A model generated the notes under the pieces. It worked only from the letters and a program-made list of their open reading frames with translations, was not told the DNA's origin and searched no databases. Shown here piece after piece: positions 1 through 64,000 of a stretch of 64,000 bases of DNA (the stretch's first letter is position 1; each line of letters opens with the position of its first letter). The position numbers were made by a program, and so were the translations under genes. The stretch is from positions 31,560-95,559 of the forward strand of contig CAJQUW010011238.1 in the NCBI GenBank assembly GCA_907163375.1, in the 5' to 3' direction. Origin of the DNA: Prostheceraeus crozeri (taxonomy: Eukaryota > Platyhelminthes > Polycladida > Euryleptidae).

Positions 1-110
1 ATACATTTCCTATGAGTAGCCTGCAAGCCAGGCAGAAACCGGTCGGGAAGTAATGACTTTTCTTTGAGTCTTTTCATTTATGGTATTATTTCATTTTGAT
101 TCATTTTCCT

Positions 111-114
111 ATAT

Positions 115-160
<46 letters not shown>
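111..160. repeat. (TA)n microsatellite
   Basis: About 50 bases of nearly pure AT dinucleotide. It directly abuts the 3' end of the minus-strand SINE-like copy at 161-262, so it may be that copy's expanded (TA)n tail rather than an independent microsatellite. Open frames of repeated Ile-Tyr across it are not genes. Confidence 0.95.
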
Positions 161-162
<2 letters not shown>

Positions 163-262
163 AATCTCAACAGATGTAACCACCACGAGACATGTTTCGA
201 CCTGTTGGGCCTCATCAGTCGTGGGTAGATTTGAACCAACGACGTTGGAGCTAGAGGAGGCA
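161..262 (-). mobile_element. SINE-like element, copy 1 (hammerhead-bearing, minus)
   Basis: This arm is the near-perfect reverse complement of 319-420, separated by a 56-base spacer. Read on the minus strand it has a pol III B-box-like GGTTCAAATC (plus 228-237), then a complete hammerhead motif (183-224), then runs into the (TA)n tract. Seen directly: the inverted repeat, the box and the ribozyme motif. Inference: a short tRNA-like-headed, hammerhead-tailed retroposon, comparable in design to the schistosome Sm-alpha type. A foldback MITE that merely contains these motifs is the alternative. Confidence 0.55.
183..224 (-). ncRNA. Type I hammerhead ribozyme motif, canonical core
   Basis: On the minus strand: helix I strand CCACGA, core CTGATGA (plus 212-218), helix II GGCC/GGTC with loop CAACA, GAAA, minimal helix III from ACATGT, cleavage triplet GTC, then TCGTGG closing helix I. 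All invariant core bases are present and the base pair next to the core in helix II is G-C. Helix III is only two base pairs and palindromic, as in short-stem metazoan hammerheads that work as dimers. Activity is inferred, not shown. Confidence 0.7.
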
Positions 263-299
263 GCATTGCCTTCCTGGCTTATTCACGCTCTCAACAGAT

Positions 300-420
300 G
301 GTCAGGTGGCCTTGTGGTTGCCTCCTCTAGCTCCAACGTCGCTGGTTCAAACCTACCCACGACTGATGATGCCCAACAGGCCGAAACATGTCTCGTGGTG
401 GTTACATCTGTTGAGATTTG
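300..420 (+). mobile_element. SINE-like element, copy 2 (hammerhead-bearing, plus)
   Basis: Plus-strand partner of the inverted pair; the shared arm is 319-420. Its head contains TGGCCTTGTGG (307-317), a good tRNA A-box match, and GGTTCAAACC (344-353), a B-box, with tRNA-like spacing. The hammerhead motif follows at 357-398 and the copy ends in TTGAGATTTGATAAATTT, where copy 1 has (TA)n. A short reverse complement of the tail lies just upstream (about 290-301), hinting at more than two units originally. The neighbouring piggyBac starts 31 bases downstream. Confidence 0.55.
357..398 (+). ncRNA. Type I hammerhead ribozyme motif
   Basis: Helix I CCACGA (357-362) / TCGTGG (393-398), core CTGATGA (363-369), helix II GCC/GGC with loop CAACA, GAAAC then ATGTC (383-392). 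Predicted cleavage is after C392. Unlike copy 1, the first helix II position is T opposite C, a mismatch that could weaken it. Helix III is again the palindrome ACATGT. Confidence 0.65.
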
Positions 421-998
421 ATAAATTTATTAATTGCCAGGTTACATGTCTTAACCCATATTATACCACTGTCCCTAAAAAGGAACGCTTAATCTTTCGA
501 CTGTCAACGTCAAAATATAACATTAATGAACAAACTTAGAGATTAACGGGAAGCTATTTACCAAATATATTAATAATATACATGGATTTGTCTTGAATAT
601 TATCTGTACTACTACTCAGATGATAGAGTTCTGTATTTTTAAAATTTCTTAGCAAAAAAATAAAAAAATATTTTCTAATACTCATTTACATGATCCATTA
701 TACTTAACTTCTAGAAATGTGATAATCCTTAGTTGTTTGATGCATTGTTGTGATGCAGTCAAAATATGATTGCAAAATAATTTATCTGTTTGGAGAAATA
801 ATCGATTATGTAACCGTCCCGATTTAGGGACGTTGGGTACGAATGACCCCCGTGACATTGAAAAATGAAAACATTCAGAACGTCATTTGAATAAACTTCT
901 GACTCATTTTATGTGTTGTGGTACACATGTTCCTTTCATTTTTTCTAAATTTAGTTGTGTTTTGTAAAATTATTTCAGTTAGATTTTGTTTAAATCTC

Positions 999-1080
999 AT
1001 GGAATTTGAATTCATGCAGTCTAATCTATGCGAAATCAAGAAATGGCGTCCAAAAAGACAAGAACCAAAAGTCGAAAACG
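999..1080 (+). CDS. Probable first coding exon of the piggyBac transposase
   Basis: A strong donor (CG|GTAAGT) lies at 1080/1081. Two ATGs precede it: 999, giving a start MEFEFMQSN, and 1043, giving a basic start MASKKTRTKS. The main exon has an acceptor at 1571-1572 (tttacatttcag). The reading frame of the main exon is phase 0 at 1573, which neither ATG reaches through this exact donor/acceptor pair. The 999 start joins in frame if the acceptor AG at 1575-1576 is used. The exon is likely real but its exact join is unresolved. Confidence 0.4.
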
Positions 1081-1572
1081 GTAAGTTTTAATTTCATCTA
1101 AATAATTGTTCTCAGGGTATGCTATGATAATCGCAATGAACTGTATGTAGTAGAAGGTTAGTATCTACATTAAATGTGCCAGTCAATAGCAAGATTAATA
1201 TTTTACCTATAGGTAGGGGTAGGCCTATAAATGTTGTATATAAACATATTGGCTACATATTAGTAATATCTCAATGGCGGTTAACCGACAATTGAATGAA
1301 TAGCTATCCATTATCAAAATAGGCTGTAGGCTTGATAGTTAGACAGTTTACATCTGGTTTAATTAATTTACTTTCCAAAGTAGGCTACTGTTAATTTCTG
1401 TATCTCTCTCATTAGTTTGAAGCTTATTAGTCTACACTAGCCCTTTAATGATATGTTACTATAATCATAATCTTTTCATTGGATATGGAATTATCTTAGT
1501 TTCTGTAAGGTAAAACGTCAATCGAATGCAAAATGATGACAAGCATCTTCATTCATCTTCTTTACATTTCAG

Positions 1573-3123
1573 GAAGATGAGTTATCAATTGCGGATGCCT
1601 CAAATCAACCAAAATCACGATTTGCCAAATACCGAAATCGAGAGTGCAGCAGAATTATATCATCTCGATGGAGAAAGGAAGATATTCCGACGAATTTATC
1701 TACTCAAAGAAGTTGGACAAACGATATGCCATCACTGATTAATGAATCCGATTCCCCTAGCACGATATTTGAAAAATTTTTTGATGACGATGTTATTTCT
1801 ATGATAATGGAAGAAACTACAAGGTATGCTGTTAGTAATGGAAAACATAATTTTCAAGTGGCATCAAATGAGATACGCTTAGTTTTGGCAATTCTTATCA
1901 TTTCTGGATACGTTCCTCTTCCTAGAAGGAAAATGTATTGGGAGTTAAAGTCTGATGTTCACAACGAAGCTGTATCAAAGGCAATGTCCAGAAATCGTTT
2001 TGATGAAATCATTCGATATCTACATTTGGCAGACAATGACCATTTATCTTCGGACGACCGGTTTTCGAAAGTTCGTCCTCTACTTGACAAAATGAATGAG
2101 AGATGCTTGAAAATCCAGCCAAATGAACAAGAATTATCAATTGACGAGTCGATGACTCCATATTTTGGACGTCATGGCAACAAACAATGTATAAGAAATA
2201 AGCCCATTCGATTTGGTTTCAAAACATGGGTGTTGGCTACCAGTGGAGGCTATGTAATACAATTCGATCCGTATCAAGGCAGTAAATCAACGTATGACAA
2301 AAATCTTGGATTAGGTTATAGCGTGGTCACCAATCTTCTTGATTCGCTTCCAAGCCACCTCCCCTTTTGTGTGACATTCGACAATTTTTTTACGTCATTA
2401 CGTCTTGTTTCTGATTTAGCCGAAGAAGGATTCGGAGCAACAGGGACAATCAGAGGTAATCGGCTTCAAAAATGTTCGATTTCCTCTTCCAAAGAATTAA
2501 GTAAACAACCGAGAGGAGCATTTGATTACCGCTACGATCGACAAAATGAAATCATAACTGTAAGTTGGAATGATAACAGCGTTGTTACACTGGTATCCAA
2601 CATACACGGTGTCTTCCCTTTGAATAGCGCCAAAAGGTGGTCAATGAAAGAAAAGAAATTCATGCAGGTTGAGCAACCACGCATCGTACAAGCGTATAAC
2701 AAAGCTATGGGAGGGGTCGATCGTATGGATCAAAGTATCTCTTGCTATCGAATAAACATCAGGACAAAGAAATGGTGGTGGCCTTTCTTTGCGCATTGCT
2801 TAGATATGGCATTGCAAAATGCCTGGCTATTACATAGAAAAAACAGTTCAGAAAAATTGGATCAACTGTCTTTCAGACGAGAGATTGTTGATGTCTACTT
2901 GCGACGGTATTCAGCTTCAAATGAAAATTCACCAGTAGCACGAAAGATTGCACGCTTGGATAATAAAGTCCCAGGTGAGATTAGACGTGATGGAAAAGGG
3001 CATTTCATCATCTCAGAAAGTACACAAAGAAGATGCGCCTATTGTGGGAAGAAAACTTACAGACGTTGCATGAAGTGCCAAGTGCCTCTCCACCTTGAAT
3101 GTTTGCAAAGCTTCCATCAATGA
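1573..3123 (+). CDS. piggyBac transposase, main exon
   Basis: DNA cut-and-paste transposase (DDD, DDE_Tnp_1_7 family). The frame is open from the acceptor at 1572 through the ATG at 1726 to TGA, about 516 codons. Catalytic aspartates are in recognisable family contexts: SIDESMTPYFG, VTFDNFFTS and NKAMGGVDRMD. The C-terminus ends in a cysteine-rich zinc-binding module (RRCAYCGKKTYRRCMKC then HLEC), as expected for DNA binding by this family. The length fits the usual 550-600 residues once exon 1 is added. No frameshift or stop is visible. Downstream AATAAAA near 3200 could serve for polyadenylation. PGBD-like genes domesticated by hosts normally lack termini; here they are present, so this is a transposon gene. 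Confidence 0.93.
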   Translation, partial: EDELSIADASNQPKSRFAKYRNRECSRIISSRWRKEDIPTNLSTQRSWTNDMPSLINESDSPSTIFEKFFDDDVISMIMEETTRYAVSNGKHNFQVASNEIRLVLAILIISGYVPLPRRKMYWELKSDVHNEAVSKAMSRNRFDEIIRYLHLADNDHLSSDDRFSKVRPLLDKMNERCLKIQPNEQELSIDESMTPYFGRHGNKQCIRNKPIRFGFKTWVLATSGGYVIQFDPYQGSKSTYDKNLGLGYSVVTNLLDSLPSHLPFCVTFDNFFTSLRLVSDLAEEGFGATGTIRGNRLQKCSISSSKELSKQPRGAFDYRYDRQNEIITVSWNDNSVVTLVSNIHGVFPLNSAKRWSMKEKKFMQVEQPRIVQAYNKAMGGVDRMDQSISCYRINIRTKKWWWPFFAHCLDMALQNAWLLHRKNSSEKLDQLSFRREIVDVYLRRYSASNENSPVARKIARLDNKVPGEIRRDGKGHFIISESTQRRCAYCGKKTYRRCMKCQVPLHLECLQSFHQ

Positions 3124-3433
3124 CTTCTGATTTAAATGTTGTAAAAGTGAACAATCGATCACTGCATCAATCCTTGACTTGATGAAGAAGTGTAAATTTA
3201 ATAAAAATGAAAAGAAAAAATCATATGTTATATATGTCTTATGCTGAATACCAGTACCCATTCGTACCCAGTGTCCTTATAAAGGGACGTTTACTAAATC
3301 GTATATAATTACTTATAACATTGATTATTTTCATAAATAATGTCGAATTGGTGATTAATCAAAGTAGAAAAATGCAATTTTCAGAAAGAAAATAAAAAAA
3401 TCAATTTTGGGTTAATATGGGTTAATACTTAAG

Positions 3434-3461
3434 TATATATATATATATATATATATATATG
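3434..3461. repeat. (TA)n microsatellite
   Basis: Short pure TA tract just outside the 3' TTAA of the piggyBac element. Confidence 0.95.
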
Positions 3462-3502
3462 TTTTAAAAAGGAATGACACGGTCAATAAATAAGGTATTA
3501 TT

Positions 3503-3610
3503 TCTGGACTGTATAGTCGAGTGTCTCTTTTATGAGTCCGATGTTATAAATAATCTTATAACTTTATAATATCGAACTCATAAAAGAGACACGCGACTCT
3601 ACAATCCAGA
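3503..3610. repeat. Hairpin MITE, 48-bp arms
   Basis: Arms starting tctggactgtatagtcgag (3503) and ending cgcgactctacaatccaga (3610) are inverted copies with a few mismatches around a short AT-rich loop. No coding capacity. The superfamily is not recognisable from the ends. Confidence 0.75.
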
Positions 3611-3765
3611 TTTGTTGGATGTTTGCCAATCTGATACGATATTTTTTTACCTCCCATTGAATATTAGTTCGGTGGTTGCCAATTTTTACATAATATTGCT
3701 TGATACAGATCCATTTTTCCAGCACAGATAAAATACATAAATCCAAAAAAAGTAAGACTATATAT

Positions 3766-4360
3766 TCAATCATCATTTCTTGCCAGATGTTGGAAATAAT
3801 TTCCATCGGCATCGATGCACCTTTGCCGTCTGCTTGGCAGCATAGTGAAAGCGTTTGTGAAAAACGCCCTGTCCTTCGAATTGAACCAACGGTTTACTTC
3901 CGTCATCACTTCGTTAGCATTCCTGAAGTTCTTACCTCTTAATGAATTCTTCATCGGAGGAAGCAGATAATAGACGGATGGGGATAAGTCTGCTGAATGG
4001 GGAGGATGGTCCAGCACACAAAGTCCGAGATCAGACAACTTTTTCTTTGTTTCCACTGAAGTGTGCGGTCTGGCATTGTCTTGTAAGAAACAGACGCCAC
4101 TGAGATCAGCGCGACGTCTTTTCTTCCGCACAGCAGCCTTCATTCTGTCAAGTTCCTCAGAATAAATAGTGGATGTCACATGTTGACCGACATGTTGCAT
4201 AGCAACGTGAAGAATGCCACGAGCGTCCCAAAACACAATGGCCATGCTTTTTGTTGGCAATCGAATTAAGAGATACTGAAATAGCACCGTCGCCACCTAA
4301 AGATGTGTTCATCATTGTCTCTTTTTCTTGCATTTCTCGACGCTTCAATAACATTATATT
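3766..4360 (-). pseudogene. mariner transposase fragment, catalytically dead
   Basis: C-terminal half of a mariner (DD34D) transposase. Visible: VFWDARGILHV, the second catalytic aspartate in FLQDNARPHTS, and HPPHSADLSPSVYYLL, where the third catalytic aspartate (normally S-D-Y) is valine at exactly the DD34D spacing. The end RRQRCIDADGNYF is the typical mariner C-terminus. The N-terminal DNA-binding part and first aspartate are missing; the fragment breaks at about 4300-4360 against an unrelated Penelope-like remnant. No mariner inverted repeats found. Confidence 0.85.
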
Positions 4361-4363
4361 TCT

Positions 4364-5280
4364 TTGCAGTTGTCACACTCTATCTCACAAGTTACTCCTG
4401 TAGTTTCACAATTTCCTTTTCCTCCTGATTTGCACAATAAGCATTCTCTTTACCATTACGTTTTTCGGAATGGATGTGATTGTTGCAATATTGATTTCAA
4501 CGTTGTTCCAGTCTTCTCGATGACTTTTATTCTCAAGCCGCTTTCTTTAACTTGTTTCTCACATTCTTTTTTGAAGACTGAGTTCGGTGTTGCTGCTATG
4601 AAAATAGCGGCAATATAATTTCCCTTTTGACACCATGTTTTCTTTTTTGTGTTTATTTTCTCTCCGTTCAATATATTTGCATGACTTTGGTCGATACATT
4701 GGTCGCACGTTCTTCCTCTCATCTTCAAGAATGTTGTTGTAAGCATGTAAATCAGATTTAGTGACTTCTCCTCGGAAAGTTTGATCATAACCAGGGAATT
4801 GCAATCGCTTCTCCATATCTGCTGCATGTTTTGCTGTATTTTGCCATTTTAAAAGTTTGCTGCAATGTTGCATGACTCGTAGAAGCTGTTGAGTAGTTGC
4901 TGTCCATGATACTACTGATTTGGCGTGTATCATCATTTTCGACGACACTTCCGTTGCATAAAACTCATGTAATACATACATATAGTTTCGGTCATCATTA
5001 CTTCTTGATTCTATCCATACCTTTAAGTCGAGAATTGGTAGCAATTTTTGTCATTGCGCTTTGAAGGAAAATCCATTTCATGTTGTTTACTTTTGCGGGC
5101 TTCATTTCCAATTTTTAAAGCTAATTCCACGATTTGCTCATCTTCTTTTTTAGCGCTCGTCTTCATTGTTGGCTCATGTGAAAGTATGAAAGTAATGTCA
5201 TCTACATATCTTTTCATAAGTACCTTTTCTCTCTTGATTCTTCCATTCCATTTCCTGTTATTGTTGGGGGTCGACTAATA
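4364..5280 (-). pseudogene. Penelope-like reverse transcriptase remnant
   Basis: Minus-strand frames give KRYVDDITF (reverse transcriptase motif C; YVDD codons at plus 5197-5208), then after a frameshift near 5030 LPILDLKVWIE, which matches the thumb-region FLDL motif of Penelope-like RTs, and a long linker. Near the 3' end is CLLCKSGGKGNC and CEIECDNC, the cysteine-rich lead-in that precedes GIY-YIG in this group (compare C-rich lead-in of the element at 7.2-9.7 kb). The GIY-YIG domain itself is lost at the junction with the mariner fragment. It differs clearly from the other two Penelope-like elements here. Family assignment is by motif only. Confidence 0.55.
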
Positions 5281-5397
5281 TTTGATTTTCTTGTTGGACA
5301 AAATCTCAATAATCCTATCTTCTGAAGTTCTTCTTTGCTCGAGTACGGTTCGGTTCGAATATCAACAATGTTATGCAGTCGTAGATTTTCCCATTAT

Positions 5398-5520
5398 ACA
5401 GACCGTTTCAAAAATAATTGCACAAAAGAACTCACCCATTTTCAAAAGTACTTTTCGAATCACGTTCTGGTTCAATTCTAACAACCTGTATACCACAGGA
5501 AGCCTCATGTCCTATAAATA
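5398..5520 (+). repeat. Dispersed repeat R1, copy 1 (ACAGACCGTTTC end)
   Basis: Begins acagaccgtttcaaaaataa and is homologous over about 120 bases to the complement of 12670-12795. The ACAGnnnGTTTC start resembles Tc1/mariner termini, so it may be the end of a MITE family. The other end is not recognised. Confidence 0.5.
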
Positions 5521-5589
5521 GACGCCTGAGTTTTCAAGTTTAGATTTATGAGAATGTTGGAGTTATGAGTTCCAAGGATATGTAAGTCT

Positions 5590-6720
5590 GATCAAGATCT
5601 TTTCCTAGCATTCGTTGTCATGAAGAAGGCATGCGACTGTGTGCCCAGAGAGCTTGTCTAGTGGTGTCTTAGACGAAGAAGGATTCAAGAAAGGCTGATC
5701 AAGCTGGTCAGGGCGACCTATGAAAAGACCGAGACAGTAGTGATGACATCGCATGGGCTTATACCGAGCCGTTTGAAATCAAAGTTGGACTTCACCAGGT
5801 ATCAGCACTCAGCCCGTTCCTTTTTATACTGGTGCTGGATGCCATCAGTAAGAAATTCAGAGGCAGTCTACTGTGGGGCTGCTCTTTGCGGATGACCTGA
5901 TGGTGATAGCTGGAGGAAAAGAATACTTGCAAGAAAAGTGGTTGAAGTGGCAAACTGGAATGGAGAAGCACAAACACTAGAAAGAAAGTAGCATTCACAA
6001 AACGGAAATTATGGTGTGATGCACACACAAGAGGAAGACCAGAGTTGTCGACAATGAAGGTCAGGAGCTAAAGCAAGTCGAAGCTTTCAAATACCTGGAA
6101 GTGACATTGTTTGAAACAGGAGACTTAGTGTTGGAGGTGAGAGCATGAGCTAAAGCTGCTTGGAATAAATGGAGAGAAGTGAGCGGAGTCATAGAGGACA
6201 AGAGGATGCCAAGGAATTTGGAAGTGAAGATCAACAGTCGTGAAACCAGTGGTTATGTATGAGGCGGAAGTATGGGAGATGGGGAAGAAGGAGACGATAA
6301 TGCTGGAGACAACAGAAATGAAAATGCTGATACGAATTAGAGGTGTTACTCTAATAAACAGACTGACGTGACGAGCGAACAGATCCGAAGGGAGCTTGCA
6401 GTGGTCAGCATCTGCGACAAGACAAGAGCAACACGTTTAAGATGGCATGGACACCTCCTGCGGCTGGAAGTCGACTATCCGGTGAAAGTGGTGAAGGAAA
6501 TTGAGATGAAAGGAACCCGAAGGAGACGCAGTCCGCGCAGTCGATGACGCGATGACAGCATCCAGCAAGATATGACCAAAATTGAACTACATGTAGAAGA
6601 GAGAGATGCCTTCGACAGAGGACGTTGAAGAAGCATGACACAGGCGTCCGCCCGGCTACGTAGCTGGAACTGGATGAGGAGGAGGAAGAAGAATCTTGAG
6701 ACCCACCATCGAGGCAGCAT
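5590..6720 (+). pseudogene. LINE (non-LTR) reverse transcriptase remnant 1
   Basis: Plus-strand translation with many stops and frameshifts preserves RT landmarks in order: AFVVMKKACDCVPRE (motif A region, about 5608), a motif-B-like stretch, LLFADDLMVIAGG (motif C, about 5879-5917), and a C-terminal RLRWHGHLLRLE (about 6437) followed by a basic R-rich tract, typical of LINE C-termini with the RWxGHxxR motif. No intact frame exceeds a few dozen codons. RTE/Daphne-like origin is possible but not established. The minus-strand serine-rich frame over 6405-6788 is an antisense artefact. Confidence 0.75.
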
Positions 6721-6723
6721 TTT

Positions 6724-6912
6724 TCACATCTTGTAGTGTTGAGCGGCTGACAATTCATCTGAGTCAAACAACACGATGTCGCCGGCAACCTTCAAGACAG
6801 TTGGGCAAGCGTCATATTCCTCGCTGTGGGTGCATAGCTCATGATTCTCGTTAGTCTGTTCCATGATAAAATCAGCTACGATGAAAAGCAGAAAAAGGAA
6901 CTTGCGTAACAT
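6724..6912 (-). CDS. Candidate small secreted peptide, 62 aa
   Basis: Starts at a true ATG with a hydrophobic leader (MLRKFLFLLFIVADFIM), followed by an acidic region with two cysteines (ELCTHSEEYDACPTV). TTATAAG lies immediately upstream of the ATG. Not recognised. It may be a genuine short gene, a first exon, or chance; there is no obvious splice donor and it sits in a gap between two retroelements. Confidence 0.25.
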   Translation of the reverse strand: MLRKFLFLLFIVADFIMEQTNENHELCTHSEEYDACPTVLKVAGDIVLFDSDELSAAQHYKM

Positions 6913-7180
6913 CTTATAAAACTCCAGTGTTCACAAAGACTGGATCACTCACTTGGCCGGTCAGTCGAACAACACTTGTGCACCTTGCGATCTACCGGTC
7001 AGGGCATTCAAGAATTACAATGTTTAATGAACACGAAATAGTAAACTGACTATTATATAGTGCTTTAGTGAAATGAGCATTATGCTAACTATTATATTGC
7101 TTTTTGATGGACCTCATGAATCTGCAGCTTTATCAACTTTTATATCAACTCGCTGTGGGTCGATACGGGAGGTTCATTTC
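6913..7180. other. Gap before Penelope-like element
   Basis: Nothing recognisable apart from the 9-base tatatcaac at 7141-7149, which recurs at 9686-9694 beyond the Penelope-like element and may be its target duplication, with 31 extra bases (7150-7180) before the left arm. Confidence 0.4.
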
Positions 7181-7262
7181 AGGATACGTAATTTCCAAAT
7201 AAATGAAAATAAAGACGTCACTCCCTTCTATTTACGACTTTTTATTTCAATTTAAAAATAAG

Positions 7263-7300
7263 CACCCGACGCGTTTCGTCCGAAGACAGTCTCAAGGGTG
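7263..7300 (-). ncRNA. Hammerhead-like motif, left arm of Penelope-like element
   Basis: Mirror copy of the motif at 9564-9601, identical in sequence, so the same core changes apply. Confidence 0.4.
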
Positions 7301-7356
7301 GCGTACAAATGTGGAAGGATCCTTATATACTGATTAGGCATAGTTGTGGCAACTCA

Positions 7357-7872
7357 TTAAACTTGTTCATGACGTCTATTAAGTTTTGGCATTTTCATCG
7401 CTATGAAGTGTGCTTCAGCCATTCTAGTTGTAATCGCATTAAATTGTTGAATAAGGATCTCACAACTAAAGTCAGTTATTTCCATCTCTCTACCAGCATG
7501 AAATTTTAGATGATGCTCGCTCAAAGCACTTTTGGAATCTCTGTTGCGAATACTACGTTCGTGTTCTTGATAGCGCAACTTGAAAGGTCGACAACTTTGT
7601 CCAACATAGAGGTCATTGCACCAAAAGCAATTAAAACAATAAACTAGATATCTGCTTTTGCAGTTGTATTTAGGACCAATGGCGCTACACACATTACAAT
7701 TGCATTCTTCTTTGGGTTTGCTTTTATTAATTGAAATAATTTTTCTCCCTGGTTTAGTTGAAAACGTTACCGGAATGTCATATTTAACTTTCAACTTATT
7801 TAATACTCTCAAATGACAATCACTAACGAAATCGAGTGATAAGTGGACGTTGTCTGCTTTGATAGATGGCAT
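7357..7872 (-). pseudogene. GIY-YIG endonuclease fragment in inverted arm
   Basis: Minus-strand frame of about 170 codons identical, save for R to H, to the C-terminal end of the plus-strand ORF at 8991-9507. It contains the cysteine-rich lead-in and the GIY-YIG core (LVYCF ... LYVGQS). The frame runs past the arm boundary into unrelated sequence to 8013. It is the product of the inverted partial copy, not a separate gene. Confidence 0.85.
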
Positions 7873-7879
7873 TTTATTG

Positions 7880-9507
7880 GCAGAACTGAAAATATTCTCA
7901 ATGACACCGCTACGTATACTCTGCGTAAAAAATCTAAAACTGCAGCTATTGAAAATCAGGCTAACAAAATAATTCGTTCGAAATGTAGAAATATTCCACG
8001 TATTGATCATCAAAGATTACTTTCAATAGGCAGTAAACCATCTGCATTCCATGTAAATGTCAAAGATCACAAGGATAAAGTGAATGATTTTTACCCGCTT
8101 CGCCCGATAGCATCCGTAAAGAATACACCAACCCAAAAGGTTGACTGGCTAGCCAGTACTATACTTAACCAACTAGTTAAATTTGTGCCTTCTCATCTGG
8201 ACAGTACTCATTCACTGATAAATAATTTAAAAAAGAACAGTAATTATGTAAAAAACCAAATTTTCATTTCATTAGACGTTCAAAATCTTTACCCTAGCAT
8301 TCCGATTGCTGACGCCATAGATGTTGTAAAGTCATTTGCAACTAAATTTTGGTCAAAAATAGATAACCTTGGTTTCTCGGTTCAAGACCTTGTAGATTTT
8401 CTTAAGTTTATTTCATACAATTATGAGATAGATTATAATCATAAGACGTACCATCAAATTAAAGGGTGCCCAATGGGTGCACACTTCTCGCCACCTTTTG
8501 CAGTTATATATATGAATGCTATAGAAGAAAGAGCACTAAAAATTCTTAACCAAAAATTCAATATTAACCCTGTATGCTACAAGCGGTACATTGATGATAT
8601 CATCATGGGTCCGTTTTACAAAGATGTGAAAATATTTTCTAACATAATTGAAGTGTTTAACTCGATTGACAAGAACATTCAGTTCACTATAGAAGTCCCT
8701 AGGGATAATTATATTAACTTTCTAGACCTAAGCATATCAGTGAATGGCAACCTTAAATACAAATGGTTTAGTAAGACATGTCATTCAGGCATAACTCTAC
8801 ATAGAGATAGTTGGCTTCCAAATAAAGTAAAAAATAATTTTCTCAAAAATAGTATAAAATACATTAATGATCGCAGTTCTGATGCAGACATAGCTTATGA
8901 CTCTATGAGCACTATGAGTGATCGAATAAACAGCAACGGATTTAGGTTTAATCATAAATTTGTTAAAACGAATAAAAATAAATACAATAAAATGCCATCT
9001 ATCAAAGCAGACAACGTCCACTTATCACTCGATTTCGTTAGTGATTGTCATTTGAGAGTATTAAATAAGTTGAAAGTTAAATATGACATTCCGGTAACGT
9101 TTTCAACTAAACCAGGGAGAAAAATTATTTCAATTAATAAAAGCAAACCCAAAGAAGAATGCAATTGTAATGTGTGTAGCGCCATTGGTCCTAAATACAA
9201 CTGCAAAAGCAGATATCTAGTTTATTGTTTTAATTGCTTTTGGTGCAATGACCTCTATGTTGGACAAAGTTGTCGACCTTTCAAGTTGCGCTATCAAGAA
9301 CACGAACGTAGTATTCGCAACAGAGATTCCAAAAGTGCTTTGAGCGAGCATCATCTAAAATTTCATGCTGGTAGAGAGATGGAAATAACTGACTTTAGTT
9401 GTGAGATCCTTATTCAACAATTTAATGCGATTACAACTAGAATGGCTGAAGCACGCTTCATAGCGATGAAAATGCCAAAACTTAATAGACGCCATGAACA
9501 AGTTTAA
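7880..9507 (+). CDS. Penelope-like RT plus GIY-YIG endonuclease, N-terminally truncated
   Basis: About 540 codons open. Order: RT finger region; FISLDVQNLYPSIPI (motif A); KGCPMGAHFSPPFAVIYMN (motif B); CYKRYIDDIIMG (motif C, YIDD at 8587-8598); INFLDLSISVNG (thumb FLDL); then KPKEECNCNVC cysteine cluster and the GIY-YIG nuclease (LVYCF, LYVGQSCRPFKLRYQEH) near the C-terminus. It performs target-primed reverse transcription with endonuclease cleavage in this family. The frame enters from the inverted arm, so the true start and the N-terminal part of the usual 800-residue protein are missing. No stop or frameshift inside. Likely dead for lack of the N-terminus. Confidence 0.92.
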
Positions 9508-9563
9508 TGAGTTGCCACAACTATGCCTAATCAGTATATAAGGATCCTTCCACATTTGTACGC

Positions 9564-9601
9564 CACCCTTGAGACTGTCTTCGGACGAAACGCGTCGGGT
9601 G
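9564..9601 (+). ncRNA. Hammerhead-like ribozyme motif, core altered
   Basis: Helix I CACCC/GGGTG, helix II GTC-TTCG-GAC, GAAAC, palindromic ACGCGT as helix III, cleavage triplet GTC with predicted cut after 9596. The first core segment reads CTTGAGA rather than the invariant CTGANGA, so two essential positions are changed. Architecture is clearly hammerhead, activity doubtful. Position near the element's 3' end matches hammerheads reported in Penelope-like terminal repeats. Confidence 0.5.
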
Positions 9602-9785
9602 CTTATTTTTAAATTGAAATAAAAAGTCGTAAATAGAAGGGAGTGACGTCTTTATTTTCATTTATTTGGAAATTACGTATCCTTCTATATCAACAATACC
9701 GCCTACGTTTAGTCAAATAGATGTTATGCGACCTGTGAGAACGCAATAATCAGACATTCTACGGACTTGTTGAAAATTTTGTACA

Positions 9786-9933
9786 TACAGACCGTTTCCT
9801 AAATCGCTGCACAACACGAAAAGCTCTTCTATCTTTTGTCTATTCTCATAAAATTTAATCGTGAGCTCATAATGAATGATCACTAAACGTATTCACTTGA
9901 CCACTCGAGACACCAGGCTTAGGAAACACTGTA
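9786..9933. repeat. Candidate Tc1-type MITE
   Basis: Ends tacagaccgtttcctaa and ttaggaaacactgta are inverted with one gap, 148 bp overall. Non-coding. The start resembles repeat R1 and the Tc1 element that follows. The remaining sequence from 9695 to 10313 shows nothing else. Confidence 0.45.
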
Positions 9934-10315
9934 CTAGTTTGCCTAATTAAATGAAGTAATTAGGGATTGGAAGTCTGCTGTTTCACAGCTGATCATTTCA
10001 TGTCGGCACTCGTCTGTCCGTCCTCTTGTCGTTGTTAGAGGTCACAATCCCGGGATCCCAGGATTGGGCTCCGATAGTAGGTGCTGATACATTTTGTGAG
10101 AATCATAGAACAATGTACAACGTCTTACCGTCTAGCTCGCAATAATAGAGTAATACTAAAAAACATGAGTGCAATCCTGATAGAGTTAATCATATTTATT
10201 TAAAATTCAGATCAAAATTATGACAGTTCGCATTCGAATTTACCATCAACGCATGCTGTACAAATTGGAAAACCCAGAACTGTGCATTATTTGACCATAA
10301 AAGCTGAATAAGATA

Positions 10316-11942
10316 CAGTCCGTTTCATAAAAAGTGGATCATCCTAAAATTTGACTAAATAAAACATAAGTATGATACAGAAAGCATTTTTCATGTTATT
10401 TCATGTCCCTAATATATTTAAATGTCCTTATATAATCTGATAAGCTATGATACAGTAACAGTTCTTAAGAAGCTAATATTTTGTGGCCCTACCCTTATTG
10501 TCAATGACATTAGGCTACCAATTCGTCTAGGCATTGATTCGATGATATCGTTGATTTTTGACAGATCTAACTTTCTCCACTCTCTTTTTAACAGTGACGT
10601 AAGTTGTGATACGCCGTCTGTAGGTAGCAGTGAACGACGAACGTTACGTTTTAGAATACTCCATACATTTTCTATGGGATTCAGATCAGGAGAACGAGCT
10701 GGCCAAGATAATGTCCTAAGCCCTAATTGAGACTTGCATAAGTTGACTCTACTACTCCTGTGACACGTAGCATTATCATCCATAAATAACCAAGTCGATG
10801 GATCACCAAGTTGATCTGTCATTTGGCCAATGTTCATTCGTAAAACATTCACATAGCGTTCAGAATTCATGGGTCCAAATGCCAGCCCAAATCAGTGGAG
10901 TCGAACCACCTTGTACCCGGGGACGATGTAAATGTCTCGGAATTTCCTGATCAGATTTTATCCATAATCTCAATCGACCATCACTATCCTTCAGACGGAC
11001 TGATGCCTCATCAGACCAGACAACCCGATCCCATTGATTTCGCCAGTGAAAATGACTCATTGCCTACCTGAGACGTCTTTTTGTATGCTGATCTGATGAT
11101 TCGATCTGAGAGGGCCTCTTACAGCTCTTGAAATTCGACTCAATAAGTTTCTACGAATAGTGGACTTAGAAATAGACGAGTCTAGTGCAGCCATCTCAGT
11201 TAACGAGAGACTTGGATCAACTTTAACAAATCTCAAAATTAGGCGGTCACTACGTTTGGATGTTTTGCGTGGACGGCCAGAGCCCTCTTTACGACAGAGT
11301 CGAAAATCATCATTATGCCATCGATGCACATTTGTGTAAGGGACATTTAGTCGCTTGCTTGTAGCTCGCAAAGAAAACAACCCTAGTTCTAGCAAGGCTG
11401 ACACTTGCCTTTTGTGAATGCGATCTCGTTATTGTTCAGTTGTGCTTTGTATTGTTTTCAACCGGTAAGAAATAGATTTCTAGCTGAAAGCAATCAGGAG
11501 TGCTGCCAACACCACCGCAACGAAGTCAGGAAGCTATGGAACATGAAGTCCAGTTAATCACATGTAGCAGTTACATTATTGTTGATGAATAATGGTGCTA
11601 TACTGGCTCTGATTGACCGATTTTCTTTATTTTTGTTTTGCTTGATAGCTTTTGGCTTGTAGAACAACATATTACATAACAAAGGAAACAAATGTAATTT
11701 TATAAGAGTGAGGTATGATTTTGTGTAACATTGCTAAATGAAGATCAAATTATCTACTATTTTTTTATCTATAACAGGAAAACAACTCAATATTCATGCT
11801 TAAAATTTCCAACAATGATATTAGTAAGCACAACTGACATATCTTCCAAATTTCAGAGAAATTCTTTCAAGTTTGGCGGAGTTAGACAAAGTTGAAGTTA
11901 AGGCGATGTTTAAGGGTGATCCATTTTTTATGAAACAATCTG
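10316..11942 (-). mobile_element. Tc1-like transposon, copy A (degraded coding region)
   Basis: Bounded by TA (10314-10315 and 11943-11944). Termini CAGTCCGTTTCATAAAAAGT and the complement of tttatgaaacaatctg form inverted repeats of about 30 bases including the GGATCA(C/T)CC block. The transposase lies on the minus strand. A second copy of the same family, inverted, starts at 62861. Confidence 0.92.
10445..11404 (-). pseudogene. Tc1 transposase, broken into three frames
   Basis: Order on the minus strand: helix-turn-helix region with GSGRPRKTSKRSDRLILRF; first catalytic aspartate in RVVWSDEASVRL; second in WLFMDDNATCH; catalytic glutamate in SPDLNPIENVW, giving DD34E spacing. Frameshifts or stops separate the parts near 11060 and 10865. 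The nominal start at 11404 is GTG, and no in-frame ATG precedes it before a stop. Copy B shares this, so the family as represented here lacks an evident start. It moves DNA by cut and paste at TA; this copy cannot. Confidence 0.9.
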
Positions 11943-12307
11943 TAGTAATAAGAGTAAAACCCGCCACTAAATTTTGTATCAATAATTTATCTTCCTTATT
12001 AAATTAACTCCCTAATTCCGATCGGGATCCAGTGATTTGTGATCCCCAGTCATCATTGACTGAGTTGTAAAAATCTTGTCGATCCCCTTATCGGACGCAG
12101 GCGTCAGCAACTATGGCGAGAAGAATTGCTTTTGTTTGTGAACAGGTGCAGAGCAGACAGGCGACTCCGTCTGCAGATCAGAGATTCGAAATCTTCTGAC
12201 CTCAACTCAACCGAGAGAAATGATGACTCACCAAATGACTGAGTGTGGGAATAAGACAAATTTGAAGTTTGCCAGTGAACGGATGGGCTGATCTTAATAA
12301 AACTTAC

Positions 12308-12417
12308 ATATTCCTTCAGCTGATAACAGCAGCATTCTTTTAAATCCCAACTCGAAGATGCCCCAGCTTCAATACAGTAAAAGTTATTTAATTGTGTGCA
12401 TTTTACCCCTAAAAGCA
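12308..12417 (-). CDS. Candidate internal exon, unknown gene
   Basis: On the minus strand an acceptor (gcgttaacag) and a strong donor (GAATAT|GTAAGT) bound an open segment encoding a cysteine-rich stretch (KCTQLNNFYCIEAG, DLKECCCYQLKEY). Not recognised. Suggestive only; no partner exon identified nearby. Confidence 0.2.
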
Positions 12418-12669
12418 CTGTTAACGCGACAGTAGACACAAAATCAGATAAAAGTGTTGATTGAGTAAAACTGTACTAAATGTTGTCAAAATTCAAAAAG
12501 CAATATATCATCTGAAAGCTTGACACAAACCTGATTCAATGGTGATAATCTTGAATTTCTGCATTCCGGAGTTTTGTCTGACTGTAGGCATCGGTGAATG
12601 AATTGACCAAAAATTCATACTTATAAGTCTGCTGACCACAACTGATCACTTCAGAAAATGTATGTCGAA

Positions 12670-12795
12670 ATAACTTATGGAACATGAGGTGTCATATGGT
12701 ATATCGCTTATTAGAATTGAACCAGGATTTCCAAGCGAAAATCACATTTCAAAATGGGTTAACTTTTTTGTGCAATTATCTATGAAACGGTCTAC
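12670..12795 (-). repeat. Dispersed repeat R1, copy 2
   Basis: Reverse complement matches 5398-5520, sharing the start (AGACCGTTTCAT) and the internal CCTGGTTCAATTCTAA block, roughly 75-80 percent identical by eye. Confidence 0.5.
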
Positions 12796-12894
12796 TGCAA
12801 ATAATGATATTGATTGCTTTATATCACTATGCATTAGACATGTGTTTAAATTTGATAGAGTATAGTAATTGCGCTTACAATCCTCTTAGGTGCT

Positions 12895-14050
12895 CTGTGA
12901 AGCTCAAGTGTTTTGCATTTTCAATATCCAATGACGGAGTCAAAAGCTTCATTAAAGTCGATGAAGGTGGCTACAATTGACAACTACCGGTGTTAATAAA
13001 CTTCTGCGACACGTTTTAAAATGTGCATTTGCTCCAAACAGCTTCGCTCTCTTTTTCAGAACCGTTTTGGAGGGGGTGTAACGAACCATCAATGGTGTCA
13101 TAGATTAGATATGATAGAAAGACTTTCTGTTGAAAAAGTTTGTAGCAGTAGACATAAGTGCAGCACTCCTATATAATCAATCATTCGTTTAAGGCTTTCT
13201 TTGGAACATGAATTATATTTTCCACGATCTTGCATTTTTTCCAGTCGTTGAAAGCTTTGTTGCATACATTGGATAGCTCAGTTTTAACTTTTTCGTCTCC
13301 ATAGTGCAATAAGTCTATTCATGTAGTCTATGTTCATGGAAGTCTCAATGCCAGTGTCATTGGCAAGTCTCAAGTCCAAACTCATTTCGCTTGCATTAGT
13401 GGTCATAGTGTGTTCATCCAATGTGAATTAGGATATCGTCGTCATTTGCTGTTAACACAGCACAATATTTGTTGTAGCTCTTGAAATTTCATCAATGCAG
13501 GCATTGAATAGATCGGATAGATTGAATAGATACACACACACTGCTTGAAGAGTTCGTTGTGGGAAGATGTAAGTAGCTACAGATGGTCCAAATGATATCG
13601 CAAGCATCGCTCATGTGATTATCTCTTCAGATTGGGCTGCTTTACTACTCATCTCATCTAGGAATCGAGCCTTCTCAAGCTGTAACGATTGTTCAGCGGC
13701 TTTAACTGCTTCCTGCACTCTGGTAGTGCTGCTGCTCCCGTGAGACATGAAAAATCGAATATAACTTATTTCTCGAATGATGATCGAAGTCTTATCTTCA
13801 ATATGGCCGTTATTATCGGCTGATTGTATCACACTTTCCCCGTTGTTGCTTGCATTACTGTGGCCAACGCCTCTGGTTGATCTGCTGCATGCATCGAGGC
13901 CAACTCGAGCATTGAAATCTCCAGCTACGGTTGTCAATATTTATGGGACTGATGCTAAGTGCTCTCTCAAAGTTCCGTAACCGTAAAACACTTCCATATC
14001 GTTATATGCTGCAATGATGAGTTCCGACTACGAGTAGGCAGTCATTAGGA
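12895..14050 (-). pseudogene. LINE remnant 2 (endonuclease to reverse transcriptase)
   Basis: Minus-strand translation shows the apurinic-type endonuclease motif VAGDFNARVG (about 13900-13930), then a linker, then RSCLEQMHILKRVAE and ATFIDFNEAFDSV (RT motif A, about 12945-12985). Order endonuclease then RT is correct for an ORF2 of a non-LTR retrotransposon. Stops and frameshifts throughout; RT motifs B and C are missing, so the 3' part is lost. The lineage is not resolved. Confidence 0.75.
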
Positions 14051-16597
14051 CAAGATGGCCAGATTTATTTCTATCAAAACCCAGGACACCTTACAAAAAT
14101 AGGAAAAAGAGTCTATAGATGCTCATTGCATTTTCACAATGCTTTTCAAAAAAAATTATCTTTGTTAATACAAGCAGTGAATATTGTTGGTCTCATGGAG
14201 TAAGCATGTTTAGGTATGAGCAAGACTCAGTATTAATTACTTGGTCTTTGTGATTGCAGTTTCGATTTTATCAAATGAACTCTTGATTGCTATCTGGTAC
14301 CACATGCTAGATGCGGTTCTTTTTACTATTTTGGAGAAATTACATAGGCATTGATGATCATGGTGGTATCACAGAAGAAATAATAGCCTTTTTCAAATCC
14401 TATAAAAAATAACTAATTTTTGCGCTTGACATGTCATGACTTACCTGATGCTGAAAAAATAAGACATCACTATCAAACACAGTGATCATAATTGTCTTTC
14501 AGATATTCACGCTAATGGGTCCGTAATAATATTCAGATTAATGATAGGTCTATAACTTAATTTAGTGAATCATAAAATCGCTGCACTACCGGTAGGAAAA
14601 TTGAAATGTCCACATTTGTAAATGTAGTTGAATTCCAATCGCATAGAGTGACATGATTGCAGCAATTCAGAACTCCTTTCTGCACAATGATTTTTTATTG
14701 ACCCTAGATGCATTCTATTAGTTGGTAATTTATACAAATATGTCAGCCATCCAGCCTGTAGGAAAATTAAGCTATTAAGTAAATTGCCAATTCAGAAGAC
14801 TCGAAAATTGAGCAACGAAGTAGAATAGGGTTTTAATTTATTTGTATGAAGACTTAAATCATATTTAATGCTCCTTCCAAAAATTTCCTCCCTAAATGCT
14901 TTATTTTCCTTTTAATCAAGATTTTTATCAGCAAATTTTCATTCTGTTTGATTTCCAATAAGTTTCATTCTACTTGAATATTGAAATCTAAATCTCAAGT
15001 ACCAAATATCTAACATAAGTAAACACAGGAATCATTTGCAAAATTTCACGTTTTTGAATAATTATGAAATGTTTTCTACACATCAGAAGTAGGCATGCAG
15101 TCTCCGCAAAATCTACTATATACGTACATGTACATGTACCTACCTGCTCTACGGTTGATCTCTACACCCACGAATTACAGCGTTAGACTGGTCAGACTCA
15201 TGTTGCTGCAATCACGGAATCTTTGCATCCTTTCAGTCCATGTTATTTTTTTGAAGTCTTCCTATGATCCGTAAACTCACTACAGGTATATTTTATACTT
15301 TGTAGCCTGTGTGTAATCTGAGCTTCTATTTGCGATTCGTATATTTCTGTCTTCCTAATAGTCCGGCAGCCAGAACGAGTTTCTTCAGGGAACGAGGCCG
15401 AGAATGAGGCTTTTACAGAATGATTTACACTAGATGCCTACTACGAATCGGTGCATCTGCCGAGTTCTAGTGAGTTCCTCTTGTTCTACTTTTTGATTTC
15501 ATTATTCAAGTGAATCTTTACTGGTTTCATTCGCCATTTTCAGAATTTTTTGGCATTTCACTTCTTTTTGTATTCTGCTATTGAATGCCTACCTCTTCGT
15601 TTCCCTTCCGTATATACAATAACAAATTCTCATTTCCTTTTCACCCATGTGCATTTCAATGTACATGTGTGCTTTTGCCGATAACTCGTGGTGTTTGAGC
15701 ATCAACTACCATGTATTGTATTGCTGTGTTATTGCTATTCCCTGAGGTACATAAAATACGTTTTTTGGTACTACTCAGTAATTTACATTTCTAAATTCTA
15801 CGCTGATTATTTTCCTCGACTGAGAAGGCAAGTGTGCTTCCGACTTCATGAACCGCAACCAACTGACCAAACTTAATTGCGCTTTTTCAGAGTAATGCAT
15901 CGTCCTTACTGAGAAAAGTGCTATAATGCGCAATTTTTTACTGAATGAAATTTAAAAACTGAAGCTGACACCTGTGCAAGTTGGAAGAATTTTCCAGTGC
16001 TACTAAGAGCAAGTACATTATTCGTAGCGTAAATGTGGCGAATGCTTTATCTCTAACCGATCCATTGCATGGGTCCTTTCAGTTTCCTCCTGTAGGATGA
16101 TTCATACGCCTGCATTAGCAGTGAACATTGCATTTCAGGACAACAGTTTTCATCAAGTAGTTGGTATAATCTAAATGAAATGGACTGATTCAGCCTCATG
16201 ACTTCACGAAAGCTTCTATTGGCTTTTTGGGAAGATAGCCGACCGTTTCCATCCGATCATTGTGCTTGAGCTTCAGTTGAGGAAAGAGTTGGAACTATTG
16301 GCCAAAAGTCACAATTATTCAGATAAGCACTAACACAACATTTCTGCCACTATGCCATCGTACAGTTTCGCAACTTTTGTGTGTTGTCATTTGCCGAAAG
16401 TATAACATCATTTTCTATTATTACCAAACCAGCGGTTTTACTTGTGCAACTTTGACTTATCCAAATGTTTATCGCTTATTGAACACATGTTTAAGATTAA
16501 GTGCGATGTATAAACGTGTACTAATGACAGCGGCAAAATCTTATCTACCAGTACGATTAATAATTCAACTGAGGTCAAGTACATCTAAATATTGACC
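14051..16597. other. Unrecognised AT-rich interval
   Basis: No gene, repeat pair or terminal inverted repeat recognised. There is a small tacatgtacatgtacc run near 15126. Frames here are short and lack family motifs. Confidence 0.5.
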
Positions 16598-17222
16598 CCA
16601 TAGAGTAGGGATATACGTATAGGTAGAGTGTCGACTCAAAAAAGTGTCTGTATACAGTGAAATTTTTTATATGACAAGATTCAGTTTTTTGCGGAGATTG
16701 CGTTCCCGTGGTCCAAAAAAATATTTGAGCAGTTTAAAAAATGTCAAAATTTTGCCAATTTATATACTACCGAGATGACTCCTTTATGTAAGTGGTATGC
16801 AACAAGTTGGATATCAAAAGGAATGAATATTTGCTAATAAGCATCCTAACTAAGCGGAAATTATGCTGATTATCAAGGGATTTTCATGATCCGTTTTATA
16901 ATGGAAGTCTTCATGAAAAAGTCGATATCTTATTGTGCTTTATTGGCTGAAATTTCAAGTTTCTAATTCATGAAAGCAATAGCAGGTCATCGAGTTGGCA
17001 ATTTAACAAATATTGCCTCTCCAAGGATGTCATGACACGGGCAATCTGTAAAATGATATCATTTCCATCTGCTTTGAAATCATGATCAGTCAATTCCGTT
17101 GTAATTTCTTCAAAACTGCATAAATATGTATATCTCACATTTTGAAACAAATCCGAGTGTATCTCCCTTGAGTTCATTTAATAAAATCGAAAGTGTATAC
17201 ACATTGGGGATTTAATAAATGT
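16598..17222. repeat. Duplicated block D, copy 1
   Basis: Homologous in the same orientation to 34027-34872. Shared landmarks in order: tagagtagg/agagtaagt start, ttcagttttttgc, ttgcgttcc, aaaaaaatatttga, tcttattgtgct, the block around ctgatcatgat on the minus strand, and acattgg(g/a)gatttaat at the end. A minus-strand frame at 16968-17177 covers the part corresponding to an open stretch in copy 2 (shared LTDHD). Function unknown; an old dispersed repeat or an ancient duplication. Confidence 0.6.
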
Positions 17223-20200
17223 GGAGTTACCACTCTACCTGATATATTTACTCTATGATTGACCCCTACATGATATGGACTATTTTTGATTGGTTGATTG
17301 ACAGTAATTGATTTCTATAACTCATCAATAATTGCACATAAATTTTGATTTCATAATGATAACAAACTTCTTCACGTTGTCAGCTGTCTTGAAGCAAATG
17401 ATTCAAAAAGGATACAGGATATATGATCTGCGTTCATTTACATCGCACATGCAATTGCAGGTTGGGCTAAATGCAGCTAAGCTGCAGTAGAAGCAATTAG
17501 GCCTCAGTTATAATTATTATCAATATGTTTTAAGGATCTGATCAAAGTTGTAGAGATTTTGTTTTCTAGAACTCATGCTAGGTAATAGAAGTATAACTAC
17601 ATGTACTGATGTATCTTCGGCGCTAGAATAGATGGAAATCTTACAGAAAAAAGAAAACATCAACGTCATTTTCAGAGAATGATTTTTCATTTCTGATAAC
17701 AATTTCGTCACAATTACGTCTCGACTAAAAACAGTCATAATTTTCAGTGTTTGATAAGCCGCTCAAACTACATCCATCCTTCGACCCCTCAATGCTCAAT
17801 TAATGAAAAGTTTTATTGGACCAATTCATTCATGCTTGTCTATCATAGCTTGTCCTGTAGGATCCATTGGGATTATCTCAGTGTACAGTCACCATCATTT
17901 GGTGTCCATACGATTGACGAATTTATGGCCGTGGGAAACCCATAATAGCGGAGTGAGTTAACTGGTAGAATTGTAGATAGTGAGAGCAGAATAAAAATTG
18001 AGTGTTTTAACAATCCCGGACAAACTAATGGAGGGTTATTGTTTTAAAGTGGAAACCTCATATCTTTCATCGTTGTCAGTTAACCGCTAGACTGAGTCAA
18101 GTAGAGTGAAATAAAAAGGAGACGTCCAAACTTTTGGTTATATTTTTGCGTCATCGATGAGTTAAGAGTTTTGCAAATAAGTGGGAGAATTACCAAGCGA
18201 CAGCTCAAATACTGATTTATTCTTCCTGAATGAAAGTTTCAAAGTGATTGAATTGATTTACAAAGTTAATTCTGAAAAGTTAACGTTTGATTTCTGTGAA
18301 TAATTAAAGCTTCTGCACTTTTCAACGATGTGTTCTCATTATGTCTCTGTTTAAGCAGATCTGCTGACGAAAAAGTGTGTAAGTTGTTAATGCGAATGTT
18401 TAAAATTAAATATTGAAAGCCTTTGCGCCTTCATTTTTTGGAAATGGATTTTTCATTTAAAAGGCACAAATTGAATTAGTTTAATCCTGTGTTCAGATCC
18501 TGAATCAATTTATCGCTAATTGCATCGTGTAAATCATTCATAAAAGTTTTGTTTATTCGAATCTTCTAGTCTCCTTATCAGCTAAGTTGCAAGTAGAATG
18601 ACTAATCATTTCAGCCTGGTTACAATTTGAGTTCGTTGCAAAATATCCTGCATTAATTCCAACCCGTTGCTGATAAAGATTGTTGACACTTCCATTTATG
18701 CACTACCTTGTTTGCTACCAAGGTCTAGTTGATACAAATGCTAGCGAATTTCAAAGAACTTTTGCAGGAGCAAAACAATATGATAAGGAGAATTTCACGT
18801 ATTTCCCCAATTAATTGAATTTGAAGCTCTATGTATTTGGCTGTGTAATTTACATTACATTGTCTATTGCTGTTCTGATGATCAAGTACAGCTTCATTTG
18901 AAAGAAAAAAAGTTGAAATTGCAAACGATTTCCATCTCACTATATAGGGCAATTATCAGGAAGACCAGAGTATTGCGGGCCGGAATTCTACGCTTCATCT
19001 AGACATGACCTTATCAACCAGCTGCCCTTTAACCTAATTGTCGTACTCATTATTGAAATATATGAAACAATAGCACTTGCCGAATTTCATTTTTCTCATC
19101 CCTTTCATTTTCAGACTATCCCTTATATCATTTACACGCTTTATTGCATCAAAATCTACGTAATGTTTTTTCATATCACGAGAACTTTTGTAAAAAAGCA
19201 TTCTCGACTTTTATCAGAGAGGTATGATAATTCGGCCACTCTAAATATATTTTTTCATAATAAAACGGGTTGCAGCACAGGTATCGAAAGGGTAAATTTA
19301 AGCAGCTACCGCTACAGTCTATTGATGTTCATACCTTTAATAAACTAAGATGTCCCAGACTTGAATCGAGAAACTTTTATGCATATAAGACACGAATCTG
19401 GTACTGATCTGGCTTTTGCTGAAAAAAGCTTCCGTCTGAGCGGGAAGAGTTATAGTGGAAATGACAATGCAATTGCCACGAATAAAACAATGAAAATCTT
19501 TTTATATAAATATACATGTACTATTATAATGGCGCCATTACTTACATACACTACTATGATCTTGATTTCTGAATAGTTTTTGTCTATGACTAGTTTGAAA
19601 GAATATTCTCTTGGAATAATGAGGCATTTAACCGCACAGTAGGCCTTTTTCAAATCACGAAGCACGTTTTCCTCACAAAATCCAAATATAGCCGGCTACA
19701 CTAAAAGTAGCCAGAATGTAGTGATTACTTTGGCACAGTGCACTAGGTTCTTCGTGTTTCTAAAGGTTTCAAAGAACTCGTACAAAGACTTCCGCAAGTC
19801 GCATATCTATCCTTAGATATTTGCTTTCCAAAACATGCTAAAAATTAGGAAAATTTATTGAATTCGTCCCTGAAGTATTATTTGCATCTTAATATTGAAA
19901 AACATTTGAATTGATGGTCATTCATCATGGGATGATTGATAACATGATCAACGATTCAATTGTTTGAGATTTGGGATTGTTTTCTGAACTAGAATGACTT
20001 TTGAAATTTTTGCCCATTAGCCTCTAAAGAAAACGGTGAAATTCAATTTGAAAAACATTTCCTCGACATCAAGTTGGAAAACAACTAAATCCAAGACCAA
20101 AGGTAAAAAACCTAGGTTTTAGGCCTCAAGTTTTATGCAAATTAATGAAAGAAAATGGAAACTTCTATCATGCTTGAGTGTGTATTGCAAACATTATTAT

Positions 20201-21940
20201 TTGAGACTTTCATACGACTAATAATTTAGATAATGAGGACTGACAATATTGTTTTTTTTTCTGCTGTTTACTCATGCAGCTAATAATCATGCATTGATAA
20301 TAAGGAAATGATAATGCGTTTCACGACAAAAACTGAATTCCTGCAACTGCAAACATTCGTCTTTTCTAAATAATTGCATGTGCATAATTTCAAACGCTTC
20401 AAAACATATTCATGTTATCCGGTGCTTTGGAAGCTAGGGTAATGCACTCAAGGTCATCTAATCCAATATGAACTCTAGGTCCAACCTTGTCCGACACAAA
20501 GGCATGTCGTGAATAGAGAGCTCTTACTTGGCTAAAATGCAGCATTCCTAAAAAAACACACTTATGCCTCGTTTTTCTGTGCCATATTACGTAGCAGTAT
20601 AATCGCACGATTAATCGGGCCATCAATAATCTCGCGATTAGGGATTTCACAATTGATTGATGGATTGATCGCTCTCAAAAGGGCTGAATAGAAGCCTTAT
20701 TTGATGCATCAAATCACCCATTTTTCAGATAAAAAATTCTTAATTGATTGCAAATTTTTGACCAAGTGAAATACTGTCATTCAATGCTGATTAAGGCTTT
20801 TCCAGTTTTTTCTGATTTAAATGTATAATCAGGCAAAGAGCAAAGACGCAAGCTGAAAAGTTCCTGACATACATAGAACTACCATATTTAATTTGTGTAA
20901 TCAATGACAGCTCCAGAAAATGCAAATAATATATTCCATGCACATGAAAATGGATTTGGTGGTAAATTCGACAGTGCTCCTAAAGTGACTGATTGTTTTT
21001 TCCATCGCATGCTTTTCAGAGTGGCTGGCAATTTCTATGAAATTATCAAATAAGAGCATGCTATGAAAATATTAGAAGAATAAGTTTCGTTTTTTAATTG
21101 AAATCGAGAGAACGTAAGTAAGTCAGTAAGGAATGACACATGCGCTGCAATATAATTTAAGTTATTCATAACAAAAAAATGACGTAGTCACAAAGCAGTT
21201 CTGTAATAGACTCGTTCTGCTGCAAGGTACTGTCAGTCTTGCATTTCTTGGTTGAGGCACGATCAAATATAATGGATGACTTGTCAATTAGCATTTTTCA
21301 AAGAAGAACTTGATATTTAACAGACGTCTTTGATGAAAATTGGTGTCATTGTTGTTGTGTTGACAGTTGAACATGACTTTAAACATATTGCGAAAGTGAG
21401 TACTCCAGCTCGTGCTGTCACACCATGTAATATCTAAAATCTACATTTCTGTGACAATTGGGAAAGGAAATGAACAGTTTACATTGAAAACTTTTCGTTG
21501 ATACAAGGAGCTTTACATGTATATTGTCTCATTCAGCAAGGGATTATTTTGGAAGAGTACATCTTTTTTTCATGAAATTCTGATACAAAAGCTCAATCCA
21601 ATTATCACTTTCAAACATAGAAATTGGACAAATCTCATAAATGTCATCAGTATACATAGAAATATAAGTTTTGGATGACAATAGTTTGATGTCCTGGCAG
21701 TGCAAGACGAAAAGGAATGTTCCTAACAAGGAGCTCTGTGGGGCACCGTTCGCTTGGTCGGCTCTATTGATGCATCTCCGTACTTTAAAGTGTTACTGAG
21801 GCCATGGCTCAACAGAATTTAAGATTTGTATTACGATTAAAGGATAATTGACATTTCTACAGCTCGTGATGAGGTCGATTGGCGACCACCGAAGTATCCA
21901 TTGCGTTTTTTGCACCAAATTCGTATGATGCATGATTCAC
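17223..21940. other. Unrecognised interval
   Basis: No mobile-element termini or family motifs seen. Apart from the candidate exon at 20399-20531 it holds only short frames. Confidence 0.45.
20399..20531 (-). CDS. Candidate terminal exon, unknown gene
   Basis: On the minus strand an acceptor (gctgcattttag) opens a frame encoding RALYSRHAFVSDKVGPRVHI, then an acidic GLDDLECITL, ending ...NMNMF and TGA. Composition reads like real coding sequence, but I recognise no family and find no upstream exon with confidence. Confidence 0.25.
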
Positions 21941-21974
21941 AGAAAGTCGCTGCTAATTTCATCACAAGTGTATT

Positions 21975-22020
21975 TCATACCTGTTCCAGTACGTCATACA
22001 CGTACCATCATCAGTGACAG
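21975..22020 (-). ncRNA. Hammerhead-like motif (Penelope-like, left)
   Basis: Minus strand: CTGATGA (plus 22008-22014), a perfect 6-bp helix II GTACGT/ACGTAC with loop GTATG, then TGGAACAGGTA where GAAACCGGTA would be expected. One change in the GAAA segment and one in helix III. Probably inactive. Confidence 0.4.
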
Positions 22021-22079
22021 CAACGAAGAACAATGAATGCATTTTTTATACATGGATGAATTATATGAGCAGATGATTA

Positions 22080-22490
22080 CAGCAGAAATTGCATACAAAA
22101 GATATTCAAGGAATGCGAAAAAAGTAAAAGCAAATGAATATTCAGACGAAGAGAAAGTGAATGTTTTCTGAAAATTGCGTTATGTTGAAGAATCGTACAA
22201 GGAAATAAAAAAGAAAATTCGAAGCATAAATAGAGTATCGGTATTGAAAGTTTCTAAAATAAAAGTGACCTACACTATAACCTATAAAACACAGAACATT
22301 TGACGATATAAGGATGATACTCCATTTAACTGGCGCTCTTTCCTGATTTATTAATATGACTGTGATCATTGCAAAGAATGTTACATCGGAGAGACTCGCA
22401 GACATTTATACACACGCATTAAGGATCATCTAAAAGGCTGATCACCATCAGAAATGTGATTACATAGACACATGCCTGCGGAACAAAACT
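22080..22490 (+). pseudogene. Penelope-like linker and GIY-YIG fragment
   Basis: Plus-strand pieces include LRYVEESYKEIKKKIRSI (RT-to-nuclease linker) and CDHCKECYIGETRRHLYTRI followed by KDHLKG, a clear GIY-YIG core with its preceding cysteines. Stops interrupt upstream and downstream. RT motifs are absent. Confidence 0.75.
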
Positions 22491-23784
22491 TATAAATATT
22501 GCTACATACCAGTGGCGCCGCGTGCTCCCAGACCACAGGCCTTCGCTCGGCATTGGAATACTATTTCTATACCAGACATTTTTTATGTTATAACATTAAT
22601 TTTCATAAAAAATGAATTTTTAATAACAATTTCCCGAACATTTTTTAATGCCAAGTCAATGTGCACATGAGAAGTTAATTGCTCATGTCGCCTAACCGCC
22701 TTACTCAAGGAGCTGAGATTACTATATCCCCCCTCTGTCCAGACCACATTTTCTCGAGAAAAAAGGAGAAAGGGAAACAGTTTCTTGCGTTTCTCACGGC
22801 TGGTCAGCCACTCATGTGTTTGAACTTTGATGCATTAAAATGTCTTGTGTATCTCTTATTTCTTTCCCTGTGAGTACTTTCAATTTTTAAATCAGGTGTT
22901 GGCCTACCTTGCTTGACGACTGTCATCTTTTCAGTATATTCCTTTCGGACGAAAGGCGTGATTATGAGCTTATCTACAGTACGTACTAAGCATAGCGTCA
23001 CATAATTAACGTAAAAACAAATTATGGAATTCTACAGAATCTGGGTGTTCGAGTCAGATGCATTACTCTGCATTCATTGGCGAACGCTCATCATCTGATC
23101 ACAGTCTTATCTGAACGTCAGTCAGCTGCTATTGTTGACGTAGCGACCTCTCCGACGAGAAACGAAGGACTGGAACAATTGGATTGCGTTTCCCTTTCTA
23201 TATTTAAGTACCGAGCCTCGATCAAGAATAACGGAGAATTTCATTGTAAAAATTGGAGAAGGCAAAGCATTATGTCTATCGAGAAAGCCAATATTAGTGC
23301 GGGCGCGTGCGCTTGCTGCCTCACACGCACACAACTAGCTTTCGCTCCGTCTGAACACACGACTAGCATGTGTGTCTAATCGTTAGAAGAAAACAGCTGT
23401 GATTCGTGCACGTGCAAAACTGTTCACTCGGAGGTTGAGCGTCTGATTTTGAGACGGACAGCTACTACGAGAAGCTATCGAATTTAAATGAAATATAATG
23501 AATGATGACACTTTTCATTTTTATAAATGTTGGTAAATTATTATTTAGGATGCTCCGAAGGCCTCGCAGGTACGGAGAAGACACCACTGCTACATACACA
23601 CCATTCAAAAATTGCAGAAACACTTCTAATCAAATCTAGCACAAAAATACCAATGAACAACAATTTAAAGTCAGAGCCAATGTTTTTATTGTAAATATTG
23701 TCATTTTGTTCGTCTGTATCATTTTCTCATCATCTGTTCATGTAATTCATCCATGTATAAAACGGCTATTCATTGTTCTCTGTT

Positions 23785-23835
23785 GTTGTCACTGATGATG
23801 GTATGTATATGACGAACTGAAACCGGCATAAAATA
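23785..23835 (+). ncRNA. Hammerhead-like motif (Penelope-like, right)
   Basis: CTGATGA at 23792-23798, helix II region degraded relative to the left copy, then GAAAC at 23819 followed by CGGCA. Comparing both copies the ancestral motif was probably GAAACCGGTA, i.e. helix III palindrome ACCGGT with A at the cleavage site. Confidence 0.4.
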
Positions 23836-24387
23836 CATTTATAATGAGATATATCATAATTGATTGAAGAGATAATTAATAGACAATAAAAACGCATTAT
23901 TATTTGTCTAACTAGACTTCGATTTTGATCTTATAACTACTGTCTCATCGCTTGAAGCTATACTGTTTTCCATTTAGCTATTACATGAAATTTATTAATT
24001 TGAATTATCAAACTGCAATGTGTATTACTTAGAGCCGACAGCTGTTGCGTGATATCCCTTTATCTTGTAATAGAAATATTGGTCGACCTGTCGCTTGCCT
24101 TTTTCTGATAAATTTCCGTTTAACCTACATGTACCACATCTAGATGATGCAATATGTTCATTGTTTAAATATTTATTGATTGACAAGCATAGATAGACCT
24201 ATGAAAAGCTAGATCTTTGTTCATAGTGGTAACCGGATAGCGGATGTGATAAATCATCCTTCCCTTAATAATACATGTATAAACGATTATCTCGATAATT
24301 GCTTATAGTATTAAGAAAAGAATTATTTATCACAGAGCATATCTATTTGTCAAGTGAAAATGGTCTTCGTTGAAAATCGTCTCCAAA

Positions 24388-24665
24388 ATGGTCTTTTCAA
24401 AGCTGTCTAAGGGAAAGTTACAAAAAAAATTTGAATGACAGAAACGATTACAGCAAAATCCACAAACTAGGGTTCTGCTAACATTTTAGCCGAAAACTCA
24501 TTGCCCTGTGACAGTTTAAAGGTATGTCTATATAGACCTTCTCCCATGAACTGCCAGAGACTAATGACTTTCTGGCTAAAATTTTAGCAGGCACCTAGGT
24601 TTCAAATGTTGCTGAAAACGTTTCTGTTGGTGGCATTTTGCACAAAGACCATTTTGACCTAGACC
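24388..24665. repeat. Imperfect foldback element
   Basis: Arms of about 100 bases are inverted: AAAATGGTCTTT... and ...AAAGACCATTTT outside, and gctaacattttagccgaaa against tctggctaaaattttagca inside. Non-coding. Surrounding 23880-25220 otherwise shows nothing. Confidence 0.55.
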
Positions 24666-25221
24666 CCGTTCTACAGCTGACGTGCACTCAATACACTAGT
24701 GTGTTCTGGGAACACCAAAGCTTGTTCTACAATTCTCATCACGATCTGATAATTTTATATGCTTCTATTCAATAATTTCATCTAGACGAACGATTCCCCA
24801 CTGATCAGACGTTGCCGGTAGGTATCAATGCTTCTCATTTCTTGCTTCTAGTCTGGTTATTTTTCTGTGAACACATGGACTTGATTAAAAGGTTCTAATC
24901 ACTACTTAGCTACATGTTTAAGAAGTCTGTTCTCGTTGCTGCTGAAAAATTATGCTGAAAATGATGAGAAAATGATAGAATTGACAAAAGCTCAACTGAT
25001 ACTTATAAAAAGATCATAAAACTATTATTGGAAACAATGTGGTCAACATCAGCCTCACTCTGCACACTTTTAGATACACAAGCTTCTTGTCTATCTTCGC
25101 AGTGAGTTCATGCTTCTAATTATGTTTCTCATTTTTATTTGTCACAGTCATGCTTCCTTTGATTCCTTTCCTCTCGCATTCCACATCGTCATCGGCATGT
25201 GCAATGTATATTTTATTTACT

Positions 25222-25245
25222 AGGGTTCGGAAAAATATTTAGTCA
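25222..25245 (+). repeat. Possible left hAT terminal repeat
   Basis: tagggttcggaaaaatattt matches the complement of the sequence at 32645-32672 (aaatttccgaatccta). This CAGGGTTCGG-like start is typical of hAT ends. Pairing across 7.4 kb would require nested insertions. Eight-base flanks match poorly. Confidence 0.35.
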
Positions 25246-25354
25246 AAAGTAGCAAAGTATTTAAATATAATTTTTTTTTCAAAACCTCAGAATATTTTAG
25301 AAAATCGTAAAAATGTTTAAATTTTTTAGGAATCAAATTTTGGGTGATGAAAAG

Positions 25355-26390
25355 TGGACCACCTGAATTTTGTCTCATTTACTGAAATTTTGTCAAATAC
25401 AGATACAAATTTGGCAGAAATAAAATTTTCTTTGTTGCTCAGGTACTCTGAGGAGCCAATACGCTCGGTGGTGGTCACTAATATATCATAACCTCACCAG
25501 AAAGTTCAATCAACTTGTCGAATCCGGGAAGGCATGCTTTTGATCAGGCGGTTGATTACTTCTTGATCTAAACTCTCCCGCTCTTGCCTTAGCAAAGCTT
25601 CAAGTCAAGAAGGACCATCTCCAGGAAGAACTGATAGCCTCACACCGTGCTTCAGCAGACTACTCCAGATATTTTCAATTGGATTGAGGTCATTGAACGG
25701 TGTCATTGGAAGTCGTCAGGAAGTCATCCGGGCTAAAAGATCACAACGCTCCAGTTAAAAGTCTGACTATGTCAGCACCGTCGAAGCCCCTAGTGTGAGG
25801 GAGTAATGACGTCAAACCATCACATTGAGGTCTGGAGCAAGCGGGCCATTTCAAAGTTCGTATGCCGGCTTGGCTTTGAATAAATTAGTTATACGCATCC
25901 TGTGACAAGTGGCGTTGTCGTCCATGTAAATCCAGTCGGAGGAATGATCACCCAATCTGGAGGACAATGGAAGAGTTCCGTTGCAAAACATTCATTCACA
26001 TCCATCGGAATTCATGCTATCTCTTTGGATATGGAGTTCATCCAAATCACAGCCCAAATCAACAATCTTCCGTCTCCTTGATACACAGGCAATGTCAAAT
26101 GATCACTCCAAACAACTCGACTCCATTGAGAATGCCATTGGCAATGTTGCATCGACCACTTCAATCTCAAGCTGTTGTGGGTGGCGGTCAATTCGATACC
26201 TGATGGTCTCCTACGGTTATTGAAGTGCTCATTTTTCAGGCGACGTCTCATTGTTATGGCAGAAACCGTCGACTGTCGAAGTAAACTCCTCTGCTTGGCT
26301 GAAGCATGGAATACTATCACCTGGACTGATTTCAGAGGCCAATTATCAGATTTCCAATACCACTGGAGGTCTGTGATCTGGTAATTTTAC
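25355..26390 (-). pseudogene. Tc1-like transposase remnant, second family
   Basis: Minus-strand motifs in correct order from high to low coordinate: TVSAITMRRRLKNEHF, WSRVVWSD (first aspartate), WIYMDDNATCHRMRI (second), then NDLNPIENIWSSLLKHG (catalytic glutamate). About 120 unrelated bases separate the second and third parts, and there are stops. The left terminus region gatgaaaagtggaccacct (about 25352) pairs with tggtccattttctgtgatc at 31955-31975. Confidence 0.8.
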
Positions 26391-29210
26391 ATAGCTTCCT
26401 ATAAACTATGCATGATCCATAAACTTCTAAATTTCTCTGGACAGATAGGCGAGCAAAATTTGAAATCATTTTCTACATGTTCAGGCCAACCAACATTTCT
26501 GTTACAGAATATCGAATCTTGTAGCTAATCGAAGGGATAGATGACTATTTGATGTGTCTCTTGTACGATTCAATCTAATGCAAAATACCAAACAAATATG
26601 CCGCTGCTGGTTGTCAACCTAAATGCAATGATGGAGTAACACCAATGCATTCCTCTGCATAACAAGGAATTTTGAATCTGCATAGTTGTATCGAGTTGGT
26701 AGAAAGTATTATATCTCAACTAAACATTCCGTCTTGTGTGACCTCTACTTCCACGAACCTGACGACAATGCCACCGCGAAGTACATAGATCATTATCACT
26801 TGAAAAAAGTTAAAAAATTAAAAAAATGAAAGTCAAAGAAGAAAGAATGAAAAAATGAAAAGCGTAATCCAAAGGGCAGTGACATCAAAATTCCTTTATA
26901 TGTCTGAATTCTTCTCCAAACAACTACAAAGCTGCGATTCGGTAGGGCCACGTTTTTAAGTACATGTCCTGGCAACAGAAGCACATTCGGAAGATCCTTT
27001 GGTATGAAGATCTTGTCTAAAATCTACAAGGAAATGTGGGTCTGTGATATCTCAAAGCGATTATGGACTAAAAATGGTGAACATAGGTTGAAATCTTCCC
27101 TTCAGGGTCGTCTGCGAGTGTTCGCATCTATCACGTAGAGAGAAATCCATTCCAACATTTTTATTCCATCATGCATCACAAGTTTTCCAAAGTAATCAAT
27201 CTGATGACTTTTATATACTATGTGGATGACCAGTCAGTAAAAGAAATTCGAAATCGAATTCAGTTATGTAATACTTTGGAAAGGCTGACAAAGTTGCTGG
27301 TGAAGTCGAAGTCTACGGAAGAAGACTAACGCTAGATCCACCCATATCATTTAACATCGTAAGGGACAATTTCGAGAGGAAGAGAGAAGCCGCCGATTCC
27401 CACACTTTAAATTTCCTGACCAAGTTCCTGTTGATGATCTCATTAAAAATAGTCAAATAATTTGTATGCATATTTTGTAGAATTTTATTTCACGTTTTAG
27501 CTTAAGGAACTAATATTAATTCTCTTACGCATCTGGTAGATTTTAGATAGCGTGATCCCGCTGTGTTAGCTAGATCTGGTATTTTGATTGGAAACAGACC
27601 TGTCCTCTTATCATCTGAATGGGCAGACTGTTAAATAGGATCTTTTCAATATATAAGTGATAAACATAATTTTGAACAGAGCGACTTACTCGCCAATTCA
27701 TTACACATGAGGAGAGGAGAAGCGTTGTTTGTCCTTCTAGTAAGCATTTTTTTAAAAATTTTTAGACATTTTAGGATATAAAAATTTTCTTTTAAATCAT
27801 ATTTTGTACCTATTGAAAATTAACTAGTCATTAGCTTGTTTTTTTATTTTGTTACCTTGACGCACTTTGCTACGTTGAACTGATATCAAGAGGAACAGTA
27901 AGCGGAGATTCTTCTTATATTTCAATGAAAACAATGATGATGGACTCAATAAGTATTCCCAACCTGAGCAGCCACTTCTAAGGTGGTTGGTACAGATATG
28001 GAGCGATCCGACCTGTGATGGAGACCCTTCTGAGACCAATGACCAGTACTCGAGACAGTGCAATCGGATTATTTTTGACTGGACACGTCAAATGACTGGA
28101 GAAAATTATTTTATCTCCTTGCGTCATCGCAGAGGGTGAAAATAAAATAAAACAATTTCTTTATTGAAGTTTTTTTGGACTCTGAGAAATGTTGATGAAA
28201 GAATATCATGCAGTCAACCACAGAAGATGAAATGTATCCAGGATGTGAATGTTTGCATGCAAGGACTGATTTCAATATGAATCCTAATAATTGAGATGAT
28301 GCCAGTGGTGCTAGTTGCCTTTCACTTCTGAAATGTAAAAAATGTGATTCCTGTTATGAATGCACTGTCAGAAGTATTAAGTTGGCAATGCTCGACATCC
28401 CTGAAGCTGCAAAACTTTTGAATGAAATTTAACATGGGGGTCCAAACGCATCTGTGCTTCAGCCATGCATTCTTTGCTGGAGGCCATTCTATGTGATCAA
28501 ACTGAATAGTTGTCTAAGAAAATAGCTTCTTGCTTTAAAAAAATGAAAGGATGGTTCACAGAATAGCTATATACTATTTCTCTTGGTGACTTTCCCGATT
28601 ACTTCTTCACAAAATCTTACTGTACATGGGTACATGAATCAGATTTCCGAAATTTCAGTGAAGTATTTCAACATTATGTGCAAGAAATTTGTTCATGACA
28701 TCTCAGATGCCTCATTTCTGAGACGTATTGGAAGAAAATCGCAAAAATGAGCGAATAGCGCGGAGGTCTAGCACATGAATTCAACGCATAGCCATGCATT
28801 ATCATGCGTCCTTACTCCCAATATACATAAATATAGACACATACTGTGCTTTACCTGCATTGTTCTGACAATGCGTTCTCTAAAATTTGATGACGGTTGA
28901 TGACAGTCTATTTGCAATAGTCTAATTTAGGATTGCTGGCCTGATCATGTATGAGGCCACGCATTTTCAGGAAATATCTGAATCGCAAAATTGGAACGAT
29001 TTTTTCACACTCGTTTATCCAATCATTTCGTTGATTGTGATTTTATAATGAAGAGAAATTAATAAGTCGTGAAATTTTGAGAAAGACACAACTCCAAACT
29101 AAAGACTACTGAAATCCGATGCTTTTCCATCAGTGTTCTCAACTCTCCCAAAAATACCTTGCTTCCTATAAAACGCATCGTAGAGATAATCCACCTACAG
29201 CTGAGAAGGG
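26391..29210. other. Mostly unrecognised interval
   Basis: A plus-strand open stretch at about 27890-28130 encodes PEQPLLRWLVQIWSDP ... NRIIFDWTRQMTGENYF and could be an exon or element relic; another near 27290-27420 (GEVEVYGRRLTLDPP) likewise. Neither is recognised. Confidence 0.35.
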
Positions 29211-29213
29211 TAA

Positions 29214-29401
29214 GGCCTCAGTCACACTGAAAGCAAAGCAAACACAAGCGTCTCGAGCAAACGTATGTCCGGAAGCTATTAACCGCTCTGGTTTGCTTTG
29301 CTCGAGTGTGGCATTCTAGAGCTGCTGCAATGATGACTTATATTTGCTGCAAAATACTTTGCTCGGAAACGCTTGGAAAAACTCGCAATGTGGCTGAGGC
29401 G
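29214..29401 (+). repeat. MITE with GGCCTCAG ends, copy 1
   Basis: 188 bp with inverted ends GGCCTCAGTCACACTG / CATTGTGGCTGAGGC-like and TAA on both sides (29211-29213, 29402-29404). A 3-bp TWA-type duplication points to the PIF/Harbinger-like group. A second copy, inverted, lies at 58201-58399. Confidence 0.75.
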
Positions 29402-29872
29402 TAAGGCAGCGATGATGCAGGCTAACGAAGAACTGGCTAAATCATTCCTTAAGGATGACGTTATTTCGTCGACATCTGACTTGATGATGAGGCTCTCAAA
29501 ATTATCTACTGGGATTCCTAGTGGGTTTTTATTCACTGTTACTGGACGGTGTCATGATTTACGCGATCGCCATAGAAAAGATATCAAAGCTTCTTGGTTC
29601 CATCACTATCACCGATGAGATGTACGTTGCCTTACAGCGCCGGAAGCCATCACAAAGAAGAGCGAATTTTCACATATTTCTTCATAGGACAAAGCAACGC
29701 TCTTTTCTTAGGTTGTTAATCTGAAGGCATTCCTCAAGTCACTCATTTGGAATTACAGTAATCCTGAATCGTTGATTGGAGTAATTGTGTAAACATTTAA
29801 AGATTATTTTTTAACCTGATTCTGACAAATCGTAGTTTTGAAATCGTTGTAGAGCAGTCACTCAATCAAATA

Positions 29873-30590
29873 GTGCAGAATAAAAAACGAATTAAAGCTG
29901 TTTCTTCAAAGAAGTACTCGAATTTTACTTTTGACGAGATTCATGAATGTCTCGATGTTAAATCACTTCCACGTGACGAAGACATAAATTATGTATCGAA
30001 CATGATGCTATCTAAATTAAATGAAGAACCCAATACATGTGAGCCTATTGATTCAAGCAGTAACAGTATTCTGTACTATATTTCGGTCTATGTTGCTGAG
30101 ATAGTCGTCAAGCAATGCGCAGAATGCAATCGCTTTTCTGTTTCTGATTCTGAAGCTCCATTTCCACAGTTTGATGTTGCAAAAATGTTACACACTATCA
30201 GAATGCAGTCAACAGGGAGGATTGCGAGATCCGAATTATTTCCGTATTGCAATTCTTTGAAATGTTGGTGTATTTTTGCAGAAATGAAAAATGGAAAAAT
30301 GCTCCTCTCTGAGATTTCGGACCTCGATTGGCATCGAGATGTTTTTTGTGAAATTTCTAAAACGAGTGTATTATTGATGATTCGATAAATGAAGTAAATT
30401 CAGGGAATATTTTATTTTGTAAGGAGCATGAAATTCTCTTGAGAGTTTCATCTGTTTCTTTTAGCTGTGTAGCAAAGGACCACTCCAAGGATCCTTCGAA
30501 ATCTAGCATAAAAGAGGAAAATCATTGCAAAATACAAAAGCTGCGTAGTACATTTTTTACTTTCTTTCTACATCTATCTTTGATGAAGTC
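29873..30590 (+). pseudogene. DNA transposase C-terminal remnant (P/THAP9-like?)
   Basis: A 171-codon frame contains SILYYISVYVAEIVVKQCAEC, resembling the conserved L-xYIxGYVAxK-C-xxC segment near the C-terminus of P-element/THAP9-type (and some hAT) transposases, then a further frame after a shift near 30385 (KEHEILLRVSSVSFSCVAKD) that looks like its continuation. The catalytic region is not visible. Family call is weak. Confidence 0.35.
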
Positions 30591-31929
30591 TGATAAAATA
30601 GGATTGTTTTGATTACTTGATTTTTGTTATAGTTGACCTCCAGTGGTATAGCCTGGATATCTGCGATCAGTCGATAAATTTCTAGCTGTCCATGGCTGAA
30701 GACAGAGATGGATCGTTTTATACCAAGCGAATAATCATCTGATTAGTTCGAAAACTTGTCCTTCTTTTCCGATCGGATCCAACTTCTCTGGAAAAGGAGA
30801 AAAATTAGTTTTCCACATGTGGACGGTGGTCTTTGGGACGCCTACTGTTCGACTAACCGTTCGGACTGTCCTTCTGACAAAAGAGCAGAAACTTCAAAAA
30901 CACTTTCACAAGCTTCGAATCAGTCATCATAACATACATGTAAGATGAATTAAAAAATGAAAAAAGATGAAAATTTTTTGCAACTGATCTGGGTCAACCA
31001 CAGAATTAGACAGATCGCCTCTTCTTCTGTTTGACTAGAAAGGAAACATTGTAACATGTAACGTTAATGAAATGGCACAATCTGCTGACATAATACCATA
31101 GCAATCGAACAATGAGCAGCCAATTCAACGATAAACAGGCTAAATTGTGCGAATTTCAGTGACTGTTATCTACCGGATCACACCGCAAAAAGACACAGTT
31201 GATGTCAAGTTCTACAAAGAAGTTTGTGAACGTTTTTTCGTCCGCCTGCTAACTTTTTTAATGATCATCGGAAGGGCCAACATGATCGAGAAAACTTTTG
31301 CGCAATGATCTGAATTCTTCGAATCTGAAGGAATCGCCGCGATTGGAGCATTTTGAATGAATCCACAACAATCCGTAAGTGACGCACGACTATTTTTCCT
31401 ATCTCTGCAAGGTATTAAAATTTCTTTTTGTCAACTTCATAAGTTCCTGCATGTGCCATTATTTTGATTCAGTTTGCACTTCTAGCAAAGTGATACAGTT
31501 AAACATTCTAATTCTGTGGGGTCAACACTTTGATCTGACTATGCAGATGTCTAGACATCATAGATATCGAAGGCATGAAAATGACCTTGTTAGCGCCAGA
31601 AGATGTAAGCAACTTTTCAACAATCAACAGAAACAGAAGATGATGTAATGAATTTGGGACATCATAACTTCTCATAAGTGCACCGATTTCGACAAGCAAT
31701 ACATCCAAAGAATGATCAGAGAAAGTCCTTGCACCTAGTGTCTGATTCATTGCCATGCTCACATGTTTTCACATTGAAAATTTAAGATTTCTAAAAGTGG
31801 CAATTTAGACATTTTGACCTGTGTCCACCTTAAACAATGACGGATACAAAAGCACAATGGCTCATTGAAAAGCTGAGAACACAAGCTCTTGAATGGTGTA
31901 TGGTTTATCAATGTAAAATGAGATTGAAA

Positions 31930-32007
31930 GCAGGAGAATGGATTGAAGTTTGATGCAAGTTAGGTGGTCCATTTTCTGTGATCAGCTCTGAAGTAATGAC
32001 TGTACAG
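31930..32007. repeat. Right end of the second Tc1 family
   Basis: Contains ggtggtccattttctgtgat and ends ...GAAGTAATGACTG before TA, i.e. a complete Tc1-style CAGT terminus when read inverted. It may be the partner of the 25355 end, with intervening insertions, or a solo relic. 30590-31930 otherwise shows nothing recognisable. Confidence 0.45.
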
Positions 32008-32120
32008 GTTTCAGGAAAAAGTTAAGTTCATTCCATCAACAAATTTAGATACTCATCCCAAAAATTCTAAACAATAAAGACATGAAAAATATAAGTACAC
32101 CCTATTTATTTCCATTAAGG

Positions 32121-32600
32121 CTATTGGCACAAACAGTTGCGGACTAATATTTTAGAGAGATTTTCTGGAGTCCGTCTCCGACGATTGTCAGATAAAATCG
32201 TTTTGTATGTCAAAAACATGCGTTCAACGTTGACGCTTGTGATCGGCGTAAAGTTATAGATGGCAGCCTGTTGAGGACGCCTGTTGTCCGGGAGTGAGTT
32301 CTCGCCACCTGACAGCACTAATTCAATAGAGCGCAGGACTTGAATATCCGGGTTTATGTTGATAAACTTTGCCCTATTTCTCCATGATTGCCTCACCCTT
32401 GATCAGTGGCAATTTTTTGATGACATTCTCTGCATCGTTGACGGTTGAGAAAGCGTCAATCAGACTCAATTCTTGCCCCCCACCCCCCCCTAATTATTTT
32501 ATTAAGTTAGGCAGGAACTGCAAGTTGGCTGCGATATATGCTAGGCCTGATCTTAAGTCCGTGTCACCGAGTGCACAAACTCAAGAAATATATAAAAATA
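32121..32600 (-). pseudogene. hAT transposase dimerisation-domain remnant
   Basis: Minus-strand frame includes PITSVNVERMFLTYKTILSD then NRRRRTPENLSKILV, the signature of the hAT C-terminal dimerisation domain (SVxVERxFSxYK ... LxxENL). A preceding piece in another frame (LSLIDAFSTVNDAENVIKKL) belongs to it, so at least one frameshift. A hAT-like terminus follows at about 32645-32672. Confidence 0.85.
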
Positions 32601-32672
32601 TTTGAGAAAATCAAAATATTTATAATACCCCAAAAATTCAAATATATTGATAAAAATTTCCGAATCCTATTC

Positions 32673-34026
32673 ACCACTATAAAATCATGACAGTTAATTA
32701 ATGACTAGAAATTGTAGTCATGCAACCCGCCTTCGAATAGAACCGCCACTTAAACTGCAAGGATAGTAGAATCGCGGGTTATATTCTAGAGAATGTGATG
32801 TATGGAAAACTAGCACCGAAAGAGTGTGCTAGCATAGCAATTTGCTTCCTATTCGATTGCAGCAATGCTCGTCCACTCACGCTTGTTTACCAAGTCAGAT
32901 CTTATTTCCTTCAAATCGATTTTATCTTTGGAGCAATTCGTCATGTGTATTTTCTTTCTTTTTGTAAAATTTCCATTGTGAAAGACGGAACGTTGTTAGT
33001 CTTTAATTCATTAAATCAACCTCAGAGTCACATTTTTTCAAAGTTAACCAGTGCAAATAATCTAAAATCCGCTCAGCAGCAACTTTGTCATTCAACGATT
33101 AGAGTTCGTGCAATGAAAGGTTCTGTCAGTCAGAATTGACTTCTTTCTGTTCGTCAACTCTTTCTATCATTTGAATCCACTCATGTGGAATGATATTGTG
33201 TTCATGCCGTCAGCCATTTCCTTTGGCGTTTTCTCTCTATCAAGGGATTCGTGTCTCTAGTTTTTAAATGATGGAGTAAAATGCCTCAATGCTGGTTTGA
33301 AATTCATTTTCAAAAGCATTCCATTGAGAAACATGTAGGACAATTTTCAACCTTATCAAAAGCTATTGTCTACAGTGTATTCCATAATCCATGCATGGTA
33401 GATGAAAAGAAATTGCCATGCAGCAATGCAGGGTTGCGATGCACGAGCTTATCGATCTTGGTCCATATGTGTAAAAACGTAGCAATAATTGTGACCTCTG
33501 AATTGACATGTCATCTTCTATGGTAAAATTGCGCACTATTTACGTAGAATTTCTCAGTCTCACTAACCATTGAACTATGTAAAAGTTTAGTAATTACTGC
33601 ATATGATAGTCCTCAATTCCTATCGACCTAAAAACTACTTAGCAATTACGTAATATTATTTAAAGTCAATCTCATCCACTCATGAAAACGCATGTAGATT
33701 TTACTTACCTTGTTTTCTAGGCATTTCTAAGTTGACATGATATGCGAAGCTATAGGCATTGTGCAATGCACTTGCATGGGGTTGGTTATTTGTAAAAGAA
33801 CGAACTTCTCATTAATGTATTTTAAGTAATTTCTAATATTGTAAGAAATTCCATAATTAAGATTCTTTATTCTGTGCATATATCTTTATACCAAAAGATT
33901 CGTTTTTCTGCGGATATCACGTTTTTGTGCTTCCATAATTCTACTCGAAACAAATATCACTTGTGGAGGATCTTCTAAAAGTGGTTATTGAAATTGCTAT
34001 TACATGTGAAAAATTATATCTCTATA
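32673..34026. other. Unrecognised interval
   Basis: Contains a 113-codon plus-strand frame from ATG at 32798 (MYGKLAPKECASIAICF...) with no recognised motifs; it may be chance. Nothing else seen. Confidence 0.35.
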
Positions 34027-34872
34027 CCATAGAGTAAGTGTGTAGGCAAAGTGTCGAATAAAAAAATGTCAGCATTCAGTGAACATTTTTATATCAAAAT
34101 GTACTGTATATTCAGTTTTTTGCAGAGGTTGCGTTCCTGCAGTCTAAAAAAATATTTGATCACTTTTTAAGGAGCTAAACTGCTGCAAAATATTCCTGTG
34201 TTTATAAATTACAGCGACGTGAAACCACTATATAAGTAGTATGAAATCTATTAGATATCAAAATGAATGAGCATTCACTAGCGGGAACCACAGTAAAAAG
34301 GAAATTGAGATGATTTTCAGGGAAATTTCATTGACCACATTAGAATGCAAGTCTTCGTGGAAATGTTGAGATCTTATTGTGCTTCTTGACCAAAATTTAT
34401 TTCACGTTTCTAATTGAATTTTCATTGACATGATTTTATGATTCACTAAATCTATGTTTAATTTCTTGAATCTGAATAAATTGCAGACCCATTTACATCT
34501 TTTAAAACTAATTATGATCATTGTCTTTAATTATGATATTTCACTCTTTCAGTGGCAGGTATACACTAGTGTGAGATACGATCACGCTTAAGAAGATGCG
34601 CTTATTTCTAAGACTGAGTACATTAAAGTAGTATAGTAGTAATAATAGCTAATTTAATAAATATGTTACCTGTCCAAAGCTGTCGTGTCCCCGGAGGATT
34701 TGGAAAATAATATTCTTCCTTCTGCATCTTCATCATGATCAGTCAAATCCGTGAAAATTTATCCAAAACTGTGACAATTTGCATCGAGGCCTATCTCACA
34801 TTTGGTGCTGGGTCTCAACTCGAGTAATTTAATTAAATCGAAGCTGCATGCACATTGGAGATTTAATTAATA
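34027..34872. repeat. Duplicated block D, copy 2
   Basis: Partner of 16598-17222 with about 220 extra bases in the middle. On its minus strand (about 34680-34765) an open stretch reads LTDHDEDAEGRILFSKSSGD and ends at a GTAACA that could be a donor; copy 1 conserves the LTDHD part. It abuts the LINE that starts about 34890, so it could be part of that element's 5' region, though copy 1 has no LINE beside it. Confidence 0.55.
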
Positions 34873-34889
34873 CTGATCGGTAATTGATC

Positions 34890-36477
34890 TTGTGGCGCAT
34901 TGATCTGTATGTGCGTATATCGCGAAAGTTACGAGCTCAAATCCCGAAGACTTCGTTTTGTGTTTTTTGCTGTGGCCACCATGTCCAGAATAACGAGATG
35001 AGATGGAATTCTCAAGATGACTGTTCATTTGACTCATTAAAGACTCTTATCAATGAATATGACAATGGAATACGTGACTTTATATCCTTGAAAATTGATG
35101 ATGAAGTCAACCAAAATGTCACCAAAGTGATCAACAAAATAAATGATATGGAAAATGGAATCATTGCATTAAAGAAAGTACAAGTAGAACAGCAAAAGGA
35201 AATTGAAGTCCTGAAACATAATGTATCTCAAATACAAAACTTCCCCACAGATGATTTGTTACGCGAAGTCGAAGAAATTCACGGTCTCAAAACGTTATTT
35301 TTTTTTCGAACCTTGATGACCTATTGCAGCTACCCAGACTGCAATATTTTGATCACTGGGGATTTCAATCGATTGGATGCTACTAATTTATGCAGCACCC
35401 ATGATTTAACAAACATAGTAGCTGAGGCGACAAGACAAAATGCTATTCTGGACTATGTGCTTCCTACATCATCCCTTGTTGCCCAGCATGAAGTTTCGGC
35501 AGTCCCACCCGTGTCTAATTCTGAACGCAACACAATTTTATGTACTTCGAGGTGCGCTTTCGTTCCTCATAACAGGAAGGAATATATTCTTTACGATCTG
35601 AAAGAGTCCTACGTTAACTCTTTTCAGCGTGAGTTACAACACTGGAATTTTTGCCTATTTATAGCATGTCTTTAAGCGTCGACGTTAAATGCGAATATTT
35701 GTGTGAACTAGTCAGCAATTGTTTTTCTTACACTATACCTTCCTCAGCTGTAACTATGGCAACGAGTGTGACAAATCGTTTGTCACCCCTCTCATCAAGT
35801 CGCTGATAAACAAATGCTGGCAGGCATTTCGTCAAAACGATTTCTGCACCTACAAGCATTTGAATAAAAAAATCAAAGCCATGTTGGTAAGAGCCAAACT
35901 TAAATGGACTTCTAAAGCAATGAACGGTTCCAGAGAACTTTGGCAAGTTGTGAGCGACGTAAGGACTCAAAGTCGGCAAGATCCTCGTAATTGAACACTG
36001 TTTTAAACAATTATTGAACAGTTAACGAAGCAGTTGAATCAATGAACTCAGATTTTGTTTCAGATCAAAGTTTCTTTCCTCTTGCGGTCTGAAACCAAAC
36101 CTCGTCGTCCACGGCAGTAGTACTCGCTTGCTTGTACGAAAAAGTAACACTCCTACTCGACGACTCCAATATGAGAGGTGTAGCTATCTTGGCTTACGAT
36201 TTCAGTAGGGCCTTCGATCATGAGGCCATGACGTTATCATTCAAGCTTTCATGGATAACAATTTCTCGCTTGGATTAATTCAATGGACAAATGAATATTT
36301 AAGCAACCTTGCTCAGATGGTTAAAGTCTTTAACTCGTGCAACAATCAGCTCCGCATCTCATCCGGAATGCCTCAAGGTCTTTGGTCCATTTTTGTTCAA
36401 CTTGGTCGTCAGCTCAGTGAGCTCACTAAAGTCTGTTAACACCGTCATCAGATATGTCGACGATTGCACCCTCATTA
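34890..36477 (+). pseudogene. Non-LTR retrotransposon, 5' part, split by Harbinger
   Basis: First, an ORF1-like part: a Cys/His cluster (SFCVFCCGHHVQ) followed by an acidic coiled coil (ENGIIALKKVQVEQQKEIEV). After an internal deletion comes the endonuclease C-terminal region (NILITGDFNRLD, ...AILDYVLPTSS), the linker (FVTPLIKSLINKCWQAFRQ), then RT motifs AYDFSRAFD (A), SGMPQG/FGPFLFNLVV (B, with a frameshift) and RYVDDCTLI (C). It stops exactly at the Harbinger insertion. CR1/L2-like in style. Dead by deletion, frameshifts and insertion. Confidence 0.85.
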
Positions 36478-36761
36478 TGGTGGATTCATACTTCTGTTGT
36501 ACAGCAAAATTCATGCTGGATGAACTTGCCGTACGGCAAGTTCGGCAATGTTGTACGACTAATGACGTCATTTGTGTCGTACAACATTTGCGTCAGAGTA
36601 TGAACAGCACATACGACAGTTATTATCGATTTGCTGTGCGTAGCTATTGTTGGACATACAGTATGCTGTGTAGGAACAAATGAAGCAGTCATTCCGCACA
36701 GCTGATTTTATACAGCAAAAGCAAAAACGCGCACGTATCGTATTGTCAAGTTCATTTTCAA

Positions 36762-37787
36762 ATGACGATGGATGAAGAGAAGTTGATCGAGTTCGTGAGA
36801 AATTGTCCGCACCTATGGGACCATTCATTGCAGGAATACAAAGATCGGTGTGTGTGCAATAGAAGCTGGATTTCGATCGGAGAACAACTTGGAGGTTTCA
36901 CCTCAAAAGAAGCAAGGGACAGGTGGAGGCAACTTCGCGATAGCTTCGTTAGAGCGAAGAGAAACACGATGAAGAAGAGTGGTGCTGGTGGAGAAATGAA
37001 ATCAAAATGGAAATTTTCGGAAAAAATGAATTTTCTCGACAAGGTTCTAAACAGTCGTACTTCTGTTTCCAGTCTTACAATTAGTCAAGATACCAAGTGA
37101 GTCTGACATCTTTTGAATATTTAAATGAGGATTTATGTCATAAGTCTAGTCTTTAATCTTTTGTGTGGCCTTATATCATTTTTACCCTGTAATGCACAAG
37201 TATAGATTTGTATCATCAATTAGCGATATTTGATATCGTATTGTTGATTTGGATATATTTTCTATAATACAGTAGAAACCGGTTCTTACATCTAAAATTA
37301 ATTATTCTAATTCCGCTTTTCTACATTATTTTGACGCAATATATTACAAAATTCACTTTACCTATTTTTATATTGATTCTTATCTTTCAGGAGTAACGCT
37401 GCCATTATTGAAGAGTCGAGTGGAGAAAGTGAGAAGGAAAATGGAGTGGAAGTTAGCGAAGGTACTACCAGACCATCTGTATCTTCAATACCTCAAAAGA
37501 GAAGAAGGAAGCAGGCGGATCAAGTCGAAACAGCTATACTTGATTATATAAGCAAGGTCTCATCGGAAACTTCCGTGGAAACCCAATTTGGACAGTACGT
37601 TGGGGCCAGCTTGAACAGACTCTCCACTGCTCGTCAACGAGAAGGAAAACTAAGGATCCAAATTATCCTGAACGAGCTCGAGGATGAACAGGAAAAGGAA
37701 ATTGCATCCATGAGTCATGTGGGATGTTGTTCATCGTGTACTCAAGTGACAGATGTGTTTGAAATGTTTGAAAGAGCTTGTAAATAA
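36762..37787 (+). CDS. Harbinger accessory MADF-domain DNA-binding protein (2 exons)
   Basis: Exon 1 36762-37096, donor AA|GTGAGT; exon 2 37391-37787, acceptor atctttcag; the join keeps the frame (ATTEDLY) as ...SQDTK-SNAAIIEE.... The N-terminal 90 residues are a MADF/Myb-SANT-like domain: KLIEFVRNCPHLWDHSLQEY, SWISIGEQLGG, ARDRWRQLRDSFVRAKR. The middle is acidic and basic (KRRRKQ), and the end has a cysteine pair (GCCSSC) and a helix (VFEMFERACK), BESS-like in position. Harbinger elements of animals encode such a partner, which binds the termini and imports the transposase into the nucleus. No lesion seen. TAAATAAATG follows the stop as a possible polyadenylation signal. Confidence 0.9.
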
Positions 37788-38358
37788 ATGTGTTTGAAAA
37801 CTCTTTTTTAATCAATATGATTATTTTGGTATTTCAAAATTAAACTCGGATATAGTATTGTTTTACAAATCAAATGATCACAATAATCATATAGTTAAAT
37901 AAAAATGATCTTGTTAACACTGAAAGAATGACATGTACGCATAGGTATGCGGCCTAGGCCTACTATAATTATTAACAGATCTTTCAGAATAAAATGTTGG
38001 TCTTTGCTTTCGGTTGACTATTTTTATGTAAATTAATGTAATACAGTAAACTCTAATTTAGAGAACAATTTCGTATAAGTTGCATTACAAATGAACAAAT
38101 CCATCTAGCTGACTCCCGATAATCGTTATGAAAATTATAAAAAATAAAACGCCATAATCCATCAAGATTATTATACTAGTAGCAAGTAAATACATTGAAA
38201 ATGTATCGTCTTACAAAATTAAGGCCTGGAAAATTCTATACAAAAGCAGAACTTGATAGCATAGTCAGTTGTGTACATCCACATATACCTTCATGATTTA
38301 CTTTTACCCAAGCATCAGGCCTATATATTTTAATTGATAGGTCTAGTTGTTCAGATTT

Positions 38359-40035
38359 TTATCGCAAAAATGAATTCTGCGAAGATGTCACTTTTTTCCC
38401 CCTTTCAATGATGGATTTTTGCCAAGGCACTTCGCCAGCACTGGAACTGAAATATTTCACCAACTTCTCCCGTACCGTGTATGCATATTTTGAAGACCCT
38501 TCTGCAGACATTTCTCCAATATTTTCCAAACCTAAAAAATAGAGTTATGTTTAAAAAAAATATTATTAAAAAAAGGAAAAAAAGGAAAGTCATTCGAACA
38601 GTATCTAGTCGTGAAATTTTGTTAACAATTATTGATTTCCTTAAAATAGAATATGGTGTACATTCAATGAATAAAATCTAAAGTACGAGTCATAAATGAA
38701 GCATTTTCATATCAATAAAAATTCAAAATCAGAAATAGAATTAGCTATCCCATCATCAGTTCGCGGATACTAACTATGATGGAAAAATAAGTATGTTTTC
38801 ATGTTAAATGATCGTCGAAACAAGTAAATTGAATTTAAAGTAATCAAATAATTAAAGTAAATTTAAGTATTAAATTATCATTGATTTTTGTGATATGAGC
38901 ATATAAGTATACTTACCCGTATTTGCACTTGCTATTTGTCGCCATCCTCCAAGATGTACTACGCCATTTTGATCTTCAAAGTCAACAAAGCTTGGTGGAC
39001 TGTACTGAGTGGCACTAGGTATAGAGTGTTCATCTGTTGATTTCAGGTAATTGTGAAGCAACACAGACGCCCAAATAATTGAGTCCACTTGTTCTGGTTG
39101 ACATGGGATTGGCCGTCTGAATATACGCCATCGAGCAGACATAATGCCAAACGCATTTTCCACAACACGACGTGCTCTACTGAGACGATAATTGAATATT
39201 TCTTTGCCTTCCGATAAATTGTGTCCAGAGAAGGGCTTCATTACATAGGGACGAATGGGAAACGCGTCATCGGCCACAAACATATACGGCACTTTTTCTT
39301 CGGTGCCGGGGAGAGCTTCCGGGGAAGGGACACATAAATTATCTTTTTCAATGGCTTTCTTCACGTCCCAGTCCTGCCAAATTCCAGCATCACTATCTCT
39401 GCCACATCGACCAATGTCAACAAATCGGAACATGTATTTGGCGTCAACAATCGCCATCAAGACAACGGAATGAGTGCGTTTGTAGTAGAAGAAACGACTA
39501 CCTGAGTTGTGTGGTGCTGAAATTACGACGTGTTTGCCATCCACTGCGCCAAGACAAGAAGGAAAATTCCAAAACGCCCAAAATTCTTTTCCATGTCTTC
39601 GAATTCTTTCGTAGATGGTTGGCAGAGATACTGGGCATTTAGAGCACTTCGGATTGCTGACAAAGTTTCGCGAAAAATTACACACACGGTTGACTTTCCC
39701 AAACGAAAGCTATGAGCCACACTTTGTTGAGAATTTCCCGTGGCAAGCAGACGTAAAGTGACAGCCAGTCGTATACGATTGCTGATAGGATATCGGTGCG
39801 TTGTTTGATGTTGAATATATGGATCAATTCTCCGAAGAAGGTCGTCGAATCTCATTTTTGACATTCGGAAATAACTGAAATGTACTTCTGGATCCATACA
39901 TCGCATCTCATCCACCAAACAACCTTCGCCCCTTATATTACGGGGTATGTTTAGTGGTGTGACATACCATCGCCTATTTCTTCTTCTTCGCTGTAACCAG
40001 TACATCAAAACGACAGGATCCATTTTCTGATGCAT
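38359..40035 (-). pseudogene. Harbinger transposase (HARBI1-like), one frameshift
   Basis: Exon 1 runs from ATG at 40035 (or MDPVV start at 40023) to donor ACGG|GTAAGT at 38917. Exon 2, 38531-38359 (acceptor tattttttag), adds LENIGEMSAEG...VREKLVKYFSSSAGEVPWQ, the usual family C-terminus. DDE residues are present: LGAVDGKHVVI, MFVADDAFPI, RRVVENAFG. A single frame slip at about 39575-39590, between ...EFEDMEKN and FWAFWNFPSC, separates the N-terminal part from the catalytic part. Otherwise intact, so death is recent or the shift is a sequencing error. The nuclease cuts at TWA targets. Confidence 0.9.
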
Positions 40036-40268
40036 TTAACAACCAAATCATCGTCCCGAGATGTCACACGGCAATATATATGTATGAACAGTGTCACAGC
40101 AACAGCAATCGATAATTATGACGCACTGCATGATACGTAAACTGTTGTACAGCATTTTGAATGCCGCACAGCAAATTTGCTGTCACAGCAATACGACATG
40201 CTGTCCGGCCGCATCCGACATTTGCAGCATACGGCTTGCTGTACAACAGAAGTATGAATCCACCTTTA

Positions 40269-40620
40269 TCCCCCTCGATGACAATTCCGACAACAAACTT
40301 ATTTGTGGTGATCATTATGAATGCGACAGTTTTCCAGACTTAACACAACATCGTCGATCAACATCTTTACGACTTCTGAAAACAATTTTTGACACCCCTG
40401 ACCATGCCCTCTATGAGCTAAGCTCTCCCAGACTATGCTCAGGAAGATTCCCAATGCTTGCAATTGGAACTTCAAGGAGGTGAAATTCCTTTTTCCTTCG
40501 ACAACAATACTTGTGTTCATCTATGATGCTCATTTGTCACTTTGCCCTCACCTTTTCTTTGATCTATGCAGAGCCTCATTGATTAACATTATTTTGCTTG
40601 TCTATGTCCGCTTAATTTGA
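40269..40620 (+). pseudogene. Non-LTR retrotransposon, 3' part beyond Harbinger
   Basis: Continues the split LINE in frame from PLDDNSDNK, then after an internal deletion shows its C-terminus (LKTIFDTPDHALYELSSPRL, GRFPMLAIGTSRR, and in another frame NSFFPST), matching the usual HPLH...P...R...SFxP pattern at the end of CR1/jockey-like ORF2s. Confidence 0.75.
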
Positions 40621-43096
40621 ATCAATACTTTGTAAATTTTGATTCTCATTCACCTGAAATATACGATTGCTGACTTACTTATATCAATTGGAAAGTGATT
40701 ATCAAGAAACCATTCCTCCAAAATCGTTGTTTTTGCTGTCTCTCAATTGGTGTGAGCGCTGTCCGAAATCACAACATTTGTGGGTACCGTCTCTTTCTTG
40801 CTACTTACTTACTTACGTTCTGACTTGCTACTCTACCTAATATACATTGCTCTATGGGTAGCACCTAGACTCTTTCTGAGTTCCATAAAAAGCACGGTTG
40901 CGTTCAGTTGAATTCTGCTTCTTTGCAGATACAGGTATTGGTTCGCATATGTCGATATGACGGGTTTTGATAAAAGAGAGAAAACGGGCGTTTTTCTTTT
41001 CGCTCCGGAATTGTACGAAAGCATTCAACGCATCATCCAACGCACATCATTCAAACCTGAATGCTAATAATGGGTATGATCGATCCTCATAAATTCACAT
41101 GGAAGACTGTGCTTCTGATTGGTTAACGCTTCAAATGTGACGAAAGCGGTTGAACAATGTGCTGCTTAACCCTAGAAGTTCGGCACCTTTGTTTTTTCTT
41201 CAATTGCGAGAATTAGAAGCAATTAAATAAAGTGAGCTTTCGTACCTTTCCTAGCTTTTCGCAGTATGTATCACTATCCTGCTTGCTTGTGCAGTGTTGT
41301 TGTTTTTATGATTACATGGGCATACAATACTGAGAAGGCCGGTAGTGCGCACTGCGCAGATGAATTCCTGCCTTTGCGGAATGCTTAGTGGAGTTTTCAA
41401 ACATTTATTAGAATTTGATGAATATTGCTATGCTGAAGTAGAATTCGTTGCCACCAAAAATAGGACATGATTGACTTCGATTCCACTGAGGCTACGACGC
41501 TTGTTACCAAAAGGGTCGATGATGCAACCAGATGTCCTTCCAGAGCTCCTTGGTTGCGGAGACAGGCACGTGATCGCAGACATCAACTTGACAGAAGCAA
41601 GGACATCTAAGATAGAGTCAGTCGGAGGAATGCTTATGGAATGCTTTCTATAGAAAAGTAATATCAGGGAGAGAATATTATTAGAAAACAGGGACTCCAC
41701 GACTGAACCACAAAACTCCAAGGCTGAATGTAGAGCATGCGGAAAGGAACGACGCTCATTTTCAAGTAGTCTCTCTCATGGGTGATGCTCTTATCAATAA
41801 GAAAAAGAATACATATCTTCTAATAAAATGCGTTAAGAGAAGTATACCTACATGATGCATTTTATCTAAGTGAACGAACTTTCGGGCAGGCATGCGCAAT
41901 CGAATAAATTGATGATTAAGAGGCCACATGGAGCATTTGCAAAAACAATTGAAGGACATGAATTGCAAATGTATTTTAGATTTTATCACGTTGTTTCAAA
42001 TTTAATAGACAAATTTCCGAATGAAATTCATCGTCTTTGAGGTTACCCGTTGTTTCACAAATCCCGTCTGGCAATGTTCCCAAGATGTGTTTGCTTAAAA
42101 TTCGCCATTTATCGAAAGTGCTTGCGCTCAGTGAGTGTTTAAAAGCTTCGTAGGACAAGCAAACTATTCGTGCAAACCTGCCAACGGTTGACAGTACACA
42201 GCCACCAACTCACTCAATTTCATTGCAGCATGTGTGTTTTCGTCTATAGTGAGAGACTTGACCAAACATTAGCTTCAACACAAACCGACTTAGCATCAAA
42301 CTGAAGTTAGTTTGAACTGGAGAGAAATTTTTTAAAAAGTATTGATGCGTTCCTTGAGAAACTAGATTTTGCCTTTGTAAGAATAGTTGATGTCAGACAT
42401 TTCCTTGTCAAATCATTATGCAGCATGCTGCAAGCACCTTCACAAAATCGTTGATTATATATGAGGAGAAAAAAGGTTAATCGTATTGTTTCCATCTCCT
42501 AAAATTTGTATTACCTTTATTGAATAGATTATGTAAGCTTATTAGACAGTGAATACATTAATTACAAAATGTAGTGAGTTTCATGAGGAAAGGTAAGCCT
42601 TAATTTTCTGGGAACATGTACAATAATACGTGATGCATCTGTTGAGAGATATAGGTCAATGTTCGCAGCTTTCAAATAAGATGTGATGCACTTGCATCCT
42701 TGATTGTGTGTTTCGGATGGAGTAAAAGACAATTAATTCACTACATTTACAAATCTTGATTTTCAGCATAACACTTGTGAGAATGATTATAAGTCAGACA
42801 AAAGAAGAGTATTTTCTCAACTTTCGCATAAAATGCTCATTGAAATAGGTGGATTGGTGGACAATGAGATGCGGAACTTTTAATCGTGAGTTTGTGCAGG
42901 TATCACATTATTGCAAAGGAGCTTTCAAAATCAATTATATTGCAGTTGTTTGTAATTAACTGGTCGCAATTTATTGATTATTGGGGGTATTTTATTAAAA
43001 TTAATAGATTTCTGCAATCAAATAATTGCAATTGATTAATTGCATATGTCTAACAATCACAGTAATTTATCGATTGATAAATAGGCCTGTGTAATT
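40621..43096. other. Unrecognised interval with one candidate exon
   Basis: A minus-strand frame at 41428-41640 (SISIPPTDSILDVLASVKLM, later CIIDPFGNKRRSLSGIEVNH) reads like coding sequence but is not recognised. No mobile-element ends seen elsewhere. Confidence 0.35.
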
Positions 43097-43100
43097 TTAA

Positions 43101-43599
43101 CCCTCAAATGCGCACGATGGGTCCTCGGGGACCCAAGCGGTCTGTTTCTTTAGTTTTTTTATTGTGATTTATATATGACTGATACTTCATGTTTTACTCA
43201 ACAATTGATCATTAAACACAATTCAAGTGTTAATATTCTATAATTTTACTGACTATCACTATTATGGTTATTTTACTACAGAAAAGTACTGGGTCCTCGA
43301 GGAGCCATCTCATGCAAATGCCATCTGTTGTCATAAGAAAAATCCTAAGAAAAATAGAAAAAATAGTCTGAATAATTGTAGAAATATGTGTCTAATTTTC
43401 ATTGGAAGAAGGCTAAATCGTAATGATAAATTGTGTTTCATGATATGATACGTTTATGTTAATGATATTCTAGCAATATCACGTGGTTTCGCACATTCAA
43501 CAGATTTATATTGGCTCTAACAACTCAAAATAACACATTGGATCCTAAGGGACCCATCTCATGCAAAAACGTCAGTAAGATATTTCATGCATTTGAGGG
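43101..43599. mobile_element. Non-autonomous piggyBac-type element, 499 bp
   Basis: Flanked by TTAA (43097-43100, 43600-43603). Ends CCCTCAAATGC / GCATTTGAGGG are perfect inverted repeats. Inside are three copies of a palindromic box GGTCC-N4-GGACC: 43118-43135 (perfect), 43290-43306 and 43539-43556 (degraded), two followed by catctcatgcaaa. No transposase frame. Confidence 0.88.
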
Positions 43600-43603
43600 T
43601 TAA

Positions 43604-44320
43604 GGTAGGAAACTTGAAAGAGAGATGACAAGACGTGTTAGACTGAAGTGACGAGCAAAGTCAGCTTCATTGTTACTATGAGCATTCAAATATGGACAAA
43701 AAAGTCAGTCACTCGGCGGTTGATCAGTATGATTTTTGATGTTGTCCTTAACTTCATCACAATATGACATCAGCAGGAACGTACTATCAACTGGAGTTTG
43801 ATGCGTTATGTGACATTGTTGACGAAACATCCCTGCAATGTTCAAAGTATTTTGGATTAATCGTATTTACCCGGAGGGGGTCCTGGAGCCCAAGGATAGC
43901 AAAATTGCTGCAAAATTAAAATAGCCACAACTTTAGTTTTGTGACTTCCAGTTTCAGCCTTTTTCAGATGACAGATTGAAATTTAATCAAATATGGTCCA
44001 TGAGAACATAAAACATGCGACTTTCATTTAAAAGTGATCTTTGAAAATGGAGCACCTTTGTCAATTTCTTACAAAATCAAGCATCTTAATCAATTCGCGT
44101 TCCTTACAGACAATTCGCAAAGCATGTACGGGCATGTATGAATTTGGGATCGACATGCTCAGAATTCATCCACAAAGTATCTGCATGATTATTGCATGAA
44201 TAATAGCAGTAGCCTTTAAACAGGTTTACAAGTAATGCTGTTATCTTTATGCTACAAATAGTGGATCCCAAGTATACGATTAGAACGGACAAATCATGTC
44301 TCACAATACTTTTTGATGCA
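43604..44320. other. Unrecognised interval
   Basis: No supported feature between the small piggyBac-type element and the 44.3-kb transposon. Confidence 0.5.
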
Positions 44321-44332
44321 ATATCGTCGGCT

Positions 44333-44648
44333 ACATTCCAAACTCACGTATCTCAAAAATTGGCGATTTTGAGTTTTTTGGTTTTTTTAATAGCTTAAGT
44401 CGTGCTTTACAGTATCACACCAAAATTAGAGCAAAATAGGTTTTTATAGTAATTTTAAAGAAGGGGGACCAACTCACATACGATGCTTTCCTTAAATAAA
44501 TGATATTCCAAACTAACGTATTGAGATGTATGAGTTTGCCTTGAATAGCTATGATATTTATTTTGAATACGTGATTTTGACACTGATAGCATTTTATTGA
44601 TTAGCGCGTCGAAGAACCTATCCTGTCATTCCAAACTAACGTAATTGA
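44333..44648 (+). repeat. Subterminal iterons of the 44.3-kb transposon
   Basis: ATTCCAAACTCACGTA (44335-44350), then ATTCCAAACTAACGTA-type repeats near 44505-44520 and 44630-44645, each followed in the last two cases by an inverted ATACGTGAGTTTG-like half. Near the right end a further plus copy lies at about 49041-49056. Likely transposase binding sites. Confidence 0.65.
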
Positions 44649-44724
44649 AATACGTGAGTTTGCCATGCAAATATCTATGGCATCTGTTTTCAATGCGTGG
44701 TTTGTTCAATGATAAACAGTTTAT

Positions 44725-44786
44725 CAAATTGATACAAAAGAGATTGTAAACAGTTACTGTTTACAATCTCTTTTTGTATCAATTTG
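44725..44786. repeat. Near-perfect 30-bp-arm hairpin
   Basis: caaattgatacaaaagagat... pairs with ...atctctttttgtatcaattt, arms separated by about one base; one indel in the A/T run. Sits between the iterons and the transposase gene, so it could act as a terminator-like or cruciform element; no function shown. Confidence 0.8.
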
Positions 44787-44960
44787 ATTTGATTAAACTT
44801 TTAAATTTGATTGAAACTTCAAAATACATTGTCACAAATTAACAACATAATCATTGTGTTTTTGAAATTATCAATCACGAAACCAACGCATCCGTCCCTT
44901 CATCAATAGAATCTTGAATTCTGCTGAGACATTTAATATTATCCGATCGAAATCTTCGAA

Positions 44961-47780
44961 ATGAAGAGAGGAATATCGATGGTGCTTGCGGCTTTGGAGA
45001 ACATAGAAGAAAATAAACGTGAGTACAACTTATGAATTCCAAATCAAGCCCTAATCCCCTACATCGCCAATCCCTAATCAAAAGAATTGAAATATGGATA
45101 GTCAAGATTACAAAATAGCTAATACGTCGCGAAATTTAATAAAAAATGTCAATTTCTATGTCTTTGTAACTGTACTTCTTCATGTAATTTAAGTAAAAGC
45201 TTCAGTAATAAAATAATGAACTAAATATAAGCTATTAGTTGTAAGGCATTATGATATATTTTAGAAATACATAATTGAAATTAAAGCCTAAACATTATAA
45301 GAAAAGAAACTATACTAAATTAAAATGTATTCATTTATCTGGTCAATTAATTACTTCAAACCTGCAGCTAAGTGAATCACTGGGGTCGGCCCTACCCTTC
45401 CCCCTGGTCGATTTTCTAAAATGAATCAGAAGCAGTGACCAAAATTGATTATTTCATTTATTTTTCCAGCTCGAAACTGTTCAGTATTGTCTGCAGAGAA
45501 AGTTCTCTCCTCCATCAAATCCATCATGGTGGAAAACGATGGACAGGAAAATGACGTACTTCACTACAACGGTGACCATTCATACACTCCAATAATCTCC
45601 AACCCTTCTCCAACCTCTTTGATCGGTGTGAATCAATGTGATGTTTCTTTTGACTTGATACGGGATTTTCCACTCGACAATTCAGTTGGAACTTCAGATT
45701 TATTTGCGGATGTTCTGATTGACATTCCTGCGACGGGCTATTCAGTGGCGATTTCTGATTTGCCCACATAGTACTCGATGATCTACTCAATGGCACAAAC
45801 GATTCACTTGATGCCACAATCGACCCACTCAGTGCCACAAACGATCCACTCGGTGCCAAAAACGATCCACTTGATGCCACAAACGATTCACTCAATGTCG
45901 CAGACGATTTACTTGATGGCATAAGAGACCCGCAGTCGTAAATACTTCTGAAACTCGTAATAACGATACCATAGAGACATCCTTCGAAATTGACGGTGTT
46001 CCTGTCGAACAATTGAATTCAAATTCTTTACCTAATCCAAGCCGGAAAGTGAATAAGCGCATAATGAATAAGAAGTTGAAAGATAACGGTAAATCATATC
46101 AAGATCAGCAAGGCAGAAAACGATTGGAACGCACTTTATTGCCAAGATGCAATCACACAGAGAATGAGAAACGTTTTTATTGCCACCAATTTACTGATGA
46201 GTTGCGATCATGTATTTTCAACAGTTTTTATGAATAGGATCTTCAAGAGCAGCATAATTTCTTTGCAAGACATGTCATAATCGTTAATTCAAAAGATCGC
46301 CCTGATGAATTCAATAAGAAGAAGGGGTTGTCCCTAAGATACCATCTTACTATGACTGATCTGAAAATATCTGTTTGCAAGTCGATGTTCTTATCAACGA
46401 TAGGACATACTTGTGACCAACAAGTGAGAACCGTGATAAAGAAGACTGACAGCGAAGGATTTGTTAACAAAGATGCTAGAGGTGGTGCTCGAAAGGAAAT
46501 CATTCAGAAAAGTATCAGAAATTCAATAAAGGAGCACATCAACTTATACCCGAGAGTAGAGAGCCACTATACCAGAAAAGATTCGACTTGCCACTATTTG
46601 AATCCGACACTTAGTGTATTGAAAATGTATGAAATGTACCAGGAATGGGCTAATAACCAAGTTCTTACCGTGGCATCTTTGTCGACCTACAGAAATGTAT
46701 TCAATAGCTTGAATATCAAGTTCTTCAAGCCAAAGAAAGATCTATGTGACTTATGTGCAACAGCAAACCCGGCTTTTCCAAATGAAGAAACAGAGATGGA
46801 AAGGGAGAACAGAAACACATTGCAATCAAGGTGGGAGGAACATATTTCGGAGAAGAACATCGTGAGGGAGCAGAAAAAAGACGATAAAGAATGTGCCAAG
46901 GTAAATGGAGGGATGGCTGCTGCTGTATTTGACCTGATGCAGGTAGTCTATTTGCCTATTTCAAACAATTCGTCCATATTCTATAAAAGGAGATTATCTT
47001 GCTATTGTTTTACGATATTCGATTTGGGCTCAGGTCAAGGATATTCATTTTGTTGGAATGAAACAGAAGCTCACAGAGGTGCAAATGAAATATCTTCGTG
47101 TGTATTTCACTACCTGAGAGACATCGATACATCTTCTTTTGGATACTAAGAAGATCGCTCTGTATGCTGATGGATGCGCTGGGCAGAAGAAAAATAGCAT
47201 ACTCCTTGCCATGATACACCATTTCCTGGCATCCTCCAAAACGATCGAATGCGTCACATTGACTTATTTTGTAGCAGGACATGGGGAATCTGAAGGAGAT
47301 GCCATGCATTCAACGATAGAGGGTGGAATAAAGCGGGCAGGCAATGTATTCGTTCCTCAGGAACTCACTACAATTACCAAAATGTCATGTCGGAAAAAGC
47401 CATATAAGACCTTCACGTTGGCAAACAATGAGTTTTTTTTGCTCGATTTCAAAAGTTACCGGAACGATATTGGTCTTCTATGCAATAGGACTCTTCGAAC
47501 GAGCTCGAACCATTTAGACTGGACGAAAATAAGAAAGGTTAAATTAGAAAAAGGCAATGATCAAATTTTTTTGAAATTCAGCCACCATTATGATGAATGG
47601 GACATTTTGGACATAAACACAAAACGAAATAGAAATCTAAATGAGCCCAAGCCACTATCAAAAGATCCTGTCAAGCTGTCCAAAGCTAAATATGACGATT
47701 TGTTGTCTTTGCGTCGTGGGACGACCCCAGTTATTCCGCCCGGACATGCCGAATTCTACCGCAGTCTTCCTCATTCTTGA
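44961..47780 (+). pseudogene. Transposase of the 44.3-kb element, damaged
   Basis: Exon 1 44961-45018 (MKRGISMVLAALENIEENK, donor GTGAGT) joins in frame to exon 2 at 45470 (acceptor tttttccag). Then 45470-45771; a frameshift; an 8-residue tandem repeat (NDPLDAT-like, 45776-45925); 45950-46237 ending in a TAG; 46238-47149; a frameshift near 47140; and 47139-47780. Conserved-looking parts: KKDLCDLCATA, HYTRKDSTCHYL, VFDLMQVVYLP, NETEAHRGANEI, LYADGCAGQKKN, GHGESEGDAMH. These suggest an RNase-H-fold transposase. Three lesions make it a pseudogene. Expected intact length is roughly 700-750 residues. Confidence 0.75.
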
Positions 47781-49277
47781 TACCCTCATTCCTTATTTTT
47801 GATACAATTACAATGTACAAATTATTGCAAATCAATTACACATTAAATGTACTACTGCAATTATCGTTGTTGAAATATTATAGGCTACTGCTCATTGTCT
47901 TCTAAATTCATGTTTTTGATTGAATCAATTATTGATATTTGGAATGTAGGTACTTTAATGATGCATCGATTATGCCTACATGTTTTAATGATATTTGAAT
48001 ATGATTATAGCTAAATACGATGATTGCAATCAAATTAGGCATCGACCTATTCAGTTCGTTAGATAATAAGCGAACCAGTGCATTATTATAATCGTTTATT
48101 TAACATTGCAATACCGTACTCATTAGGCCCTAAAACGTTTTGAAAAAATCTTAATATAAAAATACACAGGCTATACAAGCCTTGTATAACGATGAAATTG
48201 TAAAAGACATCATGTTTATGATTTTAGGCCTATGTTTATGTTAGGCTATAAACTTTACGTTTATGATTTTTTAAACTAGCTAGAAGTAGAAGTATAGTGC
48301 GTAGTTATTACGTACTCACTAAAATCAATGTTCAAATATCAGTCTTAATTTAAAAAGTAAAGCTAGCGTAAGATGTGTTCAGCTTATACCAATGATACAG
48401 ATCTACTTCAAATAGCCAATAATGTAGTCTACAATGCCGTGCCTCCAGCGTACCATCATATTGATCATTTTAGACAATCTTTGTTGCTCGTATAAGCCCG
48501 TATCTTAGCCTACTCATGTAATGACTATAAGGTATAATACACAATTTACATGTATATCTATACATGAAGAGTCTTGATGAGCAGTAATTATAGGCCCCAT
48601 AATTTGTTTCAGAGACAACGGCTAAAAATCTTAGGACCTAAGATATCCTCAGGCCTAGCCTATGGCTATTCTTTTAGGTCGTGTAGGCTAATTCAATTTG
48701 ATAGGTCCAGGCCAATCCCTCTGGCCAATCTTGTTGAAAACACCCTGCGCTTCCATTTACATAATCACATAAACGTTGGAAAATTACAGCAGTTAAAAAT
48801 TGCAATAACTTCTCAAAACTTAGGCTACATCATGTCCTTCATGTACCTATAAGCTAGGCCTACTGCATGAAATAACCAGCCCCCTTTTATGGTCGGGTTT
48901 GTTGCTATCTTAGCTTTTCTGATTATCAGAACGTCTAAGAACTTCAGAATTATACAGCGGGTTTCCCTTTTCATTATTGGTTTAACTTAATTATGATTTA
49001 TTATTCCACGTATTTTTAACTGTAATGCGGAAATTAGTTATTCCAAACTCACGTATCATAATAAAACCTTTTAATGACTATACAAAACATCAAATTGATA
49101 AATTACGCCTATATAAGTATAGCTAACTGTCATATAATTGCGTATGTCAAATAAGAAGTCATATAAATAAAAGGTTTGCCTGTACGTCGAAATTTTCTAT
49201 ATTGAAAACCTATTTATGTAATTTTCCACGATTGTCGAAAATTGAGATACGTGAGTTTGGAATGTAGCCGACAATAT

Positions 49278-50072
49278 GTATGTGTGCTTTTTTGAAAAAG
49301 TTGAGTTCAAATTTTAAACTTCTATTTATAGTTAGACGATGACCGAGTCGATAAAACCTGACAAGGTGTCAGCCGGCTCAAGAGTGTTTGCATTGTCCAG
49401 CATTACGTCATTTGCAGACTTGATCAAAAGTGTTAACAACAGATCTGCAGCGACCACTTTCAAAGAAGGGACTATTGTCCATTACCGTTGGCCACAATTA
49501 CTGCAAAATGCAAGCTGTATTGCGTGCATGTGTTAATGCTATTGATTGACTCTGGAAGTGGGTTTTCCGCGAAGTGGGTCTCCGCTAAATGGAGTGAAAC
49601 TAATACCACCATTCAAAAGTGCATTCGAAAGAGCATTCGGCAATTGTGCTGTATCAAATTATTTTACGACTGAGTATCACGGAGCGACTGAATATCAGAA
49701 CCATCAAAATCAGAAGCGGGACTTTTCAGAGCTGAAAATTGCCCGGGTAAATCTAACGATAGTCTCATGGATCGAATGATGACATTCTACATGGCAGAAT
49801 TCTACCGGGGGACTCTGCATAGCTAATTCTTTTGGTCATTGTTAACCATATTCAACCGAACACATACAGTTGAAAGCATTCACTGAAAGCTCTCCAATAA
49901 TTGAAAATTGAAAGCTCTTCAATAAGCATGCGCATCAATAATTCCAAACCATTAGGACTACGGTGTCATACAAAACATTTTCATTTACGACATGTATACA
50001 TAACTACATGTATACATGACTACATAAAAGTGTATCATTGCTAACTGGGTAAGTTTACAGAGATGTTATAAC
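49278..50072. other. Unrecognised interval with short frames
   Basis: Frames at 49339-49536 (MTESIKPDKVSAGSRVFALS...) and 49546-49779 (LEVGFPRSGSPLNGVKLIPP...) look moderately coding and could be exons of an unidentified gene, but no family is recognised. Confidence 0.3.
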
Positions 50073-50912
50073 TAGGGCTGTGCACGATGCAACGTTTTTT
50101 TCTGCTGGCTCGATTCTAGGGACGGTGCACCGAAATACGACGCAAATTTCGACCAATTGGATATTTCACTATCATTTCAATTATAATCAACTACTCTTCC
50201 TTATATCTTAGTAATAGCAACTTTATGGTGGGAAGATGATTTCAAGTATACACTATAATAAGTCCAGCTAATAGAGCAAATGTGGGCTACTTGCTAATGC
50301 AAGACTTTAAATTTATATAGCTAGCATGAGAATGCGGTCTATTACAGAGATGCTGCTTGAAGACGAGTACAAGATGTTGACCTTCCTGGAAAGCAATTTT
50401 TTGCTTGTGTGGCTCATGGTTTTGTAGAAGTTTGTAAGTAGACGGCATTCATGTCATACTTTTGAATCTTTTGCATTTCCTCCTGTTGTCAGGTATTGCA
50501 ATTTTTGTCATTATCTAGTTGTTAAGACTTAAGAGGATAATTTACATTTTCTGTTTTTCATGGGAACTATCATATAGACGTTTGGCTTAGGGTGGGAGTC
50601 ACTTGCAAGTTTTTGAAAATAAAGTTGAAAGAGGCCTGCGTGTGTGAAAGTCAGTTTCTGCTTCTTCAGCATTACTAGAATTGTCCTAGCACATAATTTT
50701 GTATTTAATTCTACAAATATTTACACTTGATAAAGGACAGATGTATATACTTTACAGATTTTAGGGACTTGATAAAGATAGAGGACGATCTATAATAGGA
50801 AATAGCTTATTTTTCGGTATTGCGGAATTATTGCTTTTAGTTTAACATTTGAAAAGGACCGGTTGTCAGAGCACCGATTATCATACCGGGTGCAACGATG
50901 TGCATAGCCCTA
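50073..50912. repeat. Candidate non-autonomous hAT element
   Basis: Ends tagggctgtgcacgatg and catcgttgcac-like ...gtgcatagcccta are inverted with scattered changes; TAGGGCTGTGCA is a common hAT start. No transposase. The 8-bp flanks do not match well; only AACT is shared. Confidence 0.45.
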
Positions 50913-51904
50913 ACTACAAGCTTAATGCAAGTCAGATATTACTATTCTTATAGATAGGTTCCTTGTTACAATACGGAGATATAATGTCAGAATGGCCTAA
51001 TGCCTGGCAAATGACAGCACTTATAATCGTTTGTTATGAGAGCAACTTGTGTGTTGGAACAACGGGACAACAACGCTGTGTGGGAATTCCCATACGATTC
51101 CCATTCTGTGGCGTGGGGCAGTATTGGAATGAAAAATCGCAGCAAATTGTCGGCATTGATTACCGAACTATTTAGTATCAATATTATCGATCACGTATTA
51201 TTATCAACATATATTATCAACAAATTATCGAACTACGCAATTGGCTTTGCAACGACGATTTGTAATTCCGACGACTTGAACCCTGTATATAAATATTGTA
51301 AATTTATTGTTTTTCTCCCATTTGTACACTGATAAAAAGGTGGTGAATCCACCTGAAACATGTATAGTTGTTTCCACAAGAGTCGTTCTTCCTTAAAAAA
51401 AGAAAAGTAATTGTACTGCAATACTTACTTTTCCTCACCAATTTCAACGACTGAGAGAATACCTGAAGTGTGACTTCTGGTCGACTTTGCCAGTTTTTAG
51501 ACTATGCGTTCAAGCATTCCGTAGTACATATACATGTACATCTAGTTGTCTGAAATTACAGCCAATAGAGCCGGAGTAACCATATAAATGTAAAACAATT
51601 TTCTGGAAAATATCGCTGAAGTACTAAAACTTTGTGTGATTATGCCTAGTCTATTAATGGTATGATTTCAGGTTTGGTCCAGTTAGAATCACGGAGTTTG
51701 GATTGAGTTGACCAACAGGATTCAAATTGGTTTCGTTTTTTAACTACGAAATCTTTCGATCCTACGAAACCTACGATTCTTTCGCATTGAGTCAATTATT
51801 TCGCGACTACACACTCTCACGGCATACCGGCACATTTGATTGCAGGGTGTTCGATACCTCTGTCATTTCCATACTTCCTGTGCATTTTGAGCATCACAAA
51901 AAAG
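50913..51904. other. Unrecognised interval
   Basis: Short frames only (for example 50963-51175); nothing recognised. Confidence 0.4.
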
Positions 51905-52615
51905 CAAGGATGCGGAGTCCGACTCCGGGGTTTGATAGGACTCCGGTTTTTGATAGGACTCCGATTCCGACTCCGGGTGACAAGTGTAAACGCCTAGTTC
52001 TCGTAACCTACATTATAGGCTTACCTGAGCCTGATTTTAGTGAACATTGCTGTATCAGATCAATCATTTTCTATGAAAGTCTACCAACTTTGCACATCAC
52101 TTGTTGATGTGTGATTCATACGGCTTTTCTCCAGTCTCTACCAGGCAGGAAAATCTCGCCATACCTTCTCCAAAAAAAGATGAGCACACTTTCGATTTTA
52201 ATATGCGCTTTGGAGGATAAATCGCGCACGATTAACGTGAGGGTAAGGGGCAATGTTCTCAAACAAGCTAATATTTTACTTCTGTCTCTAATGTGACCTT
52301 TGGTGCCCAGATGTGATCGAGGCCAGGAAGGCTTGTCTTCTCTACTAAATCACCGACTGAAACGACAATCCTTTTTTCACTATCACGGTTCACTCCCTCA
52401 ACTATTACAAGCTTTGCATGTACTGCTGTCTCTGTACTTTTGTTTGACGGAGAACGTTGACATGAAGACAGTGACAGTTATGCACGAGGATAAGTAATTT
52501 GTTTGTATTATATTTCGGGTCTAGTTATAGGCCGGAGTCTGGAATCCTATCATTCCATAAGGCTCCGACACCGGCAAATGTGATAGGACTCCGGGACTCC
52601 GACTGCGCATCCCTG
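51905..52615. repeat. Non-autonomous hAT-type MITE, 711 bp
   Basis: Ends CAAGGATGCGGAGTCCGACT and complement of gactccgactgcgcatccctg are inverted. Flanks caaaaaag (51897-51904) and ctagaaag (52616-52623) agree at 6 of 8 positions, consistent with an aged 8-bp hAT duplication. Inside the left end is a short tandem of TGATAGGACTCCG. Confidence 0.65.
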
Positions 52616-53080
52616 CTAGAAAGTGGAATTATAATCACATATATGCGGGAAAAAGCTGAATTTCTGGAAAACATGATATATTTGTGAGAAAAACAAAATT
52701 TTCAGCACCTGATTAGTGTTCAAATAAGTTACATTTCAAGTTCACGAAACATTACAAGAACATCTTTTTATATTACGATAATTTGAAACATTTGCAGTAG
52801 AAAAATTAAAGTTCGCTTTGTTGTACAATCTTTATTTTAAACTTCAGAGATAACATAATCATTTTATATTGTTAGAGCAGTTTTCTCTAGATAATAGCAC
52901 ATTTTCTTCAAGCAACTGATACAGAATGGATTTCCATCTGTAAAATATTTGCAAGTTTGTGATATGCATACTATCGATCATCGCATTGAGTTTAAGGAAA
53001 AGGAATTTATTGCCATTTGAGAAAATGTATCAAAGTTTCTATGCATTTTCGCTTTTGGCAATTGTAGTGCATTAGTTTTT

Positions 53081-53320
53081 CTAAACATCAACGTCTGTAT
53101 AATAGAAGGTGTTTCTAAAAGAATCATTCGATTTCATTGTGCTATATTTATCAATTAAATTAGCACATACAAGTCTCGAAATAAGTTTCAAAATGCTTGG
53201 CTGTCTTGACGTTCTGCATTCTGGGGCACACCAAAGCTTCTTCACAGATGTCAATTCTTGGGCAAATGTTTTTGCACAATCAACAGCTGTTCTATATGGC
53301 ATCCTCCGAATCGGATTCAA
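53081..53320 (-). CDS. Candidate terminal exon, unknown gene
   Basis: Minus strand: pyrimidine-rich acceptor (tttatagcctgttgcag), then 79 open codons (LNPIRRMPYRTAVDCAKTFA, KKLWCAPECRTSRQPS, ...FYYTDVDV) to a stop, and AATAAA about 65 bases downstream (plus about 53012). An additional open minus-strand stretch at 53890-54045 (LDVQATDPSLRELSECHESP) might be the preceding exon, with a MITE in the intron. No family recognised. Confidence 0.35.
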   Translation of the reverse strand: MNPIRRMPYRTAVDCAKTFAQELTSVKKLWCAPECRTSRQPSILKLISRLVCANLIDKYSTMKSNDSFRNTFYYTDVDV

Positions 53321-53346
53321 CTGCAACAGGCTATAAACAAAAGATA

Positions 53347-53810
53347 CCGTATATACTCGCATATAAGCCGATCTCGCATATAAGCCGACCATCTAAAATT
53401 GCTTTAGAATTACCAGTTTTTGCAAAAACCCGCATATAAGCCGGTACTCAACATATCTAATTTTACCTATTTTTTTTGTCATATAAATTGTTACTGTAAA
53501 GATGATAATGCTTGCTTATTTTTAACCTACTAAAGAAATAGAAAAATTTTTTATTTTTTTTTAAGAAACAACCAACCAAACCACCAATGACTTGGTACAT
53601 TCAACCTTACTAGCCTTGGTTACGCTAGACCACTGGTGGTCACACAAAAAAAAAAAGGCAGATAGCGATGAAACGTTGGATGGAAAACAAAATTTTGCTG
53701 TACTTGTTTTTGTGTTGTGTTTTTTTTTATTACGCAACCGACCCCCTATCCCCTGATTTTTATATTGTATTTTTTTATTCTAAACTCGGCTTATATGCGA
53801 GTATATACGG
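53347..53810. repeat. MITE with CCGTATATACTCG ends, 464 bp
   Basis: Perfect-looking inverted ends CCGTATATACTCGCATATAA(GCCGA) flanked by TA (53345-53346, 53811-53812). Extra copies of gcatataagccg lie inside the left end (two more within 100 bases). Non-coding. Confidence 0.8.
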
Positions 53811-54179
53811 TAATTTAGAAAACCAACTTCAGTTCTGAAGGAAGCAATATATCTTCTTTTGTGCCTCATATTCAGTAACGAGATCACATTATTCGTCAGA
53901 ACATTGAGCCGTCATGATATAAGGATTGGAACAACAGGATGTTGCGCCAACGCTCTGGCATGGTTAAGTCCGGCGATTCATGACATTCAGAGAGCTCCCT
54001 CAACGATGGATCAGTTGCCTGCACATCTAGCATTGTATAAATGGCTACCGAGATCACAGACCCAACAGTTTGTGATTTATTTCTTTGATCATGATGTGAA
54101 GGGAATTTTCTTTTCTACACGGTTCTCACACAGTGTGGCTTTCATCAAACGTTTGTTAATTAAACATTGAACATTGATT

Positions 54180-57100
54180 ATTGTCCAATCATAATAAAAA
54201 GGCCTGAGAATTAGAAAAGTTCACCGCAATGTAAATCATCGTAGAAAAAATAATAGCCAATTTGTGAATTGATTCATGGCATTTTAGAACAAAACACTAA
54301 AACATCGTGATGTTTGATCCAACATACTGTAATCAATGGATACAGATTCCGCACCCAAGCTAATGCATTATGCTCCTATCTTGCGTGCACTCTCCATGCA
54401 TGCTACAGTAAATCTGACACAATGGCATGACCCACAAATAGAATAAGAATCAATTCCGACAGTGCATTATTGCAATAACGCACTATGATAACACACTGCT
54501 CTGCTACCAAAAAGTTATCGGAAAGCAAATGTATATAAGTAGATGTATAGGTAAATGCAGTCAAAGTACTTCATATGTACAACTAATTAGATAGTGCAAT
54601 AAAATAATCAATTTCCTTTGCCCACTTTTCATGTTCACATCTGAATTAGTGAATGATTTTTATGGTTCTGATCATCATCTTGATTGAACTCATTTTCATG
54701 CACATAGTCCAATGTGAACTTCCTGACCTTGTTCGGATGTAACAGTCGCCTGATCAATTACATATTTTTAAAACAATTCACGCTTAGTGGGCGTAAATGC
54801 ATGCATCCACTACATTCTCACATATACAGTATATTGCAGTCTACTTTCACAGACTACATCTCAATATCTAATATCAGCAATCATCCTACCATTGTCGCTT
54901 AATAAGTCTTTGACATGTAATCTTCAGACCAAACATTAGAGTGGTGCATATTCATGCAGTGTATGCCATGAACTATTCAATTGCATGAATTTGAAATCAA
55001 AAAAATGTTAAAAGAAATATAGTTTTCTTGACCTAGTATCAGGTTGCCTTATGGTAGTAGTTGAAATGAATGAATTTGCAAATTATAGTAGCATCCCCAT
55101 CAGCTTAAAATTGTAGCTTGTATGTTGTAGATTTTAATGCCACTATGTGCCCCTTCTATCGAAAACCTCAAATGAGATGCTAAAACTCAATCATTCTTGA
55201 GCTTTCTTCATTTGGATCATGCGCTGAATAATTTTTCATGTCGGAATAATGAAAAGTATAAAAATAAGTTGTGAGCTCTTCAACTTAACTTTTCTTTTGG
55301 ACTAGGATTTCTATTATTACCTGTTACTGAATTCTAAAATTCAGTAGTAACGTAGCACATACGCATGTTGGTAAAAAGTATCATAATATGCATAAGACTC
55401 ATTAAAATTGCAAGAGTGCAAGCCTAGCCTACTACGTGTGCTATCTACTATCACAATTCCTTTCTATACATGCGTCATACCAGTCCTCCATGAATTATTC
55501 TTAACATGAGCACTGTGTATCATTTCAAAATTGAGTTTGGGTCTTGGATAATCGATGAAAACCTTGTGTTTGGGTTGATTTTTACACCAGTCTATGATAA
55601 TTAGTGTAATGTGATTAGGCCTACCTGGGTTAGGAATAAAATTTTATATATTTCATATTTTTCAATGCAAATTTCAAATATTTTGATTTTCTCAGATATT
55701 TTCTAAATATTTCTAAGTTTTTTGGACTATCTTAGACACATTTAGGATACCTCACATATTTTGCGTCTTGTTTTTGCTCTAAAGCCAAAATATGGGAAAC
55801 CGGGGAACATCGGCAGTCGCCATATTGCAAACTGTATTTCACATGTCTATGGAACATTGAGTAGTTGAAACAGCATGCTAGTTGATTAAGACACGCAAAA
55901 ATTATATTTTTTTATTATTTCGAAGGATTTTTGCAAGATTTTCCCTCCATATCATTTTTTCTTTTAATGAAACATTAAATTTCCGTTTTATCTGCATATT
56001 GAATTATAATAATGGAAAAGTAAAGGGCTTGCTGCAACATCATTCATTATTATTCTTGAAAAAGCACTTTAAAACTTATTGATGACTTAAAATTGTTGTA
56101 CATGAACCAAATTTTCGCTGCTCAGCCTGTGTCAGGAACATAATGTGATTTCAGTGCTCCGACATTTTGTGAAGGCATGAAGATTTAGATATGTGTCGGT
56201 TATGGTAAAAATTTTGATTTTTGAATAATTGTCAGATATTATATAAACTGCTGCTTTCCACTTATTTGCTATATAAAATTCAAAAAATTGATTGATTGAC
56301 ACAGAGGCTTTATTAGCGATACATAACAACTGCTGCATGATGACTTCTTTCTTACAGCAGAGTGGTTGGGAAAATCTTTTGACTGTGTCTCGTTCACAAC
56401 TTCTCAAAGGAACTGCTAGATACCAAATACGATTGAAGTCACGAAGATCCTACTTTTATACTAATAATGATGAAATTACCGATATTATGTTGGATATATA
56501 ATAGCTTTGTCATGGTTTTAATTGCTTTTGAAAAACACTTGACTAAATACTTATTAGAATTTCATGAATAATCCTCGCATGATTAACTCAGGAAGAATAT
56601 TTATCCGTCAGTCAATTCTGCTAAGTTTTGCACAAAAGGGAATCTAATATACATGCACAAGCTAATTAATTGTGTTACACATTTAAACTTCTTTTATTCT
56701 ATTCAATTTACCTTTCTTGTCTTCCAATTTTCTTATCTTCAGTCTCAAGATTATTTTTTGGGAAATATTTTCCAATCATTGTCCAAAGACTGTATTATGT
56801 TGAATAAAACATGGCGTATTTTAACATGTTGTTTGGGTTAAAGCATGTCCTTTGTTTTTAAAGAAGCCTTCATTTGATAAATTGATGTGAAACTTACTCA
56901 TGTAAAATGATACAGACCTAAATGTTAATAACTTGTTCCAAGCTTTAACAACTGTCATTTGATGTCTAGATGGATTTGACAGCTATGCTCAGTACCTGAT
57001 AAACCCATGAGCGTAAAGTGTGATTGCCACATGTTGCATCTCACTACATAATGCAAAGTTTAAAACTGAGGAACTGTAATGTCAAAGAGGCATAAATAAC

Positions 57101-58200
57101 AGTTGTGATGCGATATCACAATTGAAACAATATTTGGAAAATGATTTTAAAACAAATTATATGAACTATGCTTCATGCATTATCTCAGAACTTTGTTTCA
57201 AAGATGGATCTAAAACTACGCTTTTGAACATGAGATCTGTACTCTGTCATCAATATGGTTGTAAAAAGTCGTCTTTCAAACATGTTTTTAACTGTAGTTA
57301 CAAGCATGTTTTTTAAACAGTTAATACAAATATGACTTCAGTTGCATAATGCTTTCAGATATGATTGATAAGCATGATATAGGTGTTACTTGATAGCCGC
57401 TAAATGATATTTCATTCTAAGCGAGAATAGATTAATGTAAGTAAGCCAGTAATCCCATTGTCTATCCATGGTCTGCTAGAGAGACAAATGCAAAATGTCT
57501 AGAATGCTTTCAAGTAGTAGTGTTGTTTTCTTTCCAGATTTTTAATTTTCGTTTTCGTTTTTCGAGTTCCATTAGCTTTTATTAGTTTTCGTTTCGTTTC
57601 GTCACGACATTTTGCTTTCGTTTTTTAGTATCTTATTATTTTCAGATATTTTGAAAAGGACTTGAGGTATTAAAGAAAAATTGATTTCATTTGTTAAATT
57701 AATAGTTTACAAATATTGCATAAATAATGCTTCTCAGCAGCTACTTGCATAGTATTTTCTAATGTTTGCAACCTGAGTAGAAGATGATTGTGTTGTGCAT
57801 GCATAAATTGTAAAGTATGATTATTGTACCGGCATACGAATTCATCAGATTCACAAAAGCATTCTCACCCGATCAGTCGAAAATAATATAAAATGAATTG
57901 GAGTATATTACTGCAGCCAAATTTACTGAAACCGTCAAAGCCTTTTGCAGAAAAGTGACTAATAGTTGTCACAGCAAGGTTTTATTGCACTGAGGTGCAG
58001 CAAAACCCTTTCGAGGCACAGTCTTGCAAGCATGTTTCTGATGTCCCGAATGATACCGGCCCCGAATGAAGAAACTTTCCCCTTTCATTTGAATGAGCAT
58101 TATTTACATGTCGTGACTTCATTCTCGGATATAAAGTGGTCCTAAAACGAACTCCTCGGACTACCAGCCCCAACACTCATACCCGCTTCACTCGAAGTAA
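54180..58200. other. Long AT-rich interval without recognised features
   Basis: No gene or element ends recognised. 55676-55700 (aaatattttgattttctcag) resembles the complement of the hAT-end region at 32590-32618, so a hAT-end relic may be present. A small hairpin ggttttattgcac / gtgcagcaaaacc occurs at 57979-58008. Confidence 0.45.
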
Positions 58201-58399
58201 GGCCTCAGCCACACTGCGAGCTTTTCCAAACGTTTCCGAGCAAAGCGTTTTGCAGCAAATATAAAGTCATCATTACAGCAGTTGTAGACTGCCACACTGG
58301 GAGCAAAGCAAACGCGAGCGATTAATAGCTTACGGACATACGTTTGCTCGAGACGCTCGGGACGCTCGTGTTTGCTTTGCTTTCAGTGTGGCTGAGGCC
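58201..58399 (-). repeat. MITE with GGCCTCAG ends, copy 2
   Basis: Ends GGCCTCAGCCACACTG and CAGTGTGGCTGAGGCC are perfect inverted repeats. Left flank TAA, right flank AAA. Homologous to 29214-29401 but inverted. Confidence 0.8.
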
Positions 58400-59422
58400 A
58401 AAGACAGACGAATTCACGAAAGAGCTGGTAATCAGCCATTCACACGCCAGTAATGATAACCTAGGCGTCATCTTCACTTTAACATCAACGCTATTCTCAC
58501 ATGTTTTCTAAGGTGAATGAGGCTAAGATTTCTATGTATATACTAGGATTGCTAGGACATCCTGTTTATGTCAGAATCCTATGTATAGTGTCAAATTCGG
58601 AAAGTTCACAATTAAACGTTGTCAGAAAAATTTTCCTTCAAAGCATGTTGGTCTACTTCAGTATGCCGCTGTAGGTTGGCGCATTCTTCGAGCTGAGCTT
58701 AGATGATGTCAATTCATTTCGCCTAATAAATACTATCTCCCTTACCGACATGAAAGAAAAATGAAAATGTTAGAAAGCTTTTGTTTTTTTTATCTTTTTC
58801 GTTTTCGTTAACGAAAACAAAAAAATGCCAAGGACGAAAATGTCTTCGTTCATGTCAATGAAAACAACACTGATTTCAAGAAATTCAGTCGCTATCAGCA
58901 AATATAAACATGCAATGTAGCTAATTTTCACGTATAGCATGTTTCTGGCATTACAGTTGCTGTATTTCACACAAAGCAGCCTTTTTTAATTTTTTGTTTG
59001 TCAACACATTAAATAGTGTCTTCAATTTAAAAGAAACTATCCAAGAAAGCTGAAATTAAAAAAGCAAAAGAAACGAACAAAAACAATAAAGAATAAACAA
59101 CTTCAAAAGCATTTTTTCTATCCCTATTCATCACTTGAACAAGAGCGCGGTATCATTGACTCTTACCCGAAAATGTTTCATTCTCATTGGTGGATGATGT
59201 TATTATCATGCCTAAGCATGGACTTCAGAGAAGATTTAGATACATCTTATATTACCTGGTTGAATTGTATTTACATAATTGCAGGCATCGCGTCTTAAAT
59301 TCTGCATTTGCTTGTCCCATTAATGTAAATGTATGTGACTTTTATTTTGGCTTGCATAAGCAGATGACTAGATATGTAAATGAGCAACGTATAAGCTTCA
59401 GAATCGATGCTTTCATTGATGA

Positions 59423-59911
59423 ATGCGTACTGAAAACCATACAGCGCTCGTGCACAGGATATCCATCAGCATGAAGAAACGTCTCCTGTGCCTATCTATT
59501 CTGTTTTTCGTTGTCTTGCCTGAGGCAGAAATGCTGGATTCTAAGACAGTTTACAAATTGCTCAAAAATTATGATAAAAAAGCAGCCAGGGATGCCTTTC
59601 TTAAATCGGACAAGAAAGTCTATATAGTACAACAAATACCATATCTATTCAAGTTTGATGAGGAATCAGGTACAGCGTCATTCCGTCTAGCCTTCTATCG
59701 TCTGTGGAAAGACACTACCTTGCCACTCAATGTACCATTTCCAAAAAGGCGCTTTATCACAAAAGCTCCTGATAACTTTCTATGGATGCCACCAAGCTTG
59801 CTTTCAAGTGAAGCGGTACGTTGTAGATTTTACATTCGACCAGATCAGTGGGTTCTAGGAGGTTGCAATACTGATTTTGAAAAGGAATGTCGACAGGCAT
59901 CTGGTTATCGG
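59423..59911 (+). CDS. Cys-loop ligand-gated ion channel-like exon, N-terminal
   Basis: In-frame ATGs at 59423 and 59471; the second gives a clean signal peptide (MKKRLLCLSILFFVVLPEAE), so I prefer it. An acceptor-like gctcgtgcacag at 59447-59458 suggests an upstream non-coding exon. After the leader come KLLKNYDKKAARDAFLKSDK and VYIVQQIPYLFKFDEESGTA, then FRLAFYRLWKDTTL and ITKAPDNFLWMPPSLLSS, which follow the pentameric receptor extracellular-domain pattern LLxxYDxxVRP, ...WxDxRL..., ...DxxWxP.... The exon ends at a good donor (TATCG|GTAAGT). Membrane segments and the Cys-loop would lie in later exons, not found in this window. Divergent from nicotinic or glycine receptors; ligand unknown. 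Confidence 0.55.
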
Positions 59912-60872
59912 TAAGTACGAGTACAAAGAATAACAAATTCTGGCCAATGTGTCTTCTAGTAGGGCCTAAAAACGTATACCTTTTTCTTGATAGCCACTAG
60001 CAGACCTGCAGTATCAAATGCCATCAAAGTTTCAGGCATCCACATTTTCACATTGCCTTAGTGGGTTAGTTCGGCCTGCTCATAGGCCGCAAGATGGCAG
60101 CCCCATCAAACAGCTAGTCAGCGTAGGGTTAACACCGCTGCCTGATTAATCCCCTCTGTTAGGAAAGCGAAACAAAATCACAACCTGAATGACTCAGTTG
60201 GAGACAAAGCATGCATCATATCATGTGCAAAATAAGTTGATGTCATTAATCAAGTTAGTTAATATTTCTTTTATTTGCACATCACACCCAGCAGCAGGTT
60301 ATAAATCCTATTATTTAATCGGAGGCACGGTTATTTAGCAATGTTCAAGGTTTTAATAGAGTATATCATACTTTGTACATACCTGAAGGACAGTTTGAAA
60401 ATGATAGATATGTGATAGCAGCAGAACAACTTCTGTTACCGACCTCCGATTTAGGCTTTTAGCAAGTGACAGAAATTTGTCCGCTCTCATGCCAATGAAA
60501 GTGATCAGTTTTCATCATCAACTGTTAGTTAAACAATGTATTTGTTCCTATCCACTATTTTCTAGTCGTTCCGTAGTAAATGTCATAGAAATCTGATCGC
60601 GTTCCTTGCCAAATATCTACAGGTTTTCCTACACGACAACGTCAACTACCGAATCAAGAGCGGCACCTTAATTTCTAAAACGTTAAAAGATAAAATATTA
60701 CGTCATTTCACAATTGAGAGCGACAACAATAAATAAACTGCAGCAAAATAGCTCAATTGTGTCTCTATCAGATTAGTGAGCGGTATTTCACGTGAAGAAT
60801 AAATGATATCTATTCGCTTTGATCCAAAGCCCTATATAGATGTCTTCACATCTGCTAAATTAACTTATCAAT
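59912..60872. other. Intron-like interval
   Basis: Begins with the donor of the receptor-like exon; no later exon recognised. The following transposon relic would lie in that intron. Confidence 0.35.
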
Positions 60873-61808
60873 ATGGAGCGCCAGCGAATACCTTCTGATG
60901 TTAAACGCAGAATCATTATGGCTCACGAAGCCGGAAGATGATTATATTGAAGCCGCTCGAGTTCTCGGGTGTAAAACGGGGTACTGCGTATTCAATAGTA
61001 CATCGTTATATACTTGAAGGAGTCATTGAGCATCCCAGAGGAGGAAGACGACACCAAAAGATGGACGAAGATATGGCAAATACTGTGGTAGAGATTGTTG
61101 AATCCCAACCGGAATTCACGTTAGCCCAAATCAAAGCTGATCTATAAGCGCGGATGCCGGACAAGCCATCTGTCTCAATTCAAACTATCAGCACATGTCT
61201 GAGAAATCGTCTTATCATCTTAAAGAAAATGGAGACTGTTCAAGTCAACCGCAATAGCCATGACGTCAAAGTGGAAAGGGCCGAGTATGCGAACTGGTAT
61301 CTGCACACGATCAACGCAAACCATCCGCCAACATTTATTTTTGTGGACGAATCCGGCTTTAATTTATGGATCAGTCGCACACGAGGTCGTGCCAGACGGG
61401 GAGAGCGAGCTGTCAGGATTGTTCATGGACAGCGCGGGCGGAATTTTACTCTCATCTTGGCGGTCTCTAATGAAGGTGTCGTCCATCATGAATTCTACGA
61501 AGGCGGAACCTCCTGGTGAGAGATGTAACTCCTGGCTGGAAGAAGCGTCCGTTGCGGCTGGGGCTGGACCTCGTGTATTCGTCATGGATAATGCTCCGTG
61601 CCACATAGAGCCCGTGAAGTCAGTTTGCGAGAGGGACACTCTATTATGTACTTACCGCCCTACTCTCCATTTCTCAATCGCAGAGAACATGTTTTCCATG
61701 TGGAAAGCGGCTTTCAAGAGAGAAGTAGCTGAGATTCGTGAGCAGTTACACAACTACACTGGACAACAGCGGAATTTGACCTTACTGCAACTGCCTCCCA
61801 AAACATGA
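60873..61808 (+). pseudogene. IS630/Tc1-mariner-type transposase, broken
   Basis: From ATG 60873: MERQRIPSDVKRRIIMAHEA, frameshift, then helix-turn-helix ARVLGVKRGTAYSIVHRYI and a basic GGRRHQK; a TAA at 61145-61147; TISTCLRNRLI; first aspartate in FIFVDESGFNLW; second in RVFVMDNAPCH; catalytic glutamate in AENMFSMWKAAF, preceded in another frame by LPPYSPFLN. At least four lesions. It belongs to a different branch from the DD34E Tc1 copies at 10.3 and 62.9 kb. Terminal repeats not identified. Confidence 0.85.
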
Positions 61809-61958
61809 GTGCCATCACTGCAAATAAGAGGGAAGGTCTTCCAGACGTATGGGCAGATTGATGTCTAGACTAATTAATGGCGAGGATGTCCTACAAAACC
61901 ATCAATGAATATTACGGTACTTGTTTTGTTTCATAATGGAATAAAAAATTTCAAGAGT

Positions 61959-62120
61959 ATCAAAACTTTTTCGTATTGACTTAACTTTTCGTAAAAAAAG
62001 TTTTTAATGACTTACTGTATTACCTTAATGAATTAAAATAAATTATCAAACTTTTCCTTTTGACATATTTTACCTTTTCGAATTAAAAAAATTATCAAAA
62101 CTTTTTGTATTGACTTACCT
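61959..62120. repeat. Degenerate AT-rich tandem repeat
   Basis: Units beginning ATCAAAACTTTTTCG or similar start at 61959, 62044 and 62093 with tattgacttac(c) following two of them. May be the eroded end of the preceding transposon. Confidence 0.55.
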
Positions 62121-62461
62121 GTTAAATAAAATATAATTGAATATGAAATAAAGCCGTTTATGATTTCAGGTTGCCGCTCATTAAACTTATAAATCCATTA
62201 ATAAACTCACTTATTATCACTACCGATTAAAAACAATATCATTCAATTGAAAACGCTGCTGATTAACAGAAATACCGTTGTTGTATCTTAAAACATATTC
62301 TTTAATCTGATAGTCGCATTGTCGAACTGGAAAACCTGTATTGCTTCAGATGCAATCGTTTTACACTTGTCTAGATTTCAGAAAATAAAGGACCAGCCAT
62401 TAATTCATAGGATGAGAGAAGTCCTTGCTTTGATGGTTTTTTTCTTTATTGTATCAACATG

Positions 62462-62512
62462 TGCGAGGCCTTTCAGTCGCTACAGGCGACCATCGTCAGG
62501 CAAGTGATCGAT
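62462..62512 (-). ncRNA. Hammerhead-like motif, isolated
   Basis: Minus strand: CTGACGA (plus 62493-62499), helix II GTCGC/GCGAC with loop CTGTA, GAAA (62471-62474), palindromic AGGCCT as helix III, C at the cleavage site, then GCACATG partly pairing with CACTTGC to form helix I (5 of 7). Downstream on that strand is TTGATACAATAAAG, a plausible retroelement tail. Extra T before helix II makes it imperfect. Confidence 0.4.
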
Positions 62513-62860
62513 ATTTGTCTAGATATCGATTGAGTAAGTCTATCATGCCATTCTACGTAACATTTCCTATTGACAACGCGTGCACTTAGTGAGTTAGTTC
62601 ACACTCAGCTATCTATGATTTTAGACGTCATTATTCTTTCTGCATTAGCTGCATAAGTCAATCACTGGATATCCATGGTCAATCATACAGCGCATTTCTT
62701 AAATGTAAGTTGAACAGTCTACAGTCCGCTATCTATGACTTCTGATGTGCATTGCCTTATCAATATACTCTCCTTTTAATCTGACCAATGGTCAAAGAAT
62801 TCATGAATTCATAGAAATATAATCGGGTAGCAAGCATCTTTCAGAAACGGTATTAAAGTA

Positions 62861-64000
62861 CAGATTGTTTCATAAAAAATGGATCACCCTTAAACATCGC
62901 CTTAACTTCCAATTTGTCTAACTCCGCCAAACTTGAACGAATTTCTCTGAAATTTGGAAGATATGTCAGTTGTGCTTACTAATATCATTGTTGGAAATTT
63001 CAAGCATGAATATTGAGTTGTTTTCCTGTTATAGATAAAAAAATAGTAGATAATTTGATCTTCATTTAGCAATGTTACACAAAATCATACCTCACTCTTA
63101 TAAAATTACATTTGTTTCCTTTGTTATGTTATATGTTGTTCTACAAGCCAAAAGCGATCAAGCAAAACAAAAATAAAGAAAATCGGTCAATCAGAGCCAG
63201 TATAGCACCATTATTCATCAACAATAATGTAACTGCTACATGTGATTAACTGGACTTCATGTTCCATAGCTTCCTGACTTCGTTGCGGTGGTGTTGGCAG
63301 CACTCCTGATTGCTTTCAGCTAGAAATCTATCTCTTACCGGTTGAAAACAATACAAAGCACAACTGAACAATAACGAGATCGCATTCACAAAAGGCAAGT
63401 GTCAGCCTTGCTAGAACTAGGGTTGTTTTCTTTGCGAGCTACAAGCAAGCGACTAAATGTCCCTTACACAAATGTGCATCGATGGCATAATGATGATTTT
63501 CGACTCTGTCGTAAAGAGGGCTCTGGCCGTCCACGCAAAACATCCAAACGTAGAGACCGCCTAATTTTGAGATTTGTTAAAGTTGATCCAAGTCTCCCGT
63601 TAACTGAGATGGCTGCACTAGTCTCGTCTATTTCTAAGTCCACTATTCGTAGAAGACTTATTGAGTCGAATTTCAAGAGCTGTAAGAGGCCCTCTCAGAT
63701 CGGATTATCAGATCAGCATACAAAAAGACGTCTCAGATGGGCAATGAGTCATTGTCACTGGCGAAATCAATTGGATCGGGTTGTCTGGTCTGATGAGGCA
63801 TCAGTCCGTCTGAAGGATAGTGATGGTCTTATCTATGTGACCACCACGTGGATGTTTTACGAATGAACATTGGCCAAATGACAGATCAACCTGGTGATCC
63901 ATCGACTTGGTTATTTATGGATGATAATGCTACGTGTCACAGGAGTAGTAGAGTCAACTTATGCAAGTCTCAATTAGGGCTTAGAATATTATCTTGGCCA
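62861..64000 (+). mobile_element. Tc1-like transposon, copy B (cut by window end)
   Basis: Starts CAGATTGTTTCATAAAAAAT after TA at 62859-62860. Near-identical to copy A (10316-11942) in inverted orientation, including about 500 non-coding bases before the transposase. Compared with copy A, roughly 110-130 bases are missing after the first catalytic block (about 63826-63845). Confidence 0.92.
63381..63990 (+). pseudogene. Tc1 transposase, copy B, internal deletion
   Basis: One frame covers the helix-turn-helix, GSGRPRKTSKRRDRLILRF and WSDEASVRLKDSDG without the frameshift seen in copy A, then a deletion shifts it out of frame to a stop at 63864-63866. The second-aspartate region (WLFMDDNATCH) resumes in another frame at about 63908-63940. 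The start is GTG with no upstream in-frame ATG. Non-functional. Confidence 0.88.

What the first reader, a model, noticed from the sequence alone, without database searches (positions are those of the whole stretch)
161..420. Head-to-head SINE-like copies, each with pol III-type boxes and a type I hammerhead ribozyme
Both arms carry CTGATGA ... GAAAC ATGTC with matching helix I and II pairing, and at least one arm has both A- and B-box-like motifs upstream. A tRNA-like head with a hammerhead tail and a (TA)n end would be a small self-processing retroposon, comparable to the schistosome Sm-alpha family. The minus-strand copy has every invariant core base and a proper G-C at the start of helix II.
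Basis: partly seen in the sequence, partly recalled or inferred. Interest (0 to 1): 0.78.

Follow-up and report, generated by a model that had tools for sequence, protein, structure and literature searches.

The report
Inverted pair of hammerhead retroposon copies
In an animal-like genome, two nearly identical copies of what looks like a short RNA-derived mobile element lie head to head, each carrying a recognisable self-cutting hammerhead RNA, in a layout known from Penelope-type retrotransposons; it is a further example of a known kind with one testable clue about how such elements spread.

Summary
Two copies, 95% identical over 112 nt, lie head to head at 151-262 and 319-430. The minus copy has a complete type I hammerhead (core, 6-bp helix I, 4-bp helix II; cleavage expected after C189). 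The plus copy has a U·C mismatch at the base of helix II. Rfam's HH9 matches both, below its curated cut-off. An exact B box precedes both ribozymes; an A box with one mismatch is seen only in the plus copy; no tRNA is detected.

I read it as a short hammerhead retroposon of the schistosome Sm-alpha or metazoan-retrozyme kind. The head-to-head layout, beside a (TA)n tract, is one reported for Penelope-like elements (PLEs). A PLE 7 kb away in this window has that layout, 9-bp flanking repeats, and a hammerhead-like 3' motif with palindromic loop III. Mobilisation by a PLE is plausible, not shown. Copy number, cleavage and host could not be tested. New member of a known kind.

The parts
161..290 (-). 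minus-strand copy of the unit (ends assigned by me: 5' end near 290, 3' end near 161); its first ~28 nt are not alike the plus copy's beyond chance
   Evidence: inverted repeat I5; alignment and shuffles
291..421 (+). plus-strand copy of the unit (ends assigned by me)
   Evidence: TCAACAGATG at its start pairs with CATCTGTTGA (405-414) in the predicted fold of 291-415
183..224 (-). type I hammerhead, complete: helix I CCACGA/TCGTGG, CTGATGA, helix II GGCC-CAACA-GGTC, GAAA, A-CATG-T, cleavage expected after C189
357..398 (+). type I hammerhead with a U·C mismatch at the base of helix II (TGCC-CAACA-GGCC); cleavage expected after C392
190..195 (-). ACATGT: self-complementary helix III of the minus copy
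   Evidence: sequence; dimer energy
386..391 (+). ACATGT: self-complementary helix III of the plus copy
   Evidence: sequence; dimer energy
350..356 (+). AACC (outer helix I, pairs with GGTT 400-403) and the bulge TAC; AACC overlaps the B box
   Evidence: predicted fold of 347-412
345..353 (+). B-box-like GTTCAAACC, exact to the recalled consensus GWTCRANNC
228..236 (-). B-box-like GTTCAAATC, exact to the same consensus
299..317 (+). two overlapping A-box-like words, TGGTCAGGTGG (299) and TGGCCTTGTGG (307), each with one mismatch to the recalled 11-nt consensus TRGYNNANNGG
110..160 (.). (TA)25.5 tract abutting the 3' end of the minus copy: AT-rich target or tail
7181..7879 (-). inverted copy of the last 699 nt of the window's Penelope-like element
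   Evidence: arms 7181-7879 / 8985-9683, 100% complementary, 1105 nt between
7880..9683 (+). apparently 5'-truncated Penelope-like element (reverse transcriptase, C-terminal GIY-YIG-like region), head to head with the inverted copy
   Evidence: RVT_1 8.7e-11; weak Eco29kI match, E 0.0097; family name PLE from the layout and my reading of the protein
9564..9601 (+). hammerhead-like motif at the 3' end of the PLE: CACCC-TTGAGACT-GTC-TTCG-GAC-GAAA-CGCG-TC-GGGTG, palindromic CGCG in loop III; core differs from CTGATGA
   Evidence: not found by Rfam at E<=10
7263..7300 (-). the same motif in the inverted PLE copy
7141..7180 (.). TATATCAAC (7141-7149), repeated at 9686-9694, then a 31-nt extension up to the left arm

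Best explanation
The locus holds two copies of one short (~130 nt) non-coding retroposon with a pol III-type internal promoter at its head and a type I hammerhead near its 3' end, joined head to head. Inferred working: pol III (or read-through) makes an RNA; two hammerheads, in tandem in one RNA or on two RNAs, pair through the self-complementary ACAUGU of helix III and cut after C17; the product is ligated or used directly as template by a reverse transcriptase supplied in trans, most plausibly that of a Penelope-like element. The head-to-head, 3'-ends-outward layout beside an AT repeat is read as a trace of PLE-type integration. At this locus the minus ribozyme is intact in sequence, the plus one probably slow or dead, and an RNA through both arms is predicted to fold into one long hairpin that hides both. 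Shown: sequence, pairing possibilities, layout, boxes. Inferred: transcription, cleavage, dimer requirement, PLE mobilisation.
For: Hammerhead core, helices and Rfam HH9 similarity; rarity. Hammerhead layout with a palindromic loop III, without asking for the core: 3 places in 64 kb, the minus arm and the two identical PLE copies, against 13 in 200 random 64-kb sequences (scan written after I had seen both motifs). A double hammerhead is evaluated at -26.0 kcal/mol (minus) and -23.6 (plus), against -4.7 and -3.5 for one monomer with its A-U helix III. B box exact in both arms; B plus one-mismatch A in 3 of 4000 shuffles of the plus head. The window's PLE has the same head-to-head layout, with a 31-nt extension and 9-bp flanking repeats; a rotifer Penelope is reported with an inverted pLTR, a 31-bp 'tail' and a 9-bp TSD, and the same paper calls head-to-head the most frequently observed inverted arrangement and says that Penelope favours simple AT-rich targets (PMC3846280, passages). 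PLEs carry minimal type I hammerheads that may act as dimers (PMC7761336, passages).
Against: No second locus in the window and no genome to count copies. Rfam scores below cut-off. No tRNA; 7 A+B pairs pass the same loose test in the window, so the boxes alone are weak. No duplication of 7 nt or more between 61-165, 263-300 and 416-520 (best 6 nt between the outer flanks). No pol III terminator near: first TTTT on + after the unit at 636; none for the minus unit before the window's edge. No similarity of the unit to the PLE's 3' end in the self-comparison. The PLE differs in having ORF sequence in its arms and a non-canonical hammerhead core. Folding: the single motifs are no more stable than shuffles (z -0.08 to -1.01), RNAfold's optimum is not the hammerhead, and for the longer minus RNA (262-167) it pairs GCCUC of the head with GAGGC of the core. 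Two monomers in RNAfold's optimum sum to -24.0 / -22.6, and another two-strand fold is slightly better than the double hammerhead (-28.5 / -25.7), so the energy case for the dimer is modest. In a lizard PLE, hammerhead cleavage was not needed for insertion in vitro (PMC11167929, passages).
Confidence: 0.55

Rival explanations
1. The arms are an inverted pair of pseudo-LTRs of another Penelope-like family that has lost its internal part; the pol III boxes are chance.
For: Same head-to-head layout as the window's PLE and palindromic loop III in both; solo pLTRs and foreign sequences captured between pLTRs are reported (PMC3846280, passages).
Against: The hammerhead is of the fuller type, with 6-bp helix I, outer stem and TAC bulge (plus arm) and 4-bp helix II (minus arm), whereas PLE hammerheads are described as minimal (PMC7761336, passages); no similarity to the window's PLE; exact B box in both arms.
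Confidence: 0.2
2. Two independent insertions of the same hammerhead SINE landed head to head, the second next to or in the first, moved by a LINE.
For: Both units are complete at the 3' end and the heads differ; Sm-alpha is described as SINE-like (PMC2770079, passages).
Against: No duplicated target of 7 nt or more between left flank, spacer and right flank; arms 95% identical.
Confidence: 0.2
3. A fold-back or MITE-type DNA transposon with long inverted ends (TA target of Tc1/mariner elements) that includes a hammerhead-like sequence without function.
For: The arms end in TATC/GATA, so a TA duplication is possible; Tc1- and mariner-type transposases occur in the window.
Against: TA next to a (TA)25 tract is uninformative; the full hammerhead is unlikely by chance.
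Confidence: 0.1
4. Chance: the hammerhead and box resemblances are accidental in an ordinary palindromic repeat.
For: Sub-threshold Rfam scores; degenerate A box; no unusual folding stability of the motif.
Against: 2 hits of the lenient motif in 150 random windows; 0 of 35 natural matches of the core have both helices.
Confidence: 0.03

Closest known systems
Sm-alpha / Sj-alpha SINE-like retroposons of schistosomes
   Same: short SINE-like element with a type I hammerhead and a tRNA-related head (PMC2770079, passages; PMC8490949, passages; Ferbeyre 1998 itself not held)
   Different: the window's head is not recognised as a tRNA, whereas 2,342 of 2,368 predicted S. mansoni tRNA-Gln-TTG genes were classed as SINEs similar to Sm-alpha; here minimal palindromic helix III and a head-to-head pair; copy number unknown; I compared no Sm-alpha sequence
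Metazoan non-LTR retrozymes
   Same: type I hammerhead in a short non-coding unit; weak helix III acting as dimer in amphibians (PMC7229834: abstract, sections 13, 14 and 17 read, passages of others)
   Different: retrozymes are described as tandem repeats of ~150-450 bp with GC below 50%; here an inverted pair, unit ~130 nt, GC 51-52%; most invertebrate retrozyme hammerheads are said to have a stable helix III (PMC7761336, passage), unlike here
Penelope-like elements and their pseudo-LTRs
   Same: head-to-head layout, AT-rich neighbour, minimal helix III (PMC3846280 and PMC7761336, passages)
   Different: no coding sequence; fuller hammerhead; no similarity to the window's PLE
S. mansoni W-element hammerheads
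   Different: satellite-like W elements; the passages I saw describe no head-to-head pairs
Aedes aegypti repeat and newt satellite hammerheads
   Same: palindromic stem/loop III that would pair in a dimer (PMC3088659, passages incl. the legend of Figure S8; PMC6155905, passages)
   Different: other repeat units; no inverted pair in the passages I saw
Hammerhead HH9 (Rfam RF02275)
   Same: best Rfam hammerhead match of both arms
   Different: scores well below the cut-off; HH9 is, as I recall, a single conserved intronic ribozyme of amniotes

Membership tests
type I hammerhead ribozyme | invariant core CUGANGA ... GAAA ... UH | tested here: met
   both arms
type I hammerhead ribozyme | helices I and II, including the pairs next to the core | tested here: inconclusive
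   minus arm met; plus arm has U·C at the base of helix II, a mispair that led Perreault et al. to reject hits (passage)
type I hammerhead ribozyme | open end in helix I | tested here: met
   order helix I - core - II - GAAA - III - UC - helix I in 357-398 and 224-183
type I hammerhead ribozyme | Rfam covariance model at curated cut-off | tested here: not met
   0 matches in the window; 28.2 and 25.7 of 52 bits for HH9. Other hammerhead families of the clan were scored in the same search; only the best per overlap is listed
type I hammerhead ribozyme | self-cleavage | not testable with these tools
   no bench data
Sm-alpha-like hammerhead SINE | tRNA-derived pol III head | tested here: inconclusive
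   exact B box both arms, one-mismatch A box in plus only; no tRNA by ARAGORN or Rfam
Sm-alpha-like hammerhead SINE | many dispersed copies | not testable with these tools
   genome not held; one locus in 64 kb
metazoan retrozyme | head-to-tail tandem repeats of 150-450 bp | tested here: not met
   inverted pair, no tandem at this locus
metazoan retrozyme | circular RNA product | not testable with these tools
   no RNA data
Penelope-like element | reverse transcriptase with GIY-YIG endonuclease | tested here: not met
   no frame of 110 aa or more in the unit but one (68-421, 117 aa, reading through the TA tract and both arms), which I did not scan against Pfam; the 56-nt spacer is too short for such a gene
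Penelope-like element | head-to-head inverted repeats with 3' ends outward | tested here: met
   same layout in the window's PLE
MITE / fold-back DNA element | inverted ends flanked by a target duplication | tested here: inconclusive
   no duplication of 7 nt or more; TA cannot be judged beside (TA)n

The most novel reading that the evidence does not exclude
A pol III-type hammerhead SINE is mobilised by a Penelope-like reverse transcriptase, and its head-to-head pair is the integration product: the same self-priming or template-jump event that gives PLEs their inverted pseudo-LTRs. If so, hammerhead SINEs, retrozymes and PLEs form one replication system held together by dimerising palindromic ribozymes.
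Probability: 0.3. Interest if true: 0.62.

Novelty: new member of a known kind. Interest (0 to 1): 0.4.

Why it matters
Which enzyme moves metazoan retrozymes is open; PLEs have been named a strong candidate on general grounds (PMC7229834, discussion read). A hammerhead retroposon in a layout reported for Penelope insertions, in the same 64 kb as a PLE of like layout that has a hammerhead-like motif with a palindromic loop III, gives a concrete structural test: count how many copies genome-wide are head-to-head pairs beside AT repeats.

Tried and rejected
Searched for the unit elsewhere: phages and plasmids by blastn, no match; IMG/VR for an exact 19-nt piece of the head, 0 matches; IMG/VR for the core with GAAACATGTC, 35 stretches, none with both helices. 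A looser hammerhead pattern gave 20 viral and 2 bacterial stretches; by eye many look like complete hammerheads of other build (listing), but my helix-I script handles one topology only, so I give no count, and I did not examine what these contigs are. The PLE protein in IMG/VR: 5 pattern matches, none confirmed. Own genome: not held. Papers: Ferbeyre 1998 and Cervera 2014 are not held; Lunse 2017 was seen only as cited by others. Literature searches that joined hammerhead with SINE terms were made; in those listings and the passages read, SINE-like elements with hammerheads were named for schistosomes, and one review says that retrozymes could be regarded as SINEs. This is not proof of absence.

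Rejected readings: (TA)n as a certain tail (the plus copy has no such tract); two independent ribozymes (the arms are copies of each other); significance of the A+B boxes on their own (7 such pairs in the window); a diverged but homologous minus head (85% of 2000 shuffles align as well). Rfam matches to mir-4788, a pestivirus UTR element and others are below their cut-offs and fall in the palindrome or the TA tract.

Full report
What is there. The window is animal-like DNA rich in transposons: of ten open frames scanned, matches include DDE_Tnp_1_7 (piggyBac type), Transposase_1 (mariner type), DDE_3 and HTH_Tnp_Tc3_2 (Tc1 type), DDE_Tnp_4 (Harbinger type) and a reverse transcriptase (the type names are recalled). 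The genome is not held, so the host is unknown. At 151-262 and 319-430 lie two inverted arms, 112 nt, 95% complementary, 56 nt apart. Each reads outwards from the centre as the same unit. Six of 112 positions differ: 342/239, 352/229, 370/211, 381/200 and two in the AT-rich ends.

The hammerhead. Both arms carry CTGATGA, a short hairpin, GAAA, CATG, TC, framed by CCACGA/TCGTGG. In the minus arm helix II is GGCC/GGTC with four pairs; in the plus arm it is TGCC/GGCC with U·C at the base, a mispair that led one survey to reject hits (PMC3088659, passage). In the predicted fold of the plus arm (347-412) a bulge TAC and an outer stem AACC/GGTT follow helix I. In the minus arm the same outer stem is possible with a G-U pair, but RNAfold's optimum pairs those bases differently. 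Rfam's nearest hammerhead family is HH9 for both arms, 28.2 and 25.7 bits against a cut-off of 52; at cut-offs the window has no Rfam match. Chance is small: a lenient version of the motif occurs in the window once, by its helices the minus arm, and twice in 150 random 64-kb sequences. Of 35 natural matches to the bare core in IMG/VR, several redundant, none has both helices by a strict count that the plus arm also fails. The motifs on their own are no more stable than dinucleotide shuffles (z -1.00, -0.08, -1.01, -0.55; the plus unit 291-415 has z -2.54), and the longer minus RNA, 262-167, is predicted to pair GCCUC of the head with GAGGC of the core instead of forming the hammerhead.

Helix III. 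GAAA-CATG-TC leaves one A-U pair closing a palindromic tetraloop, so ACAUGU is self-complementary. That is the form described for one family of axolotl hammerheads (a single pair capped by a palindromic tetraloop, PMC7229834, passage), and palindromic stem/loop III with a proposed dimer is shown for mosquito and other repeat hammerheads (PMC3088659, legend of Figure S8). Evaluated energies: minus motif -26.0 kcal/mol for the double hammerhead, -4.7 for a monomer with the A-U pair, -10.4 without it; plus motif -23.6, -3.5, -8.7. RNAfold's own optimum is a different fold, -12.0 and -11.3 per monomer (so -24.0 and -22.6 for two) and -28.5 and -25.7 for two strands. The energies permit the dimer but do not single it out.

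The head. An exact B-box word lies upstream of each ribozyme (345-353 plus, 236-228 minus); in the plus arm it overlaps the outer stem of helix I. In the plus arm two overlapping A-box words, each with one mismatch to an 11-nt consensus and two to the 12-nt form, start at 299 and 307, 46 and 38 nt before the B-box word. B plus A at 25-70 nt arises in 3 of 4000 dinucleotide shuffles of the plus head, B alone in 1.2%; for the minus head B alone arises in 2.4% and no one-mismatch A is present. The same loose test finds 7 A+B pairs and 25 exact B words in the whole window, both strands. The consensus words are recalled. No tRNA is found. The first ~28 nt of the two heads are not alike beyond chance. 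The head is pol III-like, not shown to be a tRNA.

The layout. The two units stand head to head with their 3' ends outward and a (TA)25.5 tract on the left. No duplicated target of 7 nt or more is seen. One other element in the window has this layout: a Penelope-like element, 7880-9683, apparently 5'-truncated, preceded by an inverted copy of its own last 699 nt, 7181-7879, at 100% identity. It is bounded by TATATCAAC at 7141 and 9686; between the left repeat and the left arm lie 31 nt, on the right 2 nt (random 80-nt pairs of the window share a 9-mer in 60 of 2000 draws, so the repeat alone is modest evidence). A rotifer Penelope insertion is described with an inverted pseudo-LTR, a 31-bp 'tail' and a 9-bp target duplication; the same paper calls head-to-head the most frequently observed inverted arrangement and says that Penelope favours simple AT-rich targets (PMC3846280, passages). 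There the inverted part is a pseudo-LTR of about 200 bp; here it includes coding sequence. The PLE's 3' end has a hammerhead-like motif, CACCC-TTGAGACT-GTCTTCGGAC-GAAACGCGTC-GGGTG, again with a palindromic loop III. A scan for hammerhead layout with a palindromic loop III, not asking for the CUGAUGA core and written after I had seen both motifs, returns three places in 64 kb, the minus arm and the two PLE copies, against 13 in 200 random 64-kb sequences; without the palindrome it returns 5 against 248 in 200. The plus arm is not returned. The PLE motif's core departs from CUGAUGA and Rfam does not see it at E<=10, so I call it hammerhead-like only. The C-terminal part of the PLE protein has only a weak match to Eco29kI, E 0.0097, below its cut-off; as I recall that is a GIY-YIG enzyme.

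How it most likely works. Shown: an inverted pair of short units, an intact hammerhead sequence in one, a damaged one in the other, pol III-like boxes, a minimal self-complementary helix III. Inferred: the unit is a hammerhead retroposon; cleavage works best with two ribozymes; the reverse transcriptase comes from a PLE; the inverted pair is an integration product. An RNA through both arms (161-430) is predicted to form one hairpin of -209 kcal/mol, z -26, hiding both ribozymes, so that only RNAs starting in the centre and reading one arm could fold the hammerhead.

Compared with what is known. Schistosome Sm-alpha and Sj-alpha are SINE-like retroposons with hammerheads (PMC2770079, passages; PMC8490949, passages). 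Metazoan retrozymes are tandem repeats with type I hammerheads, expressed as circles, for which PLEs are proposed as helpers (PMC7229834, sections 13, 14, 17); a review adds that they could be regarded as SINEs and that most invertebrate ones have a stable helix III (PMC7761336, passages), which this one lacks. The unit shares the hammerhead and small size but is not tandem, is shorter, and has 51-52% GC where retrozymes are below 50%. So it works like these, but membership of the retrozyme class fails on the tandem criterion at this locus, and membership of a SINE family cannot be tested without the genome. In a lizard PLE the hammerhead was not needed for insertion in vitro (PMC11167929, passages), which warns against assuming that cleavage is required.

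Verdict. Very probably a real hammerhead retroposon pair, one copy nearly intact; a new member of a known kind. The unusual thing is the Penelope-like layout, which makes a specific and easily tested prediction.

Noticed in passing
7141-9694: A Penelope-like element, apparently 5'-truncated, with a 699-nt inverted, 100% identical copy of its 3' end, a 31-nt extension and 9-bp flanking repeats; its 3' end carries a hammerhead-like motif with palindromic CGCG loop III but a non-canonical core.
   Followed up: yes
10700-11944 and 62859-64000: Two inverted copies of a Tc1-type transposon, 95-99% identical in three blocks, about 51 kb apart: a recent mobilisation.
   Followed up: no
1540-3123: An open frame of 527 aa (stop to stop) matching the whole piggyBac-type transposase domain (DDE_Tnp_1_7, 1.1e-94), about 1.1 kb from the finding.
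   Followed up: no
45780-45908: About six imperfect 21-nt tandem repeats, inside a minus-strand open frame of 164 aa, 45524-46018.
   Followed up: no
3503-3610: A 48-nt inverted repeat, 90% complementary, with a 12-nt loop, close to a second (TA)n tract at 3434-3460.
   Followed up: no
L036-L057: Hammerhead-like sequences in 20 IMG/VR contigs and two bacterial genome bins, matched by CTGATGANNCCNAANAGGNCGAAAC.
   Followed up: partly
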